From contig JAQXEG010000014.1 of the NCBI GenBank assembly GCA_029250945.1, positions 1 to 40,963 of the forward strand: a stretch of DNA of 40,963 bases, in the 5' to 3' direction. Position numbers and translations under genes: made by a program. The DNA comes from Yoonia sp. (GTDB lineage: Bacteria > Pseudomonadota > Alphaproteobacteria > Rhodobacterales > Rhodobacteraceae). The notes beneath the pieces are model-generated. The model was not told the DNA's origin. It worked only from the letters and a program-made list of their open reading frames with translations, and ran no database searches. Positions 1-40,963 of the stretch are shown in pieces (the stretch's first letter is position 1; each line of letters begins with the position of its first letter).

Positions 1-47
1 CATGCGCCTAAGGTTGCCGCGCCGATCCATGCCAGCAGGCGGATCAT
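1..47 (-). CDS. 5' fragment of the gene downstream of alr, possibly an MlaE-type permease
   Basis: Only the first 15 codons lie in the window. On the minus strand an ATG at 47-45 overlaps the alr stop TGA (46-44) in an ATGA arrangement, which suggests translational coupling. The visible N-terminus is [15 protein letters not shown], hydrophobic and consistent with an inner-membrane protein. From memory, an MlaE-family lipid ABC permease often follows alr in Rhodobacterales; this is the basis of the guess and not something the fragment proves. The gene continues beyond base 1. Confidence 0.4.
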
Positions 48-1081
48 CCGCCGCGTGTCCGGCGGGTATAGCGCCCGCCGAGCGATGTCAGGATTTCATA
101 ACCAATGGTGCCTGCGGCATCTGCCAGTTGATCCACGCCTTGCTGCGGTCCGATGAGGGTCAAGGCGTGCGGGTCTTCGCGCAGGTCGGTTACATCTACG
201 GTCAACAGATCCATTGATACACGGCCCACCAATGGGACGGGATCATTGCCGAAATACAGCGTTGCCTTATCAGACATCGCGCGGATTAAGCCATCGGCGT
301 AACCTGCTGATAACGTTGCAATACGGCTGGGGCGGGTGGCCTGCCAACTGTTGCCGTAACCGACAACCTCGCCCGCGTCCAAATGCCGGATTTGCACAAC
401 AGGCAGGTCCATTTGCACGACGGTATGCGATTGGTCAAACGGCATCCCGCCATATAGCCCGATACCGGGGCGGCACAGATCGAAATGATAGTCTTTGCCC
501 AGCAGGATGCCACCCGTGGCCGCCAATGACCGCGGCACGGCAATACCATCTGTCATTTTATGAAACACGTCGAGCTGATAGGCGTTCATCGGGTGATCAG
601 GCTCGTCCGCGCAAGCCAGATGCGACATCACCAGGGTGGGATTCTGCGCAAGGGCGATTTCCGCGATCGCGGCCCATTCATCCCATTCCATGCCCAAACG
701 GTTCATACCGGTATCCAGTTGAACGCCAAACGCATGACCGGGCAGGGCGTCAAAATGGCGGGTCACTTGATCCAAAGAGTTTAGCATCGGGGTCAGCCAC
801 AGATCGCCGATTATATCCGTATCACCGCGCATATGGCCGGAAAATACGCAAACCTCTGGGCCGGGGCCAAGCGCCTGACGCACGGCGGCGCCTTCTTCGG
901 CGACGGCGACAAAGAACCGGCGCGCGCCTGCCTTTGCCAATGCTTTGGCAACCGTGCCAGCCCCGAGGCCATAGCCATCCGCCTTGACCACGGCGGCGGT
1001 CTCAACAGAGGTCATTTTGTCCAAAGCCCGCCAGTTAGCGATAATGGCGTCGAGGTCGATTGTGATGTGTCCGGTACTCAT
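44..1081 (-). CDS. alr: Alanine racemase (PLP-dependent)
   Basis: Interconverts L- and D-alanine in the cytoplasm and supplies D-Ala for peptidoglycan. The 345-residue product has the usual length. It begins [13 protein letters not shown], with the PLP-binding lysine in the [13 protein letters not shown] motif (K33). The catalytic tyrosine region is GYGNSW, followed by a C-terminal RVSMD motif. A longer reading frame runs upstream to 1234, but its extra 51 residues are Arg-rich and overlap the preceding gene's coding region, so I chose the ATG at 1081. It lies in a minus-strand unit: dnaB, the damaged gene at 1140-1583, alr, and then a gene starting inside the alr stop codon. Confidence 0.95.
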
Positions 1082-1139
1082 GGTCGCCCTTTTGGCAGCA
1101 GACGTGCGCTGCGGCAAGTGAAAGCGGCGCGCAGGGCGG

Positions 1140-1583
1140 TTATTGGCCGCTCGCGCAGGTGATATCGGGCGCGCAATGGGCTGCATCGAACTGCGCCAGC
1201 AAGGCCACCAATTCCGGCGGGCCACTCGGTGCAAACATAGCCTGCGTGCGGCAGCAGGTTTTCAATGAAAATACCGTCCCATGATGGATCAACGGCCAGC
1301 ATCAGTTCGGCGGAATATACCAGATGATCCACGAATGTGTCATAGGCACCGCCTTGATCGCTGTTCAGCGTCGTGCAGCTATCGGCGGGCGCGGCAAAGG
1401 CGGGTTGCGTGGTCGCCAGCGCCAGATGCCCGCGATACGCCTCGCGGGCGGCGGTGGTTTTCTGGATGCGGTCCGCCTCTTGCAACTGCAAAAAACACCA
1501 AAGAACGCGGCGATAGCGACGCAGGCGGTGATGCTGGCCGCGATAGCCTCGATGCTTTCGGCGTTCCGCCGGAGCCAGCTCAT
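1140..1583 (-). pseudogene. Frameshifted small membrane-anchored protein between dnaB and alr
   Basis: Its ATG (1583-1581) overlaps the dnaB stop in a TAATG junction. The N-terminus, MSWLRRNAESIEAIAAS, leads into one hydrophobic segment (about residues 14-33) in the start frame. Coding character then moves to another frame after a six-T run (minus strand, about 1490): QLQEADRIQKTTAAREAYRG through HLVYSAELMLAVDPSWDGIF. It returns to the first frame near 1222, giving [16 protein letters not shown] and a TAA at 1142-1140. So one base seems lost at the T run and one gained near GTTTG. A single-shift reading that stays in the second frame to a TGA at 1080-1078 would overlap alr by ATGA, but that tail is Arg-rich and non-coding in look. 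I do not recognise the family. It may be a real pseudogene or two assembly errors. Confidence 0.6.
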
Positions 1584-3076
1584 TAGTATTCTTCGCTGGG
1601 CGTGCCTTGCCATGGCTGTGCAAGGTTGCCAAAGCGGGTGAACTGTCCCTCAAACGACAAGCCGACCGTGCCAATCGGGCCGTGACGCTGTTTGCCAATT
1701 ACCACCTCGGCCTTGCCATGCAGGTGTTCCATACGCTCTTGCCATGCAGCGATCTTTTCCATCTCGTGATCGCCGGGCTTTTCACGTTCAACGTAGTATT
1801 CTTCGCGGTACACGAACATGACAACGTCGGCATCCTGCTCAATTGAGCCTGATTCACGCAAATCCGACAGCTGCGGGCGTTTATCTTCGCGGTTCTCAAC
1901 CTGACGCGACAGCTGGGACAGGGCGATGACGGGAATGTTCAATTCCTTGGCGATTGCCTTCAGGCCCATGGTGATTTCCGAAATTTCGTTCACGCGGTTC
2001 TCCGATCGTCCGGTTCCGCGCACCAGCTGAAGGTAATCCACGACAAGCACATCCAAACCATGTGTGCGTTTCAGGCGCCGCGCACGCGCAGCCAACTGAG
2101 AGATGGGCAGGGCAGGTGTGTCGTCGATAAACAGTGGGCAGGCCTCAAGGTTTTTGGCGGCCTCCACAAAGCGGCGGAATTCGGTTTCGGTCATGTCGCC
2201 GGAACGGATTTGGTGTGAATTCACCTCTGACGCTTCGGACAAAATACGCGCGGCAAGCTGTTCTGCCGACATCTCGAGGCTATAGAACCCGACGACACCG
2301 CCATCCACGGCCCCTTCGGACCCATCGGGCATCGCGCCCTTACGGTAGGCCTTGGCCACGTTATAGGCGATGTTGGTCGCCAGCGACGTTTTCCCCATCG
2401 ACGGACGCCCTGCAAGGATCAGAAGGTCGGATTTATGCAAGCCGCCCAGCTTCTTATCGAGGTCAATCAACCCAGTAGAAATCCCCGACAGCCCGCCATC
2501 ACGCTGATAGGCGGCGTTGGTGACATTCACGGCCTCGGTCACGGCCTTGAGGAATGATTGGAAACCCGTTTCGGATGTGCCCTGTTCGGCAAGGCGGTAA
2601 AGTTCTTGCTCGGCCTCGACGATCTGTTCGCGCGGTTCCAGCAGCACGTCGACCTTTTGCGCTTTGGCGGCGATGGCCTGACCCACTTGGATCAATTCGC
2701 GGCGCACCGACAGATCATAGATCATCTGGGCATAGTCGCGTGCCGCAAAGGCAGAGATTGCAGACCCCGCCAGTCGTGCCAGATAAGCGGGACCACCAAG
2801 TTCCTTGAGCCCCTCATCATCCTCAAGGAACGTCTTGAGGGTCACAGGGCTGGCGAGCGCGTTTTTAGCAATGCGGTTTGACGCGGTTTCAAAAATGCGG
2901 GCGTGCACGGGGTCATAGAAATGTTTGGGGCCAACAATCGCGGCGATCCGGTCAAAGATGTCGTTGTTGGTTAGGATCGCGCCCAGCAATTGCTGCTCTG
3001 CCTCGATGGAATGGGGCATTGTATCTGCGTCGGCCTCTTCCACGCCGGTCGCATTGAATGTCGCAATTTCGTTCAT
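1583..3076 (-). CDS. dnaB: Replicative DNA helicase DnaB
   Basis: Hexameric helicase that unwinds DNA at the replication fork and recruits primase. The 497-residue protein has the N-terminal DnaB domain (about residues 20-125, beginning PHSIEAEQQLLGAIL), a linker, and the RecA-like motor. Walker A is GRPSMGKTS at 223-231, and Walker B is the hydrophobic strand ending VVDYLQL. The later LSQLSRQVENRED and SDLRESGSIEQDADVV motifs are typical of DnaB. It lacks an intein and is of usual length. The stop overlaps the start of the next minus-strand gene (TAATG). A perfect DnaA box lies about 70 bases upstream of its start. Confidence 0.97.
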   Translation of the reverse strand: MNEIATFNATGVEEADADTMPHSIEAEQQLLGAILTNNDIFDRIAAIVGPKHFYDPVHARIFETASNRIAKNALASPVTLKTFLEDDEGLKELGGPAYLARLAGSAISAFAARDYAQMIYDLSVRRELIQVGQAIAAKAQKVDVLLEPREQIVEAEQELYRLAEQGTSETGFQSFLKAVTEAVNVTNAAYQRDGGLSGISTGLIDLDKKLGGLHKSDLLILAGRPSMGKTSLATNIAYNVAKAYRKGAMPDGSEGAVDGGVVGFYSLEMSAEQLAARILSEASEVNSHQIRSGDMTETEFRRFVEAAKNLEACPLFIDDTPALPISQLAARARRLKRTHGLDVLVVDYLQLVRGTGRSENRVNEISEITMGLKAIAKELNIPVIALSQLSRQVENREDKRPQLSDLRESGSIEQDADVVMFVYREEYYVEREKPGDHEMEKIAAWQERMEHLHGKAEVVIGKQRHGPIGTVGLSFEGQFTRFGNLAQPWQGTPSEEY

Positions 3077-3143
3077 CTGATCACCTTACCCGTTCCCACC
3101 GGCGTCATACAAAACCGCCATGCGGGCGGCAAATTGTATGTTT

Positions 3144-3152
3144 TGTGGATAA
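3144..3152 (-). promoter_or_regulatory. DnaA box upstream of dnaB
   Basis: On the minus strand this is TTATCCACA, a 9/9 match to the consensus DnaA-binding box. It sits in the dnaB upstream region about 70 bases before the start codon. A single box cannot define an origin, but it may let DnaA control dnaB transcription. The match is seen directly; the regulatory role is inference. Confidence 0.5.
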
Positions 3153-3203
3153 CTTCGACATTAGCACATCTTGGGGCGGGTCGCACCCATTTCCGCAAGA
3201 TAA

Positions 3204-3232
3204 AGCCCGCGACGGCGTTAACCGCGCGGGCT
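3204..3232 (-). terminator. Probable pyrE terminator
   Basis: An inverted repeat with 8-base arms (AGCCCGCG / CGCGGGCT) lies just past the pyrE stop. Read on the minus strand it is followed by TTTATCTT, a weak U tract. It probably separates pyrCE transcription from dnaB. Confidence 0.5.
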
Positions 3233-3254
3233 GTTTGGCAATTTTTCGCACGGC

Positions 3255-3932
3255 TTAGTCGGCGTGAGCAGCGGACCATCCGGCCGGATCGCGCAAATAC
3301 GCCTCAACCGCGTCAAGCGTTTCAGAGTCGTATGACCCACGCGCCTTTGCCTCGGCCAGAACATCCCACCATGTGCAAAGGTGGATTAGTTGCACGTTTT
3401 GGTCGCCCAGTGTCTTTTCCACACCTTCAAAAATGCCATAGTAGAAAATCACAGCCGTCGCGTTGCAGGTCGCACCGGTTTCGTTGATGGCGTCAACGAA
3501 CGACAGCTTGGACCCGCCATCAGTTGTCAGATCCTCCACCAGCAGCACGCGCTGGCCTTCGGTCATGACCCCTTCGATGCGGGCGTTCTTGCCGTAGCCT
3601 TTGGGCTTCTTGCGCACATAAGTCATGGGCAGGGCCATGCGGTCGGCGACAAGCGCACCAAACGGGATGCCCGCTGTTTCGCCGCCAGCGATGTTATCAA
3701 ACGCTTCAAAACCCGCCTCGCGCATGGTGGTGACGGTCAGGAAATCCATCAGGACCGACCGGATGCGGGGGAATGAAATCAGTTTGCGGCAATCCACATA
3801 TGTGGGGGCCTTTTTGCCCGATGCATGAGTGAACGGCTCGCGCGCATTGAACGTGATCGCGTCAATTTCGAGCAGCATACCAGCGGTCAGGCGGGCGATT
3901 TCATCTTTGGCGGGAAAGGATGTGGGAATCAT
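3255..3932 (-). CDS. pyrE: Orotate phosphoribosyltransferase
   Basis: Converts orotate and PRPP to orotidine 5'-monophosphate in pyrimidine synthesis. The 225-residue protein carries the PRPP-binding loop [14 protein letters not shown] at about residues 129-142. The K-rich [17 protein letters not shown] segment matches the flexible catalytic loop of this family. The start codon is 11 bases after the pyrC stop, so the two pyrimidine genes are almost certainly co-transcribed as pyrC-pyrE. Confidence 0.95.
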
Positions 3933-3943
3933 AGGGGCAGCTT

Positions 3944-4999
3944 TCAGTTAGAAGTCACGGACCAATGCAGGTCAAAACCGGGGTCAAAAACGGTCACGGG
4001 GCCGTCGGCTGTGGGCACGTAGGACGGATAGGCGACGGGATCGCCCTTGGTCAGGGTGATCGTCGCCTCATTCGGCTCCAACCCGTAAAAACGTGGGCCG
4101 TTCAGCGATGCAAAGGCTTCGAGCTTGGGCAATGCGCTCGCGGCCTCGAATACCTCGGCCAGACAGGACATTGTGTTGGGCGCGGTAAAGATACCGGCGC
4201 AGCCACAGGCCTGCAATTTCAGCGGATCGGTGTGCGGCGCGCTGTCAGTCCCAAGGAAAAACCGTTTATCCCCCGAAATCGCGGCCTGAACGAGGGCGAC
4301 GCGGTGCGCCTCGCGCTTTGCCACGGGCAGGCAGTAAAAATGCGGTTTGATGCCGCCCGCAAGGATATGATTGCGGTTAATGATCAGGTGGTGGGTCGTA
4401 ATCGTCGCCCCAAGGTTTTTTGGCGTATCGCGCACATAGTCGACAGCGTCTTGGGTTGTGACATGTTCCATGATGATGCGCAGATCGGGCACCTTTTTGC
4501 GCAGGGGGCGCAGGATTTTGTCGATGAACACGGCCTCACGGTCGAAAATATCAATCTCGTGGTTGGTCACCTCGCCGTGCACGCATAATGGCATCCCGAT
4601 TTTGGCCATGCGGTCGAGCACAGGCCGCACCTTTTCAAAGTCGGTGACGCCGGACGCGGAATTGGTTGTGGCACCCGCTGGATACAGCTTTACCGCCGTG
4701 GCGATGCCTGCGGCATGGGCTGCGGCGACATCGTCGGGGTCGGTGTTTTCGGTCAGATAAAGCGTCATCAGCGGCGTAAACGTCATATCGCGGGGCAGGG
4801 CGGCCATAATCCGGTTACGGTAGGCCGTGGCCTGATCACCCGTCACAACAGGCGGCACCAAGTTGGGCATAATGATCGCGCGGCCAAAATGGCGGGCGGT
4901 TTCGGGCAGGACGGCCTGCAACATCGCCCCGTCACGCAGGTGCAAATGCCAGTCGTCAGGGCGGCGGATGGTCAGTTCGGTGATTTGCTTATCTGTCAT
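3944..4999 (-). CDS. pyrC: Dihydroorotase (type II)
   Basis: Zinc amidohydrolase that cyclises N-carbamoyl-aspartate to dihydroorotate. The 351 residues are close to the length of E. coli PyrC. Metal-ligand motifs are visible: HLH at 18-20, the probable carboxylated lysine K104 in [20 protein letters not shown] and GTDSAPH. It is the first gene of a pyrC-pyrE pair. The 118 bases between its start and the plus-strand gene at 5118 should hold divergent promoters; I could not pick a convincing -35/-10 pair. Confidence 0.96.
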
Positions 5000-5117
5000 G
5001 TGGCCCCGATTACACGTTTGCAGTGACGGTGACCAGATGCCGATTGTTCACCCTTGTCGTGCTGCACATTGGACGCGATATAGCAAACAGACCAATTTTT
5101 GACCTGGAGAAGACCCA

Positions 5118-5402
5118 ATGCTTGGATTTATTGTTGCCGCCATCGCCGGCTTTATCACACCGCAACTTGAAGTACCGGCAGCCCGCCCTGTCGCGCGCAT
5201 GCTCGAACAGCACATCACTCTGGAAGCGGCTGAAACCCGTTTGATCGCATTCATCATCGCAATGCTGGCTGCTGGCGTTATCGCATCCCTGCTGGATAGC
5301 GGGTCGGCGTTCTGGATGATCCTTGGCGGCGCGCTTGGCTATTTTGCGACCCGTTTGGTGGCCGCGGCCCGTGCCGCAATGGACGCGCGCAACGAAAGCT
5401 AA
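5118..5402 (+). CDS. Small integral membrane protein of unknown function
   Basis: A 94-residue protein with two hydrophobic stretches, at about residues 1-16 (MLGFIVAAIAGFI) and 42-82 (IAFIIAMLAAGVIAS and WMILGGALGYFATRLVAA). It ends in a short charged tail. An upstream CTGGAGAAG is a credible ribosome binding site for the ATG at 5118. I do not recognise a family. It is followed by another small gene in the same orientation, and a shared terminator ends the pair. Confidence 0.75.
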   Translation: MLGFIVAAIAGFITPQLEVPAARPVARMLEQHITLEAAETRLIAFIIAMLAAGVIASLLDSGSAFWMILGGALGYFATRLVAAARAAMDARNES

Positions 5403-5509
5403 ACCCATGCAAATGTTGCAATGCGGCATTGCAGAGACTACGGGTTCTGCGGTGCGGCATATGCTCTATCTAGGATGCAACAGACGCAATCCGAAGTAGG
5501 AGCCCACCA

Positions 5510-5731
5510 ATGGCATATCTCGCAACACATGAACTGTCCGACCTGAAACCATCCGTTGCTGCACGGGTCTGGTCCGTGATCACTGGTTTCTTTGAAAGCG
5601 TGCTTGAGGCCCAAGGCCGCAGCGCCGCCGTGACCCGCCTGCAAAACATGACCGACGCGCAGCTGGCAGCCGAGGGCGTGCGCCGTGACGACATCGTGCG
5701 CTATGTCTTCCGTGACATCTATCACGTCTAA
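5510..5731 (+). CDS. Small DUF1127-like protein
   Basis: A 73-residue protein whose C-terminal half, RLQNMTDAQLAAEGVRRDDI, fits the DUF1127 pattern (helix, L-x-D-x-x-L, then G-x-x-R-x-D-I). DUF1127 proteins are small, basic, soluble alphaproteobacterial proteins; some have been linked to RNA and phosphate or nitrogen metabolism, but the role of this one is unknown. AGGAG stands 8 bases before the ATG. A strong terminator follows within 20 bases, so it ends a transcript. Confidence 0.8.
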   Translation: MAYLATHELSDLKPSVAARVWSVITGFFESVLEAQGRSAAVTRLQNMTDAQLAAEGVRRDDIVRYVFRDIYHV

Positions 5732-5748
5732 AATTCTGATTTAAAATT

Positions 5749-5789
5749 AAAAAAGCCGCTCGAGGGGATAACCCATGGGCGGCTTTTTT
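5749..5789 (+). terminator. Rho-independent terminator
   Basis: Arms AAAAAAGCCGC (5749-5759) and GCGGCTTTTTT (5779-5789) pair perfectly, with six terminal Ts on the plus strand. It ends the 5118-5731 transcript. The matching A run means it could also work for the minus strand, after the decayed gene at 5866-6710. Confidence 0.9.
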
Positions 5790-5865
5790 GTGGTTCATCG
5801 TTGGCTTTACGCAGCTGGCATTTTCACCGGAGTGCTGGGTGCGTGACCCTGGTCAATCAGTTCTT

Positions 5866-6710
5866 TTAGCTTTTGGCAAAGAATTTATCGTCGCTGTCAC
5901 GCAGCACATGGGCACAGACATTAGCGGCCAGTACAGGGTGCCCGGTTTGCACCATGCGCGTATAAAGCGTGCGCAGATACGGCCCGCCATCGCTGCCTTC
6001 AGGAGATCGTCATGCACCTCCATCGCGTCAAACGAGACATCCAGACGGTTGCCTAACCCAGTGGCGCGAAGGGGGGTCATGTTGTTGCGTGTGAACATGC
6101 CAGCGGGCATGGGATCAAACCGTTGCAGCGGATCAAACACGATATAGGCGTGATTGGCCGCGTCGATCATGTCGGGTGCATAGCCAAAGCGATCAGAAAA
6201 ATCATAGCGCCGTTGTTCCAGATACCGCGTATCCCAGCTGGCAATACGAGGGTCCAATGTTGCCTGCGGGCGTAGCGCCACGACCGTGCACCCCGGCGCT
6301 GCAACGCAATAGGCCGCAGCTGCATAGCCACCGCCATGCGCACCATGGAAGACCACATTGTCGAAATCTTCGAAAAAGCCGTCGTCAATCAAGCTGTCGA
6401 AATAGCGGTAGATCGCGGGATCGCGGAACCAGCTTTCGTCGCGGCTGATGATCGCAAGATGGGACCAGCCTTCGTGTTGGGCGTAATGAAACCCGCGCGG
6501 GGCGGCATCGGCGTGGAATTTGCGGATGTATTCCGCATTCTCAAAAGTCACCAGCAGATTGGTGCCCACATCCAGAAACGCCGCCACGTGATCGTCACCC
6601 AGCGGTTCGAAATAGCCAAGATCATCCGAAATGGTTTCCAGTCAGGCGAACCATTCGTCCGTCTCCAACCGCGTCATTTCGGCCTCAAAACTCAGGCGCA
6701 TATCTTTCAT
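5866..6710 (-). pseudogene. Decayed Rhodobacterales gene (family often labelled PAPS reductase)
   Basis: The original ATG is at 6710 (MKDMRLSFEAEMTRL, preceded by GAGAGC). An in-frame TGA interrupts codon 23 (6644-6642). The same frame then continues well conserved: DDLGYFEPLGDDH, LLVTFE, the Gly-rich FHGAHGGGYAAAAY and RPQATLDPRIASWD. Near 5979 one base is missing: the present frame turns into Cys/Trp-rich nonsense, while the next frame gives YLRTLYTRMVQTGHPVLAAN and a natural stop at 5868-5866. From memory, intact homologues in Roseobacters are annotated as phosphoadenosine phosphosulfate reductase, probably wrongly; no CysH cysteine motif is present. The fragment starting at 6587 could still be translated but would lack both ends. 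Confidence 0.75.
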
Positions 6711-6813
6711 CACTGCTCTCCGATCCGGGTTTTCCCGTTACTCTCTGGCAGCAGATGACAGGCATTTGTGTCAAAAATGGGTAAAGCGATGGTCGGTTTT
6801 AGGGAAATCAGGG

Positions 6814-8034
6814 TCAAAAGAACGCTTGAAGCCCTGTTTGTGCACGTCCAAGGATTAATGCGTGCACGTCATGGGTGCCTTCATAGGTGTTCACCGTCTC
6901 TAGGTTCACCATATGGCGCATGACGTGGAAATCCTCTGAAATGCCATTGCCGCCGTGCATATCGCGGGCGTGGCGCGCGACCTCTAGCGCCTTGCCGCAG
7001 TTGTTGCGCTTCATCATCGAAATCATCTCTGGCGCGGCGTGTCCTGCATCCATCAGGCGGCCCAACTGCAACGATCCTTGCAGGCCCAGCGTGATCTCGG
7101 TCTGCATATCGGCCAGCTTTTTCTGGAAAAGCTGCGTCTGCGCTAAGGGTTTTCCGAACTGCTTGCGGTCAAGCCCGTATTGCAGTGCTGCGTGCCAACA
7201 CGCCTCTGCGGCGCCCATTACACCCCATGAGATGCCGTATCGTGCACGGTTCAGACAGCCAAACGGGCCCTTTAGGCCCTGCACATTTGGCAGCAACGCG
7301 TCATCGCCAACCTCGACGTTATCCATCACAATCTCGCCCGTGACGGATGCACGAAGCGACAGCTTGCCACCAATCTTGGGGGCAGACAGCCCCCTCATCT
7401 CTTTTTCAAGAATGAACCCACGGATTTTGCCGCCGTGCTCCTCTGACTTCGCCCAGATCACGAACACATCCGCAATCGGCGCATTTGAAATCCACATCTT
7501 CGACCCCGTGATGCTATAACCATTTGCGGTTTTGCGGGCGATCGTCTTCATCCCCGCGGGGTCAGACCCTGCATCCGGTTCGGTCAGGCCAAAACATCCG
7601 ATAAGGCTGCCTGCTGCCAATCCCGGTAGATATTTGATCCGCTGTTCTTCGGACCCGTAGGCGTGGATCGGATACATCACGAGCGATGATTGCACTGACA
7701 TCATAGACCGATACCCTGAATCCACGCGCTCCACCTCGCGCGCGACAAGGCCGTAGGTCACATATGACGCGCCCAAGCCGCCGTATTCCTCGGGGATGGT
7801 CAGGCCCAACAGCCCGACCTCGCCCATTTGGGCGAAAATGCTCGGGTCCACGGTCGCATCACGGTTGGCCGCTGTCACCACAGGGGCCAGCTTATCGGCT
7901 GCAAACGCGGCTGCACCATCGCGTAGCATCCGCTCATCTTCGGTCAGCTGATCCTCAAGCCGTAGGGCATCAGACCATTCAAACGGACCCAGATCAGGAC
8001 CAAAACCAGCGGGGGCAACGGGGGCATCTTTCAT
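6814..8034 (-). CDS. gcdH: Glutaryl-CoA dehydrogenase
   Basis: FAD flavoenzyme of the acyl-CoA dehydrogenase family that oxidises and decarboxylates glutaryl-CoA to crotonyl-CoA in lysine and tryptophan breakdown. The 406-residue product has FAD-site motifs [13 protein letters not shown] and the segment around [13 protein letters not shown]. The C-terminal [16 protein letters not shown] holds the catalytic base E385 and is nearly the same as in human GCDH, which separates it from other acyl-CoA dehydrogenases. The open frame runs back to 8160, but the first 42 residues overlap the divergent coxD start and do not resemble the family, so the ATG at 8034 was chosen. The 114 bases to coxD form a divergent promoter region. 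Confidence 0.93.
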
Positions 8035-8148
8035 CGGGGGGTATCCTTTGGCTAACTGACCCGATTGATAAGCGGTCCCACCCCTGATCGCAATGCGCAG
8101 CTTGACGCGGGCGCCAAGGGATGCAGTTCTAGGGACAGGGGGCGGATC

Positions 8149-9036
8149 ATGACATTCCAAAGTATCGACGACTTACAAACCCAACTTGGCGCGGAAAACT
8201 ACATCTGCGCCCGACCGCTCGCGACAATCGTTTACCTTGCCACACAGCTCGGCCGCCCGTTGTTCCTAGAGGGGGAAGCAGGCACTGGCAAAACCGAGAT
8301 CGCCAAAGCGATTGCCGCGTCCCTCGGGCGCCGCCTCATCCGTCTGCAGTGCTACGAAGGGTTGGACGCCTCATCGGCAGTCTATGAATGGAACTTTGCC
8401 GCACAAATGATCGCCATCCGCGCCGCCGAAGGATCCGGTGGCACCACCCAAGAAACGCTTTATAGCGATGAGTATCTGATCGAACGCCCGCTTTTGGCCG
8501 CGATGCGCCCGCAACCCGGTGGCGCACCCGTGCTGCTCATTGATGAGCTGGACCGCACCGACGCCCCGTTTGAGGCATTCTTGCTCGAGGCCCTGTCGGA
8601 TTTCCAAGTCACCATCCCCGAACGCGGCACCATCAAGGCAGCCGAGCGGCCGATTGTGATCATCACCTCGAACCGCACACGCGAAGTCCATGATGCCCTG
8701 AAACGGCGCTGCCTCTATCATTGGGTCGACTATCCAGATTTTGAGCGCGAGATTGCAATCCTGAAAGCCCGCGCGCCAGAAGCAGCGGCCACCCTTAGCC
8801 AAGAGGTCGTGGCATTCGTTCAACGCCTGCGCACCGAGGATTTGTTCAAAAAACCCGGTGTGGCCGAAACAATCGATTGGGCGAAATGCCTTCTGGCGCT
8901 TGATACCATCAACCTCTCGCCCGAGGTGATCGCCGACACGCTTGGCGCCATTTTGAAATACCAAGACGACATTCAAAAACTCGAAGGATCAGAGGCCAAG
9001 CGCATCCTCGATGATGCAAAGGCGAGCCTGCAATGA
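8149..9036 (+). CDS. coxD: MoxR-type AAA+ ATPase, CoxD-like maturation factor
   Basis: Cytoplasmic AAA+ ATPase of 295 residues. In carboxydotrophs CoxD is a chaperone needed to mature the molybdenum site of CO dehydrogenase and works with the VWA protein CoxE. Walker A is GEAGTGKTE (about residues 42-50). Walker B is [11 protein letters not shown], followed by a sensor-1 strand, [20 protein letters not shown]. An AGGGACAGGGGG stretch precedes the ATG at 8149; a longer frame to 8065 overlaps the gcdH promoter region. It is the first gene of the molybdenum-hydroxylase cluster. The stop codon lies inside an ATGA at 9033-9036, suggesting that the next gene once began there. Confidence 0.88.
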
Positions 9037-9048
9037 TCCTTCCGCTTG

Positions 9049-9090
9049 CGGCAAATACCTCACGGGGGTCTGGGGTGTGAAACCCCCAGC
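9049..9090 (-). repeat. Intergenic palindromic repeat at the coxD-coxE junction
   Basis: Read on the minus strand the unit is a G/C hairpin followed by GAGGTATTTGCC. On the plus strand the arms are GGGGGT (9064-9069) and ACCCCC (9082-9087). A related unit in the opposite orientation lies at 15885-15927, sharing a run of Cs and GAGGTATTT. From memory this type of element is scattered through Rhodobacteraceae genomes. Confidence 0.6.
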
Positions 9091-9096
9091 GTCGTT

Positions 9097-10389
9097 TTGG
9101 TAGAACTGGCCGACCTTGCCTTGCCGGAAAATCCAAAACTGGCACAGAATATTGGACATTTTGCGCGTGCGCTGCGCAAGGCGGGGCTACCTATCGGGCC
9201 GGGGCGGCTGATTGACGCGATCCGCGCGGTTGCGGTTGCGGGTTTTACAGATCGCGATGATTTCTATTGGGTCCTGCACGGCTGTTTTGTATCCAAGCCT
9301 GACCATCGCATCATTTTCGCCCAAGTCTTTCGGCTGTATTGGCGCGATCCGCGCTATCTGGATCATATGATCGCAATGATGTCGCCGATGGTGCGTGGGG
9401 TCGCCCAAGACAGGCGCGCCCAAGCCGCTGAAAAACGCGCCGCAGAGGCATTGCTGGATGGGCACAACATTGACCTGCCACAACCCGATGACGCCGGTGA
9501 AGAGGTCGAGATCACAATCGACGCCTCCCAAACGGCATCTGCGCAGGAAAAGCTCCGGTCGCTTGATTTCGAACAAATGAGCATTGCGGAAATGGAACAG
9601 GCTAAGGCCATCCTTGCCAAGATGAGACTGCCGGTCCGGCCTATTGCGTCACGGCGCACGGCAAACGGCACAGGCACCTTGCCCGATTGGCCGCGCACCA
9701 TGCGCCACGCGCTGCGCCACGGTGGTGAGGTTACGCACTTTGCAACCAAATACAAACGTTACCGATATCCCAACCTAATCGTGCTTTGCGATATCTCTGG
9801 CTCCATGTCGCAATATTCGCGGGCCGTGCTGCATTTTGTGCACGCGGTCAGCAACGCCAAAGGGCAAGGCTGGGCGCAGGTCCATGCCTTTACCTTTGGC
9901 ACGCGGCTGACCAACATCACGCGCCATTTGCGCAGCTGCGACGTGGATGCGGCTCTTGCTGCGGCCGGGGCAGAGGCACAAGACTGGGAAGGCGGCACGC
10001 GGATCGCCGATTGCCTGCACGATTTCAACCGTGATTGGTCACGCCGTGCCATGGGGCAGGGCGCCGTTGTGTTACTGATCACCGACGGGCTGGACAGGGG
10101 CGGGGATGCGGATCTGGGTCGCGTGCTCCAGCGCCTCGCGCTGAGTGCACGCCAGCTGATCTGGCTGAACCCCTTGCTGCGCTGGGACGGGTTCGCGCCG
10201 AAGGCTGGCAGCATTGCCCAAATGCTCCCTCATGTGACCAGCTTGCGTGCAGGCCATAACATTGATGCCTTGGCGGGATTGGTCGACGCGCTGACCAAAC
10301 CTGATGATGGCGGGGAAAAGCGCCGTTTGATGCAGGATCTCAGCAATCCGCAAGAAGCGGGTCGGCGGGTTGGGAATATGATCCTATGA
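9097..10389 (+). CDS. coxE: VWA-domain protein, CoxE-like maturation factor
   Basis: Partner of the CoxD ATPase, proposed to act with it in building the hydroxylase active site. About 430 residues. The N-terminal part, NIGHFARALRKAGLPIGPGR, is typical of CoxE. The C-terminal von Willebrand A domain carries the MIDAS motif DISGS in IVLCDISGSMSQYS, plus TFGTRLTNIT and LLITDGLDRGGD. The start is uncertain: no ATG is available, and TTG at 9097 is just past the repeat, while the frame stays open to a TTG at 9046 through the repeat. A short alternative frame from ATG 9033 stops at 9080. The stop overlaps the upstream-most ATG of the next gene as ATGA. Confidence 0.85.
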   Translation: MVELADLALPENPKLAQNIGHFARALRKAGLPIGPGRLIDAIRAVAVAGFTDRDDFYWVLHGCFVSKPDHRIIFAQVFRLYWRDPRYLDHMIAMMSPMVRGVAQDRRAQAAEKRAAEALLDGHNIDLPQPDDAGEEVEITIDASQTASAQEKLRSLDFEQMSIAEMEQAKAILAKMRLPVRPIASRRTANGTGTLPDWPRTMRHALRHGGEVTHFATKYKRYRYPNLIVLCDISGSMSQYSRAVLHFVHAVSNAKGQGWAQVHAFTFGTRLTNITRHLRSCDVDAALAAAGAEAQDWEGGTRIADCLHDFNRDWSRRAMGQGAVVLLITDGLDRGGDADLGRVLQRLALSARQLIWLNPLLRWDGFAPKAGSIAQMLPHVTSLRAGHNIDALAGLVDALTKPDDGGEKRRLMQDLSNPQEAGRRVGNMIL

Positions 10390-10418
10390 CAGTCCCATCA
10401 CTGAGAGAGGAATATCAC

Positions 10419-10883
10419 ATGTACTGCACGCCATATGATCAAACGACCGTTGACAGCCTACGCGCTGGCGGACCAGACGCCTATGGTTACCCAGCTGAGC
10501 GGGCAATCTCTGACGGTGACGGAAACCCTTGCCGGTCTTGTTTGCACGACATTCCAAAGGGCGCGGGAATGTTGATTTGTGCGGCCCGTCCGTTTCCCAG
10601 CAAACAGCCCTATGCCGAAACCGGCCCGATATTTCTGTGCGCCGTTGCGTGCTCGCCTTGGGCGGGGCATGGGTTGCCGCCGATTCTTGGGACGTCGCCG
10701 GATTACCTGCTGAAGGGGTATGGCACTGATGACCGGATCGTATATGGCACGGGGCAGATTACATTGGCAGGTGATATTGCCAAAACCGCCACCGCATTGT
10801 TGAATGATGCACGCGTGGCCTATGTCGACGTGCGCTCGGCGCGTAATAATTGTTTTCAAACACGGATCAGACCTGACCTTTGA
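10419..10883 (+). CDS. DUF1203 protein embedded in the cox maturation genes
   Basis: A 154-residue protein of the DUF1203 family: LRAGGPDAYGYPAERAISDG, then PCRSCL, FLCAVACSPW, SPDYLLKGYGTDDRIVYGTG and RSARNNC. No biochemical function is known to me. Cysteines cluster as CxxC (in PCRSC), a lone C in LICAARP and CxxxC (in CAVAC), which could bind a metal. A GAGAGGA sits 7 bases before the ATG at 10419, and 13 residues before LRAGG suit the family. An in-frame ATG at 10386 overlaps the coxE stop (ATGA) and is a possible alternative start. The stop overlaps the TTG start of the XdhC gene, so it is translationally linked on both sides to hydroxylase-maturation genes. Confidence 0.82.
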   Translation: MYCTPYDQTTVDSLRAGGPDAYGYPAERAISDGDGNPCRSCLHDIPKGAGMLICAARPFPSKQPYAETGPIFLCAVACSPWAGHGLPPILGTSPDYLLKGYGTDDRIVYGTGQITLAGDIAKTATALLNDARVAYVDVRSARNNCFQTRIRPDL

Positions 10884-11851
10884 CCAATACCGTTGACCTT
10901 CCTGCACTGGCCTTGGCGTGGCATGACGCTGGCCGCGCCGTTGCGATTGCGACTGTGGTGGAGACATGGGGCTCTGCGCCACGCGGTGTCGGCAGCCAGC
11001 TGATCATTGATGCCGATGGCGCGATGGAAGGGTCGGTGTCCGGCGGCTGCGTTGAAGGTGCGGTGATTACCGAAGCACTAGATGCGATTTCAGACGGCCA
11101 ACATAAGCTGCTGCGCTTTGGCGTGCCTGACGATGATGCCTTTGCCGTCGGGCTTGCCTGTGGCGGTGAAATCAGCGTGCTGGTGGAACCCTTGGGCCCC
11201 GTGATGTCCATCGATGTGCTCCGTGCCATTGTGGCCGCCCGGCAGGCCCGTCAGCCGGTGACCTATGTCACATCCCTGTCGGGTGGCGGTGGACGGATGG
11301 GGCGGGCGGATGACTTCGCGGATCGCTTCCGTCTGGATCAATCGGGGATCGCGCCAGACGGGGACAGTTTTGTCGCCATTCATAACCCGCATCTGCGCAT
11401 GGCCATCATCGGGGCGGTGCATATCGCACAGCCCTTGGTGCGCATGGCCCGTGATTGCGGGTACGCGCCTATCATCATTGATCCGCGCGACGCTTTTGGC
11501 AGTGCGGCGCGGTTCCCCGACACGACGATCATCAACGATTGGCCCGATGATGCGCTGCGCAGTATCGGAATTGATCAACGCACAGCCATTGTCACCCTGA
11601 CCCATGACCCCAAGCTGGATGACCCTGCGATCACCGTCGCCTTAGGATCAGAGGCATTTTATCTGGGTTGCCTAGGGTCAAAGCGGACCCACGCCAAACG
11701 CGTGGACAGATTGCTGGCGGCTGGTTTTACCCAAGACCAGATTGATCAGATTGATGCGCCTGTTGGGATGGACCTTGGTGGACGACAACCCGCAGAGATC
11801 GCGGTGAGTATTATGGCGCAAGTCACCAAAACACTGCGTCGTCGCACATGA
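10880..11851 (+). CDS. XdhC/CoxF-family protein
   Basis: XdhC proteins bind molybdenum cofactor, promote its sulfuration and deliver it to xanthine-dehydrogenase-type enzymes. The 323 residues contain both usual parts. The N-terminal domain holds the signature ETWGSAPRGVGSQLII and GSVSGGCVEGAV. The C-terminal Rossmann domain holds AIIGAVHIAQPL, IIIDPRDAF, LTHDPKLDDPA and YLGCLGSKRTHAKR. The start is a TTG overlapping the previous stop (TTGA), and the stop overlaps the next start (ATGA), so expression is tightly coupled. Which hydroxylase it serves is inferred from the coxSLM genes just downstream. Confidence 0.92.
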   Translation: MTNTVDLPALALAWHDAGRAVAIATVVETWGSAPRGVGSQLIIDADGAMEGSVSGGCVEGAVITEALDAISDGQHKLLRFGVPDDDAFAVGLACGGEISVLVEPLGPVMSIDVLRAIVAARQARQPVTYVTSLSGGGGRMGRADDFADRFRLDQSGIAPDGDSFVAIHNPHLRMAIIGAVHIAQPLVRMARDCGYAPIIIDPRDAFGSAARFPDTTIINDWPDDALRSIGIDQRTAIVTLTHDPKLDDPAITVALGSEAFYLGCLGSKRTHAKRVDRLLAAGFTQDQIDQIDAPVGMDLGGRQPAEIAVSIMAQVTKTLRRRT

Positions 11852-12864
11852 AATTCGGCCCTGCGCCAGTGAACGACGCTATCGGTTGCGTGCTCGCCCA
11901 CAGTGTGGAGGCAGGATTGCCCCCCTATTCGACCCAAATGTCCTACCGTATCCGCAAGGGGACTGTCATCACCGCCGCACATGTGGCTGACCTTACGGCC
12001 GAGGGGCGCGAGACCCTGATCGTGGCGCAGCTCGACCCAACGGATATGGATGAGGATACAGCCGCCGCCACATTGGGGGCCGCGCTGATCGCGGGGCATA
12101 GCGGGCTTTACCTGTCACAAGCGGCCACAGGACGGGTTAACGTGTTTGCGGCCCATGCGGGTGTTGCGACCATTGATGTGGCTGCGATTGCGGCGTTCAA
12201 CGCAATTAATCCGATGATCACCGTTGCCACTGTGCTGCCGTTTCAGCGGATGGACGCAGATGGGATGGTCGCCACGATTAAGATCATTGCCTATGGGGTG
12301 CCGCGCACTGATGTTGATAGGGCGGCTGGTATTGGTGGCGCATTTGGCCTTGCCGCGCCACGCTACGCCTCTGCTACTTTGATCGAAACACGTATAGACC
12401 AGCGCGCTACGTTGCCCGACAAGGGGCGGCACGTGACGCAAGACCGTATCGCGCGCTTTGGTATGCAGCTTAGCCCGCGTGTGGTGGTTGATCACGACGT
12501 GGATACCTTGGCCAAGGCTATCATGACCGCACAGGGGGATATGATTCTGATCCTGACAGGCTCTGCCACCTCTGATCCCATGGATGTGGGGCCAGAGGCG
12601 TTGCGCCGTGCAGGTGGCACTGTCACGCGGTTCGGGATGCCGGTTGATCCAGGTAATCTGTTGTTCCTTGGGGCGCTGGGCGGCAAACCTGTGATTGGGC
12701 TGCCCGGTTGTGCGCGTTCGCCCGCGCTGAACGGGGCGGATTGGATATTGGAACGGGTCATTTGCGGCATTCCATTGGGCGCGGATGACATCGCGGCCAT
12801 GGGTGTCGGCGGATTGTTGAAAGAAATTCCAACCCGCCCACGCCCAAGAAACACGAAGGTCTAA
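11848..12864 (+). CDS. Molybdopterin-binding domain protein
   Basis: A 338-residue protein with a MoaB/MogA-like molybdopterin-binding fold in its C-terminal half: ILILTGSATSDPMDVGPEAL, GGTVTRFGMPVDPGNLLFLG and KPVIGLPGCARSPALNG. It probably handles molybdenum cofactor during assembly of the hydroxylase. In some relatives this domain is fused to a MobA-like nucleotidyltransferase; none is present here, since the protein ends shortly after ICGIPL. The ATG overlaps the XdhC stop (ATGA). A 106-base gap follows, in which I see no clear terminator or promoter, before coxS. Confidence 0.8.
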   Translation: MKFGPAPVNDAIGCVLAHSVEAGLPPYSTQMSYRIRKGTVITAAHVADLTAEGRETLIVAQLDPTDMDEDTAAATLGAALIAGHSGLYLSQAATGRVNVFAAHAGVATIDVAAIAAFNAINPMITVATVLPFQRMDADGMVATIKIIAYGVPRTDVDRAAGIGGAFGLAAPRYASATLIETRIDQRATLPDKGRHVTQDRIARFGMQLSPRVVVDHDVDTLAKAIMTAQGDMILILTGSATSDPMDVGPEALRRAGGTVTRFGMPVDPGNLLFLGALGGKPVIGLPGCARSPALNGADWILERVICGIPLGADDIAAMGVGGLLKEIPTRPRPRNTKV

Positions 12865-12970
12865 GCCAATGCCGCGCTGCCGCGTTTGCAGATGCAGCGA
12901 CGTTTATGTGTTCTCAAGTGTCGGGATGCGTGCTTAACTCACTCCCAAGTTGCGAAAATGGGAGGATGCT

Positions 12971-13456
12971 ATGACACAAGTCTCAATGACGTTGAACGGT
13001 AAGGCTGTGACCGGCGACGTAGAAGGCCGGACCCTATTGGTCGATTTCTTGCGCGAAGATTTAAGGATGACGGGAACCCACGTGGGGTGCGACACAAGCC
13101 AATGCGGCGCGTGCGTTGTGCATGTGAATGGGGAGGCCGTGAAATCCTGCACCATGTTTGCCGCAGAGGCCGAGGGCGCAGAGGTGGCGACCATCGAAGG
13201 GGCTGCAAATGCGGATGGATCGTTGAATGTGATCCAGCAAGCGTTCCAAGATCACCACGGCCTGCAATGCGGGTTCTGCACACCCGGTATGGTGATGTCT
13301 GCGGCGGCATTGCTCAAAGACAACCCAAAACCGACAGAGGCAGAGGTGCGCACATACCTTGAAGGCAACATCTGCCGCTGCACCGGATACCACAACATCG
13401 TCAAAGCCATCATGGCTGCGTCGGGACAGGATGTATCAGCCATCGCCGCCGAATAG
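12971..13456 (+). CDS. coxS: Molybdenum hydroxylase small [2Fe-2S] subunit, CoxS-like
   Basis: Carries two [2Fe-2S] clusters that pass electrons from the Mo site in the large subunit to FAD in the medium subunit. The 161-residue protein has the plant-ferredoxin motif [13 protein letters not shown] plus a later C, and the C-terminal motif CGFCTPGM...[12 protein letters not shown]. The ATG at 12971 follows GGAGGA by four bases; the upstream frame to 12950 adds only seven residues. Order is coxS-coxL-coxM, unlike the M-S-L order of the classical form I operon. Confidence 0.93.
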
Positions 13457-13519
13457 ATTTATCTGAATAGACCAAAGGGGGGTGGTCGTTGCGGCCTGCT
13501 CCGATAGGGAGGACTTCAA

Positions 13520-15883
13520 ATGCCTAAGGACAGTGGAATTGGCGCCAGCACAAAGCGCCGCGAAGATATCAGATTTCTGACAGGGGTCGGGAACTACACC
13601 GACGACATTAATGTATTTGGGCAAACCCATGTGCATTTCCTGCGGGCCGATGTGGCCCATGCCACGATCAACAGCATTGATATTGCCGCCGCAGAGGCGA
13701 TGCCGGGTGTTGTCAAGATTTTCACAGGCGCGGATTTCGAACCTGTTGGTGGCATCCCTTGTGGTTGGCAGATCACCGATCGCCACGGAGAGCCGATGCA
13801 GGAACCCAAGCATCCGATCATTGCCCATGGTAAAATCCGCCATGTCGGGGAAATCGTGGCGGCCGTTGTCGCCGAAAGCCTTACGCAAGCCCGCGATGCC
13901 GCCGAGGCGATTGAGCTGGGCCTGACCGAACTGCCCGCCGTGGTGAATATGAAGGACGCACTGAAAGGCGGTGCCACCAAGGTACACGACGAGCTGACAA
14001 GCAACCTGTGCTACGACTGGGGCTTTGTTGAGGAAAACAAGGATGCGACAGATGCGGCCATCAAGGGTGCCGCGCACGTCACCACGCTAGAGCTGGTCAA
14101 TAACCGCCTTGTCGCAAACCCGATGGAACCACGCGTGGCGCTGGGTGAATATTCCCGTGCCGATGATATGCATACGCTGCACACCACAAGCCAGAACCCG
14201 CATGTGATCCGCTTGCTGATGGGCGCGTTTGTGCTGGGTATCCCCGAACATAAACTGCGCGTTGTCGCCCCTGATGTGGGTGGCGGTTTCGGGACCAAGA
14301 TTTTCCACTACGCGGAAGAGGCATTTTGCACCTTCGCCGCCAAGGCCGTGAACCGTCCTGTCAAATGGACCTCCACACGGTCAGAGGCATTTATGTCTGA
14401 TGCCCATGGCCGCGATCACGTTACCAAGATCGAATTGGCGCTGGATGCGGACAATAATTTTGTCGCCCTGCGCACTGACACACACGCCAACATGGGGGCA
14501 TACCTGTCCACATTCGCGTCGTCCGTGCCCACATGGCTGCATGGCACGTTGATGGCGGGTAACTATAAGACGCCCAACATCTACGTGAACGTGAAGGCGG
14601 TGTTTACCAATACTGTCCCCGTTGATGCCTACCGTGGCGCTGGGCGGCCAGAAGCCACGTTCCAGATTGAGCGTGTGATCGACAAAGCTGCGCGCGAGCT
14701 GGGCGTGGATCCGATTGCCCTGCGGCGGCAGAACTTTGTCACTGAGTTCCCCTATGCCACGCCCGTTGCCGTCGAATATGACACTGGCGATTATGAGGCG
14801 ACGATGGCCAAGCTTGAGGAAATGGCTGATTTCGGCGGCTTTGCGGCGCGTCGTGCTGCAAGCGAAAAGGCGGGCAAATGGCGCGGTCTTGGCGTGAACT
14901 GCTATATCGAGGCTTGCGGCATCGCGCCGTCGAACCTTGTCGGCCAACTGGGCGCGCGTGCGGGTCTTTATGATGCGGCGACTGTGCGGGTGAACGCGAC
15001 GGGGTCCATTTCCGTCATGGTCGGTGCGCATAGCCACGGGCAGGGCCATGAGACGTCGTTCCCGCAGGTTATTTCTGAAATGATCGGTATTCCTGAAGAC
15101 CAGATCGACATTGTGCATGGTGATACGTCAAAAATCCCGTTCGGGATGGGCACCTATGGATCACGCAGCCTAGCGGTGTGTGGATCGGCGATGGTGCGAG
15201 CGGCGGAAAAGGTGATCAATAAAGCCAAGAAAATCGCGGCCCACCTGTTAGAGGCATCGGACGCAGATATTGAGCTGAAGGACGGCCAATTCAGCGTGGC
15301 GGGCACCGATAAATCGGTCGCTTGGGGCGATGTGACCCTTGCCGCTTATGTGCCGCACAACTACCCGCTAGAGGATATTGAGCCGGGGCTGGAGGAAACC
15401 GCGTTTTACGATCCTGCCAACTTTACGTATCCTGCGGGCGCTTATGCCTGCGAGGTGGAGGTGGATCCAGAGACTGGCAAGGTCACGATTGAACGCTTTG
15501 CAGCGGCGGATGATTTTGGCAACGTCATCAACCCGATGATCGTATCGGGCCAAGTCCATGGCGGGATTGCCCAAGGCGTGGGTCAGGCACTGCTGGAAAA
15601 CTGCGCCTATGATGAGGACGGGCAGTTGGTGTCCGCATCCTATATGGATTACGCGATGCCGCGGGCCGATGACCTGCCGTTCTATCAGGTGGATCATTCG
15701 TGCCAGACCCCATGCACCCATAATCCCTTGGGCGTTAAGGGCTGTGGTGAGGCCGGTGCCATCGGGTCGCCACCATCGGTTGTTAATGCGGTGATTGATG
15801 CATTGCAGTCGGGCGGTAAGGATGTGGCCCATATTGATATGCCGCTCACCCCGTCGCGGGTGTGGGGCGCCATGCAAGGTTAA
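13520..15883 (+). CDS. coxL: Molybdenum hydroxylase large subunit, form II CoxL-like
   Basis: Catalytic subunit (787 residues) that binds molybdopterin cytosine dinucleotide. The active-site loop reads AYRGAGR at residues 370-376, the form II signature. Form I CO dehydrogenases have AYxCSFR, whose cysteine binds the copper of the Cu-S-Mo centre, and that cysteine is absent. Other family motifs are VVAPDVGGGFGTK, GAHSHGQGHETSFPQV, TYGSRSLAVCGSAM and the catalytic glutamate in GVKGCGEAGAIGSP. CO oxidation by form II enzymes is disputed, so the substrate may be another aldehyde or heterocycle. A GGGAGG lies before the start. Confidence 0.92.
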   Translation: MPKDSGIGASTKRREDIRFLTGVGNYTDDINVFGQTHVHFLRADVAHATINSIDIAAAEAMPGVVKIFTGADFEPVGGIPCGWQITDRHGEPMQEPKHPIIAHGKIRHVGEIVAAVVAESLTQARDAAEAIELGLTELPAVVNMKDALKGGATKVHDELTSNLCYDWGFVEENKDATDAAIKGAAHVTTLELVNNRLVANPMEPRVALGEYSRADDMHTLHTTSQNPHVIRLLMGAFVLGIPEHKLRVVAPDVGGGFGTKIFHYAEEAFCTFAAKAVNRPVKWTSTRSEAFMSDAHGRDHVTKIELALDADNNFVALRTDTHANMGAYLSTFASSVPTWLHGTLMAGNYKTPNIYVNVKAVFTNTVPVDAYRGAGRPEATFQIERVIDKAARELGVDPIALRRQNFVTEFPYATPVAVEYDTGDYEATMAKLEEMADFGGFAARRAASEKAGKWRGLGVNCYIEACGIAPSNLVGQLGARAGLYDAATVRVNATGSISVMVGAHSHGQGHETSFPQVISEMIGIPEDQIDIVHGDTSKIPFGMGTYGSRSLAVCGSAMVRAAEKVINKAKKIAAHLLEASDADIELKDGQFSVAGTDKSVAWGDVTLAAYVPHNYPLEDIEPGLEETAFYDPANFTYPAGAYACEVEVDPETGKVTIERFAAADDFGNVINPMIVSGQVHGGIAQGVGQALLENCAYDEDGQLVSASYMDYAMPRADDLPFYQVDHSCQTPCTHNPLGVKGCGEAGAIGSPPSVVNAVIDALQSGGKDVAHIDMPLTPSRVWGAMQG

Positions 15884-15884
15884 G

Positions 15885-15927
15885 GCCGGGGCCAGTCCTG
15901 GACCCCGAGGTATTTTTAGCAACTGGA
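15885..15927 (+). repeat. Intergenic palindromic repeat between coxL and coxM
   Basis: An imperfect hairpin (GGGGCCAG / CTGGACCCC) is followed by GAGGTATTTTTAGCAACTGG. It is the same class of element as 9049-9090, in the opposite orientation. It sits directly after the coxL stop and may affect message stability or coxL:coxM ratio. Confidence 0.55.
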
Positions 15928-15971
15928 AGATCAGCCGATCCGACCGTTGCGACAAGAAAAGGAACGATGCG

Positions 15972-16760
15972 ATGTATGCATTTGAAATTGAAAAGCCGTC
16001 CACGATTGCCGATGCCGTCCTAGCCCTGAGCGGTGAAGATACGCAGGCGTTGGGCGGCGGGCAAACGCTTATTCCGACGCTGAAACAGCGACTGGCGGCA
16101 CCTGAGGTTCTGGTCAGCCTGTCAGGTGTAAGCGAAATGGTTGGGATCTGCCGCAATGACGCTGGCGAGATGTGCATCGGCGGTGCGACAACCCATGCGG
16201 CGGTTGCTGCGGGGGCGGGTGCGTTTCCGGCGCTGGCCGCATTGGCATCCCACATTGGTGATCCGGCGGTGCGCAACCGTGGCACGATTGGTGGATCGCT
16301 GGCTAATAACGATCCATCGGCCTGTTATCCGGCGGCGGCCTTGGGTGCCGGTGCGACGATTAAAACCAACACACGCGACATTGCAGCGGATGATTATTTC
16401 GAGGGTATGTTTAGCACAGCGCTGGACGAGGGCGAGATCGTGACAGAGGTCCGGTTTCCGGTTCCTGAGGTGGCGAATTACCAGAAATTCGTACAACCTG
16501 CGTCCCGCTTTGCGCTCGTGGGTGTGTTCGTTGCAAAATTTGCAGATGGTGTCCGTATTGCCGTGACGGGTGCATCGGAAGAAGGCGTGTTCCGCTGGAC
16601 CGAGGCCGAAGCCGCGCTGTCTGCCGACTTCAGCGCCGAGGCGTTATCGGATCTGACGGTTCCTGCGGACGGCATGATCGCGGATTTGCATGGATCGCCC
16701 GCATATCGCGCTCATCTTGTCAAAGTGATGACGGGGCGCGCTGTCGGGGCTGCGACCTAG
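15972..16760 (+). CDS. coxM: Molybdenum hydroxylase medium FAD subunit, CoxM-like
   Basis: FAD-binding subunit (262 residues) that takes electrons from the [2Fe-2S] subunit and hands them to the respiratory chain or another acceptor. FAD motifs are ALGGGQTLIPTLK (about residues 27-39) and RNRGTIGGSLANNDPSACYP. AAGGAA lies 7 bases before the ATG at 15972; the open frame to 15795 only overlaps coxL. It completes the enzyme. The stop TAG shares two bases with the stop of the convergent gene at 16757. Confidence 0.92.
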   Translation: MYAFEIEKPSTIADAVLALSGEDTQALGGGQTLIPTLKQRLAAPEVLVSLSGVSEMVGICRNDAGEMCIGGATTHAAVAAGAGAFPALAALASHIGDPAVRNRGTIGGSLANNDPSACYPAAALGAGATIKTNTRDIAADDYFEGMFSTALDEGEIVTEVRFPVPEVANYQKFVQPASRFALVGVFVAKFADGVRIAVTGASEEGVFRWTEAEAALSADFSAEALSDLTVPADGMIADLHGSPAYRAHLVKVMTGRAVGAAT

Positions 16761-17197
16761 GCCTTTTTTCGCGCTAAAATGCTGATCAGGAAGCAGAGCA
16801 TAGCGATGCCGATGCATATTAGCGTGTGCAGGGCATTGTCCGCTGGTGTGGCGTCGTAAAAGATGTGGGTAAGTTGAAAGCCGAAGAGCATCGCCGCGAA
16901 TGCCCACATGATGAAATGCAGAACAGTCGAAATATTGTCCTGAGCCGACCCAAGGTTGGAATTGCCGTGCAACACGCTTATCCAGAGTGACCATGATTTG
17001 GGTGCCGCAAACCCCCACGGGTATTCGTAGTCACCAAACAGCAACCAATACCACGCGACGAAACCGCAGATGGGGCCCATGATGATGAAGACCAGCAGTA
17101 TCACGCCGTAAAGGGCGGTGGCGGACCCGATGCCAAATGCGCTGGCAATCGCGATGAACGTTCTAAACTTGATATCCATGCGGCGAGGTTGATCCAT
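16757..17197 (-). CDS. Four-helix integral membrane protein, unknown
   Basis: About 146 residues with four likely membrane segments: FIAIASAFGIGSATALYG, VILLVFIIMGPICGFVAWYW, VLHFIMWAFAAMLFGFQL and TLICIGIAMLCFLISILA. It ends in basic ARKKA. I do not recognise a family. The start is uncertain: ATG at 17197 (MDQPRRMDIKF) or 17179 (MDIKF), neither with a clear ribosome binding site. An open frame back to 17242 runs into a terminator hairpin and is rejected. It converges on coxM with overlapping stop codons. Confidence 0.65.
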   Translation of the reverse strand: MDQPRRMDIKFRTFIAIASAFGIGSATALYGVILLVFIIMGPICGFVAWYWLLFGDYEYPWGFAAPKSWSLWISVLHGNSNLGSAQDNISTVLHFIMWAFAAMLFGFQLTHIFYDATPADNALHTLICIGIAMLCFLISILARKKA

Positions 17198-17230
17198 CGC
17201 GCGGCACGGGTTAAGGGGAAAACGGCAAGA

Positions 17231-17266
17231 AAAAGCCTCCAACGATCAGGATCGCTGGAGGCTTTT
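17231..17266 (-). terminator. infC terminator
   Basis: A long hairpin directly downstream of infC: outer arms AAAAGCCTCCA / TGGAGGCTTTT and inner arms CGATC / GATCG around a two-base loop. A T tract follows on the minus strand. It separates infC from the membrane protein gene that follows. Confidence 0.88.
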
Positions 17267-17288
17267 GAAAATTCTGTGGCGCGATGGC

Positions 17289-17834
17289 TTATTTCGCCAG
17301 TGGGCCGATCAGCATGACCATTTGGCGGCCTTCCATTTTGGGGAAGTTTTCCACCTTGCCGTGTTCTGTCGTGTCATCGGCAACGCGTTCCAGCAATTGA
17401 CGGCCAAGTTCCTGGTGGGCCATCTCACGGCCACGGAAACGCAGTGTCACCTTGACCTTGTCGCCATTTGCAAGAAATTTGAACACATTCCGCATCTTGA
17501 CGTCATAGTCGTTGTTATCTGTGTTTGGACGGAACTTAACTTCTTTGATTTCAATGATCTTTTGCTTCTTACGGGCCTCAGCTTCTTTTTTCTGGGTCTC
17601 GTATTTGAATTTGCCGTAGTCCATGATTTTGCAGACGGGCGGGTTCGCGTTTGGAGAAATCTCAACAAGATCGAGCCCGGCTTCATCGGCCATGGCCATT
17701 GCGCGGTCCGGCGAGACAACGCCGACATTTTCGCCTTCGGCCCCAATGAGGCGGATATCTCCGCCGCGGATGCGTTCATTGACCCGTGGGCCGGTGTCGC
17801 GCTGTGGTGGGGCATTGTGAGGTCTGCGTGCTAT
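17289..17834 (-). CDS. infC: Translation initiation factor IF-3, apparent ATA start
   Basis: Binds the 30S subunit, prevents premature 50S joining and checks the start codon. The frame with ATG at 17699 covers only 136 residues, but homology continues upstream without a stop: [20 protein letters not shown] and [18 protein letters not shown]. The family N-terminus [16 protein letters not shown] is preceded by ATA at 17834, and AAAGGA stands 8 bases before it. No ATG, GTG or TTG in this frame can restore the N-terminal domain. The product from ATA has 181 residues, with IF3-N (about 15-85) and IF3-C (about 90-178). E. coli infC starts with ATT, through which IF3 limits its own synthesis; the ATA here fits that scheme. 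Confidence 0.88.
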
Positions 17835-18031
17835 GGTCTTTATCCTTTTGTCGTTCGTAACGTCCGAGCCCTAAACTAGACCTCTGTGTCCAAGGCTTCA
17901 ACCCGCAAAAAAGCGCCGAAAGACCGGAAATTCCCCGCAATCGGGTGCTGTTACTTTATATTTAGTTCTGACATATGGGCATCAAGGCTGAACTGGGGGG
18001 CGTCATGAGCACCACAAGAAAGACATGACCA

Positions 18032-18433
18032 ATGAGAGCAATTGTAATTTTGATCGTTGCAGCCGTGTTGGGCTTTTTCGGGTACCAATACGCTGCCAAC
18101 GGCAAGGCACCAGCAGACACCATCGGCGCGCTGACGGGTGCGGCCACAGATATGGCTGGCGACGCGGCGGAAATGGCGGGCGATGCTGCTGCAACTGCGA
18201 CTGACGCGGAATCCGATGCAGCCGACGCAACAGCCGAGGCTGGTGCAACTCAGATGTCTGACCTTTTGACACCAGAAGGGTTCGACGCGGGTAAAGTCAT
18301 GGAAATGATTGATGGCTCTGACCTGTCCGCAGTGCAGAAAACAGCGCTGTCCGGTGCCGTGAATGCGGTCAAGGACAACCCTGCGCTGCTCGAAGCGACG
18401 TTGACACGTCTGAAAGAAGCGCTCGGCTTCTAA
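18032..18433 (+). CDS. Ala/Asp-rich membrane-anchored protein, unknown
   Basis: A 133-residue protein. An N-terminal hydrophobic segment (residues 3-21, AIVILIVAAVLGFFGYQYA) acts as signal or anchor. A low-complexity linker of repeated A/T/D/M/G (about 33-72) comes next, including DMAGDAAEMAGDAAATATD, and then a helical C-terminal domain, LLTPEGFDAGKVMEMIDGS. The linker is probably periplasmic. I recognise no family. It is divergent from infC (197-base gap) and converges on fpr with a shared terminator. Confidence 0.75.
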   Translation: MRAIVILIVAAVLGFFGYQYAANGKAPADTIGALTGAATDMAGDAAEMAGDAAATATDAESDAADATAEAGATQMSDLLTPEGFDAGKVMEMIDGSDLSAVQKTALSGAVNAVKDNPALLEATLTRLKEALGF

Positions 18434-18453
18434 GTCAGCCAAATCGCAATGAC

Positions 18454-18486
18454 AAAAGGCCGCGTCAGTTACAACGCGGCCTTTTT
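18454..18486. terminator. Bidirectional terminator
   Basis: Arms AAAAGGCCGCG and CGCGGCCTTTT pair perfectly around a ten-base loop, with five Ts on the plus strand and four on the minus. It lies between the convergent ends of the 18032-18433 gene and fpr and can serve both. Confidence 0.88.
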
Positions 18487-18508
18487 CATTTTGAATTGCC
18501 TGTGGAGA

Positions 18509-19357
18509 TTAGCCGACAAACGCCTTTTCGATCACAAACTCACCCGGTTCCGAATTGGCACCTTCGTTCAGCCCGGCCTTTTCCATCAGCGCCTTGATGT
18601 CAAGGTTGAAGGCAAGGCTGCCGCACACCATCGCGCGGTCTGTTGCGGGATCCAGTGGCGGAATGCCCAGATCAGCAAACAGTTCACCATTTTCGATCAG
18701 CGTCGTGATGCGGCCCATCTTTGGGCTCAGCTCACGTGTAGTGGTTGGATAATAGCGGATTTTGTTCAGGTTCTCTTCGCCTAACAGCTCGATCATCATC
18801 TCGTCCGTCTTGAGGTTCGCAATCAGATCACGGCCATAGGTCAGCTCTTCGACGTCACGGCAGGTATGGGTGATGATCACCTCATCATAGTTTTCATATG
18901 TCTCGGGCTCGCGCAGCAGGCTGGCAAACGGGGCAAAGCCGGTGCCTGTGGAAAAGAAATACAACCGTTTTCCGGGCAGCAGGGCGTCATGCACCAAGGT
19001 GCCGACGGGTTTGGGGCGCAAGATGATCTCATCCCCGACCTTGATGTGCTGCAAGCGTGACGTTAGCGGGCCGTCGGGCACCTTAATCGAATAGAATTCC
19101 AACTCCTCATCCCAAGACGGGGAGGCAATGGAATAGGCGCGCAAAAGCGGCTTTTGCTTGCCTGTCTCTGGGTGTGGTTCGCCCATTAGACCAATCATCA
19201 CAAATTCGCCCGACCGGAACCGCAACGACGCGGGGCGGGTCACGCGAAAGCTGAACAAGCGATCGGTGTGATGGGTCACGGATGCCACGGTCTGCGCATC
19301 TGGCAGGGTGGGGACGGGCTTGGCTGTATCTGTGGTCACTGGTTTGTGCTCTGTCAT
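18509..19357 (-). CDS. fpr: Ferredoxin/flavodoxin-NADP+ reductase
   Basis: FAD enzyme that moves electrons between NADPH and ferredoxin. The 282-residue protein shows the FAD-binding RAYSIASP motif, the phosphate-binding STGTGFAPFASLLREP, THTCRDVEELTYG, and a C-terminal FVIEKAFVG; such an aromatic-containing tail is typical of bacterial Fpr. It lies 65 bases after the DUF934 gene on the same strand as the cys genes. It could therefore provide reduced ferredoxin for the sulfite reductase CysI, which has no flavoprotein partner here. That link is inferred from position. Confidence 0.92.
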   Translation of the reverse strand: MTEHKPVTTDTAKPVPTLPDAQTVASVTHHTDRLFSFRVTRPASLRFRSGEFVMIGLMGEPHPETGKQKPLLRAYSIASPSWDEELEFYSIKVPDGPLTSRLQHIKVGDEIILRPKPVGTLVHDALLPGKRLYFFSTGTGFAPFASLLREPETYENYDEVIITHTCRDVEELTYGRDLIANLKTDEMMIELLGEENLNKIRYYPTTTRELSPKMGRITTLIENGELFADLGIPPLDPATDRAMVCGSLAFNLDIKALMEKAGLNEGANSEPGEFVIEKAFVG

Positions 19358-19422
19358 ATCAAAAATGGCGGCGCCGTTTGGGCCACCCTCCGTTTAGTCT
19401 GTCATCGGTGTCAGGGAAAGGG

Positions 19423-19836
19423 TCAGCCGCGCAAGCGGGCCTGATAGTTGTGCGATTGCCAGTCGGCGCGAGCGATCCATTGTGGCGCGGGTTGGCGGGC
19501 GGCCAGATCATCGCTGATCTCGACCTCATCAAAACCGGACCGGCGGGCCATGGCGTATTGATCGGCCAACACATGCCCGCGCGCGCGCAACCGCCCCGCA
19601 AACCCGGCGCGGCGCAAAATCTGTGCCAGCGTAAAGCCGCGGCCATCTGCCGACGTTGGAAAATCAATGCGTACCATGGCCGCATCAGCCAAATCGGCCA
19701 TCACATCGGGCGACGTATCTGATGGCACATCAATAGCCTGTCCAATGTCGTTGGCCGGACGTTCGGCCAGTGCAACAAAACCATCCGTCCACGTGTCACC
19801 GGCAAATCCGGTATCGGTCACAATCACGCTCATCAC
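19423..19836 (-). CDS. DUF934 protein linked to sulfite reduction
   Basis: A 137-residue protein of the DUF934 family, often described as an uncharacterised protein involved in sulfite reduction. Visible family features are VRIDFPTSADGRGFTLAQIL, LRRAGFAGRLRARGHVLADQ and GFDEVEISDDL. No catalytic residues are known to me. It is 44 bases after cysH in the minus-strand cys cluster. Two ATGs (19836 and 19833) follow AAAGG closely; either could be the start. Confidence 0.85.
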   Translation of the reverse strand: MMSVIVTDTGFAGDTWTDGFVALAERPANDIGQAIDVPSDTSPDVMADLADAAMVRIDFPTSADGRGFTLAQILRRAGFAGRLRARGHVLADQYAMARRSGFDEVEISDDLAARQPAPQWIARADWQSHNYQARLRG

Positions 19837-19880
19837 ATCATCCTTTCACGCAGCCTAACGCTTCGCTTTTTTCCAAATAC

Positions 19881-20576
19881 TCATTCAACGGAGGCAAAGT
19901 GGATTCCACATTCCGTTTTATCTGAATCGCGCCATCGGCCTGCGCGCGGGTCCTCGTGGTCGCCGACGCGGGTTGTGCAGGGCAAACAGCCAATTGACGG
20001 ATACCCTTTGGCGACAAGCGGGTGGCGGGGCAGGTCATGCGCGTTGATATAGTCTGCCACGGCTTGTGCCGTCCAATGCGCCAGCGGGTTCACCTTGATC
20101 TTGCGATCTTGTTTTTCATACAGCGGCACATCGGCGCGGGTGCTGGATTGATAGCGTTTGCGCCCTGTAATCCAGCCGTCAAAACCGGACAAAGCGTCAT
20201 TCAATGGTTTCACCTTGCGCAAATGGCAGCAGGCGTTTGTGTCGGCCTGATGTAGCAGCCCGTCAACGTCATGTTCAAACAGGGCATCCCGCTGGGGCGA
20301 GATCAACCGGACATCCGTCAGTCCAAGCGTTTGCGCCACATCACGTTGATATTGAAGCGTTTCTGCGAACAGCATCTCTGTGTCGTTGAAGATGATTGGC
20401 GTGGCTTTGTCGATTTGCGCGACCATATGCAAAAGCACGACACTTTCCGCGCCAAAGCTGCTGACCACGGCCATTCTGCCGATCTGAACATCAGTCAGCG
20501 CTTGGTTTAACACGGTTTGCGGGTCAGATTTCCGGTGCAGGATATTGCGGCGCTCTGCCAGTTCTTTAAGCGGCAT
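19881..20576 (-). CDS. cysH: Assimilatory adenylyl-sulfate (APS) reductase
   Basis: Reduces activated sulfate to sulfite with thioredoxin. The 231-residue protein has the PAPS-reductase fold with SSFGAESVVLLH at the nucleotide loop. C116-C117 and C197-x2-C200 (CCHLRK and GCLPCT) are the four ligands of the [4Fe-4S] cluster that marks APS-type enzymes, so APS is the likely substrate. The catalytic cysteine is C223 in KTECGIH. The ATG at 20576 overlaps the cysI end by 11 bases; the longer frame to 20657 lies wholly within cysI and is rejected. Confidence 0.94.
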   Translation of the reverse strand: MPLKELAERRNILHRKSDPQTVLNQALTDVQIGRMAVVSSFGAESVVLLHMVAQIDKATPIIFNDTEMLFAETLQYQRDVAQTLGLTDVRLISPQRDALFEHDVDGLLHQADTNACCHLRKVKPLNDALSGFDGWITGRKRYQSSTRADVPLYEKQDRKIKVNPLAHWTAQAVADYINAHDLPRHPLVAKGYPSIGCLPCTTRVGDHEDPRAGRWRDSDKTECGIHFASVE

Positions 20577-22236
20577 TTTTCGCGGCCTTTTCAGGATACA
20601 GGATGGCGATAAACGGATCGGCGCCAAGGCGACGGTAGGCTTGCAAGAACGTCTCATCCGCCGTTTCGCGCAGGTTCAGGTAGCCCAGTACGAGCCGTTC
20701 GATTGCTGGGACGATATCCTCTGCGCCAAAGCCGGGGCCAGCGCGTTCGCCGATTGTGGTCGTCTCGGTGCCGTCGCCACCCAATGTGATCTGATAGTTT
20801 TCGACACCAGCACGGTCGAGGCCCAGAATGCCGATATGGCCCACATGGTGGTGACCACACGCGTTGATGCAGCCCGAGATTTTGATCTTGAGCGGGCCGA
20901 CCTCATGTTCCAGCTTCAACTCGTCAAAGCGTGTCGCGATCTCTTGGGCGACGGGAATGGATCGCGCTGTGGCCAACGCACAGTAATCCATGCCGGGACA
21001 GGCGATGATATCGCTGACCAAGCCGATGTTGGCGGTCGCCAGATCGGCCGCGCGCAAGGCCGCGTAAACGGCTGGCAGGTCTGATTTGTGCACATGGGGC
21101 AGGATCACGTTCTGCTCATGCGAAATCCGCAATTCGTCGTGCCCGAACTGGCGGGCAAGGTCAGCCATGACGCGCATCTGGTCGGATGTCGCATCACCGG
21201 GCGTGGCACCGTGTTTCTTGATCGAAATCGACACAACCGCATACCCGTCAGCCTTGTGATCGGACAGGTTCGTATCGGACCAAGACCGTAACGCAGGGTT
21301 TGCCAGACGGGCGGCCTCGTACCCATCTGTTGATTTGGTCACAAATGCGGGCGCAGCAAAGGCTTGTTCAATTTGTGCAAGCATTTGCTGGTCAACACCG
21401 CCAAAATTGGGGCGAATTTGTTCGAATCGTGCTTCGACAAGGTCTTGAATTTTCTCCAGCCCGTTCTCGTGTACGGTGATTTTGATCCGCGCTTTGTACT
21501 TGTTATCGCGACGACCAAGCAGGTTATAGACGCTGACAATCGCCTCACAATATGGAAGCAGATCGGCACGTGGCAGAAAATCGCGCAGGACCTTACCCAC
21601 CATTGGTGTGCGGCCCAAACCGCCACCGATGATGACCTCATATCCGGCTTCGCCCGCGTCATTGCGTACCATGCGCAACCCGATGTCATGGGCGCGTGTG
21701 ACAGCGCGGTCAGCCTCTGCGCCTGTCACAGCGATTTTGAATTTGCGCGGCAGAAACTGGAATTCAGGGTGGTCGGTGGACCATTGACGCAGCAATTCGG
21801 CTGTGGGGCGCGGATCCTCAATCTCATCCGCGGCGGCACCCGCAAAATGGTCGGCGGTCACGTTGCGGATTGTATTACCAGACGTCTGGATTGCGTGCAT
21901 GCTCACATCTGCCAGCGCCGACAGCATGTCAGGCACATCGCGCAGTTCCGGCCAGTTGTATTGGATGTTCTGGCGGGTCGTGAAATGGCCATACCCCTTA
22001 TCCCATTTGTCCGCGATATACGCGAGCTTATCCATCTGCGCGGAATTGAGCGTCCCATATGGCACCGCCACGCGCAGCATATAGGCGTGCAGTTGCAAAT
22101 AGAGCCCGTTCATCAAACGTAGCGGCTTAAACTCATCCTCGGTCAGGGATCCGTCGATGCGGCGTTCCACTTGTCCACGGAATTGGGCTACACGGTTACG
22201 GACAAAATTTTCGTCGAAGTCATTGTAAACATACAT
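20566..22236 (-). CDS. cysI: Sulfite reductase hemoprotein
   Basis: Catalyses the six-electron reduction of sulfite to sulfide with siroheme and a [4Fe-4S] cluster. The 556-residue product has the nitrite/sulfite reductase duplicated layout. The cluster ligands are C413 and C419 (CPGMDYC) and C456 and C460 (GCINACGHH). HFTTRQNIQYNWPEL lies in the first ferredoxin-like half. The ATG at 22236 (MYVYNDFDENFV) is 4 bases after the DUF2849 stop; an upstream extension to 22356 is rejected. Nitrite as substrate cannot be excluded by motifs, but the cysG/cysH neighbours point to sulfite. Confidence 0.93.
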   Translation of the reverse strand: MYVYNDFDENFVRNRVAQFRGQVERRIDGSLTEDEFKPLRLMNGLYLQLHAYMLRVAVPYGTLNSAQMDKLAYIADKWDKGYGHFTTRQNIQYNWPELRDVPDMLSALADVSMHAIQTSGNTIRNVTADHFAGAAADEIEDPRPTAELLRQWSTDHPEFQFLPRKFKIAVTGAEADRAVTRAHDIGLRMVRNDAGEAGYEVIIGGGLGRTPMVGKVLRDFLPRADLLPYCEAIVSVYNLLGRRDNKYKARIKITVHENGLEKIQDLVEARFEQIRPNFGGVDQQMLAQIEQAFAAPAFVTKSTDGYEAARLANPALRSWSDTNLSDHKADGYAVVSISIKKHGATPGDATSDQMRVMADLARQFGHDELRISHEQNVILPHVHKSDLPAVYAALRAADLATANIGLVSDIIACPGMDYCALATARSIPVAQEIATRFDELKLEHEVGPLKIKISGCINACGHHHVGHIGILGLDRAGVENYQITLGGDGTETTTIGERAGPGFGAEDIVPAIERLVLGYLNLRETADETFLQAYRRLGADPFIAILYPEKAAKNAA

Positions 22237-22240
22237 GATA

Positions 22241-22537
22241 TTATGCCTCTTGCTTGCCGTGAACATAGTTGGACGGGCCGCGTGTGCGGAATGTTTCGCG
22301 AAAATGCACCGGCTCAGGGCCGTGCGCGCCTGCCTTGGCGTCTGCCAAATAAACACCAGCCACAGCGGATTGGTCGGCCTGTGCTTCTAGCAGGCAGATG
22401 TCGCCGTGGGCCTCGTCTGTGATTAATTCGGCGTCGGCCATGTCGCGGGACCAGTCGCCATTTTCAGTGAACCAGATGGCGTCGCCTTCCAGCAATGCAT
22501 TTGCGGTGACGACCTTGGGTGTGAATGGGCGGGCCAT
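22241..22537 (-). CDS. DUF2849 protein between cysG and cysI
   Basis: A 98-residue protein starting MARPFTPKVVTANALLEGDA, with WFTENGDWSRDMADAELITD and a tail RTRGPSNYVHGKQEA. This is the DUF2849 family, found in alphaproteobacterial cys clusters; its function is unknown to me. The ATG at 22537 is 2 bases after the cysG stop and the stop is 4 bases before cysI, so it is co-translated with both. The longer frame to 22834 overlaps cysG and is a shadow. Confidence 0.88.
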   Translation of the reverse strand: MARPFTPKVVTANALLEGDAIWFTENGDWSRDMADAELITDEAHGDICLLEAQADQSAVAGVYLADAKAGAHGPEPVHFRETFRTRGPSNYVHGKQEA

Positions 22538-22539
22538 GG

Positions 22540-23940
22540 TTAAAGCGCCTCTTGTTGTGTGAATGTTGCAGGAATGTTGGCCGCGGCGTCGCGGGGCGCG
22601 AGGCCAAGAAACGTCAGGGCAGGGCCGGTCAAATTGGCGTCTGACATGGTCGGTTCCAACGTGCCAAGCGTGCAGGCGATGATGCGTTGATCTGGGCGGC
22701 TGACGTTTTCGATAATTGTGACAGGCGTGTCGGGGTTGGCCCCGTGCATCAGCAGGCGCCCTTGGATAAAGCGCGCGGATTTTTTGCCCATGTAGATTGC
22801 CGCAACCTCGCCATCGGCAGCCAATGCAAGCCAATCGTGGTTAGCGTAGCCGCGCGTGTCGTGGCCGGTGATCAGACGCACAGACGAATTGCGCCCCCGT
22901 TTGGTGAGCGACTGACCGATGTTGGCCACTGCGGCAGAGGCGGCGGTGATGCCTGGAATAACCTGATAGGAAATGCCAGCGGCGGTTATGGCCTCAATCT
23001 CTTCGTCCAGTCGACCGAATACTGTGGGATCGCCGGCCTTTAGGCGCACAACATGCGCCCCGTCCAATGCGTGTTCGACAATCAGCGCGTCAATATCAGC
23101 CTGTGGCATCGCTTGGCCAAAGCCGGTTTTGCCTGCGTCGATGATCACAGCCTCGCGCCGTGCCAATTCAAGGATTTCAGGTGTCACCAAACGGTCGTGG
23201 ATGATGACATCGGCCTTATCAATCGCTTTGCGTGCCTTAAGCGTCAGCAGATCGGGATCGCCGGGGCCAGCGCCGACAAGATCAACGTGTCCCTCGGCCT
23301 GACGGGTCATCACGTGTTTGTCCAACAGGGTGTTCAGGGCCGGAATGACGCCAGCCTCACCCTGATTGTCCATGGCGGATGGACCTGCGTTGAAATAGAA
23401 ATCCGACCAGAACGACCGGCGTTTTGCGCCAAACGGCAGCACATCAACAGCGTGGCGGAATGTTTTGCCGATCCGCGCCAGTGTCCCAAGCGTCGCGGGT
23501 AGCTTTTCCTCAAGATCGGCCTTTATGGCGCGGGCCAAAACAGGGGCAGACCCCTCGGTGCCGATGGCGACGGTCACGGGGTCACGATCCACGATCGCGG
23601 GGGTGATGAACTGGCTATCGGCCAAATTGTCGACGATATTGACCAACGCCCCCTCGGACGCTGCGATTTGGGCGGTGCGTGCATCCTCTGCCGCGTCTTC
23701 ATTCGCGCCATAGAATAGCGCGGCACAGATTGCATCGCCGCGGTCCATTGCGCGGTGGATCAGGGTCAGTTTGCCCTGCGCTGCCCATTTGTGAACGTCA
23801 TCTGCGGCGTTTTCGGCCAGAACCGTGATCCGCCCCTCGGTCTTCATCAACAACCGCAGCTTCGCCATGGCGGCATCACCACCACCAGACACGACAATGC
23901 GGCGGCCTGTCACGGCAAGGAAGATCGGAAAATGCTGCAT
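22540..23940 (-). CDS. cysG: Siroheme synthase (trifunctional)
   Basis: Makes siroheme from uroporphyrinogen III. The 466 residues combine an N-terminal precorrin-2 dehydrogenase/ferrochelatase (NAD-binding VVSGGGDAAMAKLRLL at about 16-31) with a C-terminal uroporphyrinogen-III methyltransferase from about residue 218. The latter shows VDLVGAGPGDPDLLTLKA, VRLKAGDPTVFGR and VIPGITAASAAVANIG. It is the first gene of the cys transcript, and siroheme is the CysI cofactor. The start lies 140 bases from the divergent Lrp-type regulator. Confidence 0.95.
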   Translation of the reverse strand: MQHFPIFLAVTGRRIVVSGGGDAAMAKLRLLMKTEGRITVLAENAADDVHKWAAQGKLTLIHRAMDRGDAICAALFYGANEDAAEDARTAQIAASEGALVNIVDNLADSQFITPAIVDRDPVTVAIGTEGSAPVLARAIKADLEEKLPATLGTLARIGKTFRHAVDVLPFGAKRRSFWSDFYFNAGPSAMDNQGEAGVIPALNTLLDKHVMTRQAEGHVDLVGAGPGDPDLLTLKARKAIDKADVIIHDRLVTPEILELARREAVIIDAGKTGFGQAMPQADIDALIVEHALDGAHVVRLKAGDPTVFGRLDEEIEAITAAGISYQVIPGITAASAAVANIGQSLTKRGRNSSVRLITGHDTRGYANHDWLALAADGEVAAIYMGKKSARFIQGRLLMHGANPDTPVTIIENVSRPDQRIIACTLGTLEPTMSDANLTGPALTFLGLAPRDAAANIPATFTQQEAL

Positions 23941-24016
23941 GGCGATGCCTTTCGGTCAAGTATGACTTTCAATATAGAATAATGTTCTGGAAATTGCCGC
24001 CCCTTACGCGTAGCTA

Positions 24017-24046
24017 AGGACATATGTCCTGACTTGATCATAAGTC
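24017..24046. promoter_or_regulatory. Palindromic operator candidate between cysG and the Lrp-type regulator
   Basis: A perfect 14-base palindrome, AGGACATATGTCCT (24017-24030), is directly followed by a second dyad with 5-base arms, GACTT/AAGTC (24031-24046). Both lie in the 140-base divergent region. Lrp/AsnC proteins commonly bind such dyads next to their own gene. The palindromes are seen; binding is inferred. Confidence 0.5.
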
Positions 24047-24080
24047 GGGTTACTTGTTCTGTGAGAGTGGAGAATTTGGA

Positions 24081-24542
24081 ATGTCTGTGCGCGTCGACGA
24101 TATGGATCGGAAGATTTTACGCAGCCTTCAGGCCGATGCGGCGCAATCGCTGGATGAAATTGCCAAATCCGTCGGGTCATCCAAGACGCCCGTGTGGAAT
24201 CGCATTCGCAAGATGAGGGATGCTGGCGTGATCGGGCAGCAGACCGTCATGCTCGACGCAGAAGCGCTGGGGTTTGAGGCCTGTTTCTTTGTGTTGATCC
24301 GCACATCTGAGCATGATGCCGATTGGCAGCAGCGTTTTCTGGCCGCACTTTTAGCCCGCGACGAGGTGCAAGAGGCGCACCGCTTGGCGGGTGACATTGA
24401 TTATATCCTCAAGGTGCGTGTGCAAAATGCCCGCGCCTATGACACGTTTTATCAGGCGCTGATTTCAGAGGTGCGTGTGTTCAACGTCACGGCCCTTTTG
24501 TCGATGGAAGAGATCAAGTCGACTGTGGCGCTGCCTTTGTAA
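24081..24542 (+). CDS. Lrp/AsnC-family transcription regulator
   Basis: A 153-residue regulator. The N-terminal winged HTH is DMDRKILRSLQADAAQSLDE, then IAKSVGSSKTPVWNRIRKMR. A C-terminal RAM-type effector domain follows, ending TALLSMEEIKSTVALPL. Divergent placement beside cysG suggests it controls the sulfur-assimilation operon, perhaps in response to a sulfur amino acid; this is inference. GGAG precedes the ATG at 24081; an in-frame start at 24054 is less likely. Its last 29 bases overlap the 3' end of the P450 gene on the other strand. Confidence 0.92.
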   Translation: MSVRVDDMDRKILRSLQADAAQSLDEIAKSVGSSKTPVWNRIRKMRDAGVIGQQTVMLDAEALGFEACFFVLIRTSEHDADWQQRFLAALLARDEVQEAHRLAGDIDYILKVRVQNARAYDTFYQALISEVRVFNVTALLSMEEIKSTVALPL

Positions 24543-25695
24543 CCATAAGCGTTTCTAACCCGTGGAAATGATAGACATCCGCGTAATGGGTGGGGGCGTG
24601 CAGGGTAAGATCAGGGCAGCGCGCGAACAGCACATCAAGCGCGATCTGCAACTCCAGCCGTGCCAGTGGCGCACCGACGCAAAAATGGATGCCACCGCCA
24701 AAGCTGGTATTCTGCTTACCCTTGCGCAGCGGGTCAAAAACCTGCGGGTTTTCATAGATCGTCGGGTCGTGGTTTGCTGCCCCAAGCAAGCAGCCGACCT
24801 GATCGCCACGCTTTAGCTGCGCGCCGAAAAACTCCATATCTTTATAGACATAGCGTGTGAACATGTGCAGGGGTGGGTCGTGGCGAATGACTTCTTCGAC
24901 CAGCGTGGACGTGATATCGCGGTCGCCGGATTGCAGCAGCGTTTTGGTGCCGTTGCCCAGCGTATGCACCGTGGCCTCGTGGCCTGCGTTCAGCAACAAG
25001 ATGCAGGTCGTGATCAGTTCATCATCCGACAGCTTGTCGCCGTCTTCATTCGCGGCAATCAGGGTTGAAATCAGATCATCGGCAGGGGCCGTGCGCTTAA
25101 TCGTGATCTGGTCGCGCAAGAATGCGGTGAAGGCGATGCTGGCCGCAACAGCAGCGTCCTCAATCGCTTGGGTGCGGCGTGCCTGATACATGGCGACCAT
25201 CGCGTTGGACCATGCCAGCAAGTCGTCGCTATGCTGTTCGGACACGCCCAATAACCGCGCGATGATCCGTACAGGGACGGGTTGGGCGTAGGCCGTCAAC
25301 AGATCAAACGGTCCGTCAGGAAACCCATCAATGGCGGCGTTGCAAAGCGCCCTGATATCGGGTTCCAACGCGGCAATGGTGCGGCTGGTAAACGCCCGAA
25401 GTACGAGCCCGCGCAGGCGGGTATGGCGCGGCGCCTCAAGCTCCAGCATGGAATGCGACTCAATCGCGTAAAACGGGGCAAGTGCGGGGGGGATCGTGTG
25501 TGTCAGCTCTGGCGGGCATTCGCGGCCCATGCGTTTGTCGCGCAACGCCGCATGGGTGGCCGCGTGGGATAAGGTGCAGACCATTTTGTAGTCGGTCCAA
25601 TAAAATACATCCCCGCCAGCGCGTGCGGCATCGTAGAACGCATAGGGGGTTTGGACAAACGCAGGGTCGTTTGGATCTTGGGTCAAGTTTTGCAT
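24514..25695 (-). CDS. Cytochrome P450
   Basis: A soluble bacterial P450 of 393 residues. The heme motif SFGGGIHFCVGAPLARLE carries the axial thiolate C339. The I-helix is LLLNAGHEATVHT, and the K-helix ExxR lies in EEVIRHDPP. The closest resemblance by eye is to CYP families that hydroxylate small hydrophobic acids or alcohols, but substrate cannot be read from sequence. No ferredoxin gene is adjacent. The ATG at 25695 (MQNLTQDPNDPAF) is preferred to 25725. It is divergent from dctB by 58 bases. Confidence 0.94.
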   Translation of the reverse strand: MQNLTQDPNDPAFVQTPYAFYDAARAGGDVFYWTDYKMVCTLSHAATHAALRDKRMGRECPPELTHTIPPALAPFYAIESHSMLELEAPRHTRLRGLVLRAFTSRTIAALEPDIRALCNAAIDGFPDGPFDLLTAYAQPVPVRIIARLLGVSEQHSDDLLAWSNAMVAMYQARRTQAIEDAAVAASIAFTAFLRDQITIKRTAPADDLISTLIAANEDGDKLSDDELITTCILLLNAGHEATVHTLGNGTKTLLQSGDRDITSTLVEEVIRHDPPLHMFTRYVYKDMEFFGAQLKRGDQVGCLLGAANHDPTIYENPQVFDPLRKGKQNTSFGGGIHFCVGAPLARLELQIALDVLFARCPDLTLHAPTHYADVYHFHGLETLMVTKAAPQST

Positions 25696-25753
25696 GGGGC
25701 AGGTGTGCCGCGTGCGACTGGTCAATGCAACACCGCTTGGCTAAGGATAGGAC

Positions 25754-27475
25754 ATGTTTGCACTTGTCCGTCGAAACCCAGCGCCGATTGCCGTCTATCT
25801 GACGCTTGTCGTGGCCTTTGTGACAGGGGTCTGGTGGTATGGGTATGCGGCGGCGTTGGCCCAGTTGGATCGGCGGGCGCAGTCTGATCTGGCATTGGCG
25901 GCAGATAGTTTGACCGGTGAGTTGCGGCGGTTTAGGGAATTGGCCGTGCTGACCGCCGACCGCCCTGAACTTGCGGCCGTGCTGGCCGGATCAGGCACGC
26001 TAGAGGCGGTGGCACCCATCCTGCAAACAATCGGGGATAAGTCGGGGGCGTTGGACATTGTGTTGCTGGGTCCCGATGGGGCGCCGCAATCAGGCACGCA
26101 ATCGGCGCCAGCATTCTCACACGCAGGCACGCCTTATTTTGAACGGGCGATGGACGGCGCACTTGGCGTGGATCACCCCGTCCGCGACGAGTCGCGCACA
26201 TTTGTTTTCGCCGCACCTGTGTTTTCCGATCTTGGCCCGGTGATTGGCGTCTTGCTGGTTTACGCAGGCGTTGAGGGCGTTGAAGGCACATGGCGCGGTG
26301 CGCGACCGGTCCTGTTTTTCACGGATGAGGCTGGAGTGGTATTTGTGTCCAACCGGTCCGAACTGGTGATGCGAGCGCGCACGCAAGGCGATTTCCTGCG
26401 CTATACATCACGGGATTTGCGCGGCGTTGATGTGTGGCGCGTATCCGGCAGCCGCTATGTGCCCGCCCGCGCGGTGCATCGCACGATGGACTTGCCCGTG
26501 ATTGATATGGTCGGCGAGGTACTGTTGGATGCGTCACCCGCCCGCCAGATTGCATTGCTACAGGCGGCGGTTGCCGCGGCGCTTTGCCTTGCATTCGGGG
26601 CGCTTTTGTTTCTTGCGACCCAGCGTCGTCTGACCTTGGCAGAGGCGAATGCAAAGCTGGAACACCGCGTCGCGGACCGCACGGCACAACTATCGTCTGC
26701 AAACCTGTCACTGCGCCGCGAGGTCGAGGAACGGCGCGCCGCACAGATGCAACTGACCAAGGCCCAAGCTGATTTGGTGCAGGCGGGCAAACTGTCAGCG
26801 CTTGGCCAAATGTCGGCGGGCATCAGTCACGAGCTAAACCAACCCCTGATGGCGATCCAGTCGTTTGCTGAAAACGGCCAAGCCTTCATGGCACGCGGGC
26901 AGGGGGATGTTGCGGCGCAAAACCTCGGGAAAATTTCAGAGCTGGCGCACCGGATGGGGCGGATCATCCGCAATTTGCGCGCCTTTGCCCGCCAAGAAAG
27001 CGAACCCTTGGGCAATGTGGATGTGGCCCGGGTGGTCGATGCCGTGCTGGAATTGCTGACGCCCAAGATCACCAAAGCGGGTGTGCGTGTCCATTGGGAC
27101 GCCCCTGACGGTATCATCGTTCGCGCAGGCGAGGTGCGATTACAGCAGGTTGTTCTAAACCTCGCGGCGAATGCGATTGATGCGATGGAATTGTCCGACC
27201 CCAAGGTGCTGACCATCAGCGTTACGCATGATGCGGACCGGATCATCCTATCGGTGCGCGACACGGGGCCGGGCATCACGGAACCAGAAAAGATATTTGA
27301 TCCCTTCTACACCACCAAAGCCATCGGTGCTGCAGAAGGGATGGGCCTTGGCCTGTCGATTTCATATGGATTGGTGCAAAGTTTCGGCGGCATGATCCGT
27401 GGCCGCAACCACGTAGACTGCGGCGCGGTGTTCGCGGTCACTTTGATCCCCACAGATGGGCAAAAGGCAGGATGA
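25754..27475 (+). CDS. dctB: C4-dicarboxylate sensor histidine kinase, DctB-like
   Basis: Membrane sensor of 573 residues. TM1 is at about 11-31, a periplasmic sensing domain at about 32-270 and TM2 at about 276-297. A coiled coil (EANAKLEHRVADRTAQL) leads to the HisKA box with phospho-acceptor H359 in GISHELNQPLMAIQSF. The ATPase domain shows N box NLAANAIDAM, G1 DTGPGI, F box FDPFYTT and G2 GMGLGLS. This layout and the neighbouring dctPQM genes point to sensing of succinate, malate or fumarate. The stop overlaps the dctD start (ATGA). Confidence 0.9.
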   Translation: MFALVRRNPAPIAVYLTLVVAFVTGVWWYGYAAALAQLDRRAQSDLALAADSLTGELRRFRELAVLTADRPELAAVLAGSGTLEAVAPILQTIGDKSGALDIVLLGPDGAPQSGTQSAPAFSHAGTPYFERAMDGALGVDHPVRDESRTFVFAAPVFSDLGPVIGVLLVYAGVEGVEGTWRGARPVLFFTDEAGVVFVSNRSELVMRARTQGDFLRYTSRDLRGVDVWRVSGSRYVPARAVHRTMDLPVIDMVGEVLLDASPARQIALLQAAVAAALCLAFGALLFLATQRRLTLAEANAKLEHRVADRTAQLSSANLSLRREVEERRAAQMQLTKAQADLVQAGKLSALGQMSAGISHELNQPLMAIQSFAENGQAFMARGQGDVAAQNLGKISELAHRMGRIIRNLRAFARQESEPLGNVDVARVVDAVLELLTPKITKAGVRVHWDAPDGIIVRAGEVRLQQVVLNLAANAIDAMELSDPKVLTISVTHDADRIILSVRDTGPGITEPEKIFDPFYTTKAIGAAEGMGLGLSISYGLVQSFGGMIRGRNHVDCGAVFAVTLIPTDGQKAG

Positions 27476-28686
27476 CGATGAAGGTTCTTTTGGTCGATGA
27501 TGATCCTGCAATTCGAGAAGCGTTGGGCCAAACGCTGGAGCTTGAGGGGTTAACGCCCGTTCTGGCAGGCTCGTTTCTGGCGGTAAAGGATCATTTGACG
27601 CCAACCTTCGACGGTGTTGTCGTGACTGATATGCGCATGCCGGGCCGTGACGGATTTCATCTTCTGGATTATGCACGTAAAACCGATCCTGACCTGCCGG
27701 TGATTTTGCTCACGGGCGAAGGTGACATCCCAATGGCGGTCAAGGCGATCGCCTCTGGCGCGTATGATTTCTTGGAAAAACCCTGTGGGCCATCGGCGTT
27801 TCTGGCGGTGGTGACGCGCGCGCTGAAGGCCCGTGGTTTGGTGCTGGAAAACCGGCGCCTTGCCGCAGCGGTGGCGCAGGGGGATGCCGCGTCCCGCCTT
27901 CTGCGTGGCGTGTCGCCCCAAGCGGATGAATTGCGCAGCCAATCCCGCCGTGTTGCCGCCCTTGGCACTGACGCATTGATCACAGGGGATCGTGGGTCGG
28001 GTACGGCCAAAGTGGCCGAGGTCGTCCATCTTTTGTCGCCAGCCGCCGCGCGTGCGTTTGTGAAACAATCAGCGGGACAGCTGGATGTTAGTAGCTTGGC
28101 GCATGTGCTCGACCGCGCAGCAGGTGGCACGTTGTATCTGGATGAGATCACGCGCCTCCCCGAAGACGTACAATACGCGTTGCTTGACCGGATTGAGGGC
28201 GGCGCAGGTGCGCGTATCCTTGCGGGGACCACGGTGCCGATTGAGCCGGGCGATTTGCTTGAGGATTTGTTTTACCATTTCGACATTCTGCGCATCCACA
28301 TCCCGCCATTGTGCGGGCGCAAGGTCGATATTCCTGTGCTGTTTCGCCACTATGTCGAACAGGCCTGTGAACAGGCCAACCTGCCCATGCCCGATATTGG
28401 GAGCGAGGTTATCGCCCGTCTGATGGCGCAAGACTGGCCTGGCAACGCGCGCGCCCTTGTGAATGCTGCGATGCGGTTCGCCATGGGATTGGACGATACC
28501 GATGATGTAGAGGAGCAGGGCCTTGCCGTGCAAATGGCAGCCGTGGAACGATCACTTTTGATCGCCGCACTTCAGCGCAATCAGGGCCGTGCCGGTGACA
28601 CGGCGACCGATCTGATGCTGGCGCGCAAAACATTCTACGACAAGCTGGCGCGACATAATTTGCGTTGCGAAGACTACCGGATGTAG
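27472..28686 (+). CDS. dctD: DctD-like response regulator with degenerate AAA+ domain
   Basis: Response regulator of 404 residues, partner of DctB. The receiver domain is intact (DDD at 9-11, phospho-site D53 in VVVTDMRMPG, K of FLEKPCG). The central NtrC-type AAA+ domain is degenerate. Walker A reads GDRGSGTAK with no lysine at the expected place, and the stretch that should hold ELFGHE and GAFTGA is missing, so RAFVKQSAGQ runs almost directly to GGTLYLDEI. The Walker B, LEDLFYHFDILRIHIPPL and WPGNARALVNAAMRF parts remain. The C-terminal Fis-type HTH is present (LMLARKTFYDKLARHNL). It probably binds DNA but cannot remodel sigma-54 polymerase. Confidence 0.88.
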   Translation: MTMKVLLVDDDPAIREALGQTLELEGLTPVLAGSFLAVKDHLTPTFDGVVVTDMRMPGRDGFHLLDYARKTDPDLPVILLTGEGDIPMAVKAIASGAYDFLEKPCGPSAFLAVVTRALKARGLVLENRRLAAAVAQGDAASRLLRGVSPQADELRSQSRRVAALGTDALITGDRGSGTAKVAEVVHLLSPAAARAFVKQSAGQLDVSSLAHVLDRAAGGTLYLDEITRLPEDVQYALLDRIEGGAGARILAGTTVPIEPGDLLEDLFYHFDILRIHIPPLCGRKVDIPVLFRHYVEQACEQANLPMPDIGSEVIARLMAQDWPGNARALVNAAMRFAMGLDDTDDVEEQGLAVQMAAVERSLLIAALQRNQGRAGDTATDLMLARKTFYDKLARHNLRCEDYRM

Positions 28687-28689
28687 GCA

Positions 28690-28740
28690 TGTGCGGAATT
28701 CCGCACAGATTGCGCTAACATTTGTGTGGAATTTCGCCCG
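28690..28740. promoter_or_regulatory. Tandem operator sites upstream of dctP
   Basis: The first site is a perfect 18-base palindrome, TGTGCGGAATTCCGCACA (28690-28707). A related site, TGTGTGGAATTTCGCCCG (28723-28740), matches it at 14 of 18 positions, 33 bases away, about three helical turns. Position between dctD and dctP suggests DctD binding sites. I found no convincing sigma-54 -24/-12 element (GG-N10-GC) in 28741-28883. Confidence 0.65.
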
Positions 28741-28883
28741 TTGATTTGTTCAATTTTCGAAAGTTACGGAAAATCAATGCGTTGCCGGGGTGAAAATTGT
28801 GATTGCCCCCCACGTCCGCGTATCGTCTGATATCGCACATGGGGGATAATGCGCCCCGCAACGATGTTCTGGGAGGAACCACA

Positions 28884-29900
28884 ATGACATTTTTGAAGAA
28901 CGCCGCCATGGTCGCGGCGATGTCTGTTGCCGCAAATGCGGCCTATGCTGATGCCCACTCTGGCGGCTGTGATGACGGTGAGATCGTAATCAAGTTCAGC
29001 CACGTCACCAACACAGACAAGCACCCCAAGGGGATCGCGGCGAGCCTGTTGCAGGAACGCGTGAACGCTGAAATGGACGGCACGATGTGCATGGAAGTGT
29101 TCCCATCCAGCCAGCTTTACAACGATAACCAAGTCCTCGAGGCGATGCTGCAAGGCGACGTGCAGATGGCGGCGCCGTCACTGTCCAAGTTCGAAGCCTT
29201 TACCAAGCAGTTCCGCATTTTCGATCTGCCGTTCATGTTCACCAACATCGAAGCCGTGGACGCGTTCCAGACGTCCGAGACCGGTCAGGCGATGAAAGAC
29301 AGCATGCAGCGTCGTGGTTTGCAGGGGCTGCAATTCTGGCACAACGGCATGAAGCAGTTTTCGGCCAACGTTCCGCTGAACCTGCCAACTGACGCCGAGG
29401 GGCTGAAGTTCCGCGTGCAAAACTCTGACGTCCTGGTCGCGCAGATGTCCGCGCTGGGTGCATCCCCGCAGCCAATGGCATTTTCCGAAGTTTACGGTGC
29501 CTTGCAGACGGGTGTTGTAGACGGTCAGGAAAACACATGGTCTAACATCTACGGCAAGAAGTTCTTTGAGGTGCAGGACGGCACCACAGAAACCAACCAC
29601 GGCATCATTGACTATCTTGTTGTGACGTCTGTGGACTTCCTCGACAGTCTTGATGCGCCTGTGCGTGACCAGCTAATGATGATCCTCGAAGAGGTCACGC
29701 TGACCCGCAACAGTGAGGCATTCGCTGTCAACGAAGAGGCTAAGCAAGCTGTGATCGACGCCGGTGGCGAAGTACGCCAGCTAACCGCAGATCAGCGCGC
29801 CGCATGGGTTGCTGCGATGAAACCCGTCTGGGAACAGTTCGTCGGCGATGTTGGCCAAGAAAACATCGACGCGGCTCAGAAAATCAACATGGGTCTATAA
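28884..29900 (+). CDS. dctP: TRAP transporter solute-binding protein DctP
   Basis: Periplasmic receptor of 338 residues for C4-dicarboxylates. The signal peptide is about residues 1-23, with likely cleavage after an A-x-A in NAAYADA. The mature part has IVIKFSHVTNTDKHPKG, MEVFPSSQLYNDNQVLEAM and FRVQNSDVLVAQMSALGASP, with the arginine that usually binds the carboxylate, and GVVDGQENTWSNIYGKKF. GGGAGGAACC precedes the ATG at 28884; an in-frame start at 28803 would remove the signal peptide from the N-terminus. Transcription is likely driven from the tandem operator region. Confidence 0.95.
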   Translation: MTFLKNAAMVAAMSVAANAAYADAHSGGCDDGEIVIKFSHVTNTDKHPKGIAASLLQERVNAEMDGTMCMEVFPSSQLYNDNQVLEAMLQGDVQMAAPSLSKFEAFTKQFRIFDLPFMFTNIEAVDAFQTSETGQAMKDSMQRRGLQGLQFWHNGMKQFSANVPLNLPTDAEGLKFRVQNSDVLVAQMSALGASPQPMAFSEVYGALQTGVVDGQENTWSNIYGKKFFEVQDGTTETNHGIIDYLVVTSVDFLDSLDAPVRDQLMMILEEVTLTRNSEAFAVNEEAKQAVIDAGGEVRQLTADQRAAWVAAMKPVWEQFVGDVGQENIDAAQKINMGL

Positions 29901-29910
29901 TTGACCTTGC

Positions 29911-29943
29911 GGCGGGGCGGTTTTCATCGCCCCGCCACTTTTT
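29911..29943 (+). terminator. Hairpin after dctP, probable attenuator
   Basis: Arms GGCGGGGCG (29911-29919) and CGCCCCGCC (29928-29936) are followed by ACTTTTT. It is terminator-like but stands inside the dctPQM operon, 33 bases before dctQ. It probably lowers dctQM expression relative to the abundant binding protein and may protect the dctP message 3' end. Confidence 0.75.
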
Positions 29944-29976
29944 GATTTCACGACATTATTGGGGGAGGGGACCGCG

Positions 29977-30663
29977 ATGTCGGGCACCCAAGATGCGCTA
30001 ACCAGCCGGTTTGGCCACGCAATTTCATACCTTGAAGAAACGATAATCGCCATGTTGCTGGGCCTGATGGTCATGGTGACGTTTGCGAATGTGGTCCTGC
30101 GCTACGCGTTCTCATCGTCCCTGCTGTGGGGGTTGGAGGTCACGTTGATCCTATTCGCATGGCTTGTGCTGTTTGGAATTTCCTACGGGTTCAAGATCAC
30201 GGCGCATCTGGGCGTCGACGCGGTCATCAACGCGGTGTCCGCAGGGCCGCGCAAGGTGCTTGTCATGCTGTCGGCCATCGCCTGCATTGCCTATGGTGGG
30301 TTGTTGATGAAAGGGGCTTGGGATTATTGGGCGCCGTTTGGCGGCTATCAACAGACCACAGGGCGCGTCATCCCCACAGGGTTCAATGACCGCACCCGCG
30401 ATCAGGGCTGGTATGAGACCGAACAGGTGCCGATCCCCTTTGCGCAGACCTATTTGGAAAAAACGTTCAACATGGGCGAGGAATACGAAAAGCTCCCCCG
30501 CTTTATCCCCTATGTCATGCTGCCGTTTGGCGTGGCGTTGATGTTGTTCCGCATTTTGCAAGCCACCGCTGGCATCGCCACGGGCCGCCGCAAATCAATG
30601 ATCGCCAGCCACGAGGCCGAAGAGGCCGTCGCAGACGTGGCCCACATGAATAAGGACGCTTAG
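29977..30663 (+). CDS. dctQ: TRAP transporter small permease DctQ
   Basis: Four-helix inner-membrane subunit of 228 residues that couples to DctM. Helices are visible at TIIAMLLGLMVMVTFANVVL, WGLEVTLILFAWLVLFGIS, VLVMLSAIACIAYGGLL and YVMLPFGVALMLFRILQ. It has a long loop between the third and fourth helices, making it larger than minimal DctQ, as in C4-dicarboxylate systems. A strong GGGGAGGGG lies before the ATG at 29977. It ends 3 bases before dctM. Confidence 0.92.
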   Translation: MSGTQDALTSRFGHAISYLEETIIAMLLGLMVMVTFANVVLRYAFSSSLLWGLEVTLILFAWLVLFGISYGFKITAHLGVDAVINAVSAGPRKVLVMLSAIACIAYGGLLMKGAWDYWAPFGGYQQTTGRVIPTGFNDRTRDQGWYETEQVPIPFAQTYLEKTFNMGEEYEKLPRFIPYVMLPFGVALMLFRILQATAGIATGRRKSMIASHEAEEAVADVAHMNKDA

Positions 30664-30666
30664 GTC

Positions 30667-32082
30667 ATGGATGTTGTTCTATTATTCGCGATGATCGTTG
30701 GGATGCTTTTGATCGGCGTGCCGATTGCAGTGTCGCTTGGCCTGTCGTCGATAATCTTTCTGCTGGCGTTCTCTGATACGTCGCTCGCGTCGGTGGCGCA
30801 GTCGCTTTATCAGGCCATGGCGGGGCACTACACATTGCTCGCGATCCCGTTTTTCGTGCTGGCGTCGACGTTTATGTCGACCGGCGGTGTGGCCAAGCGG
30901 ATCATCCGGTTTTCCATCGCTTGTGTCGGCCACCTTCAGGGCGGCTTGGCAATTGCAGGCGTTTTGGCCTGTATGATGTTTGCGGCTTTGTCCGGATCAT
31001 CACCCGCGACTGTTGTTGCTATCGGGTCCATCGTGATCGCGGCCATGCGGCAGGTCGGATATACCAAGGAATTCGCGGCAGGCGTGATCTGTAACGCGGG
31101 CACATTGGGCATTCTGATCCCTCCGTCCATCGTGATGGTGGTCTATGCATCGGCCACTGACGTATCGGTCGGCCGCATGTTCCTTGCCGGTGTGATCCCC
31201 GGTATTCTGGCAGGCACGATGTTGATGGTCGCCATCTATATCATGGCGCGGATCAAAAATATGCCCAAGGGCGAATGGCAGGGCTGGGGCGAGGTGTTTG
31301 CCTCGTTCCGTGACGCCGTCTGGGGCCTGTTGCTGATCGTCATTATCATGGGTGGCATTTACGGTCACCCGTGGATTTCAACCCAAGGCATTGTCTGGAA
31401 ACCTGGTTCGTTCACCCCGACCGAGGCCGCAGCGGTGGCATCAGTCTATGCGTTCATCGTGGCGACGTTCATCTACCGCGATATGGGGCCATTGGCCGGT
31501 GTCGACGGTGGTGCGCCTGTGTCACTGCTGCGCAAACCGCAGGCGCTGATCACGGGCTGGTTTCATGGCGATACACGCAAGGCGCTGTTTGAGGGCGGTA
31601 AGCTGACGGTGACGCTGATGTTTATCATCGCCAACGCGCTGATCCTGAAACACGTGCTTACCGACGAGCAGATCCCGCAGCATATCGCCGAGGCGATGCT
31701 GTCCGCAGGCATGGGTCCGGTGATGTTCCTGATCGTGGTGAATGTGATTCTGTTGATCGGTGGTCAGTTCATGGAGCCATCGGGCCTGATTGTGATCGTG
31801 GCGCCCTTGGTTTTTCCCATCGCGATATCGCTGGGCATTGATCCGATCCATCTGGGCATCATCATGGTGGTGAACATGGAGATCGGGATGATCACGCCAC
31901 CTGTCGGGCTGAATTTGTTTGTGACGTCGGGCGTTGCGGGCATGCCGATGATGGCCGTTGTGCGCGCGGCATTGCCTTTCTTGGCCGTGTTATTCGTGTT
32001 CCTGATCATGATCACCTACATCCCGTTCTTGTCGACCTATTTGCCGACAACCTTCATGGGGCCAGAGATCATAACCAACTAA
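30667..32082 (+). CDS. dctM: TRAP transporter large permease DctM
   Basis: The 471-residue sodium-driven permease subunit with about 12 membrane segments. Family motifs are ALSGSSPATVVAIGSIVI, GVICNAGTLGILIPPSIVMV and, in the C-terminal half, MEIGMITPPVGLNLFVTSG. A cytoplasmic loop (about 275-305) is longer than in the shortest DctM proteins. It follows dctQ by 3 bases and is the last gene of dctPQM, closed by a terminator at 32120. Confidence 0.95.
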   Translation: MDVVLLFAMIVGMLLIGVPIAVSLGLSSIIFLLAFSDTSLASVAQSLYQAMAGHYTLLAIPFFVLASTFMSTGGVAKRIIRFSIACVGHLQGGLAIAGVLACMMFAALSGSSPATVVAIGSIVIAAMRQVGYTKEFAAGVICNAGTLGILIPPSIVMVVYASATDVSVGRMFLAGVIPGILAGTMLMVAIYIMARIKNMPKGEWQGWGEVFASFRDAVWGLLLIVIIMGGIYGHPWISTQGIVWKPGSFTPTEAAAVASVYAFIVATFIYRDMGPLAGVDGGAPVSLLRKPQALITGWFHGDTRKALFEGGKLTVTLMFIIANALILKHVLTDEQIPQHIAEAMLSAGMGPVMFLIVVNVILLIGGQFMEPSGLIVIVAPLVFPIAISLGIDPIHLGIIMVVNMEIGMITPPVGLNLFVTSGVAGMPMMAVVRAALPFLAVLFVFLIMITYIPFLSTYLPTTFMGPEIITN

Positions 32083-32119
32083 AATGTGCGCTACCGCGCA
32101 TTTGGAATAAGGCAAAATG

Positions 32120-32154
32120 AAAGGCGACGCATCATTGTTGGTGCGTCGCCTTTT
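32120..32154. terminator. Bidirectional terminator of dctM and tpiA
   Basis: Arms AAAGGCGACGCA and TGCGTCGCCTTTT pair perfectly around a ten-base loop, with a T tract on the plus side and an A run on the other. It lies between the converging dctM and tpiA genes. Confidence 0.88.
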
Positions 32155-32194
32155 GCATGCGTTGTGTATGCATATTTATACTTTGAAGAAGCCG

Positions 32195-32923
32195 TTAGCT
32201 TTGCGCGAGGGAATCGATGATGGGGGTGAAGTCATCCGCTTTCAGGCTGGCCCCGCCGACGAGGGCGCCATCGACATCTGGGATTGCAAAAATCTCTGCC
32301 GCATTGCTGGCTTTGACCGAACCACCGTAAAGGATGCTGAAATCAGCGCCGTCGGTGAACCGTGCGGCAAGGTGGGTGCGAATGTGGGCGTGCACTTCGG
32401 CGATTTGATCGGTTGTGGGGACTTTGCCGGTGCCAATGGCCCAGACCGGTTCATAGGCGATCACGGTATTGGTTGCGGTGGCCGTGTCAGGAACTGACCC
32501 GGCCAATTGCGTGTCGATTAGCGTCAGGGTGTCGCCTGCTTCGCGGACATCCAGTGTTTCGCCGATGCAAATGATTGCTGTTAGATTTGCAGCATAGGCG
32601 GCGGCGGATTTCGCGTTGATCGTCGCGTCATCTTCGCCATGATCTGTGCGCCGTTCGGAATGTCCTGTGAGCGTGTAGGCTGCCCCCGCATCGGCGAGCT
32701 GTGCCGCGCTGATATCGCCGGTGTGGGCGCCCTTGTCCGCAGTGTGGCAATCCTGACCGCCTGTGGCGAGGGAAAGTTGTGCGATTTGTGCCAGGAGCGT
32801 CGCGGGCGGGCAGAGCAGGGTGGTAACGTTCCCATTGGGGTGGTCGGCGATTGCCTTGGCCTCTTCTACGGCGGTGGTGAGCCCGTTCATTTTCCAGTTT
32901 CCGGCGGCGATTTTGCGGCGCAT
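32195..32923 (-). CDS. tpiA: Triosephosphate isomerase
   Basis: Interconverts dihydroxyacetone phosphate and glyceraldehyde 3-phosphate. The 242-residue TIM barrel starts MRRKIAAGNWKMNG with the catalytic lysine in NWKMN. The catalytic histidine is in TGHSERR and the glutamate in AYEPVWAIGTGK; the phosphate loop is ILYGGSV. The ATG at 32923 follows AGGGATGATC; the longer frame to 32962 lacks homology. The 110 bases to the divergent oxygenase gene hold the promoters. Confidence 0.95.
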   Translation of the reverse strand: MRRKIAAGNWKMNGLTTAVEEAKAIADHPNGNVTTLLCPPATLLAQIAQLSLATGGQDCHTADKGAHTGDISAAQLADAGAAYTLTGHSERRTDHGEDDATINAKSAAAYAANLTAIICIGETLDVREAGDTLTLIDTQLAGSVPDTATATNTVIAYEPVWAIGTGKVPTTDQIAEVHAHIRTHLAARFTDGADFSILYGGSVKASNAAEIFAIPDVDGALVGGASLKADDFTPIIDSLAQS

Positions 32924-33033
32924 GTGATCATCCCTTTGTGCGAATTTCCTCTGTGCTATCAAACATAATCAGGGGTTGCAAAGCTGGGGGGCGTGTCGCA
33001 TCCATCGGGCGCGAGATTGAAGGAGCAGTGATA

Positions 33034-33951
33034 ATGACCCATGATATTCCACGCATTGATGCGGCTAAACTGATTGCAGGGGATGGCGAGGGGATGGCGC
33101 AAGTGGCCGCAGCAGCGACCGGCGTTGGGTTCATGACGGTTTTCAATACGCCGCTGTCGTCCGCGACGGTTGAGGAGATGATCGCATCCTATGCCGCGTT
33201 CTTTCACCTGCCTTCATCGCAAAAAGCGGCGTATGATATGGCGGCGACAGGATCCAACCGCGGCTGGGGCGCGCCGGGATCCGAGCAGGTCGATCCTGAT
33301 GCCAATCCTGACTATAAACAGGTCTTTGATTGTGGTCTGACCCTTGTTGAGGATGATCCCATCGCGGATGAGAACCTTTCGTTTTATACACCCAACCTTT
33401 GGCCGATAGACCCTAGCGGTTTTGCGGAAAAATTACAGGCTTATTACCTGCAAAGCACTGAATTCGCGCTTGATCTGCTGTGCACGATTGCGGATGCGGT
33501 CGGCGAAGACGGGGAGTTCTTTCGTGACAAATTTAGCCGACCCATGGCGTTATTGCGCGGGAATTTCTATCCTGAACGGCCTGCTTGGGCCATGGATAAG
33601 GATTTTGGCATTGCGACCCATACCGACTATGGGTGTCTGACGCTTTTGGCCACGGATGGATCACCGGGGTTAGAGGTGCGCAAGCGGGGTGGCGGCTGGA
33701 TTCCCTTGTCGGCCCCACCGGGTGAGTTTGTGATCAATTTCGGTGAAATGTTAGAAATGTGGACTGGTGGCAAGGTCAAGGCGACGCCACACCGTGTGAT
33801 CGGGACGCAGGCGGAACGCATCTCGATCCCGCTGTTTTTCAACCCCAATCACGACGTGAATGTTGCCCCCGCCAGATCAGAACCAATCGAGGCTTGGGCG
33901 CATCTTAAGAAGCGATATGATGAAACCTACGTGCACTTGCAGACATCATAG
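33034..33951 (+). CDS. 2-Oxoglutarate/Fe(II) oxygenase, isopenicillin N synthase-like
   Basis: A 305-residue non-heme iron oxygenase. The iron ligands are H and D of THTDYGCLTLL and H of ATPHRVIG. The RxS pair in ERISIPLFF should bind 2-oxoglutarate. The N-terminal DIOX_N region is IPRIDAAKL through YAAFFHLPSSQK. Substrate is unknown; relatives in this branch are usually annotated as isopenicillin N synthase family without evidence for antibiotic synthesis. AAGGAG lies before the ATG at 33034. The stop overlaps the convergent TfoX-like gene by 6 bases. Confidence 0.9.
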   Translation: MTHDIPRIDAAKLIAGDGEGMAQVAAAATGVGFMTVFNTPLSSATVEEMIASYAAFFHLPSSQKAAYDMAATGSNRGWGAPGSEQVDPDANPDYKQVFDCGLTLVEDDPIADENLSFYTPNLWPIDPSGFAEKLQAYYLQSTEFALDLLCTIADAVGEDGEFFRDKFSRPMALLRGNFYPERPAWAMDKDFGIATHTDYGCLTLLATDGSPGLEVRKRGGGWIPLSAPPGEFVINFGEMLEMWTGGKVKATPHRVIGTQAERISIPLFFNPNHDVNVAPARSEPIEAWAHLKKRYDETYVHLQTS

Positions 33952-34209
33952 ATCACGTAGCGCTTGGCGGGCGAGGTCACAGGCCTGAATCGGATCATCA
34001 AGCACGGCCTCGGGCAAACCCCAATAGGGCATATTGTGGAATTGCTTACCGCCATCATTGGCCAGTTGCTCGGCCAAAGATCCCTTGCATTTCAAATAGA
34101 TGCGGCCTTCGCCGCTCACGAGGCTAAACACAGTACCATCTTGGTAAATACAGATACCGCCGAACATTTTGCGCATCGTCAGCGGGCCGACTTGTGCAAA
34201 AAGATCCAT
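33946..34209 (-). CDS. TfoX N-terminal-domain protein
   Basis: An 87-residue protein with the TfoX_N pattern: LTMRKMFGGICIYQDGTVFS, GRIYLKCKG, MPYWGLPEAVLDD. TfoX/Sxy proteins promote competence in some gammaproteobacteria; single-domain alphaproteobacterial versions have no proven role. The first ATG is at 34209, but the frame continues upstream as IAVSDADIAFA, which looks coding. The codon where a start is expected is ATT (34242-34240), overlapping the iscA stop in TAATT. Either a rare ATT start is used or an ATG was lost by one base change. Confidence 0.8.
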   Translation of the reverse strand: MDLFAQVGPLTMRKMFGGICIYQDGTVFSLVSGEGRIYLKCKGSLAEQLANDGGKQFHNMPYWGLPEAVLDDPIQACDLARQALRDL

Positions 34210-34241
34210 CGCAAAGGCGATATCAGCGTCAGAGACGGCAA

Positions 34242-34604
34242 TTATTTTGCGCCAAGGGCGTCGTCGAATTTGATGGATTCACCGCAGCCGCAGGCATCAA
34301 CAACGTTTGGGTTGCGAAATTTGAAGCCGGATTCCAGCAGGGACGTTTCATAGTCGATTTCTGTTCCGAACAGGAACATCTGCGCCATGGGGGCAATCAT
34401 CACGCGCGCGCCGTCGGTTTCAACAACCTCATCCATCGCGTTGATTTCGTTGACGTATTCCATGGTGTATTCCATGCCCGCACAGCCGCCTTTTTTGACG
34501 CCGATGCGCAAGCCCTCTGATCCGTCTTGGGCCATGAGCTTGGCAATTTGTGCCGCCGCCTTAGAGGTGATGGACACCGCTTGCTTACCTGGAATGCCGA
34601 ACAT
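34242..34604 (-). CDS. A-type Fe-S carrier (IscA/SufA family)
   Basis: A 120-residue HesB/IscA protein that carries or inserts Fe-S clusters. The three conserved cysteines are in KKGGCAGMEY and DACGCGES. AAGGAG precedes the ATG at 34604; the longer frame to 34700 overlaps the upstream gene. It follows a SufT-like gene on the same strand by 41 bases, which supports a SUF-type assembly role, so SufA is the better functional guess. Confidence 0.92.
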   Translation of the reverse strand: MFGIPGKQAVSITSKAAAQIAKLMAQDGSEGLRIGVKKGGCAGMEYTMEYVNEINAMDEVVETDGARVMIAPMAQMFLFGTEIDYETSLLESGFKFRNPNVVDACGCGESIKFDDALGAK

Positions 34605-34645
34605 GTCAGTTCTCCTTTGTACCAAAGAGTAGGCGGAAACGCTTT

Positions 34646-35008
34646 TTACATAAAGCCCAGTTCGAGGCGCGCCTCGTCGGACATCATTTCCATGCCCCAC
34701 TGTGGTTCAAACGTCATTTCGACATCGACGTGTTTGACACCGGGAAGCGGTTCAATGGCATCGGCGACCCAACCGGGCATTTCGCCCGCCACCGGACAGC
34801 CGGGGGCGGTCAGGGTCATGGTCACATTCACGGCGTTATCTTCTTTGATATCAATCGTGTAGATCAGGCCAAGGTCGTAGATGTTGACCGGAATTTCAGG
34901 GTCATAGATCGACTGGCATGCGGCCACGATATCATCATACAGCGGATGATCGGTGCTGGACGGGGCGATCAATGGGGTGCCTTGAACGGGTGAATTTGCG
35001 TCGGTCAT
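34646..35008 (-). CDS. SufT/MIP18-family (DUF59) Fe-S assembly protein
   Basis: A 120-residue protein with the DUF59 core, [20 protein letters not shown] and [18 protein letters not shown], holding the reactive cysteine in PGCP. The C-terminal end is [20 protein letters not shown]. SufT helps maturation of Fe-S proteins under high demand. The pairing with an A-type carrier supports this. It is divergent from tgt (126-base gap). Confidence 0.92.
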
Positions 35009-35134
35009 CGGGGTATCCTGCTATTCCTGAGTGTTCATATAGGGATTGCACATCGGGGCGTAAAGGGATGGCGGGGCAGGTGGGGGCAAAACTTGCCTCT
35101 TTCGCTTTGGTGGCAGTTGCGGCAAAACGCGGAC

Positions 35135-36265
35135 ATGACACAGCGTATTTCATTCGACCTTCATTGCACCGACGGCAAGGCCCGCACTGGTGTGATCAAG
35201 ACGCCCCGTGGCGATATCCGCACACCCGCGTTCATGCCGGTTGGCACAGCCGCCACCGTAAAGGCGATGATGCCAGAAAGTGTTGCGGCGACAGGGGCCG
35301 ACATTTTGTTGGGCAACACCTATCACCTGATGCTACGCCCCACGGCGGAGCGGATTGCCAACTTGGGCGGCCTGCATAAGTTCATGAATTGGGACAAGCC
35401 GATTCTGACCGACAGCGGTGGGTTTCAGGTGATGTCGCTGTCTGATCTGCGCAAAATGTCTGAACATGGCGTGACGTTTAAATCCCACATTGACGGGTCC
35501 AAGCATGAGCTGACGCCGGAACGGTCGATGGAAATTCAAAAGCTGCTCGGCTCTGACATTGTGATGTGCTTTGACGAATGCCCCGCGCTGCCCGCAGATC
35601 GCCAGCGGATCACCGAAAGCATGGAAATGTCGATGCGGTGGGCGCAGCGGTCGCGTGATGCGTTCGGGGACCGTCCGGGCCACGCGTTGTTTGGTATTCA
35701 GCAGGGCGGGTTGGAAGAAGACCTGCGCGCGCGCTCCGCCGAAGCGCTGCGCGGGATCGAATTTGACGGCTACGCTGTCGGCGGTTTGGCCGTGGGCGAG
35801 GGGCAAGAGGCGATGTTCAACGTCCTTGATTTCGCACCAGATCAGCTTCCGGTGGATAAGCCGCGGTATCTGATGGGCGTCGGTAAGCCTGATGATATCG
35901 TGGGCGCCGTAAAACGAGGGATCGACATGATGGACTGTGTATTGCCCAGCCGTTCTGGCCGGACGGGCCAAGTATTTACGCGCCGCGGTGTGTTGAACAT
36001 CAAGAACGCCCGCCACGCGGATGATCCGCGCCCGCTGGATGAAAATTGCAGCTGCCCCGCCTGTTCCAAATACTCGCGCGCCTATCTGCACCACGTTTTC
36101 CGTGCGCAGGAAATGATCTCTGGCATGCTGCTGACATGGCACAACCTGCAATATTTCCAAGACATCATGGACGGCATGCGCGGCGCGATTGCGGCGGGCA
36201 CGTTTACCGCTTGGGAGGCAGATTTTCACGCTGGCCGTGCGCAGGGTGACATTGATCCGCTTTGA
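35135..36265 (+). CDS. tgt: tRNA-guanine transglycosylase
   Basis: Exchanges guanine 34 for preQ1 in tRNAs with GUN anticodons (queuosine pathway). The 376-residue TIM barrel shows [16 protein letters not shown], the nucleophile region [25 protein letters not shown] for base binding, and the zinc ligands of CSCPACSKY with a downstream histidine. The ATG at 35135 ([14 protein letters not shown]) was chosen over an upstream in-frame start at 35093 that adds non-homologous residues. Confidence 0.95.
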
Positions 36266-36316
36266 TCCTGTAGTGAAATTACGCTATTGTCGGGACAAAA
36301 TAATTAGGTGCAGGTC

Positions 36317-37121
36317 ATGAAGGTATTTTTCCTTGGCAATTGTCAGGTCAACGCGATGCGCGGTTTATGTCGCGAGATGTTCCCCGACCTGAAGGCTGAT
36401 TTTCGGACGATCACGGGCTATTGAGGAACGTTTGACGAGGATTAGACGTAGCAACTGTTGGCGGATGCGGATTTGGTCGTGTCCCAAGCGATTGCCAATC
36501 CGACAACCACCTTCAACGTCCAAGACGTGCGCGACAGCACAAATGCTGAGGTCGTTTTTGTCCCTTATGTCTATGTGGATGGCATTTCCTCGCTAGAAAT
36601 TATCGCCTCCAAGGGAAAATTGGTCATTCGGGTGCTGATCAGCTGTTGGCTGGCCAAGAGGGCCGCAAACCGATCCATATCTTTAATGATTATTGCGACG
36701 GCAAAATTGACATGGAATGCGAGGAACGCGTGCTGGGGTCCATTGAACGGATCGCGGAAAAAGAAGATGCGGATTGCGACATCATCATCTCTGATTACCT
36801 AGCTGAAACATGGCGCAAGCAGCCAACGCTATATGGCATGAACGACCCGACACAACCTGTCTTCTTTGAAATGTTCCACAGGCTTTGTGACAAGGTGAAT
36901 TGGACCTATGACCCTGATTACCAAAACGATCCCGTTGCATGGGGCCGCCGCGCATTGCCGACGTCAACGAGAAGTTTTACGCCGAACGTAAGGCGTCGAT
37001 GAATATCTCCTATGATTGCGACACGCATTGGTATGGGCAGGGTTACAAGCTGTGGAACCTCGCGCTGAAGGCACAGGAAAAAGCTGCGGCAGAGGCTGAG
37101 AACGACAAGGTTTCGGTTTAA
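36317..37121 (+). pseudogene. Decayed WcbI-like polysaccharide acetyltransferase gene
   Basis: From ATG 36317 the frame reads MKVFFLGNCQVNAMRGL, a typical WcbI-family start, then stops at TGA 36422, TAG 36443 and TAG 36449. The same frame resumes with QLLADADLVVSQAIANPTTT and VVFVPYVYVDGISSLEIIAS. One base is missing near 36630, after which the next frame gives QLLAGQEGRKPIHIFNDYCD and QPTLYGMNDPTQPVFFEMF. Another base is missing near 36960, after which NEKFYAERKASMNISYDCD and HWYGQGYKLWNLALKAQEKA lead to the natural stop at 37121. Five lesions make sequencing error an unlikely full explanation. WcbI proteins are putative acetyltransferases of capsule or exopolysaccharide synthesis; the family call is from memory of conserved segments. 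Confidence 0.8.
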
Positions 37122-37187
37122 GTTTTAGCCATTGTCCGCTTGCTGTAGGGAAAACTGACAGGCAAGATGCGGAAAAACGTCACCTCT

Positions 37188-37214
37188 GTTGAAACGGGGG
37201 GTAGGGCGCCCCAT
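37188..37214 (+). promoter_or_regulatory. Sigma-32 (RpoH)-type promoter of lon
   Basis: GTTGAAA (37188-37194) and CCCCAT (37209-37214, continuing CTT) are separated by 14 bases. This fits the heat-shock pattern CTTGAA-N(11-16)-CCCCATNT with one mismatch in the -35. It lies 80 bases before the lon start. Lon is a classic RpoH-dependent gene. Confidence 0.7.
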
Positions 37215-37231
37215 CTTAACACTTCCAGGGG

Positions 37232-37267
37232 CTGACGTGGGGTTGCCGCAAATTGGGACCACGTCAG
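37232..37267 (+). repeat. Inverted repeat in the lon 5' leader
   Basis: Perfect 9-base arms CTGACGTGG (37232-37240) and CCACGTCAG (37259-37267) flank an 18-base loop. It lies downstream of the heat-shock promoter and upstream of the ribosome binding site AAAAGGAAAAAAAG. No T tract follows, so it is not a terminator; it may be a regulatory hairpin or a protein-binding site. Confidence 0.6.
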
Positions 37268-37293
37268 TTAGCCGATAAAAGGAAAAAAAGAGT

Positions 37294-39702
37294 ATGAAAG
37301 AACGTCTAAGTTCATCTTATCCCGTCCTGCCGCTGCGCGATATTGTGGTGTTCCCGCATATGATCGTGCCGCTGTTTGTGGGTCGCGAAAAATCAGTCCG
37401 CGCCCTCGAAGAGGTGATGCAGGACGACAAGCAAATTCTGCTGTCCAGCCAGATTGATCCGTCTGAGGATGATCCCGCACAGGACGGCATCTACAAGGCT
37501 GGCGTGCTGGCAAATGTGTTGCAGCTGCTGAAGCTGCCCGATGGCACCGTTAAGGTGTTGGTCGAAGGTCGCGATCGTGTGCGCATCACCGGCTTTATGG
37601 AAAACGAAAACTACTTTGAGGTGTCGGCAGAATATCTGACCGAAATGCCCGGCAACGAGGAAGAGCTAGAGCCGCTCGCACGCTCCGTCGCTGCCGAGTT
37701 TGAGCGTTACGCGAAGATCAAGAAAAACATCCCCGAGGAGGCAATGGCCGCCGTCGGTGAGGCTGTTGAGCCCTCCAAGCTGGCCGATCTGGTTGCGGGT
37801 CACCTTGGAATTGAGGTCGATCAAAAGCAGGGCCTGCTGGAAACGCTGTCCGTATCTGAACGTCTGGAAAAGGTGTTTGGCATGATGCAGGGCGAAATGT
37901 CCGTGCTTCAGGTCGAGAAAAAAATCAAGACACGCGTCAAAACCCAGATGGAGCGCACCCAGCGCGAATACTATTTGAATGAGCAGATGAAGGCGATTCA
38001 GAAAGAGCTGGGCGATGGTGAGGATGGCCAGAACGAGGTCGTCGAACTTGAAGCGCGCATTGAGGAAACCAAACTGTCCAAAGAGGCCCGCGAAAAGGTC
38101 GACGCTGAGCTGAAGAAGCTCAAGAACATGTCGCCCATGTCCGCAGAGGCTACGGTTGTGCGCAACTATATGGATTGGATTTTGGGCGTGCCGTGGGGCG
38201 TGAAATCCCGCACGAAAAAGGATCTTGGCAAGGCGCAAAAGGTGCTGGATGATGATCACTACGGTCTGGAGAAAGTCAAAGAACGTATTGTCGAATACCT
38301 CGCGGTGCAGCAACGCTCTGCGAAGCTGAAAGGCCCGATCATGTGCCTTGTCGGCCCTCCGGGTGTGGGTAAAACGTCGCTTGGTAAATCCGTGGCCAAG
38401 GCAACAGGGCGCGAGTTTATCCGCATTTCCCTTGGCGGCGTGCGCGACGAGAGCGAAATTCGTGGCCACCGCCGGACTTATATCGGGTCAATGCCGGGTA
38501 AGATTATTCAAGCGCTGAAAAAGGCCAAAACGACAAATCCGCTGATCTTGCTCGATGAAATCGACAAGATGGGTCAGGATTTCCGTGGCGATCCTGCGTC
38601 CGCAATGCTTGAGGTGCTTGACCCGGAACAGAACTCCACCTTCGTTGATCACTATCTTGAAGTTGAATATAACCTATCGAACGTGATGTTCCTGACCACA
38701 TCCAACAGCTACAACATGCCGGGGCCACTGCTCGACCGGATGGAGATTATTTCCCTGTCTGGCTACACAGAGGACGAGAAATGCGAAATCGCCAAGCAGC
38801 ACCTGCTGCCCAAGGTGATGAAAAACCATGGGTTGAAGCCCAAGGAATTTAGCATTTCCGACGATGCGCTGCTGTTGATGGTGCGGGTCTATACCCGTGA
38901 GGCTGGCGTGCGTAACCTTGAGCGTGAATTGGCCAAGGTTGCCCGCAAAGCGGTGACCAAGATCGTCAAGAATGAGGCTGAGGTTATTGCTGTAACGGCA
39001 GACAACCTTGATGATTTCCTTGGCGTGAAAAAGCACAAGTTTGGTCTGGCCGAAGAAACCGATCAGGTCGGTGTTGTCACCGGTCTAGCGTGGACATCAG
39101 TCGGTGGTGAGCTGTTGAACATCGAAGCGCTGCGCCTGCCGGGCAAAGGCCGGATGAAGACAACCGGTAAGCTTGGTGATGTGATGAAGGAATCCATCGA
39201 CGCCGCGTCCAGCTATGTGCAGTCCATTGCGCCTGAAATTGGTGTGAAACCGCCCAAGTTCGACACGCTCGACATCCACGTGCACGTGCCTGATGGTGCT
39301 ACGCCTAAGGATGGCCCAAGTGCTGGTCTGGCGATGGTCACATCCATCGTGTCTGTCCTGACGGGTATCCCTGTGCGCAAAGATATCGCCATGACAGGCG
39401 AGGTGTCGCTGCGCGGTAACGCCATGCCGATTGGTGGGCTTAAGGAAAAGCTGCTGGCGGCTTTGCGCGGCGGGATCAAAACGGTTCTGATCCCCGTTGA
39501 TAACGAAAAGGACCTGCCAGAAATCCCTGACAGCGTGAAAGAGGGGCTGCAAATTATCGCCGTCAAACACGTGTCCGAGGTTCTGGAACATGCGTTGGTC
39601 TCTAAGCCGGAAGCCATAGAATGGGACGAAGCCGCGGAAGAGGCCGCAGCTGCCGCCGCATTGGCGCGATCCACAGGGCAACTGGGCGCCACGGCGCATT
39701 AA
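37294..39702 (+). CDS. lon: ATP-dependent protease Lon
   Basis: Cytoplasmic AAA+ protease that degrades misfolded and regulatory proteins. 802 residues, normal for LonA. The N-terminal substrate-binding domain starts YPVLPLRDIVVFPHMIVPLF; a coiled coil (KTQMERTQREYYLNEQMKAI) follows. Walker A is GPPGVGKTS (about 354-362) and Walker B is LILLDEIDKM. The protease domain has catalytic S676 in KDGPSAGLAM and the lysine in GGLKEKLLAALRGGIKTV. The C-terminus is Ala/Glu-rich. It is monocistronic by appearance: own heat-shock-type promoter, hairpin leader and downstream terminator. Confidence 0.97.
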   Translation: MKERLSSSYPVLPLRDIVVFPHMIVPLFVGREKSVRALEEVMQDDKQILLSSQIDPSEDDPAQDGIYKAGVLANVLQLLKLPDGTVKVLVEGRDRVRITGFMENENYFEVSAEYLTEMPGNEEELEPLARSVAAEFERYAKIKKNIPEEAMAAVGEAVEPSKLADLVAGHLGIEVDQKQGLLETLSVSERLEKVFGMMQGEMSVLQVEKKIKTRVKTQMERTQREYYLNEQMKAIQKELGDGEDGQNEVVELEARIEETKLSKEAREKVDAELKKLKNMSPMSAEATVVRNYMDWILGVPWGVKSRTKKDLGKAQKVLDDDHYGLEKVKERIVEYLAVQQRSAKLKGPIMCLVGPPGVGKTSLGKSVAKATGREFIRISLGGVRDESEIRGHRRTYIGSMPGKIIQALKKAKTTNPLILLDEIDKMGQDFRGDPASAMLEVLDPEQNSTFVDHYLEVEYNLSNVMFLTTSNSYNMPGPLLDRMEIISLSGYTEDEKCEIAKQHLLPKVMKNHGLKPKEFSISDDALLLMVRVYTREAGVRNLERELAKVARKAVTKIVKNEAEVIAVTADNLDDFLGVKKHKFGLAEETDQVGVVTGLAWTSVGGELLNIEALRLPGKGRMKTTGKLGDVMKESIDAASSYVQSIAPEIGVKPPKFDTLDIHVHVPDGATPKDGPSAGLAMVTSIVSVLTGIPVRKDIAMTGEVSLRGNAMPIGGLKEKLLAALRGGIKTVLIPVDNEKDLPEIPDSVKEGLQIIAVKHVSEVLEHALVSKPEAIEWDEAAEEAAAAAALARSTGQLGATAH

Positions 39703-39721
39703 GCACAGCACATTTTTGCAA

Positions 39722-39751
39722 GGGGGCGCGTCAGAAATGGCGCGCCCTTTT
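39722..39751 (+). terminator. lon terminator
   Basis: Arms GGGCGCG (39724-39730) and CGCGCCC (39741-39747), flanked by AG and CTTTT, form a stem with a four-T tail 20 bases after the lon stop. Confidence 0.8.
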
Positions 39752-39866
39752 GCTGTCGATTGTCCCGATTTTGGCAACAATCGTCATTTTCTCCGCCGAT
39801 AAATGTGGGCAATTGGCGTTAATGTGCGTAGCCTAACCGAAACACGAAAAAACATCGGAGAGGTCC

Positions 39867-40283
39867 ATGGCACGTAAAGCAACATCAACGGCAAAAACCG
39901 TGAAGTTAAAGACAGTTGTGCCTGATCCGGTTGTCACGCCGCTTGCCAAAACGGCAGCGCCGCAAACCAAAATTGTGAATCCCGCTGTATCCGTCCCGCA
40001 GGGCGAAATGATCAAAAAGCCAGAATTTCTGGACCGCGCCGTTGAGCGTACCGAAGTCAAAAAGTGCGAGGCAAAGCCGGCGATTGAGGCGGCATTGGCC
40101 GTTCCGGCTGTGTCGTTGATCAATGGCGAAGAACTGAACCTGCCGCCCATGGGCAAATTGCGCGTTGTGAAATCCAAGGACGTGGGCGAAGGTGCTAAGG
40201 TGCTGACGCTAAAACTGCGCACGATGAAAGACGGGGCAGGACAGGGTGCCGATCCGTCCCCCGATGAAGCGGACGCGGACTAA
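39867..40283 (+). CDS. Small lysine- and proline-rich protein, unknown
   Basis: A 138-residue protein without signal peptide or membrane segment. The N-terminal half is basic and low in complexity (ARKATSTAKTVKLKTVVPDP, LAKTAAPQTKIVNP). The centre has MIKKPEFLDRAVERTEVKK, which looks like a helix. The tail is acidic (DPSPDEADAD). GGAGAGG stands just before the ATG. I recognise no domain; the mixed basic-N/acidic-C layout could suit nucleic acid or chaperone-like binding, but that is speculation. It precedes a phosphatase gene by 5 bases, so the two are probably co-transcribed. Confidence 0.8.
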   Translation: MARKATSTAKTVKLKTVVPDPVVTPLAKTAAPQTKIVNPAVSVPQGEMIKKPEFLDRAVERTEVKKCEAKPAIEAALAVPAVSLINGEELNLPPMGKLRVVKSKDVGEGAKVLTLKLRTMKDGAGQGADPSPDEADAD

Positions 40284-40288
40284 CCCGC

Positions 40289-40846
40289 TTGTTTCCCGAG
40301 CTCTATATTTTGCGCCATGGTGAAACTGTCTGGAACGCCGAAGGGCGCATGCAGGGCGAGCTGAATTCCCCACTTACATCCAAAGGGCAGGCGCAGGCAA
40401 AGCGCCAAGGGGCGATCCTGCGGGCATGTGATTTGGCCGGTTTTGCGATGCTATCCAGCCCGCAGGGCCGCGCGATTCAAACAGCCGGGATCGCTTTGGC
40501 GAATATCGCCCATGACATTCACACGGATGACCGCTTGCGCGAAATCGGTGTGGGTGATTGGTCGGGCAAGCGGCGTGATGATCTTCCGATGGGAGAGGGT
40601 CCAGACGCGCTGATCCAGCAATATGAGGCCGCGCCGGGTGGTGAGGGGCTCAACGCACTCGGCGTGCGCGTTGCCGCGTTCCTCGCCGATCTTAAGGGGC
40701 CGACCGTCATCGTGACACATGGGATCACAAGCCGTGTGATACGCCATCAGGTCGCTGGCGATGCGGCGATTGTCAGCACGTCAATTCACGGCGGGCAGGG
40801 CTGCGTTTATCATTTGAAAGACGGCGTGCAAAAATTGTTGGAATGA
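40289..40846 (+). CDS. Histidine phosphatase family protein, TTG start
   Basis: A 185-residue phosphoglycerate-mutase-like phosphatase. The phospho-histidine motif is LRHGETVWNAEGRMQGELN (RHG at about 9-11). The second arginine is in SSPQGRAIQTA, REIGVGDWSGK follows, and the second catalytic histidine is in VIVTHGITSRVIRH. Substrate is unknown; it could be a sugar phosphatase or a phosphoglycerate mutase-like enzyme. No ATG is available before the RHG motif, so TTG at 40289 is the likely start, 5 bases after the preceding stop and probably coupled to it. Confidence 0.9.
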   Translation: MFPELYILRHGETVWNAEGRMQGELNSPLTSKGQAQAKRQGAILRACDLAGFAMLSSPQGRAIQTAGIALANIAHDIHTDDRLREIGVGDWSGKRRDDLPMGEGPDALIQQYEAAPGGEGLNALGVRVAAFLADLKGPTVIVTHGITSRVIRHQVAGDAAIVSTSIHGGQGCVYHLKDGVQKLLE

Positions 40847-40887
40847 CGCTTGCACCCCGCGCCGCGTTGTTCTAAATGACGGTTATC

Positions 40888-40963
40888 GGGTGATTAGCTC
40901 AGTTGGTAGAGCGCTTCCTTTACACGGAAGATGTCGGGAGTTCGAGCCTCTCATCACCCACCA
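40888..40963 (+). tRNA. tRNA-Val (anticodon TAC)
   Basis: A complete 76-base cloverleaf. The acceptor stem pairs GGGTGAT with ATCACCC, the discriminator is A and CCA is encoded. The D arm is GCTC-AGTTGGTA-GAGC. The anticodon arm is CTTCC-TTTACAC-GGAAG, with anticodon TAC (valine, GUA/GUG). The T arm is GGGAG-TTCGAGC-CTCTC. The window ends at the final A of CCA. Confidence 0.95.

Follow-up and report, generated by a model that had tools for sequence, protein, structure and literature searches.

A degenerate DctD protein of Rhodobacterales predicted to activate a TRAP uptake operon from tandem upstream sites without sigma-54

The rhizobial DctD of Sinorhizobium meliloti is an activator of sigma-54-dependent transcription, and the locus investigated in this study raises the question of how a DctD protein would act that has lost the GAFTGA motif. 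The window, which refers to the entire analysed stretch of 40,963 nucleotides from Yoonia sp., corresponds to contig C33 of a 2.53-Mb genome in 48 contigs with an estimated completeness of 95.4%, and it contains in consecutive order dctB, dctD, a short gap, dctP, dctQ and dctM (Table 1). Sources naming such DctD proteins often label them 'sigma-54-dependent'. In contrast, an earlier sequence-only reading of this DNA had described a DctD that works independently of sigma-54 on tandem sites, a proposal that is strongly supported by the comparative evidence presented here; its limits for the gene (27472-28686) and for the operators (up to 28740) are right.

Table 1. Features of the dct locus, with positions referring to the window.
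Feature	Position	Strand	Basis or remark
dctB, sensor histidine kinase, 573 aa	25754..27475	+	HisKA and HATPase_c domains
dctD, 404 aa: receiver, degenerate AAA+, Fis-type HTH	27472..28686	+	ORF, domain search, model
Walker-A region GDRGSGTAK, residues 172-180	27985..28011	+	Thr at Lys178 position; invariant Lys180
Junction of 19-residue deletion removing the GAFTGA loop (L1), residues 213/214	28110..28111	+	alignment
Walker B LYLDE, retained	28132..28146	+	D and E each in 79/81
Junction of 12-residue deletion before sensor I, residues 245/246	28206..28207	+	alignment
Operator site 1 (predicted), perfect palindrome TGTGCGGAATTCCGCACA	28690..28707	+	pattern and matrix scans
Operator site 2 (predicted), imperfect copy TGTGTGGAATTTCGCCCG	28723..28740	+	scores 11.7 bits; spaced 33 bp relative to site 1
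Predicted -35 TTGCCC	28803..28808	+	alignment with nearest relatives (L102-L104)
Predicted -10 TCTGAT, weak, 17 bp after -35	28826..28831	+	alignment with L102-L104
dctP, TRAP solute-binding protein, predicted target	28884..29900	+	PF03480, 331.7 bits
dctQ, TRAP small permease	29959..30663	+	domain search
dctM, TRAP large permease	30667..32082	+	domain search

The properties of the protein were defined by comparison of 81 DctDs, comprising the one of the window and those of the best 80 of 327 Rhodobacterales loci encoding a relative. The relatives were taken from genome contigs and align with 54-75% identity to the window protein, the nearest of them belonging to Loktanella/Yoonia. Within this set of the window and the best 80 of 327, the alignment contains no GAFTGA-like string in any of the 81 proteins, and none carries a lysine at the Walker-A position 178, which is occupied by T in 39, I in 33, V in 6 and S, F and N in one protein each, while a lysine two residues further on (Lys180) is found in all of them. 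These observations bear out two claims of the sequence-only reading, which had noticed the unusual Walker-A sequence and the missing GAFTGA stretch and had proposed to follow this loss in an alignment across Rhodobacterales. Since the loss is common to all 81 loci (the best 80 of 327 and the window), a peculiarity of one MAG is ruled out. Both deletions listed in Table 1 were defined relative to four GAFTGA-bearing proteins from other families of the class (L133, L134, L136 and L137). The 12 missing residues should correspond to the pre-sensor-I loop L2. A pre-sensor-I insertion defines the superclade of PspF, as described in PMC2745333. The second deletion was absent from the sequence-only reading, which likewise did not mention two observations described below, namely the lack of sigma-54 and an IHF-like site in the relatives.

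Further residues of the AAA+ domain show a mixed pattern, with the first Arg finger being present in none of the 81 proteins (window and best 80 of 327), the position of the second being occupied by R in 65, K in 13 and H in 3, among them the window, and the sensor-II Arg being kept throughout. Since the GAFTGA loop, the second loop and catalytic residues are lost, the changes affect the parts that touch sigma-54 and those that hydrolyse ATP, and the loss of the Walker-A Lys together with the first Arg finger leads to the prediction that DctD does not hydrolyse ATP. The receiver retains its phosphorylation residues D10, D53, T81 and K103 in all 81 proteins (best 80 of 327 plus window), as the earlier reading had stated. 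Its description of an intact Fis-type HTH stands for the core RK..YD, with R385, K386 and D390 found in 81/81 and Y389 in 80/81 proteins (one Y-to-F), but not for the match of the window protein to Pfam HTH_8, whose 20.8 bits are below the cut-off of 22. The best NCBIfam model is the ResRegPgtA equivalog, with 252 bits also under its cut-off of 650. Purifying selection acts on all three domains of DctD. For the AAA+ domain, the dN/dS values of 0.03-0.14 in eight of nine pairs, with one pair being saturated, rule out a pseudogene or relic, and the degenerate domain is still predicted to fold in a structure model. In a fold search, NtrX and other NtrC-type proteins rank first, as expected.

The invariance of Lys180 opens a possible, though on balance doubtful, alternative in which DctD would be a sigma-70-type activator that has to bind, but not to hydrolyse, ATP for its oligomerisation, with Lys180 replacing the lysine of Walker A. 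Loss of the canonical P-loop lysine normally abolishes nucleotide binding and its position is occupied by T, I or V in 78 of the 81 proteins, and a helix encompassing residues 178-188 in the structure model places Lys180 inside its first turn, which both argue against such a substitution. Conversely, Lys180 and the sensor-II Arg are conserved in all proteins and the acidic residues of Walker B in 79 of 81 (the best 80 of 327 and the window), and the NtrC of Rhodobacter capsulatus (RcNtrC) requires ATP binding rather than hydrolysis according to PMC10274813. In light of the invariant Lys180, DctD may thus bind ATP.

A search of the window genome with PF00158 yielded ten matches, including a 339-aa frame on contig C27. 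From the names that we assigned by eye, three would be other AAA+ proteins (Clp- or MoxR-like), and GAFTGA is found in none of the four NtrC-type proteins of the genome, which are DctD, an NtrC-like, an NtrX-like and a 445-aa protein. The DNA-binding domain of sigma-54 gave a partial match of 20.2 bits in this genome, under the cut-off of 22.8, which alone is no proof of its absence since the genome is 95.4% complete. Over the cut-off, sigma-54 was detected in one of 24 relatives of the same genus compared to 13 of 16 other members of the class, and in 18 of the 80 genomes with DctD loci (the best 80 of 327), two of the 18 matches being borderline (G089) or truncated with a stop (G099), while the remaining 62 genomes were under it. 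In the 18 genomes with sigma-54, DctD is equally degenerate and the operator pair described below is present in 16 of 18 loci, which rules out that the loss of GAFTGA results solely from the loss of sigma-54. Among 149 genomes drawn at the level of the family, where DctD of the window type was called at E-values up to 1e-90 and not by GAFTGA, 66 encode this DctD, 44 contain sigma-54 over the cut-off and 13 contain both, including one borderline (G324) and one truncated case (G280). Sigma-54 is thus rarer beside DctD, with 13 of 66 genomes compared to 31 of 83 without this protein (Fisher p 0.02).

A second pronounced feature of the locus concerns the gap in front of dctP, where the sequence-only reading had located a perfect 18-bp palindrome and an imperfect copy spaced by about three helical turns, both of which are found as described, with a spacing of 33 bp. 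Allowing up to three mismatches, the palindrome TGTGCGGAATTCCGCACA has one match in the window compared to 0.05 expected in shuffles, and both sites share the motif TGTGYGR-N4-YCRCACA. A matrix was trained on the strict sites found in the 420 bases following dctD and scanned over the 81 loci (window and best 80 of 327), encompassing 903,199 bases, where all 124 sites of at least 14 bits are located in the gap before dctP. A pair of sites is found in 65 of these 81 loci, with a spacing of 33 bp in 36, 32 bp in 28 and 31 bp in one locus, and no partner is found at other offsets from 20 to 45. The 16 loci without a pair comprise five with no dctP in the stretch and, of the 76 loci that hold dctP or a pair, ten with a single site and L018 with no site at 14 bits. 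The contig of L088 stops short of dctP. A distance of 645-2,423 nucleotides separates dctD from dctP in 15 loci, where the pair, despite being located outside the training stretch, still precedes dctP. Chance as origin of the palindrome is ruled out by the shuffles and by the conservation of the pair across loci.

The relation of these sites to DctD is also reflected in 56 genomes of the same genus, of which 26 encode the DctD type of the window. Of the strict symmetric sites, 16 fall at the dctD/dctP locus, distributed over 15 of the 26 DctD genomes, and seven fall elsewhere, equal to the seven matches of a backwards control, whereas with two mismatches the whole-genome pattern is uninformative (97 matches compared to 116 in the control). 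In each of the 25 loci of the same genus that were read, some of which stem from the same genomes as the 81 loci, dctP is preceded by one or more sites reaching 8 bits, and 18 loci contain the pair. In L131, from another genus, the stretch holds neither a site nor dctP. The same-genus search with the 404-aa DctD also returned 12 matches at 37-41% identity, none of which was counted as part of the family, and the four of their loci that were fetched encode another DctD type. Collectively, it is strongly supported that the palindromes constitute a conserved operator pair, as predicted from their sequence, which is specific to dctP in the loci scanned, in line with the binding sites suspected by the earlier reading. 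Since sites are confined to the dctP gap and the same-genus excess is found at the locus only, DctD seems to have a single target. That the palindromes would instead belong to another regulator, with DctD being a degenerate relic, is in our view very improbable. The enrichment of strict sites at the dctD/dctP locus over a background equal to the control, the presence of a site in all 25 same-genus loci and the purifying selection on all three domains of DctD speak against it.

Which form of RNA polymerase would be addressed from these sites is illustrated by the sequence between the operators and dctP. Promoters recognised by sigma-54 follow the consensus TGGCACN5TTGC, and those recognised by sigma-70 the hexamers TTGACA and TATAAT. 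A strict sigma-54 promoter is absent from all 65 loci with a pair, where matches to the fuller consensus are no better than in shuffles, and between positions 28687 and 28883 of the window no match to the consensus has fewer than three mismatches of 10. The claim of the earlier reading that no GG-N10-GC element precedes dctP thus holds for the fuller consensus but not to the letter, due to one four-letter match at 28841. Instead, a [CG]TTG motif is found 96-104 bases after the end of site 2 in 55 of 65 pair loci (median over windows 3) and YAAN4YTG, starting 41-47 bases after site 2 and before the -35, in 35 of 65 (median 0), with both patterns having been picked after inspection of 49 of the 65 loci. 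YAAN4YTG is the reverse complement of the core of the IHF consensus WATCARN4TTR, and IhfA is encoded in the window genome (140.4 bits, cut-off 120.25). The predicted -35 is located about 99 bp beyond site 2 in the 55 loci, most commonly as TTGAGC (25/55), and is followed 17 bp further on by a -10-like hexamer whose last base is T in 47 of the 55 loci but which is otherwise unlike TATAAT; in the remaining ten pair loci, [CG]TTG is missing at the expected place. These sigma-70-type elements, conserved in 55 of 65 pair loci, are weak in the window. There, a gap of about 22 bp relative to L102-L104 takes out the IHF-like core, the -35 lies 63 bp after site 2 compared to about 99 bp in relatives and a consensus promoter scan at dctP found no promoter, which makes the window a poor representative of an otherwise well-conserved family. 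Three elements of the layout are degenerate in the window: the second operator site, the IHF core and the -10.

The combination of CTTGAGC as -35 and a -10 differing from TATAAT resembles RpoH-type promoters of alphaproteobacteria, and the promoter might thus be read by an alternative sigma factor of the sigma-70 family. We regard this as improbable, since CTTG-containing -35 regions are usual also for the housekeeping sigma factor of the alphaproteobacterial group, and the logic of a heat-shock response is missing for an uptake operon. The same layout bears on the question whether DctD could act as a repressor that keeps dctPQM off from the tandem palindromes until released upon phosphorylation. 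The sites do not overlap with the promoter but are found about 100 bp upstream of the -35 at near-constant distance in 55 loci, the location of the IHF-like core between both elements fits a contact with the promoter, and the weak -10 is like those of activator-dependent promoters. Repression thus appears distinctly improbable, even if TyrR-like sigma-54-independent relatives are able to repress, as described for TyrR/PhhR in PMC3162934.

We therefore favour, with a probability of about three in four, a reading in which DctD is a phosphorylation-switched enhancer-binding activator that works with a sigma-70-type polymerase and without hydrolysis of ATP, comparable to RcNtrC or VpsR. The proposal predicts activation, phosphorylation, binding of IHF, the start site and a dicarboxylate signal. 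DctB, whose gene immediately precedes dctD in 78 of the 81 loci (best 80 of 327 and window, by the distance rule of our script) and is located farther away in the remaining three, would sense a ligand, presumably C4-dicarboxylates, and phosphorylate Asp53. DctD dimers would bind to the two sites on the same face of the helix, with the distance of 31-33 bp corresponding to three helical turns. Counted upstream from the predicted start site, the sites are located at about 145 and 175 bp in most relatives, and at about 105 and 140 bp in the window. Bending by IHF between sites and promoter would, in many relatives, allow DctD to meet the polymerase, and phosphorylated DctD would contact and recruit its sigma-70-type form directly at dctP, with the AAA+ domain serving as scaffold for oligomerisation or contact rather than as motor. 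With somewhat better than even odds, this would extend to a Rhodobacterales-wide lineage whose AAA+ motor was converted into a non-hydrolysing scaffold, and where tandem sites about 100-175 bp out, the IHF bend and the fixed phasing were shifted from sigma-54 onto a sigma-70-type promoter and retained even where sigma-54 is present.

As judged from their genomes, many marine roseobacters carry a degenerate DctD beside a dicarboxylate-type uptake operon, mostly without detectable sigma-54, and this DctD likely turns the operon on from a conserved site pair via the ordinary sigma-70-type polymerase. The label 'sigma-54-dependent' is thus at odds with 62 of 80 DctD genomes (the best 80 of 327) with no sigma-54 over the cut-off. 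If our proposal is true, a major group of marine bacteria would control uptake genes by an enhancer system devoid of sigma-54 or an ATPase, and the way in which an NtrC-type protein activates the sigma-70 polymerase from far upstream could be tested in a simple system that apparently has one target and offers many natural variants. Among the open-licence papers listed, the titles and beginnings of abstracts mention neither a GAFTGA-less DctD from Rhodobacterales nor a DctD lineage lacking both loops and the Walker Lys, nor its conserved operator-IHF-promoter layout.

The closest precedent is RcNtrC, whose tandem sites are located more than 100 bp upstream, similar to the DctD pair. As the earlier reading had stated, it is an NtrC-family response regulator of the same order that lacks the GAFTGA loop and acts at sigma-70 promoters with the housekeeping polymerase, as predicted likewise for DctD, and in PMC10274813 it is accompanied by other loop-less Rhodobacterales NtrCs, Caulobacter NtrC and VspR/VpsR as sigma-54-independent members. 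RcNtrC needs ATP binding (same source), whereas DctD additionally lacks the Walker-A Lys, the first Arg finger and the second loop, and its target is a TRAP operon. PMC3162934 adds TyrR, DhaR and HupR, describes a putative EBP with altered GAFTGA in a Jannaschia genome without sigma-54 and reports that defective EBPs prefer Pro at position 4. HupR of R. capsulatus and TyrR and DhaR of E. coli respond to other signals and act on other targets. VpsR/VspR of Vibrio cholerae, with structures of VpsR being described with c-di-GMP binding in their entry titles, differ from DctD, which retains all phosphorylation residues of the receiver and an adjacent cognate DctB. Compared to DctD of Sinorhizobium meliloti, the window protein is missing two loops, one of them carrying GAFTGA, as well as the first Arg finger and the Lys of Walker A. 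Relative to canonical sigma-54-dependent DctD proteins and bEBPs in general, these same elements, including the L2 insertion, are absent together with a -24/-12 promoter and a sigma-54 over the cut-off, whereas two features are shared, the phosphorylatable receiver and the tandem upstream sites, whose distance to the promoter is about 100 bp or larger (in the window, 63 bp).

Besides DctD, three NtrC-type regulators were read in the genome of the window. The GAFTGA motif is absent from these as well, so the set looks uncoupled from sigma-54. At the level of the family, no match over the cut-off to the sigma-54 DNA-binding domain was found in 105 of the 149 genomes drawn.

Features referred to in this part
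Feature	Location	Assignment
NtrX-like, NtrC-like and 445-aa regulators	Contigs C29 and C38 of the window genome G000 (L001, L002, L003)	NtrC-type
Lys180 codon of dctD	Window, 28009-28011	Two residues past the lost Walker-A lysine

Lys180 is invariant among the 81 DctDs (81/81).

The most diverged member of the DctD family, encoded at locus L126 of a genome of the same genus (G123), is 52-53% identical; the equivalent of Lys180 is also missing in this protein, and a single weak site is located upstream of its dctP. A DctD-like protein of 405 residues is encoded at locus L132 of a genome from a different family of the same class (G242). It carries both loop deletions of the window DctD while retaining the Walker-A lysine, is placed on a long branch of the tree, and no dctP-like gene was found within the L132 stretch.

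Four genomes of the same genus (G004, G137, G143 and G121; loci L127-L130) encode another, full-length type of DctD, which is about 40% identical to the window protein. Its Walker A motif is intact and GAFTGA is replaced by GAFPGA in three cases and by GAFAGA in one; G004, the genome searched among the four, contains no sigma-54 match. This second type stands before a different TRAP-type binding protein, the start of which was read by eye.
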